NCBI GenBank assembly: GCA_902535565.1 | Contig: CACAUH010000020.1 | Span: 1 to 19,952, forward strand | Direction of reading: 5' to 3' | DNA from: an uncultured Bacteroidota bacterium | Lineage (GTDB): Bacteria; Bacteroidota; Bacteroidia; Flavobacteriales; UA16 | DNA length: 19,952 nucleotides | Part shown: positions 1 through 19,952 of the stretch, in pieces | Numbering within the stretch: position 1 is the first letter of the stretch | Layout: every line of letters starts with the position of its first letter | Notes under the pieces: model-generated | The model's input: the letters and a program-made list of their open reading frames with translations, nothing else | Told to the model about the DNA's origin: nothing | Database searches by the model: none | Made by a program: the position numbers and the translations under genes

Positions 1-57
1 CAAGGCAAAGGCCACCAGTCCTGTCCAAAAAAAACAGGTGCGAATCGAGGTGTTCAT
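1..57 (-). CDS. Partial secreted or membrane protein (N-terminal signal only)
   Basis: An ATG at 57-55 on the minus strand opens 19 codons that run off the left edge (MNTSIRTCFFWTGLVAFAL). A short polar and basic start followed by a hydrophobic stretch is what a signal peptide or first membrane helix looks like. Nothing else of the gene is visible, so no family can be named. It lies in the same direction as the broken T9SS gene at 150-398, about 90 bases upstream. Confidence is limited by length. Confidence 0.45.
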   Translation of the reverse strand, partial: MNTSIRTCFFWTGLVAFAL

Positions 58-78
58 GTAACGCTGAATTGGATGGCA

Positions 79-95
79 AGTGTACGAAATACACT
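79..95. repeat. Short perfect inverted repeat upstream of the left-edge gene
   Basis: AGTGTA and TACACT flank CGAAA, giving a 6-bp perfect inverted repeat with a 5-base centre, 22 bases upstream of the minus-strand start at 57. It could be an operator or a small 5'-UTR hairpin. There is no T-run, so it is not an obvious terminator. Seen directly; function is inferred. Confidence 0.3.
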
Positions 96-149
96 AACGC
101 GGAATGTGGCCGCAGGCACAAACAGTGCATCTCTGACTGCAAATGCGCA

Positions 150-398
150 TCAGCGAATGACAACCTTCCGGGTTGTCCAGACATGTTGATGTTCGATTCT
201 GAGCAGATAGATTCCAGGAGCGAGCCCTTCAACAGGTAATGTTAAGCGGCCACCTTGCACTTATTCAGTGGAGTGGTAAAGCGTGAGCACAGAGTTCTGC
301 GCGAAGAGACTGCCTGTTGTCAGGGTGAGCATCAGGCCAATCAGGGCAATTTGAAATGTTTTGGATATGGTAGAAAGGGCAGGGTGGGTGGTTGCCAT
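150..398 (-). pseudogene. Signal peptide joined to a T9SS C-terminal sorting signal, with an in-frame stop
   Basis: From the ATG at 398-396 the minus strand encodes 45 residues: a basic/polar start, a hydrophobic core (IALIGLMLTLTTG) and a cleavage-like FAQ, then NSVLTLYHSTE and a TAA at 263-261. The same frame continues after the stop as VQGGRLTLPVEGLAPGIYLL and then RIEHQHVWTTRKVVIR to a TGA at 152-150. The second part carries the marks of the type A T9SS C-terminal signal (the LAPGIYLLRI strand and the final RKVVIR). Such signals normally follow a passenger of hundreds of residues; here essentially none is present. I read this as a gene that lost its passenger by in-frame deletion and then gained an ochre stop, so the T9SS part is not made unless the stop is read through. 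Alternatives are a very small secreted peptide (first 45 residues) or an assembly error. Confidence 0.6.
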
Positions 399-507
399 GG
401 TTGCCCTGGTTGCGGCGTTGCATTGAATACAAATGTGGGACTGCGATTGCCTTCGAATCGTTGCACCCTCATTTTATTTCACGGTATTTCATGACATGAT
501 GCCACTG

Positions 508-515
508 TACTTTTG
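508..515 (+). promoter_or_regulatory. Bacteroidota -7 promoter box (TACTTTTG)
   Basis: TACTTTTG matches the Bacteroidota -7 consensus TANNTTTG exactly and ends 4 bases before the ATG at 520. A good -33 TTTG is not present; the nearest candidate is TATTTC at 485-490. If used, transcription would start at or next to the start codon, giving a leaderless or nearly leaderless message. Confidence 0.4.
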
Positions 516-519
516 CGTC

Positions 520-1020
520 ATGAAATTGACTTTGAAGGCATTGGTTTTTTCGTCAGCATTGTGCTGTCTTGGCTGTTCCACTGGAGAGAGGTCCGATTCT
601 CAAAGCTTAGAGGCTTTGGAAGAAGGTGTGACATTCTATGGAGAGGTGATTGAAACCAAGGGGGGGCTGAATGGTCCTGCACTGCGAAAGGCACTGATGA
701 TTTCTGATGGCCGAACCGAGGTCAGGTTTGAGGGGGAGATAGCCGCCACCTGCCCCAAAAAGGGTTGTTGGATGGATGTTGTCTCGGAGGAGGATACGGT
801 CTTCGTTCGGTTTCAGGATTACGGATTCTTTGTTCCTACTGAAGGGGTCGAGGGCAAGAGGACCATTGTGGAAGGCGAGGCTTTCTTCGACACATTGAGC
901 GTGGCAGACCAGCAGCATTACGCTCAGGACGCGGGGTGGACCGAGGAAGAGATTGCTGCAATCACAGAGCCTGAGCTCAAGTTGGCCTTCATGGCCACTG
1001 GAGTGATGATTGAGGATTGA
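520..1020 (+). CDS. DUF4920 family lipoprotein
   Basis: 166 residues from the ATG at 520. A longer reading from 433 is possible but would put about 29 residues ahead of a good lipoprotein signal (MKLTLKALVFSSALCCLGC, lipid cysteine near residue 19). The mature part is a complete DUF4920 domain: an N-terminal FYGEVIET-type strand, the conserved CPKKGCWM centre, VRFQDYGFFVPTEG, VEGEAFFDTLS, and the closing EEIAAITEPE / FMATGVMIED. DUF4920 proteins are small envelope proteins of Bacteroidota with an OB-like fold; the CPKKGCWM cysteines suggest metal or redox chemistry, but no function is established. Its stop overlaps the next start (TGATG), so it is translationally coupled to the cytochrome-like lipoprotein. 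Family call is firm; role is unknown. Confidence 0.88.
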   Translation: MKLTLKALVFSSALCCLGCSTGERSDSQSLEALEEGVTFYGEVIETKGGLNGPALRKALMISDGRTEVRFEGEIAATCPKKGCWMDVVSEEDTVFVRFQDYGFFVPTEGVEGKRTIVEGEAFFDTLSVADQQHYAQDAGWTEEEIAAITEPELKLAFMATGVMIED

Positions 1021-1466
1021 TGAGGGGGCGGTTGTTCACTTCACTGTTGTTTCTTGTTGCTTCGGTGGCCTTGATGCGGTGTGCGGGAGGGAACGAAAGC
1101 AAACCAGCCGACCCGCGATTGGCTCCTGCACAGCCGAATTACACGTCAGAATTGGCCCAATCCATGCGCGATTTGGATGCTGAACTTCTGGAGATTCAGC
1201 AGCTGCTGGAGGCAGGAGAAGACGTGGAGGGAGTGCGCATCACAGAGTATCAATTCACTGCCCTCGAGCCAACGCACAGTTCCATGCTGGTCGACGGTTT
1301 TCAGGCCCTTTCTATGGCGTTTGCCCATCACGTGGCAGAATTCAATGCTGCTCCGGCTGCAGAGACTTATTCTGCAGTGGTCCGAGGTTGTGAGGCATGC
1401 CACATGCGTTCTTGTCCTGGGCCGCTTGACCGGATTGCCAAGCGATATTTGAGTGACGATGAGTGA
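1020..1466 (+). CDS. CXXCH lipoprotein, class II cytochrome c-like
   Basis: 148 residues from the ATG at 1020, which shares a base with the TGA of the preceding gene; a TTG three bases upstream is a weaker alternative. The N-terminus is a lipoprotein signal ending at Cys21, with an unusual Arg just before the cysteine. The mature protein is largely helical (residues 43-66 and 86-110) and ends with GCEACHM, a single CXXCH haem-attachment motif at residues 124-128. A haem motif near the C-terminus of a helical protein is the layout of cytochrome c'/c556. A fourth cysteine (C132) follows the motif. Likely a lipid-anchored monohaem c-type cytochrome of the envelope; electron partner unknown. The gene overlaps purU by 8 bases. 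Specific family assignment is an inference. Confidence 0.65.
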   Translation: MRGRLFTSLLFLVASVALMRCAGGNESKPADPRLAPAQPNYTSELAQSMRDLDAELLEIQQLLEAGEDVEGVRITEYQFTALEPTHSSMLVDGFQALSMAFAHHVAEFNAAPAAETYSAVVRGCEACHMRSCPGPLDRIAKRYLSDDE

Positions 1467-2349
1467 CCCCTTTAATCCCAGTGTGATGGACCGTTTTCGT
1501 GTGATGTTGGCTTGTCCGGACAGGAGGGGCATTGTGGCCGAGGTTAGCGGCCTGTTGGCAGAGCTGGGCGCCAATGTCACTGCAGTATCTCAATTCACTG
1601 ATGCTGCATCCGCTCAGTTTTTTGTTCGGTATGAAGTGGAGGCAAATCTGGGTCAGTTGACATCGAAATCCTTGCATGCTGAACTGTCATCGGGACTTGG
1701 CGATTTGCTGGCCCATCCCGATTCATACTTCGTTGTTCGCCCTTCGGACCATCGGCCGAGGGTGGCCTTGTTGGCATCGAAGGCCAGTCACTGTTTGGTT
1801 GAGGTGTTGCAGCGTTGGCGTTCTGGAGAGTTGCCCTGCGAAATTGTGTGTGTGGTGGCCAACCATCCACACATAGAAGAATATGCGGGATGGTTCAACT
1901 TGCCATTTCACCATGTCCCTTTTTCCCCAGAAACAAAGGGTGAGGCCTTTCGAGAGGTGGAGGGCTTGCTGGAACGGTATGAGGTTGAGGTAACCGTTCT
2001 CGCCAGGTTCATGCAGGTGATCCCGAATGGGATGGCGAAGTCCCACCAGGGCAGGATGATCAACATTCACCACAGTTTCCTGCCTTCTTTTATTGGTGCC
2101 CGCCCTTATGAGCAGGCGCATTCAAGGGGCGTGAAGTTGGTGGGGGCAACGTGTCATTATGTGACACCTGATTTGGATGAAGGCCCGATTATCGAGCAGG
2201 AGGTCGTTCGAATTTCGCATCGGGATTCTCCAGCGGCTTTGCGTCGAAAAGGTCGTATTTGTGAGCGTGAGGCTTTGGCGCGTGGATTGAAGCTCCACCT
2301 CGAGGACCGGGTCTTCATGCATGGCAACAGGACGGTCGTATTTGACTGA
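1459..2349 (+). CDS. purU: Formyltetrahydrofolate deformylase PurU
   Basis: Hydrolyses 10-formyltetrahydrofolate to formate and tetrahydrofolate in the cytoplasm, supplying formate for PurT and balancing one-carbon pools. 296 residues, slightly longer than the usual 280 or so. Residues 12-90 form the N-terminal ACT regulatory domain (RFRVMLACPDRRGIVAEVSG). Residues 100-285 form the formyltransferase-fold domain with the expected catalytic set: Asn135 in VVANHPH, His204 in INIHHSFLPSF and Asp240 in TPDLDEGPII. The start is the ATG at 1459, inside the end of the cytochrome-like gene; a GTG two codons earlier is possible. glyA, the other one-carbon gene here, is far away at 15056. Family call is firm. 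Confidence 0.95.
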   Translation: MSDPFNPSVMDRFRVMLACPDRRGIVAEVSGLLAELGANVTAVSQFTDAASAQFFVRYEVEANLGQLTSKSLHAELSSGLGDLLAHPDSYFVVRPSDHRPRVALLASKASHCLVEVLQRWRSGELPCEIVCVVANHPHIEEYAGWFNLPFHHVPFSPETKGEAFREVEGLLERYEVEVTVLARFMQVIPNGMAKSHQGRMINIHHSFLPSFIGARPYEQAHSRGVKLVGATCHYVTPDLDEGPIIEQEVVRISHRDSPAALRRKGRICEREALARGLKLHLEDRVFMHGNRTVVFD

Positions 2350-2393
2350 ACCCCAAGGTTTCATTGTCCATCCTGGACCATTAAAGCTTATGT
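2350..2393. other. Short spacer after purU
   Basis: Non-coding spacer between the purU stop and the 3' end of the minus-strand RNA candidate. It contains a 5-bp hairpin, GTCCA-TCC-TGGAC at 2366-2378, without a following T-run on either strand. I see no clear plus-strand terminator for purU. Confidence 0.3.
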
Positions 2394-2450
2394 AAAAAAG
2401 AAATCCGCACAGTCCAATCCAGGCGGAGCCCTTCATTTCTTGTGCGGATT
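2394..2450 (-). terminator. Closing helix and U-run of the RNA candidate
   Basis: On the minus strand AATCCGCACA (2450-2441) pairs perfectly with TGTGCGGATT (2411-2402) across a 29-base loop, followed by T, C and six Ts (2401-2394). This works as an intrinsic terminator for a minus-strand transcript. The long loop suggests the helix is also the 3' domain of the structured RNA. Confidence 0.6.
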
Positions 2451-3094
2451 CTTTCGGGCGAGAACCACCCGAGGGTGTTCTGCTCACAGGGGAACGGGGG
2501 GGTTCCCTGCGCTGCGCCGTTTCAAGGGCGCCCCGAGCCTCCGGGTGTCGGTCTTGACTTGGTCCATGACCAGCGTTTATCCCTTCAGCGCCCGGCCAGC
2601 CGAAGCTGTCTCGGTCCACTCGGTTTCCCGTGTGGGTCAGACGAACAATTTGCACTGTCCGCCTCAAGCTGCCGGGGACGCTTTGCCTTTCGGCAGCCTT
2701 TCCCTGAACCCTTTGGTCACATTCCCAATCTCGAGAGGCTGAGAATGCCGACCTCCTGTGCCTTTCGACTGGAGGTCTTCCGTTTGGTTCTGGCGGGCCA
2801 GATCCAACACCATCCCTCTCCGAAGAGTGCCTCCACTCGCGTGGTTGCATCCATGTTGCCGAGACAACGCCGGCCGAGGCCGGTGGCGGGGGTGCCTCTT
2901 CCGTTCCGGATTGGGACAAGTCCCTCTGGGCACTAGGCCCCACCCATTCTCAGGGTGCCTTCCCGTCGGAGGACGGCACGAAGTCGCTTTCGCTTCTCCG
3001 GTCAGGTGGCCTTTCGATCACGTACCCTCTGGTTTCCCTTTGGGCCCAACAACATTCGGCGAGCCGATCCTCCGGGGAGGTTCCTTTGCCGGAG
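2394..3094 (-). ncRNA. Candidate large structured RNA (about 700 nt), family not recognised
   Basis: No reading frame here has protein-like composition, yet the minus strand is dense with short stems closed by stable tetraloops. In 5'-to-3' RNA order: stem 3089-3094/3070-3075; CGGC/GCCG 3057-3066; a GUGAUC-GAAA-GGCCAC-like hairpin about 3005-3022; GUGCC/GGCAC 2955-2979; GGGA-CUUG-UCCC 2913-2924; CCGGCC/GGCCGG 2870-2883; GUUG/CAAC 2855-2868; CCAC-GCGA-GUGG 2833-2844; CUC-UUCG-GAG 2818-2827; seven-pair GACCUCC/GGAGGUC 2750-2777; UGCC-GAAA-GGCA 2684-2695; CAC-A-CGG-GAAA-CCG-A-GUG 2616-2635; CAGC-UUCG-GCUG 2597-2608; GGGAAC/GUUCCC 2490-2507. The GNRA and UUCG loops read correctly only on this strand. 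It ends in a 10-bp helix plus U-run (2394-2450). I do not see the invariant cores of RNase P RNA, tmRNA, SRP RNA or a group II intron. The 5' end is uncertain. Confidence 0.5.
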
Positions 3095-3255
3095 CATTGG
3101 ATTGTCGTTGCTGACACCACAAGGGTGGGGAAGAATTTCCAAACAGGCTGCATCGGCAAGCCTCTTGTATTCAACTCTGTACGCACATAGGTTATCCACA
3201 ATTGTGAATACAGTTGTGCTGTCTAGCCCAAAAATAAACGCCCTTCCGATTCTGC
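3095..3255. other. Non-coding leader region between the DinB gene and the RNA candidate
   Basis: No protein gene is supported. The stretch is less GC-rich than the RNA body and probably holds the promoter of the RNA on the minus strand, although I find no clean -33/-7 pair. It contains the DnaA-box-like pair annotated separately. Confidence 0.35.
3192..3211. promoter_or_regulatory. Pair of inverted DnaA-box-like sites
   Basis: TTATCCACA at 3192-3200 is a perfect match to the DnaA-box consensus TTATNCACA. Two bases later, TGTGAATAC (3203-3211) matches the box on the opposite strand at 8 of 9 positions. The core CACAATTGTG is palindromic, so a dimeric repressor operator is an equally simple reading. 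Position upstream of the minus-strand RNA suggests a regulatory role. Confidence 0.35.
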
Positions 3256-3732
3256 TTAGGTCGGCGAGGTTGCTTCCAACATTCTGCGCAAATAGTTCAA
3301 TTGCCCCATGTGTCTGGAAAGGTGGCAACTCAGTTGCATGAGAAAGAACCTTATGGATCGGCCTTGGTGGTGAGCAGGTGGAGACGGCATGGGGTTGTCC
3401 AGCATGTCGGGGTCGAGATGAAGGAGCGCTTGGTTCACGGCCTTGCGTGTGTTTTCGATTTCGATGAGCACCTCCTGCTTTGGAATGGGCGTTCCGGCGA
3501 ATTCTTGGTCCCTGTGCCGAATGTACCCGTCTTGCCCGAGCAGATGGCCGACAAAATGTCTGAGGTTGCCGCAGAGGTGAACCGACAGGGTGCCGACGGA
3601 GTTCGTGACGCCATCCGTTGTGCTCCACAATACATGATCGGGAGTTGCAAGCACCTCCTTTGCCAGGGCCTGGAGGTCTCGTGTAAGGATTTGCCGCAGT
3701 AGTTCCAGTTCGACGGAGATAGATTCACTCAT
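3256..3732 (-). CDS. DinB/YfiT-fold protein
   Basis: 158 residues from the ATG at 3732-3730. An upstream extension in the same frame, to about 3807, overlaps the sulfotransferase and looks non-native. The protein is a four-helix bundle of the DinB/DUF1572-like superfamily. The candidate metal-binding triad is His52 (in TLSVHLCGNLRHF) with His137 and His141 (an HxxxH in LSCHLSRHMGQLNYLRRML), the usual placement in helices 2 and 4. Members are metal-dependent, often thiol-linked transferases or of unknown role; the substrate cannot be read from sequence. The start overlaps the sulfotransferase stop as ATGA, which implies translational coupling. Confidence 0.8.
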   Translation of the reverse strand: MSESISVELELLRQILTRDLQALAKEVLATPDHVLWSTTDGVTNSVGTLSVHLCGNLRHFVGHLLGQDGYIRHRDQEFAGTPIPKQEVLIEIENTRKAVNQALLHLDPDMLDNPMPSPPAHHQGRSIRFFLMQLSCHLSRHMGQLNYLRRMLEATSPT

Positions 3733-4814
3733 GCGGCCAATTTCGTTTGATGTTGACGTTCGTTTGTGTTGTGCACGGGAACGAGAGGAGCCTTTAGTGT
3801 TCCCCACAGGTCCAGTGTTTTTTGGTCTATGCAGTTGGCCATGTCGTCGGTGAGTTGTGCCTTCCAGTCGTCTGTTCTGCCGGAGCGAAAGAAGCGATTG
3901 GCATTGAAGTGAAATGTTCCGGGGTTGGTCAGGATGGCGTTTTTCATGGTGTTGAACTCGGTGCTTTCTGCCACGGCAGCCTCTTGTTCTGGTGAGGGGA
4001 GAGGATGTCCCAGAAGAAACTGGCTGAGACGTTTGACTGAATTCAGTTTGTCCTCAACCAGATCTTCGTAGCGGAGGATGCACAGTTGATTCGGATTGAT
4101 GCCGAATTTGGACGCTTCGAAATAGGACTTGACGTGTTGATGGTAGTCTCCGAAATACAGGTCGCCATCGACAAAGAAGTTGACAAATTGCGTCATGGTC
4201 ATGTCGGGAGAAACGCCTAGAGTAGGGTGTTTTTTATAAAAGTGGTATTGTGAGACTGCTGCGCCTTTTGGATCGCGGTAGGTCATGACCAGCTTGGTCT
4301 TAGGGTGTAAGTTGCGAACAGGCAGTTCGTCGATGTTGGCGTGTGTGTAGAAGACGCGCGGTTGTCCTTTGGTGCGCTCGAGAAAATCGAGAAATGCATC
4401 CAAGCCATTTTGTGATGCAGTGACTTCGGGCCAGGGCACAGCGCCTTTTCCTATGTCTCCGCAGGCGGCTGGATGGTGTGCGTCAAGCACGCCGGCTGTC
4501 CTGAGGATTTCCACGATGAACTTCTTGGTCAGGTGAGTTCCCACTTTTTGGTGCGTGCAGATGAGGATGTCATGCTCAGTGGTGTCCCAAGTTTGACTTA
4601 GGGCATCCGCGGCATTGGGGTTGATGAAGGCAGGGATCATCCTGCCGTTGTACCGGGCGTGAAGAAAACCAAGTTTTTGGCACTTGGCAGACTGGGGAAC
4701 AACGGGTTGAATGGGCTGACTCATGGCATCGGGCAATTGGATGTTGGCAAGGTGCAGCTGTGCCTGAGTTGTCCCGATGACGATCGTCATCTTGAAATTT
4801 GAGATTCGTTTCAT
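3729..4814 (-). CDS. PAPS-dependent sulfotransferase
   Basis: 361 residues from the ATG at 4814; later Met9 and Met31 are possible starts, and Met31 (MSQPIQPVVP) fits a soluble enzyme well. It carries the elements of the Sulfotransfer_1 family: a 5'-phosphosulfate loop (CTHQKVGTHLTKK, residues 86-98), catalytic His158 in VFYTHANIDELP, the 3'-phosphate site with Arg180 and Ser188 (MTYRDPKGAAVSQYHF), and the C-terminal FFRSGRTDDWK (308-318), which corresponds to RKGxxGDWK. It should transfer sulfate from PAPS to a hydroxyl or amine acceptor in the cytoplasm. Acceptor unknown; a lipid or other small molecule is plausible. No signal peptide. Paired with a DinB-fold gene, with no sulfate activation genes in the window. 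This cytosolic (SULT-like) type is not common in Bacteroidota, so acquisition is possible. Confidence 0.88.
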   Translation of the reverse strand: MKRISNFKMTIVIGTTQAQLHLANIQLPDAMSQPIQPVVPQSAKCQKLGFLHARYNGRMIPAFINPNAADALSQTWDTTEHDILICTHQKVGTHLTKKFIVEILRTAGVLDAHHPAACGDIGKGAVPWPEVTASQNGLDAFLDFLERTKGQPRVFYTHANIDELPVRNLHPKTKLVMTYRDPKGAAVSQYHFYKKHPTLGVSPDMTMTQFVNFFVDGDLYFGDYHQHVKSYFEASKFGINPNQLCILRYEDLVEDKLNSVKRLSQFLLGHPLPSPEQEAAVAESTEFNTMKNAILTNPGTFHFNANRFFRSGRTDDWKAQLTDDMANCIDQKTLDLWGTLKAPLVPVHNTNERQHQTKLAA

Positions 4815-4874
4815 GTTGGGAACCGTTGGGTTGCGATCACGCCGGTATTGAATGAATTTCCCGAAGTTTGAGCC
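4815..4874. promoter_or_regulatory. Divergent promoter region
   Basis: Sixty bases separate the divergent starts of the sulfotransferase (-) and the secreted protein (+). GAAGTTTG at 4863-4870 matches the -7 consensus TANNTTTG at 7 of 8 positions and sits 4 bases before the plus-strand ATG. No convincing minus-strand box is visible. Confidence 0.3.
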
Positions 4875-5666
4875 ATGCGCCCAGTCTCATTTGTCACCGT
4901 AATGCATTGCAGTTCATTGTTCCTTTGGGGATTGACGGTGAATGCTCAAGACGTCGATGTCTGTCCTTCGGGGTTTGATGAGGTCGCATTGGATTATTTG
5001 ACTGCCCTTTTGCAAGAAGACTTGGAAAGAGCGTCTGGCTGGGTCTTGGAGTCTGAACGTGAGGCCTGGATTGAGTGGCAGGAATGGAGCCAGGATAAAT
5101 TGGATTTGAGGATTTCGAATTTGGACCCTCAACTGAAACTTCGACATGATGAAGAGCAACGCAAGGAGTTCGAAAAGCTGGCCGTTTCTCATTGTGCGTG
5201 TGAGCATCGAAGTGATCAGGGGGCAGATGCCTTCCGGGTGCGGGTAGCCCCTGATGGAAGGGGATTCCGGATACTCAATATGCGGTACGGTGAGCGGATG
5301 GGTTGGCGCGTCGAAACTGGCCATGTTCGACTTGATGGAGAGCAGTCTAGGATGGCCACTGCTTTCATGAGGGCTGTCGACGAGCGGCGATGGACAGAGG
5401 CAGAGGCTTGGGTTGCGGCCGTCGCAATTCCAAGTTTTCAGGTGTATCAGGAGAAGGTAGAGCACTACTTGCAGTCGAGCCCTGTGCTGGGGGAAGCGAG
5501 ACAAAATCAGATTGAGTTGCACGACAGCGAGTGGGAAGATGTTATGCTTTGGGCGGAGCGTGAATCGGATCAGCTTTTCATTGTTCACGCAGAATTCAAG
5601 ACGGCTGAATCATTGTCCTGTGAGATTGTGGAGATCGAAGGGGTATGGCGCGTGCTGATGAGATGA
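4875..5666 (+). CDS. Secreted protein with two repeated NTF2-like halves
   Basis: 263 residues with a signal peptide ending at about residue 25 (LFLWGLTVNAQ). The mature protein seems to contain two copies of the same plan: a helical piece with a small-protein-binding look (ALDYLTALLQEDLERASGWV, residues 38-57; ATAFMRAVDERRWTEAEAWV in the second half), then a longer helix rich in E/W/Q, and then paired strands (FRVRVAPDGRGFRILNMR and LSCEIVEIEGVWRVLMR). That helix-then-sheet plan resembles NTF2/DUF4878-like lipoprotein domains. I do not recognise the family with certainty. Cysteines occur in the mature N-terminus (VCPSG), at HCACEH and at SCEIV, fitting an exported protein. The stop overlaps the start of the GreA/B-like gene. 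Function unknown. Confidence 0.6.
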   Translation: MRPVSFVTVMHCSSLFLWGLTVNAQDVDVCPSGFDEVALDYLTALLQEDLERASGWVLESEREAWIEWQEWSQDKLDLRISNLDPQLKLRHDEEQRKEFEKLAVSHCACEHRSDQGADAFRVRVAPDGRGFRILNMRYGERMGWRVETGHVRLDGEQSRMATAFMRAVDERRWTEAEAWVAAVAIPSFQVYQEKVEHYLQSSPVLGEARQNQIELHDSEWEDVMLWAERESDQLFIVHAEFKTAESLSCEIVEIEGVWRVLMR

Positions 5667-6118
5667 TGTTGAGTCGCAACGTGGTGGTGGATGCCTTGGA
5701 GTTGGCCCTGCGACAAGCAGAGGAATCCGCTCGTCTTGCTTTGGATGAGCTGTCTTTTAGTCTGAGCAAGGAAACCAAAAGCACAGCAGGAGATAAGCAC
5801 GAAACAGGCAGGGCCATGGTCCAACGGGAAATGGAGCAGGCTGGCGAGCGTTTGGCACGATGTGAGGCCATGCAGTCAGCTTTTGTTCGGTTGGACATGC
5901 GCAGGGTGAGAAGTGAGGTAGGACCTGGGACAATTCTTGTGAGTGGGGATGCGCGTCTGTTGATTGGGATTGGTTTCGGGCCGTTCGAGGTGCCTGAATT
6001 GGGCAGGTTTCAAGCCATTTCTTCGGATGCGCCCATTGCCCAAACACTGGCAGGAAGCAGGGTGGGGGAATGGCATGAGTTTCGGGGCCGTCGATGGACT
6101 GTTGAGTCTTTGACTTGA
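5663..6118 (+). CDS. GreA/GreB-like protein, Bacteroidota type
   Basis: 151 residues from the ATG at 5663, chosen because it overlaps the preceding TGA as ATGA; an ATG at 5645 would add six residues (MARADE) inside the upstream gene. An N-terminal helical region (residues 1-70) holds the conserved ETKSTAGDKHETGRAMVQ segment characteristic of a Bacteroidota family that public annotation often mislabels 3-oxoacyl-ACP synthase. The C-terminal half (LVSGDARLLIGIGFG, SSDAPIAQTLAGSRVGEW) resembles the FKBP-like domain of GreA/GreB, and the ETKSTAGDKHETGRA segment resembles the Gre coiled-coil tip. A role at RNA polymerase is plausible but inferred. There is no ketosynthase catalytic site and the protein is far too short for one. 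From memory of the family, not from a search. Confidence 0.75.
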   Translation: MMLSRNVVVDALELALRQAEESARLALDELSFSLSKETKSTAGDKHETGRAMVQREMEQAGERLARCEAMQSAFVRLDMRRVRSEVGPGTILVSGDARLLIGIGFGPFEVPELGRFQAISSDAPIAQTLAGSRVGEWHEFRGRRWTVESLT

Positions 6119-6158
6119 GCTGTTTCGTGCTGATTTTGGGGTCAACTCCATTCTTTTC

Positions 6159-6230
6159 GTGAACAAAGTCCTTGAAGCGCATCGGTTGGACCCGGAAGTG
6201 AACCGCTACCTTCGCGTGAAAATTCACTGA
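6159..6230 (+). CDS. Possible 23-residue small ORF ahead of the cold-shock gene
   Basis: A GTG at 6159 opens a 24-codon frame (VNKVLEAHRLDPEVNRYLRV, then KIH and TGA). It ends one base before the TTG start of the cold-shock gene. Its codons look like real coding sequence (GAA GTG AAC CGC TAC) and it may couple translation of the next gene. The same open frame extends upstream to just after the GreA/B-like stop without an ATG. It could also be the tail of a decayed gene, or chance. Confidence 0.25.
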   Translation: MNKVLEAHRLDPEVNRYLRVKIH

Positions 6231-6231
6231 T

Positions 6232-6684
6232 TTGGGACGATCACAAGAAACGTTCGGCAAGCGTGAGCGCGAAGCCAAACGCGCCAAAAAGAAGAAGGAA
6301 AAAGAGCTCAAGAAGCAGGAGGCCAAGTCCAACAAGCGGACCTTGGACAGTCCTGATATGATTGCCTATGTGGACGAGTTCGGCAGAATCGTGGACACGC
6401 CCCCAGATCCAACTGAGCGCGAGGAAGTCAACCTTGAGGACATTCAAATCAGTGTTCCCAAGGATGAGGACATGGAGCCGGTGGACAAGACCCGCCGAGG
6501 AAAGGTGACCATGTTCAATCCCGATAAGGGCTTTGGTTTCATCCGAGACTTGGACACAGGAGAGAGCATCTTTGCCCACGTGACCAATATGAAAGAACAA
6601 GTTGAGCAAGGAGACAAGGTGACGTTTGAGGTCGAGCAGAGCCACAAGGGGCCATCTGCCATTAAGGTCACGATTGTCAAATAA
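6232..6684 (+). CDS. Cold-shock domain protein with a charged N-terminal tail
   Basis: 150 residues. The start is a TTG: it gives MGRSQETFGKRE, the conserved opening of this Bacteroidota family, and no ATG lies in a suitable place. Residues 9-36 are a strongly basic, lysine-rich helical tail likely to bind nucleic acid. A conserved linker follows (MIAYVDEFGRIVDTPPDP and VNLEDIQISVPKDE, residues 43-80). The C-terminal cold-shock domain (residues 88-149) has the RNP1-like KGFGFI (99-104) and RNP2-like SIFAHV (112-117) motifs. Such proteins bind single-stranded RNA or DNA and remodel mRNA structure. The gene converges with the next one, with only 4 bases between stops and no room for separate terminators. 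Confidence 0.9.
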   Translation: MGRSQETFGKREREAKRAKKKKEKELKKQEAKSNKRTLDSPDMIAYVDEFGRIVDTPPDPTEREEVNLEDIQISVPKDEDMEPVDKTRRGKVTMFNPDKGFGFIRDLDTGESIFAHVTNMKEQVEQGDKVTFEVEQSHKGPSAIKVTIVK

Positions 6685-6688
6685 CGCG

Positions 6689-7423
6689 TCAAGCGCGAGT
6701 GAGCTCCTGCAAAAGGCGGCGTCTTGTAATGGGGAGCAACGTGTGTTGGAGGGGAACGTTCCAGTCCGCGTGAGCGTGGAAGGTTGCGGGTTGTGGTAAA
6801 TCCTTGTGCTTCGCAATCAGGGACCACTTCATGGACTCGGCGGGTTCGAACTTGGAAGCTTCACGCTCTTCTATGCACTTGAGTTGTAGTTGCAGAAAGG
6901 CATCCTCGCCTTTTAGTATCCTCGATTTTTGGAATCTGTAAGCCCGCATTGAGCGGCGGTTGGACTTGCCAATGGTCAAAATCAGGTAACCTTCTTCCAT
7001 TCTCAAAGGTTGAATGCCGACCGGGGTGAATTGAAGTTGGTTTTCGATCAGGTCATAGAGGGTTTTCCCCTCTTCTATGGCCAATGTCAGGTGGGGCAGG
7101 GCCCGTTGAATCAAATTGTCGAGGTAGTTGTCTAGACCTTCGTGACTCCCCGCTGCTTGTCGCAATACGCGCAGCCTTCTGAGATCGAGGCCAACGGCCT
7201 CCCCACGTTCTTTTCCAGCGCGAATTTCAGCCTTGATTTGGTCTAGTTCCTTGTGTTTCCGAATGAGGTCTGCCAAGGCTGGATACAGGCGGCTCTGTTT
7301 AAACTCCGCCTTGAGTTTTTGAAGCCAGGCCAACAACAGGTATTCCTTGTATTCGGCATCCAGAATTCCCTCGGTAATCCATGGTAAGGGGTCGTGATGC
7401 TTTCTTTTTTCACTGTCGACCAT
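6689..7423 (-). CDS. Conserved Bacteroidota hypothetical protein
   Basis: 244 residues from the ATG at 7423; a GTG two codons upstream is possible. It has no signal peptide or membrane segment. The N-terminal half (residues 5-110) is helical and charged, opening with PLPWITEGILDAEYKEYLLLAWLQKLK. The centre (GKTLYDLIENQLQFTPVGIQ) and the mixed alpha/beta C-terminus, ending HADWNVPLQHTLLPITRRRL, match my memory of a widespread Bacteroidota-only family of unknown function with the pattern ...SIEPVGLLPLY...EGYFLL...LPIAKR. No catalytic motif is visible. It is divergent from the barrel-like gene at 7511 across an AT-rich region, and convergent with the cold-shock gene. Confidence 0.7.
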   Translation of the reverse strand: MVDSEKRKHHDPLPWITEGILDAEYKEYLLLAWLQKLKAEFKQSRLYPALADLIRKHKELDQIKAEIRAGKERGEAVGLDLRRLRVLRQAAGSHEGLDNYLDNLIQRALPHLTLAIEEGKTLYDLIENQLQFTPVGIQPLRMEEGYLILTIGKSNRRSMRAYRFQKSRILKGEDAFLQLQLKCIEEREASKFEPAESMKWSLIAKHKDLPQPATFHAHADWNVPLQHTLLPITRRRLLQELTRA

Positions 7424-7484
7424 AATCACAATATAACCAATAAAATCCTTATAAGTGTAGATTAAATTGACATTTGGAATTTAC

Positions 7485-7517
7485 GTTAACGTTCAGTTAA
7501 CTTTAAGTTAATGTTTA
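7485..7517 (+). repeat. Three 11-bp direct repeats over the start of the barrel-like gene
   Basis: GTTAACGTTCA (7485-7495), GTTAACTTTAA (7496-7506) and GTTAATGTTTA (7507-7517) are back-to-back copies, with GTTAA recurring every 11 bp, one helical turn. The third copy includes the ATG at 7511. Phased direct repeats are typical of regulators that bind one face of DNA; LytTR-type regulators bind GTTAA-containing repeats in other bacteria. The block lies in the AT-rich divergent region 7424-7510. No regulator is identified. Confidence 0.45.
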
Positions 7518-8104
7518 AGGAAGGTCATATACGAGGCGCATTCTTGGTGCTGCTTGTGGCCTGTATCAGCGTCCCTTGCACAGCTCAGGATCGCAGAGTG
7601 GGTGTGGGTGTGGATGGATTGCTTTGGGTTTCTGGCTGGTCCCATGCGCAGGTCAGCTTTCGTCTAACAGAAGAGTTGCAGGTGCTATGTGGTGCAGGTG
7701 CCCTTCGGTCATCGACTGGCTTTGTATCCGCGTTGTTTCGCCCTCGTCCTGTGGTCTTTGATCATGCGGGGCTCTTCACGCTGGGTGTGAGAGCAAATCC
7801 CGGATACGAATCCGGTCGGCCTTTGAGGGCCATCATAGGAATGGAGTGGGCGACTGAGACTTATGTAAAGAACGCGATGGCCGAGTGGGGCACGTTCGGA
7901 ACGATGAAATGGAGCCGCAGGGACTTGCGCCTTCTGGCGGGAGCCGAGTGGCTTCGCCCCTCAGGACTGGGGGTTTCAGTTCTGGTCGGATTGGGCCATT
8001 CCGGTACGGCCGGAGAAGGTTTTGACGCTGACTTAACCCGACGTGTAGAAAACGGCCCAGACGTGACCCGAATGTTCGGAGTTGAATTGACGAAGTGGTT
8101 CTGA
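7511..8104 (+). CDS. Secreted outer-membrane barrel-like protein
   Basis: 197 residues with a signal peptide (GAFLVLLVACISVPCTAQ, cleavage near residue 26). The mature part alternates short amphipathic strands with turns (GVGVDGLLWVSGW, AQVSFRLTEELQVLCGAG, LFTLGVRANPGYESG, DLRLLAGAEWLRPSG, GVSVLVGLGHSG) and ends in VELTKWF, a terminal aromatic typical of outer-membrane beta-barrels. I expect about eight strands. No specific family recognised. It converges with the desaturase gene with 15 bases between them. The direct repeats at 7485-7517 probably control it. Confidence 0.6.
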   Translation: MFKEGHIRGAFLVLLVACISVPCTAQDRRVGVGVDGLLWVSGWSHAQVSFRLTEELQVLCGAGALRSSTGFVSALFRPRPVVFDHAGLFTLGVRANPGYESGRPLRAIIGMEWATETYVKNAMAEWGTFGTMKWSRRDLRLLAGAEWLRPSGLGVSVLVGLGHSGTAGEGFDADLTRRVENGPDVTRMFGVELTKWF

Positions 8105-8119
8105 GGACGTTTTTGAACC

Positions 8120-9220
8120 TCAGGCCTGTCCCAATTGGCGCAGCTGGGCAGTGTGCAGACGAATGGCTCCCATAAAGGAGGTCTCATCGCGGTATGGCAG
8201 CCCAAATTCCTTGGCCGTTTCCTTCACGATCGGCGCCAAGGCGGAATAGTGCACGTGACAAATGTGTGGAAAGAGGTGATGCTCAATTTGGTGATTCAGG
8301 CCGCCACTGTACCAGGTGAGTGCATTGCTGTTGACCCCGAAGTTGCACGTCGTCTTCAAGACATGGCTCATCGGGTCGTCTTCCATCACCGCTCCTTTTT
8401 CTGCAGGAACGTAGTCATGGTCTTCCATGACATGGGCAGGTTGGAAAACCAAGGCCAGTGTTAATCCGCCTACGAAATGCATCAAGAGCCATCCGAGAAT
8501 GATTTGTCCTGTTCCCAATCCGCTAAAAATCAGGGGCAGACCCAAAACAAGGGGGTAGTATATCACTTTGGCCAAGACGATACGCGTCATCAATTCGTTG
8601 TAGGACTTGCCCATGCGCTTCAAAAGCCCCAGTTTTTGATATCGGTTGATGGCCACGAAATCTTTAAATGTGGCCCAAATAAGGGTCATGAGTCCATAGA
8701 AGAACCAGCAGTAGTAGTGCTGGAACCTGTGCCATGGCTTTCTTGGCTTAAGTGGAGAGAACCTGAGAACAGGGCCTGGATTGATGTCCTCGTCCAATCC
8801 ATCAATGTTGGTAAAGGTGTGGTGGAGCACATTGTGCTGGATTTGCCACATTTCACTGTTGCCCCCTACAAGTTCAAGCACCCCGCCAACCCAGCGGTTG
8901 ACGGTTTTGTTTTCGCTGTATGCGCCGTGGTTTCCATCGTGCATCACGGCCATACCGATTCCGGCCAGTGCGAGCCCCATGGTGATTTGCGTTGCCCAGA
9001 ACATCCAGCCGGCTCCAGTTGCGCCAGTCGAAATCAGGGCAAGTGAACCGAAATAGGCTCCCACGAGGATAAAGGACTTAATCACCATTTGCCGGTTGGC
9101 TTTCTTGTGGATGCCCTTTTCTTTGAAGTGGGCATCCACCCGCTGGCGGAGGGCTTTGGCGAATCCAGTGGTGTCACGCCCAAAACGGACGGTAGGGAGT
9201 TCAAATGGCGCTTGCGTCAT
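8120..9220 (-). CDS. Membrane fatty acid (acyl-CoA/acyl-lipid) desaturase
   Basis: 366 residues; an integral membrane di-iron desaturase of the FA_desaturase family that introduces a double bond into a membrane fatty acyl chain. The three histidine boxes are intact: HDGNH at 94-98, HNVLHH at 129-134, and QIEHH at 311-315 with Gln in place of the first His. The QxxHH third box is typical of front-end and linoleoyl-CoA-like enzymes. Hydrophobic segments lie at about 47-66, 75-93, 170-187, 215-233 and 238-259. There is no fused cytochrome b5 domain, so an external ferredoxin or cytochrome must supply electrons. Likely role: membrane fluidity adjustment. Regiospecificity cannot be read from sequence. 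Confidence 0.9.
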   Translation of the reverse strand: MTQAPFELPTVRFGRDTTGFAKALRQRVDAHFKEKGIHKKANRQMVIKSFILVGAYFGSLALISTGATGAGWMFWATQITMGLALAGIGMAVMHDGNHGAYSENKTVNRWVGGVLELVGGNSEMWQIQHNVLHHTFTNIDGLDEDINPGPVLRFSPLKPRKPWHRFQHYYCWFFYGLMTLIWATFKDFVAINRYQKLGLLKRMGKSYNELMTRIVLAKVIYYPLVLGLPLIFSGLGTGQIILGWLLMHFVGGLTLALVFQPAHVMEDHDYVPAEKGAVMEDDPMSHVLKTTCNFGVNSNALTWYSGGLNHQIEHHLFPHICHVHYSALAPIVKETAKEFGLPYRDETSFMGAIRLHTAQLRQLGQA

Positions 9221-9297
9221 GAACCTGCGAAGTTAGAGCGTAAACGTCCCGATTTTCAGGAAGCTTCACAATCGGTTCACTAAGGGGTGTGAGTGAC

Positions 9298-11058
9298 TCA
9301 GGGAATCTTTCTCACGCGAAGGGCTCCCGGTGTGACTTCGAGGTATTCACTGTCGGCAATCCACTCCAAGTATTCTTCTAGAGACAGCTTCTTTGCGGGG
9401 GCAATCCGAAGGCCTTTGTCGCTTCCTGAGGCCCGCATGTTGGTGAGCTTTTTTCCCTTGATCAGGTTGAGTTCCATGTCTTTGTCACGGGCGCATTCGC
9501 CGACGACCTGTCCTTTGTAGATGTCTTGTCCCGGATCGATAAAAAAGGTGCCGCGGTCTTGCAGACGGTCGATTTCAAAGGCCCGGGCTTGACCGGTTTC
9601 CATGCTGATGAGGGATCCGCTCTGCCTCGTTTCGAGGTCTCCAGCGTACGGCGCGTAATCTTCAAACCGGTGGGTCATCACGGCCTCACCTTGGGTGGCG
9701 GTCAAGATTTGGTTCCGCAAGCCAATCAAACCGCGCGATGGAATCCGGAACTCCATGTGTTGGATGTCGCCTTTGGCTTCCATGACCTGCAGCATGCCCT
9801 TGCGCATCATGACCAATTCTGTGGCCTTTCCCGAGTTGGCCTCGGGAACATCGATCACCAGGTGTTCGAATGGCTCGTGGCGGATCCCGTCCACCTCTTT
9901 GAATATCACCTGTGGTTTTCCCACCTGTAATTCATAGCCTTCGCGACGCATCGTTTCAATCAGGACAGAAAGGTGGAGGATTCCGCGGCCATACACAGTC
10001 CATTTGTCCTCGCTGTCCGTTGGTAATACCCGGAGGGCGAGGTTTTTCTGGAGTTCCTTGTCGAGGCGTTCGCGGATGTGTCTGCTGGTCAGGTATTCCC
10101 CATCCTTGCCCAGGAAAGGGGAGGTGTTGATGGTGAACAACAGGCTCATCGTGGGTTCATCCACAGCGATGCGCTCCATTGCCTCCGGATGTTCCAGGTC
10201 GGAGAGGGTGTCTCCAATTTCGAAGTCTTCGATGCCGGTGATGGCGCACAGGTCGCCGGACCGCACATGGTCCACTTTTTCTTTGCCGAGTCCATTGAAG
10301 ACAAAGAGTTCCTTGGCCCGCACCTTTCTCTGTCCATTCTCTGCACAGAGCATGTAGTCCTGGTTGGCATGGAGGTCGCCGCGAAAAAGACGCCCAATGG
10401 CGATTCGTCCAGTAAACCGACTGAAGTCAAGGGACGTAATCTGTAACAAGGGCGTTCCTTCCACATACGGAGCCTCAGGGACACACTCAAGAATGGTGTC
10501 CATGAGAAAGGCCATGTTGTCCGAGGGGGTTTCCCAATCGGGTCCCATCCAGCCCATTTTGGCTGAGCCATAGACTGTGGCGAAATCCAGTTGTTCTTCA
10601 GTTGCTCCAAGGTTGAACATCAGATCAAAGACCTGTTCCTGAACGATGTCTGGCGTGCAATTTTCTTTGTCGACTTTGTTGACCACGACAATGGGAATGA
10701 GTCCCAGTTCCAGTGCTTTTCCCAAAACGAAGCGCGTTTGGGGCATGGGGCCCTCGAAGGCGTCGACCAGAAGCAGGACGGCGTCGGCCATCTTGAGCAC
10801 GCGCTCTACTTCACCGCCAAAATCGGCGTGGCCGGGTGTGTCGATGAGGTTGATTTTGACCTCTTTGTAGTTGGCCGCTACGTTTTTTGAAAGGATGGTA
10901 ATTCCGCGCTCCCTTTCCAAATCGTTGTTGTCGAGGATGAGGTCACCGGTTGCCTTGCGGGGGTCGATGACATTGCAGTGGTGAATAATCTTGTCAACCA
11001 GGGTGGTTTTGCCGTGGTCGACGTGGGCGATGATCGCGACGTTGCGGAGTCCGCTCAT
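9298..11058 (-). CDS. typA: Ribosome-associated GTPase TypA/BipA
   Basis: 586 residues, close to the usual 600 or so. A translational GTPase of the EF-G-like superfamily that binds the 70S ribosome and assists 50S assembly and stress adaptation. All GTP-binding motifs are present: G1 AHVDHGKTT (11-19), G2 RERGITI (48-54), G3 DTPGH (73-77), G4 NKVD (127-130) and G5 GSAK. Domain II, the EF-G-like domains III and V ([20 protein letters not shown]), and the BipA-specific C-terminal region ([37 protein letters not shown]) follow in order. The start is the ATG at 11058, giving [17 protein letters not shown], typical of the family. It stands alone, divergent from the metal-uptake module. Confidence 0.97.
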
Positions 11059-11193
11059 GGATGGGGGTCAATTTGACGGCGCGAAAGAACAGCGGAAACC
11101 CCGCCCACTCATCACTTAGGGTGTGAATTCTCAAAGAAACATTGTGGGTGTTGTGTAGGATTGAATCCCGTTCTGCTTCAAGGCTTGTTTTTT

Positions 11194-11207
11194 GTGCCTT
11201 TTGGCAC
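11194..11207. promoter_or_regulatory. GTGCC-TTTT-GGCAC inverted repeat ahead of the metal-uptake module
   Basis: A perfect 5-bp inverted repeat with a TTTT centre lies 36 bases upstream of the small His-rich gene, inside the 184-base divergent region shared with typA. No T-run follows on either strand, so an operator is more likely than a terminator. It is shorter than a classical Zur or Fur box, so the regulator is not identified. Confidence 0.3.
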
Positions 11208-11228
11208 CCCACGATGATTAAAGGGATA

Positions 11229-11236
11229 TAGTTTTG
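11229..11236 (+). promoter_or_regulatory. Bacteroidota -7 promoter box (TAGTTTTG)
   Basis: TAGTTTTG matches TANNTTTG exactly and ends 6 bases before the ATG at 11243. No TTTG lies at the expected -33 distance. As at 508-515, this would give an almost leaderless transcript. Confidence 0.4.
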
Positions 11237-11242
11237 GCACTC

Positions 11243-11635
11243 ATGCCGCAATTGCGATTCTTCGGTGCTTGGTTCTGTCTTCTCTTGTGGGGCGGGGTGC
11301 ATGCGTTGCAGATGCAGCATGTGGTTGAGCACCACCTTTTGGCAAGCGGTGGGTACGACGCCTGTCACCACCATTGCCATCACCACCATCATGAGCCGGT
11401 TCCAGTGGAGCCCTTGGGGATTCCGGAAAAACCGGGTGTTGTCCCGACGGATGACTGCCCCATTTGTAATTGGACTGGCGTGCCTGCCATGCAGGACTTG
11501 GTTTGCTCGAAGACCGCGTTGGGTGCTGAATGGCCCATATGCAACACGCTCGGTGAGCGTCAATGTGGCTGCCTCCCTCCAGTCTTGGGGGCGGGCATTG
11601 GTTGGCGGGGGCCGCCGGGACCAGACCAGGTCTGA
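11243..11635 (+). CDS. Small exported His/Cys-rich protein (putative metal binder)
   Basis: 130 residues from the ATG at 11243; an in-frame TTG at 11234 overlaps the promoter box and is less likely. The N-terminus is a signal peptide (FFGAWFCLLLWGGVHALQ). It is followed by HVVEHH, then CHHHCHHHHHE at residues 41-51 and a CPIC motif at 72-75; four more cysteines follow. The His cluster plus CPIC knuckle strongly suggests binding of zinc or copper in the periplasm. Small His-rich proteins with a CPIC motif ahead of TonB receptors are familiar in Bacteroidota, without an assigned function. The stop is 24 bases before the TonB receptor start, so they share an operon. The C-terminal 20 residues are rich in Gly and Pro. 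Confidence 0.65.
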   Translation: MPQLRFFGAWFCLLLWGGVHALQMQHVVEHHLLASGGYDACHHHCHHHHHEPVPVEPLGIPEKPGVVPTDDCPICNWTGVPAMQDLVCSKTALGAEWPICNTLGERQCGCLPPVLGAGIGWRGPPGPDQV

Positions 11636-11659
11636 ATCTCGTCCCCCTTTTTCCCCTCC

Positions 11660-14011
11660 ATGTCACCATCACACCCCGTGTGGTACAGGACGTTGGATGG
11701 CGTCTGGGAGCGTTTGACAAGCAATGCATTGTGTGCCCTGTGCAGCATCCTCTTAATGTGGATGTTAATAGGCAATGGTGTGCTCTTCGCTCAGGCTCCC
11801 CGCGCGGTCCACGGTCATGTTTTCCACGCCATAGGCCATTCGCCGTGCAGCCAAGCCTTGATCCAGGCTTGGCCATGCGGTGCCACATTTTCTGCCGATC
11901 GAGAAGGTTGGTTCGATGCGGTTTGTCCCGAAGGGATTGACTCGTTGACGGTGGCGGCGCACGGTTTTGCTCGCGTCCATGTTGCGGTGGGTGATGGTTC
12001 TCACCTCGACATCGCGCTTTCGTCTTTGGCTGTTGCCCTCGAAGGTGCTGCTGTTCACGCCCTGTCCAGCGAGGAGCTGGTTGAAACGCAAGTGGTTCAA
12101 GACGCCGGTGACCTCATGACGACCCTCGATAGGGTACCCGGTGTTCGAAGCCTTGATCTGGGTGCGGGATTGGTGCAACCGGTCCTGCGCGGACTTGTGG
12201 GGTCGCGGGTGGCTGTCCTCGAGGATGGTGTGCCGCAGGTCGGAGGTCGATGGGGGGCAGATCATGGTGTTCTGGTGGACCCGTCTCTTTATGATGGAAC
12301 AGAATGGGTGCCTGGCGGAGGTCAGGTTTGGCTTTCGCCAGAGGCGATGGGAGGGGGTGTCCGATTGCGGGCCCTCGGCATGCTGTCCCATTCGGGCAGC
12401 CGAACCCAAGTCGGTGTGAGCCACCGCGCTGGAGACCGGCGCAGCAGAATCCATGTCCTGCATCGCGAACGTCGCGACCATGTTCAATGGCATGCAGGCG
12501 CATCCGCCGTTCGATTTGGAGACCGCAATGTTCCCCAAGCCGAATTCAGCTACATCGGTCGCTTGTTTGACCTAGAGGATGGCCGACTCCCCAATACTGG
12601 TGGGCGGGCGGGCCATGTGGTGTTGGGTGCGCGATGGGATGATGAAACGCGGGGGCGGTTTTCCCTTGATTTCCGCGCATCTGATGTCCTTCAGGGGTTG
12701 TTTCCTGGCATCATTGGGGTTCCGACCCAAAGCGACCTGAAAGGCGATGGAGACCGTTATACTGTGGAGTTGCCAAGTCAACAGGCACAGCGAATCCAGT
12801 TGGGCGGAAAATGGATTCGTCCGGGCAAACTCGACCGCACCATTCGGTGGTCGATCTCCCGCAACCTCAGGTTGGAGTTAGCGCCTCCTCATGCCCATGG
12901 CTACGGCCCCGAACCCGATTCAGACCTCAGCCTGCAACTTGACGAGCGTCACGCATTTGTAGAAAGCCGTTGGGAGGGCATACATGGCGCCTTCGGTTTC
13001 CAAGCCGAGCGGCTTGATGGCCGCACCTCGGGGTGGGAGTTTTTGCTCCCCGACCACAGCAGGGGCCGGTTGTCCTTCATCGCAGATCGGAAAATCCGGT
13101 TGGGCAGGATTGGCATAAGAGCCGATGGCCTTCACCTGGTTCATGCCGATTTTGTAGAACCACTGTATGCATCGGATGGAGCGGTTGTGGGGGATGACGT
13201 CCGTGCCATTGCGATGAACCGTGTGGTCCCTGGGTGGTCCATTCACCTCAATCGGAGCCTCCACCTCGGTCAATGGATGGAAGGCAATTGGACGGTCACG
13301 GCCTATTCCCGGGTACCGGACAGCTATTCCCTTGCGGCCAATGGCATTCACCATGGCACGTTCCGTTTCGAGCAAGGCAACCCCGATTTGCGGCCTGAGC
13401 GCACGCTTGAGGTCCGGGCGATGCTGGGCAACCATGACAAGGCGGATGTTCAGCGTTGCCGTTGGTCTGTCCGCGGATTTGCGGCGTTGCACGACGGGTT
13501 CATTCACTTGACCCCGACGGCGCGGTTTGCTCCGATTGTCCATGCGGGCCAGGTCTATGCTTTTGAGGCGTTGGATGCCTTCCGCACGGGGGGCGAAATC
13601 GAAGTTGACATCAAGCTGGGCAAGGGGACCCTGTCTTCTTCTGCTTCTGTTTTGGGTCAATGGGCATTGGAAACGGGCCTTGGCTTGCCGTTCACGTCGC
13701 CTTTGGATGTGCGCACGGACATCCAATGGCCATTGGGAGAAACGGTCTCCTTTGGTCTGCGCCACCGCGCCATTGCTGCCGCCAACCTCACTGCCCGCAA
13801 TGAAAGCGCCACACCGGGTGCAAGCTTGTGGGGATGTGAACTCCAGCTCCGCAGAAAGCAAATGACGCTGTCTGTGGATGTGGACAATCTGATGAATCTG
13901 TCGTGGCTCGACCACGTCAGTGCGTACCGCACCTTGGGCTTGGTCACCCAAGGTCGGTGGGCATCCTTCCGCCTCGCGTTTGACGTGGTGCGTTTGGATG
14001 ACCGCTCCTGA
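11660..14011 (+). CDS. TonB-dependent outer-membrane receptor (probable metal importer)
   Basis: 783 residues. A long signal region ends at about residue 45 (IGNGVLFAQA). Residues 48-125 form a divergent carboxypeptidase-regulatory-like domain (VHGHVFHAIGHSPC through HLDIALSSLAVAL), with few conserved positions. The plug follows at about 130-235 (LMTTLDRVPGVRSLDLGAG, VLRGLVGSRVAVLEDGVPQ, VLVDPSLYDGTEWVPGG), and then a 22-strand-type barrel to the C-terminus, with the typical YSRVPDSYSLAANGIHHGTF and NPDLRPERTLEVRAML late in the barrel and a final strand WASFRLAFDVVRL. It moves a bound substrate across the outer membrane using TonB energy. There is no SusD partner, so glycan uptake is unlikely. 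Flanking His-rich proteins point to a transition metal or its chelate, ZnuD-like. Substrate is inferred, not shown. Confidence 0.85.
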   Translation: MSPSHPVWYRTLDGVWERLTSNALCALCSILLMWMLIGNGVLFAQAPRAVHGHVFHAIGHSPCSQALIQAWPCGATFSADREGWFDAVCPEGIDSLTVAAHGFARVHVAVGDGSHLDIALSSLAVALEGAAVHALSSEELVETQVVQDAGDLMTTLDRVPGVRSLDLGAGLVQPVLRGLVGSRVAVLEDGVPQVGGRWGADHGVLVDPSLYDGTEWVPGGGQVWLSPEAMGGGVRLRALGMLSHSGSRTQVGVSHRAGDRRSRIHVLHRERRDHVQWHAGASAVRFGDRNVPQAEFSYIGRLFDLEDGRLPNTGGRAGHVVLGARWDDETRGRFSLDFRASDVLQGLFPGIIGVPTQSDLKGDGDRYTVELPSQQAQRIQLGGKWIRPGKLDRTIRWSISRNLRLELAPPHAHGYGPEPDSDLSLQLDERHAFVESRWEGIHGAFGFQAERLDGRTSGWEFLLPDHSRGRLSFIADRKIRLGRIGIRADGLHLVHADFVEPLYASDGAVVGDDVRAIAMNRVVPGWSIHLNRSLHLGQWMEGNWTVTAYSRVPDSYSLAANGIHHGTFRFEQGNPDLRPERTLEVRAMLGNHDKADVQRCRWSVRGFAALHDGFIHLTPTARFAPIVHAGQVYAFEALDAFRTGGEIEVDIKLGKGTLSSSASVLGQWALETGLGLPFTSPLDVRTDIQWPLGETVSFGLRHRAIAAANLTARNESATPGASLWGCELQLRRKQMTLSVDVDNLMNLSWLDHVSAYRTLGLVTQGRWASFRLAFDVVRLDDRS

Positions 14012-14052
14012 CCAACATTCAAGAAGAAACTCAATTCACACAATTCAATACT

Positions 14053-14880
14053 ATGAAAATCAATACGTTTATCGCCGCCATTGCGGCCAGCGCAGCCCTC
14101 GCTTCTTGTGGCACAACAGACTCCGAACCCCCCACGGTTTGCGATTCGAATAACCTGACCGGACTCCCCAGTGTCATGATGGAGGAAATCGAAGTGGAAG
14201 CGGGAACCACCGTGACCATTCACGATGCTTTTTGTGACAACGATGGCCTGGCTGAAATCCGCTTTGATTTGCACTCAGCAGAAGGCCATGAGCACGAGGA
14301 CGAGCACGATCATGAAGACGAGCACGACCATGGAGACGAGCACGAAGAAGAGTTTGTCTTGTACTCCGGGTCCGACTGGGAGGTCCTGGAGACCAGGGCT
14401 GTAGAAGGCACTCAAACGGAGGAGCAATTCACATTTGACGTGCCTCTGACCTCTCGTGGGGTATGGGATTACGTTGTTTCTGTTGTGGATGCTGAAGGCA
14501 ATGCCGCGGCGGATTACATCACGCAAATCCACATTGAGAATGACCATCTTCCGGCGTTTTCTCTTCAGACTGTTGGCGGCGAAGACCCCGCAGAGTGGGA
14601 AGGCGAGCAGGTCTGGGCGCCAGGATCAACGGTGAACATCACCGGTTCCGTGTCTGATTCTGATGGCGTGTCTGAAGCAGAAATTCTGTTGATTCGTGAG
14701 AGCGACGAGACCGTTGTTTGGTCAGCAGAGATTGCTGCTACTGGCGAATCTGCTATCGATTTCTCCGTGGATGTGGTGGTCCCAGCGGATGCAGCTGAGG
14801 GCGAGTATCACCTGGAGATGGAGGCAGTTGACGGCACTGGTGTCGACATGCACACCGGCTTTCACTTGGAGGTCGAGTAA
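14053..14880 (+). CDS. His-rich DUF4625-like lipoprotein
   Basis: 275 residues with a lipoprotein signal (FIAAIAASAALASC, lipid Cys19). The mature protein has two Ig-like halves of the DUF4625 type: the first about residues 25-160 (VTIHDAFCDNDGLAEIRFDL, then VWDYVVSVVDAEGNAA), the second about 165-275 (STVNITGSVSDSDGVSEAEI, EGEYHLEMEAVDGTG). A loop in the first half (about residues 78-98) alternates His with Asp/Glu (HEHEDEHDHEDEHDHGDEHE), an evident metal-binding stretch. DUF4625 lipoproteins commonly accompany TonB receptors in Bacteroidota and are thought to hold metal at the cell surface or periplasm. It follows the receptor by 41 bases and closes the operon before the terminator at 14905. 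The DUF4625 assignment is from memory of motif and context. Confidence 0.8.
   Translation: MKINTFIAAIAASAALASCGTTDSEPPTVCDSNNLTGLPSVMMEEIEVEAGTTVTIHDAFCDNDGLAEIRFDLHSAEGHEHEDEHDHEDEHDHGDEHEEEFVLYSGSDWEVLETRAVEGTQTEEQFTFDVPLTSRGVWDYVVSVVDAEGNAAADYITQIHIENDHLPAFSLQTVGGEDPAEWEGEQVWAPGSTVNITGSVSDSDGVSEAEILLIRESDETVVWSAEIAATGESAIDFSVDVVVPADAAEGEYHLEMEAVDGTGVDMHTGFHLEVE
14299..14352 (+). repeat. Three tandem 18-bp repeats coding the His/Asp/Glu loop
   Basis: The units start at 14299, 14317 and 14335, each beginning GACGAGCACGA; the third diverges at its end. They encode DEHDHE, DEHDHG and DEHEEE. In-frame units of 18 bp allow the number of metal-binding His residues to change by slippage without breaking the gene. 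Confidence 0.6.
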
Positions 14881-14904
14881 TCGGCTCTTCACCGATAAAA
14901 AGGG

Positions 14905-14954
14905 AAATCCCCTGCGCTGCAGCGACTTGCTGTGGTGTGGGGGATTTTCTCTTT
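14905..14954 (+). terminator. Intrinsic terminator after the metal-uptake operon
   Basis: AAATCCCC (14905-14912) pairs with GGGGATTT (14940-14947), followed by TCTCTTT. A self-complementary CGCTGCAGCG lies within the 27-base loop and can extend the structure. Its position 25 bases after the lipoprotein stop fits termination of the 11243-14880 operon. Confidence 0.6.
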
Positions 14955-15040
14955 CAGGACCTCGGATCGCGCATTTTGCTATTGATGCACGTCAAAGGGC
15001 CTTTTGTCAACGAATGGGGGCAACGGGAAAGTCGAAAAGC

Positions 15041-15048
15041 TAATTTTA
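15041..15048 (+). promoter_or_regulatory. Weak -7-like box before glyA
   Basis: TAATTTTA matches TANNTTTG at 7 of 8 positions and ends 7 bases before the glyA ATG. No matching -33 element is seen. Tentative. Confidence 0.2.
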
Positions 15049-15055
15049 GACCATC

Positions 15056-16339
15056 ATGCACGACAACGTCATCTCCAGCCTCATTAAGAAGGAACACCAG
15101 CGTCAAACCCATGGTGTTGAGCTAATCGCCTCTGAGAACTATGCAAGCGACCAAGTGATGGCCGCCCAAGGGTCTGTTTTAACTAACAAGTACGCTGAGG
15201 GCCTCCCGGGCAAGCGATATTACGGTGGATGTGATGTGGTCGACCAGGTAGAAGACATCGCCCGCCAGCGACTGTGTAAGCTCTTCGGTGCCGAATGGGC
15301 CAACGTGCAACCCCACAGCGGAGCCAATGCCAACAGCGCCGTGATGCTCGCCGTTTTGAAGCCCGGCGACAAAATCATGGGCTTCGATCTCGCTCATGGT
15401 GGCCACCTCACGCATGGCTCGCCAGTGAACTACAGCGGCAAGCTTTACAACCCGGTATTCTATGGTGTGGAGGAAGAAACGGGCACCATTGACATGGACA
15501 AGGTTGCCGAGACGGTGGAACGGGAGAAGCCAAAGCTCCTTATATGTGGGGCATCGGCATACAGTCGAGACTGGGATTACAAGCGCTTCCGAGACATAGC
15601 CGACAGCGTTGGAGCATTGCTTTTGGCCGACATCAGCCATCCATCTGGGCTGATCGCCGCTGGGCTTTTGAAGGACCCGCTTCCACACTGTCACATGGTG
15701 ACCTCGACGACGCACAAGACCCTTCGCGGGCCGCGTGGAGGAATCATCATGATGGGCAGGGACATGGAAAACCCCTGGGGCTTGACCACACCAAAAGGCG
15801 CGGTCCGAAAGCTCTCTTCTCTGCTTGACAGTGGGGTGTTTCCCGGCATGCAGGGCGGTCCGCTTGAGCATGTCATTGCGGCCAAGGCCGTGGCCTTTGG
15901 TGAAGCCCTCGCGCCGGGATACAAAGACTACGCAGCGCAGGTAATGAAGAACGCACAGGCAATGGCCAAGGCCTTTGTGGACCGCGGCTATCACTTGATC
16001 AGCGGAGGCACGGACAACCACCTCATGTTGATTGACCTGCGGAACAAGGACATCACGGGCAAAGCTGCGGATGCGGCTTTGGGCGCTGCCCACATCACGG
16101 TCAACAAAAACATGGTGCCGTTTGACACGCGCAGTCCTTTTGTAACATCCGGCATCCGAGTGGGCACGCCGGCGGTGACCACCCGCGGGATGGTTGAATC
16201 CGATATGGATCAGTTGGTGGAATGGATGGACGAGGTCATTTGCAATGCGGATGACCAAGTCACAATCGACAAGGTCGGTGCGGCAGTTCAGACCCGCATG
16301 TCCCAGTTCCCGCTCTTTGCAGATGCAGTGACGGCCTGA
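15056..16339 (+). CDS. glyA: Serine hydroxymethyltransferase
   Basis: 427 residues, normal full length. A cytoplasmic PLP enzyme converting serine and tetrahydrofolate to glycine and 5,10-methylenetetrahydrofolate, the main entry of one-carbon units. Conserved features: [12 protein letters not shown] (20-31), [14 protein letters not shown] (45-58), [12 protein letters not shown] (85-96), and [14 protein letters not shown] (216-229) with the Schiff-base lysine at Lys221. VNKNMVPFD and the SGIRVGTPA segment near the C-terminus are also intact. The start ATG at 15056 is the family-typical position. The stop shares a base with the cutC start (TGATG), so cutC is translationally coupled. Confidence 0.97.
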
Positions 16340-17058
16340 TGCCTGCCTGTCAGGTCGAGGTGGTGGCCTCTACGGTTGAGGATGTTCTCGCCGCAGCAGC
16401 GGGTGGAGCAGACCGGGTAGAGTTCTGTGTCCATTTGCCTTCTGGGGGATTGACACCAGGGCGGACGCTGGTGGAAGCCGGTTTTGAGGTGGCCCGTGAT
16501 AAAGGGTTGGGCTTCAGGGTTTTGATTCGGCCCAGAGAAGGGGGGTTCGTGTATTCGGAAGCCGAGCGGAAGGCAATTGTGGCTGAAGCGGAAGCGTGTT
16601 TGGACCTTGGTGTGGACCGCGTGGTCACCGGAGCCTTGAATGCTTCAGGTTTGATTGAAAGGCGCCTTCTCTCCGATTTGGATGCAGCAGTGGGATTGGA
16701 TCAGGTGGTGTTTCACCGGGCTTTTGATGAGGCTGTGGACCATGCTTTGGCGCGACAGCAACTCCTCGACTCGGGAATCCGCACTGTGCTGACCAGCGGG
16801 GGTAAAGCAACCGCTATTGAGGGAGTGGATGCGATTCGTGAGAGTGTGGCTTCTGGACTGACGGTTGTCGCCGGTGCTGGGATCCAGCCAGATCACGTCT
16901 GCACGTTACTCGCTGCGGGTGTTGAGGCGGTTCATGCCAGTTGCAGGATCCCCTTTTCGGGTGCCAAAGGCAGGCTGTTTGATGCGGGGCGCACATGTGT
17001 TGGACCAGAGCGTGTTCAAGCCCTGGTGACTTCGGTTGCTTCTGTTGACCGACCTTGA
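16339..17058 (+). CDS. cutC: CutC family protein (copper homeostasis)
   Basis: 239 residues, the usual length for the CutC TIM-barrel family. The N-terminal signature is clear: VEVVASTVEDVLAAAAGGAD, then RVEFCVHLPSGGLTPG, corresponding to the family pattern CxESxxxAxxAxxGGADRIELC...GGLTPS, though the usual first Cys-Glu appears here as Gln-Val-Glu. Also present are FRVLIRPREGGFVYSEAE, DRVVTGALNASG, VVFHRAFDEA, and the late barrel strands VLTSGGKATAIEGVDAI, TVVAGAGIQPDHV and EAVHASCRIP. The family was named for copper tolerance in E. coli, but the direct biochemical role remains disputed. It is coupled to glyA upstream and lies 4 bases before the hexosaminidase start. Confidence 0.93.
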   Translation: MPACQVEVVASTVEDVLAAAAGGADRVEFCVHLPSGGLTPGRTLVEAGFEVARDKGLGFRVLIRPREGGFVYSEAERKAIVAEAEACLDLGVDRVVTGALNASGLIERRLLSDLDAAVGLDQVVFHRAFDEAVDHALARQQLLDSGIRTVLTSGGKATAIEGVDAIRESVASGLTVVAGAGIQPDHVCTLLAAGVEAVHASCRIPFSGAKGRLFDAGRTCVGPERVQALVTSVASVDRP

Positions 17059-17062
17059 GCGC

Positions 17063-18742
17063 ATGTTGTCGAATTCAGTTCGGAGTACCGCTTCTTTCCT
17101 GTTCATTGTTTTGTTGGCCTCAGGTTGTCTTGAGCGTGAGTCACATGAGGGAAGCCTTGATGGGTTGGTCCCGGTTCCCCTGTCAATTGAGCCGTTGGAT
17201 GCTGGTTTTGTTTGTCATGGCCACTTGACGGTGGCGTGGCCTAAGGACTGGCTTGCCGAGCAGGATGTGGTCCAACGCTGGTGGAATGAGGCGGGCATTG
17301 TGTTGCAAGCTGTGGAGGACAACAGTGCGGATTTGCAATTCGTTTGGGATGACGCGGTGGTGGGCAATGAGGCGTACAAATTGGTTGTAGACAGTGGTAA
17401 GATGGAAGTCCGTGCCTCGAGCCCTGCGGGACTTTTTCGAGGGTGGATGACCTTGAGAAAAATCCTTCCGGTCGCCTGTGAGACCGGTTGTGATGCGGGG
17501 TTCAATGTTCCTGGGGTGGTGATTAAAGATGCACCCTTTTTTGAGCACAGGGGCCTCTTGTTGGATGGGTGTCGACACTTTCAGGAAGTGGCATTCGTGA
17601 AGAAACAAATTGAGACGCTGGCCCTGCACGGGATGAACGTTTTGCATTGGCACCTTACCGAGGATCAAGGCTGGCGGATTGAGATTCCTTCGAGGCCTCG
17701 ATTGACTGAAATCGCTGCTTGGCGCACGGAAGCAGATGGGTCTCGGCATGGCGGCTATTACACGACCGAGGACATTCAGGAGGTGGTGGCCTTTGCCGCG
17801 GCACGCCACATCGAAATCATTCCCGAGATTGAAATGCCCGGCCACAGTTCCGCCGCGATCGCGGCCTATCCGGAGTTGGGGTGCACTGGGGATACCCTCG
17901 CGGTGCCACACCGATGGGGTGTTTTCAAGGACATCTATTGTGCGGGCAAGGAGGAAACGTTCGTTTTTCTTCAGGAGGTTATGGATGAGGTGGTTCGGCT
18001 TTTTCCGGGTCCAAGAATCCACATTGGAGGTGATGAGGCACCCAAGGTTCGCTGGGAGGAGTGTCCTTTGTGTCAAGAGCGCATGAAGGCTGAGGGATTG
18101 GCCAATGAGGAAGAGTTACAGCGTTGGTTCATTGGCCGGATGGGGCGCTACCTCAAATCCAAAGGGAAGTCCATCATCGGGTGGGATGAAATATTGGAAG
18201 GAGGCTTGCCTGATGGTGCTGCAGTTCAAAGCTGGCGTGGCATGGAGGGGGCAGCAGAAGCGGTGCACTTGGGCGCTGATGTGGTTGTGTCGCCCACCAG
18301 CCATTGCTATTTGGATTATCCGGTGAGGAGCACCGATTTGGAGGAGGCATACAGCTTCAACCCCATGCCGGACTCGCTCTCTCATGGCCCCGGTCGGATT
18401 TTGGGAGGAGAGGGAAACATGTGGACGGAGCATGCGCCTCAGCAACGGGTGGAAAGCATGGTGTATCCCAGATTAACAGCTTTGGCTGAGGTGTTTTGGA
18501 GTGGTCCAAAACGGACAGCAGTAGAGGGGGCTTATGTTGATTTTATTACCCGATTGGATGCATTCTATCCGCGTTTGGACGCGATGGATGTGGCCTACGG
18601 CTTAGAAACCACGCCTTTTGTTTTGGAGACATCTGCCGGTCCTGATGGGGCCTGGCAGTGGAGGTTCGTGCCACCGGCCGAGGTGTGGAAGGAAGAGGGG
18701 AATGGAGCGGGGATGGTCGCGCTGTTGTTTCGGATTCGGTGA
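17063..18742 (+). CDS. GH20 beta-N-acetylhexosaminidase lipoprotein (5' part of a frameshifted gene)
   Basis: 559 residues from the ATG at 17063, chosen because it gives a clean lipoprotein signal (FLFIVLLASGC, lipid Cys22); an in-frame TTG at 17036 lies inside cutC. Residues 35-150 form the GH20b-like N-terminal domain, and the catalytic barrel follows (APFFEHRGLLLDGCRHFQEV, MNVLHWHLTEDQGWRIEIPS, IIPEIEMPGHSSAA). The catalytic Asp324-Glu325 pair lies in HIGGDEAPKVRW, with SIIGWDEILEGG and GEGNMWTEHA later. It removes terminal N-acetylhexosamine from chitin fragments, glycans or peptidoglycan-derived sugars. The barrel is complete, but the frame changes shortly after it, so the reading ends with about 15 unrelated residues (VALLFRIR) at 18742. 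The true C-terminus continues in another frame to 19335. Confidence 0.9.
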   Translation: MLSNSVRSTASFLFIVLLASGCLERESHEGSLDGLVPVPLSIEPLDAGFVCHGHLTVAWPKDWLAEQDVVQRWWNEAGIVLQAVEDNSADLQFVWDDAVVGNEAYKLVVDSGKMEVRASSPAGLFRGWMTLRKILPVACETGCDAGFNVPGVVIKDAPFFEHRGLLLDGCRHFQEVAFVKKQIETLALHGMNVLHWHLTEDQGWRIEIPSRPRLTEIAAWRTEADGSRHGGYYTTEDIQEVVAFAAARHIEIIPEIEMPGHSSAAIAAYPELGCTGDTLAVPHRWGVFKDIYCAGKEETFVFLQEVMDEVVRLFPGPRIHIGGDEAPKVRWEECPLCQERMKAEGLANEEELQRWFIGRMGRYLKSKGKSIIGWDEILEGGLPDGAAVQSWRGMEGAAEAVHLGADVVVSPTSHCYLDYPVRSTDLEEAYSFNPMPDSLSHGPGRILGGEGNMWTEHAPQQRVESMVYPRLTALAEVFWSGPKRTAVEGAYVDFITRLDAFYPRLDAMDVAYGLETTPFVLETSAGPDGAWQWRFVPPAEVWKEEGNGAGMVALLFRIR

Positions 18743-19335
18743 TGGTGCTGGAGGGGAAAGGGACCATTGGCATGGAGGTCGGACAAAGAGGCAACTGGAC
18801 AGGTCAAGTGGAGTTTTTTCCATTGAATGGACACGCCGCCACCTTCTGTCCGATTGAGTTGGACTACGAACCCAGCCCCTGGTATACGGGCGGTGGAGAC
18901 AGTGCTCTGGTGGATGGCCGTCTCGGATCTTCAGACTTTCGCGACGGAGCATGGCAGGCCGCACAAGGCCAGGACATGGTCGCTTCGGTTGACTTGGGTC
19001 GGGTGGACTCCATTGTCGGTTTAGAAACGGGGGTCTACTTGTATCAGGATGCTTGGATTTTTCAGCCGAAGGCGGTGGTTTGGGAAGGGTCCCTAGACGG
19101 TCTAGTTTGGTTTCAGATGGCCAAATCTGAGCCTTCGTCTGTGCTCGAACGGGACGACCGCCAAGAGCGAATTGAACTGAGACCTGACGTGCTGGAGCCG
19201 GATGCAAAGGCCCGATTTGTGCGAATGACTGTGGAAAATGGAGGTGTTTGCCCCAACTGGCATGCCGCTTCGGGTTTAGAAAGTTGGTTGTTTTTGGATG
19301 AGATGGTCGTGAGGACCCGGTCTGCACAATTCTGA
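18703..19335 (+). pseudogene. Out-of-frame 3' part of the GH20 gene (C-terminal carbohydrate-binding region)
   Basis: This frame lacks its own plausible start but has good coding content and continues the GH20 gene after a one-base loss (or two-base gain) near 18690-18712. It encodes the rest of the small beta-sandwich after the barrel (AVVSDSVMVLEGKGTIGMEV, GNWTGQVEFFPLNGHAA) and then an F5/8-type (discoidin-like) domain: DYEPSPWYTGGGDSALVDGR, DMVASVDLGRVDSIVGLETG, VVWEGSLDGLVWFQMAKSE, RFVRMTVENGG. That order (GH20, small sandwich, discoidin) is usual for Bacteroidota hexosaminidases. Two GGGG runs (18697-18700 and 18709-18712) are likely sites of a base-call or slippage error. The catalytic part could still work without this region. 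Confidence 0.75.
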
Positions 19336-19447
19336 GGTGCTTGGAGACGGTTTGCTCGGTCTAACGAATCCTTAACATTTTGGTTTTGCAGCCTTCATCG
19401 CATGTCGGAATTCAAGGAATTTATTCGCGTCTCAAACGATTTATGAT

Positions 19448-19600
19448 ATGCGTTCTTTTGCTGTTTTTCTCCTTTTGTTTGGCTTGGCTGGTATTGCACA
19501 AGCCCAATGCGATTGCCCACCTGTGGCCAACCGTCCCATCGTGACGATTGCGGCGGGTGGCACGGGAACTGCGAACTGGACCTGTGACAACACCACGTGA
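19448..19600 (+). pseudogene. N-terminal piece of a secreted protein, cut off by an inversion
   Basis: The ATG at 19448 opens MRSFAVFLLLFGLAGIAQAQ, a textbook signal peptide, then CDCPPVANRPIVTIAAGG and TGTANWTCDNT, and stops at TGA 19598-19600. The mature start (C-C-P spacing, then TANWTCDNT) is how a family of large Bacteroidota secreted proteins begins, usually continuing as Y-x-L-x-G-x-x-x-V and so on. Here conserved coding ends at about codon 49 and the following bases are the reverse complement of a later part of the same kind of protein. The stop therefore lies in inverted DNA. Only the signal peptide and about 30 mature residues can be made from this arrangement. Confidence 0.75.
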
Positions 19601-19952
19601 TCGACCACCGTGCCGGATCCAACGCCGGCAAAGGTGATGCCGTTAATCTCATTGGCAGCACCGAGCTCGGCACCACCATGACGAACAGAGACATAGCGAA
19701 GGATTCCACTGTTGTCCGTGTCGTCATCACCTCCATAAGAAGCCTGATCGTTGTCAGCCGGAATGCCCTCAACCTGAGCCACACCGCCAAAATTGGTGGT
19801 GGCGTTCCCGAGCACAATGAGTCCGCCCCATTGTCCGCGGGTATCATAGGACACAGATCCGTCAAGCGGGTCGGCTTCGTAGGTCATGATGATGGGGCAA
19901 TCGGCCGAGCCGTCGGCGATGATCTGGCCACCGCGGGAGACGATGAGGGCCG
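19597..19952 (-). pseudogene. Inverted internal fragment of the same secreted protein (partial)
   Basis: Reading the minus strand from the right edge: ALIVSRGGQIIADGSADCPI, IMTYEADPLDGSVSYDTRGQ, WGGLIVLGNATTNFGG, VEGIPADNDQASYGGDDDTD, NSGILRYVSVRHGGAELGAA, NEINGITFAGVGSGTVVDH. This is the core of a Bacteroidota secreted beta-helix-like protein (GQWGGLIVLGNA, EGIP, YGG.DD.DNSG.LRYV.VRHGG, NEINGIT..GVGSGT..DHV). Family members continue from DHV into a sequence like EVxxxxDDG. Here it stops at 19597-19594 and the strand runs into the antisense of the signal-peptide piece. An in-frame ATG at 19887 is internal, not a start. No C-terminal sorting signal is in the window. Confidence 0.75.

Follow-up and report, generated by a model that had tools for sequence, protein, structure and literature searches.

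What does the DNA between purU and a DinB-like gene encode in an uncultured member of the Bacteroidota (Flavobacteriales), within a stretch of 19,952 nt that we analysed whole and call the window? A preliminary description had read this interval as an "unidentified large structured RNA on the minus strand," a proposal supported by the lack of any Rfam match, by homologues in related genomes and by the pair-keeping changes among them. The features concerned are as follows.

2394..3165, minus strand: body of the large structured non-coding RNA; where it begins was inferred from the first conserved hairpin together with the promoter block
3172..3210, minus strand: conserved promoter block ACAATTGTnnnnAAnnnnnGTnnnnnnnnTGT, whose motif lies upstream in 33 of 36 loci
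3205-3198, minus strand: ACAATTGT, inside the promoter block, followed by TTGTGG and TACAGAGTTG
3192-3200, plus strand: TTATCCACA, inside the promoter block
3145..3163, minus strand: first hairpin (AGGCT...AGCCT), helix 4, with 5 of 5 pairs changed on both sides and 73% of cells paired
3103..3116, minus strand: UGUCAGCAACGACA motif, an TGTCAGCAA-like element and GTCARYRA-type match
2941..2957, minus strand: CACCC-UGAGAAU-GGGUG hairpin, helix 17, bearing the CCUGARAAUGG motif, with 4 of 5 pairs changed on both sides and 100% paired
2581..2676, minus strand: branched domain of three long hairpins (helices 36-39), with 27 of 37 pairs changed on both sides
2394..2560, minus strand: most conserved 3′ domain, source of the models R1 and R2
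2398..2453, minus strand: terminal hairpin AATCCGCACA...TGTGCGGATT with an inner hairpin
2450-2441 with 2411-2402, minus strand: perfect 10-bp terminal helix
2399-2394, minus strand: six-T run
1453..2349, plus strand: purU (formyltetrahydrofolate deformylase), convergent neighbour (Pfam PF00551 and ACT)
3256..3807, minus strand: DinB/DUF1572-like protein gene, upstream and on the same strand as the RNA (Pfam PF07609, PF12867)

The extent first proposed, 2394–3094, was right in its size class but not at its 5′ end, which lies ~70 nt further upstream and is preceded by the promoter block; sequence conservation extends to about 3211, beyond 3094. At the opposite end, the perfect 10-bp helix and six-T run of the preliminary description are both present. 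We infer a single transcript of ~770 nt in the window. Against 20 shuffles per strand, single-sequence folding of 2380–3110 has a z of −3.75 for the minus strand and −2.55 for the plus strand. A simple promoter and terminator scan of 2000–4000 returned no site; its terminator rule admits loops of 3–8 only, and the loop of the terminal hairpin is longer.

In a PurU scan of a species-genome collection, the best 80 of 403 relatives were used, and at seven of seven loci (L001–L007; Flavobacteriales or ‘Crocinitomicaceae’ MAGs) the RNA segment, from about 3211 to 2394, lies beyond purU. Identity to the window segment is 85% in L001 and 78% in L002 and L003, and L004–L007 match in pieces, the longest at 72–75%; for the RNA body, the longest matched pieces across L001–L007 are 72–85% identical. 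A covariance model of the RNA's 3′ 169 nt (R1) matched 15 of 299 genomes in the order sample and 16 of 114 in the family, once per genome, with all 15 among the 16. A second model (R2), which included the most divergent match, matched 37 of the 114 family genomes at E up to 0.1. Of these 37, 35 could be recognised as the RNA from their terminal hairpin, promoter or setting; G185 was confirmed later, and G095, a weak match of unconfirmed identity, was left out of the carrier count. Ten carriers were added by the promoter pattern together with CCTGARAATGG (G257, G288, G292, G092, G177, G179, G185, G075, G261, and G153), and promoter-like matches without CCTGARAATGG (G072, G051, and G163) were dropped. 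In total, 45 of the 114 genomes in this single Flavobacteriales family are carriers, probably a lower bound because the assemblies are fragmented, and the RNA is mostly present once per genome. Second partial copies stand at contig edges in G263 (contig C28:18-79, the terminal hairpin) and G006 (contig C24:6287-6318, locus L233, the 5′ end); they may be true second copies, strain mixtures or assembly duplicates.

Outside the family, the order, class and phylum samples yielded no RNA. R2 matched 3 of 395 genomes in the phylum sample, and 3 of 395 were matched in the class sample, G001 alone being real in each case. Matches of R2 in G355 and G442 were rejected on their letters alone; pattern matches in G758 and G984 sit inside long open frames and are not the RNA. 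Terminator-pattern matches likewise fall within open frames of 251–619 codons, five of them in the order sample outside the family (G199, G295, G103, G030, and G048) and one inside it (G224).

With an E limit of 1e-100, 100 of the 114 family genomes have a BipA, which is 78–96% identical to that of the window in 58 and 58–72% identical in 42. Forty of the 45 carriers have it, every one at least 78% identical to the window's, and the RNA as defined occurs in none of the 42 genomes at 58–72%. Two of these (G238, locus L242; G183, locus L243) hold, on the minus strand, the same promoter block followed by a ~390-nt, non-coding-looking segment conserved between both, in which AGAATCCACGCGGG near the start could pair with CCCGTGTGGATTTTTTATTT at the end. 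This segment, for which Rfam has no match at E up to 1, may be a distant and shorter relative in genomes that do not belong to the main group of carriers.

Is the minus-strand product a folded RNA? Among the first seven full-length homologues, 78 of 210 consensus pairs had changed on both sides. An alignment of 15 full-length homologues (A3) gave 129 of 241 consensus pairs with pair-keeping changes on both sides, as against 35–45 when partners were slid by 1–3 columns; 89.0% of cells were paired in the named structure versus 34–42% with slid partners, and doubly changed cells numbered 485 versus 57–89 in the slid controls. Four of five pairing measures exceeded every one of 500 shuffles; the fifth (further pair types) exceeded 498 and was reached by the other 2. 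The alifold energy of A3 was −438 kcal/mol compared with −227 ± 8 for 20 column shuffles (26 SD lower), and its 129 doubly changed pairs compare with 41 ± 6 in the column shuffles (maximum 57). The clades B1, B2, and B3, each aligned separately, gave fold z scores of −10.9 (three sequences), −17.7 (seven), and −18.4 (eight), respectively. Doubly changed pairs exceed the shuffle maximum in B2 (74 vs. 54) and B3 (81 vs. 52), whereas B1 adds little covariation because its 12 such pairs stand against a maximum of 11. Energies on the RNA strand and the opposite strand are −438 and −418 in clade A, −534 and −451 in B1, −254 and −203 in B2, and −349 and −276 in B3. Since the two strands are nearly equal in doubly changed pairs in A (129 and 129), B1 (12 and 11), and B2 (74 and 75), the strand preference rests on energy.

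Covariation among homologues, raised as a check in the preliminary description, was borne out for the structure as a whole but not pair by pair. In an R-scape-like per-pair test (APC G-test against a tree-based null, weak with 15 related sequences), no pair reached E <0.05, the best being 0.43; with no single pair significant, the covariation is therefore a property shown for the whole structure only. Some alifold pairs map within the promoter block, where no helix of the RNA can exist. Taken as sequence comparison, these data show that the predicted minus-strand product has many short helices under selection for base pairing, and it is almost certainly a genuine structured RNA.

The two ends of the RNA are marked by recurrent elements. 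The terminal hairpin has the form TCCGCA...TGCGGATTT in 38 of 45 carriers (34 of the first 35 and 4 of the 10 later ones), a count in which the 35 terminal-hairpin rows (window included) were selected by the TCCGCA...TGCGGATTT pattern itself. At L168 (G191) it reads TCCGTA...TACGGA, a C-G to U-A change on both sides, and the contig of G261 stops short of it. Clade B4 (L245–L248 and L250) has a highly conserved RNA body and a terminal hairpin that differs in its letters, being GAACCGCG...CGCGGTTC in three of five loci by the script rule. The hairpin extension ATCCGCAACGGTG pairs with CACTGTTGCGGAT in L237 (G288) and CACCGTTGCGGAT in L238 (G292), differing from its relatives with the pairing kept.

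At the 5′ side, TTGTGG and TACAGAGTTG are what we take to be −33-like and −7-like promoter boxes. Among the 36 loci checked, the motif lies in the first distance range in 29, slightly closer in three (L170–L172), and it is also present in L168; it is lacking in L113 (G175), and the contigs of L004 and L163 end too soon to hold it. The distance from motif to the end of the terminal hairpin is 663–1,123 nt. From the block to the RNA end it is 807–828 nt in clade A, 917–921 in B1, 667–902 in B2, and 1,088–1,127 in B3, and the RNA itself would start ~40 nt into this length. The promoter pattern occurs in 47 of the 114 family genomes (reversed control, 0), and a stricter form gave 22 matches in 715 kb (both strands, 31 loci), of which 19 are at RNAs and 3 are the reverse reading of those sites. 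In the same genomes, the 160 nt preceding three RNase P genes and two tmRNA genes showed no such block. In G004, the 5′ part of the RNA is on a separate contig, which carries the same promoter block.

Within the body, the preliminary description had pointed to short minus-strand helices with GNRA or UUCG-type loops, and the GNRA class is indeed kept across homologues: all 15 homologues have GNRA at two of the consensus loops, and 13 of 15 have it at a third, with varying letters, and some loop sites alternate between GNRA and YNCG. The GTCARYRA-type match stands 90 nt after the ACAATTGT start in every clade A RNA (15 of 15) and 86 nt after it in five of seven from B2. The CCUGARAAUGG loop motif is exact in 22 of 33 full-length RNAs and in 10 of 10 later loci (32 of 43). 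At L149 (G263; the same locus as L173), tandem copies of a ~55-nt GC-rich unit lie inside the RNA homologue. Conserved motifs inside a fast-changing body are what a new ribozyme might look like, its active site formed by the UGARAAU and UGUCAGCAA loops and the terminal hairpin. The sequence suggests neither substrate nor cleavage site, however, and the proposed active-site letters are not general: the exact CCUGARAAUGG motif, and with it UGARAAU, is absent from seven of seven B2 RNAs, and the UGUCAGCAA (GTCARYRA-type) element was not found in B1 or B3. We regard a ribozyme of this design as unlikely.

Could the RNA instead be a very divergent GOLLD, ROOL or OLE, or else a large RNase P RNA, a tmRNA or the remnant of a group II intron? 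The comparison with Rfam proposed in the preliminary description came back empty: Rfam 15 gave no gathering-score match in the window, and relaxing the threshold to an E of 10 over 2300–3300 added chance matches only. In 24 homologue loci and the two candidate short relatives, E up to 1 returned just tRNAs and sub-threshold chance matches, and 11 loci (genomes partly shared with the 24) gave only tRNAs at the gathering score. The RNase P RNA model (RF00010) has no match in the window, and no Rfam intron model for group II introns matches the window or the homologue loci. For tmRNA (RF00023 and ARAGORN, the latter finding neither tRNA nor tmRNA in the window), the sole trace is an 11-bit, plus-strand beta_tmRNA far under the cut-off. 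RNase P RNA and tmRNA resemble the present RNA as stable structured RNAs with their own genes, but they are shorter (~340 and ~400 nt) and are separate canonical genes in carriers, over the cut-off in 13 and 7, respectively, of 16 tested. In G004, two RNase P RNA matches (contigs C72 and C291) occur in one MAG, which may be a mixed bin.

According to PMC12286853, many GOLLD RNAs are >800 nt and ornate, have a conserved 3′ region and a 5′ region that is less so, and are often found close to tRNA genes; ROOL (a 659-nt example) is ornate, has no known protein partner and is often near tRNA islands; and the functions of GOLLD, ROOL, and OLE are said to remain poorly understood. The present RNA is like GOLLD in being large and ornate with a conserved 3′ part and in having a tRNA nearby in part of the family, but it differs in its syntenic chromosomal settings and in having no Rfam, phage or plasmid match. 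It is like ROOL in size class, ornateness and, in some genomes, a nearby tRNA, but it lacks an Rfam match and a prophage setting, and the tRNA is a single tRNA-Arg in part of the family rather than an island. OLE, as described in published abstracts, is a ~600-nt conserved structured RNA whose biochemical function is not known; the present RNA shares its conserved structure and similar size class, but has no Rfam match and comes from Flavobacteriales, whereas OLE is reported mostly from Bacillota.

Membership in one of these classes would be in keeping with the size, ornate fold, conserved 3′ part and occasional tRNA neighbours that recall the descriptions of GOLLD and ROOL (PMC12286853); the empty Rfam searches, the separate RNase P RNA and tmRNA genes, and the lack of any blastn match between the window RNA and phage or plasmid records make it quite improbable. 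The loci examined have syntenic chromosomal settings without recognisable phage genes. A pattern scan of viral contigs gave two terminator look-alikes, the surroundings of which share only short chance matches with the RNA. RNA candidates described in PMC8040213 are 27–219 bp long, and Bacteroidetes motifs in PMC2864571 (e.g., 6S-flavo and Flavo-1) were given Rfam numbers; no Rfam model matches the present RNA. In the literature covered, which takes in few subscription journals, no RNA of this kind is described from the group. As covariance models are unmatched and the setting is chromosomal and syntenic, we therefore place the RNA in a new family among large ornate bacterial RNAs.

The genomic setting bears on whether the RNA acts for itself or on a neighbour. 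In clade A (the window and 15 genomes), purU lies past the RNA end in 8 of 16 (the window and L001–L007), 11 of the 16 have a cytochrome-like gene (F2) next to the RNA, and 10 of the 16 have a large T9SS-type gene (F4) upstream. B2 and B3 have two genes upstream of the RNA, one C1-peptidase-like (F5) and one methyltransferase-like (F6), each in 10 of 15 loci, some contigs being cut (functions in all four cases were read from sequence). The setting is syntenic inside clades and different between them, and no protein family was found to neighbour the RNA in all clades; because protein neighbours change in this way, the RNA is best seen as a stand-alone gene and not as a cis element of one neighbour. 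On the same strand, tRNA-Arg(ACG) stands 65–118 nt past the terminal hairpin in 15 loci, and L147 has an additional downstream tRNA cut by the contig end; no tRNA follows the RNA in the window, clade A, B1 (three loci) or B4. The adjacency in part of the family weakly suggests a link to translation or tRNA. In L168 and L237–L239, the RNA end and the tRNA have between them a TATCTTTG-type box, presumably a promoter box.

A long cis-acting leader, attenuator or 3′ UTR controlling the neighbouring gene would also occupy an intergenic position, and could explain why a same-strand tRNA-Arg comes next in 15 genomes, with a contig-cut tRNA in one more. Against such a role, the RNA has its own promoter-like block and a terminal hairpin with a T run, the downstream protein genes of clade A (purU and cytochrome-like) are convergent to it, protein neighbours vary between clades, and the TATCTTTG-type box separates RNA from tRNA in the four loci named. 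We judge cis control very unlikely; that the RNA is stand-alone and trans-acting is, by contrast, highly probable.

Conservation unrelated to RNA, as in a replication origin or protein-binding region, would suit the TTATCCACA and the palindromic ACAATTGT in the promoter block and a GC skew that is locally below zero at 2251–3250. The cumulative skew, however, keeps rising past the dip with no lasting reversal, and a DNA-level element would explain neither the pair-preserving changes nor the better folding of one strand in four clades; its probability is very slight. On the plus strand of the window, the promoter block at 3192–3210 reads TTATCCACAATTGTGAATA, which resembles two inverted DnaA boxes; in other clades it is chiefly the ACAATTGT core and the right-hand half of TTATCCACAATTGTGAATA that persist.

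An overlooked protein-coding gene can be practically dismissed: stop-free stretches reach 300 codons in some homologues, but the longest shifts in position, strand and frame from homologue to homologue, and frame-breaking indels predominate (21 of 23 are not multiples of three relative to L005). Eight open frames of at least 60 aa overlap 2394–3165, and the four that were scanned have no match to Pfam families. The absence of a credible protein frame, asserted in the preliminary description, agrees with these results, and the RNA reading is not contradicted by any frame kept in homologues.

Overall, the locus is probably best explained as a gene that stands alone and encodes a large structural RNA acting in trans. 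Its own conserved promoter-like block would drive one RNA, ~630–1,090 nt across the family, that would end at the terminal hairpin plus T run and might compact through tetraloop contacts. By analogy with GOLLD, ROOL or OLE, the last of which has associated Oap proteins, the product could work as a stable particle or scaffold, made of RNA only or of RNA and protein. That it is a particle or scaffold rather than a ribozyme or antisense regulator is a tentative reading, short of likely. Also short of likely, though plausible, is a new ornate RNA class unrelated to GOLLD, ROOL, and OLE—a vertically inherited chromosomal housekeeping gene whose product would be an RNA-only particle or a large ribozyme.

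Apart from rRNA, only a handful of known bacterial RNAs are as large and as structurally complex. A class unrelated to these in sequence, and chromosomal and syntenic in its setting instead of phage-borne, would suggest that large ornate RNAs recur as cellular machines, and its deeply diverged members in this family provide a comparative data set for solving the fold of the RNA and seeking its function.
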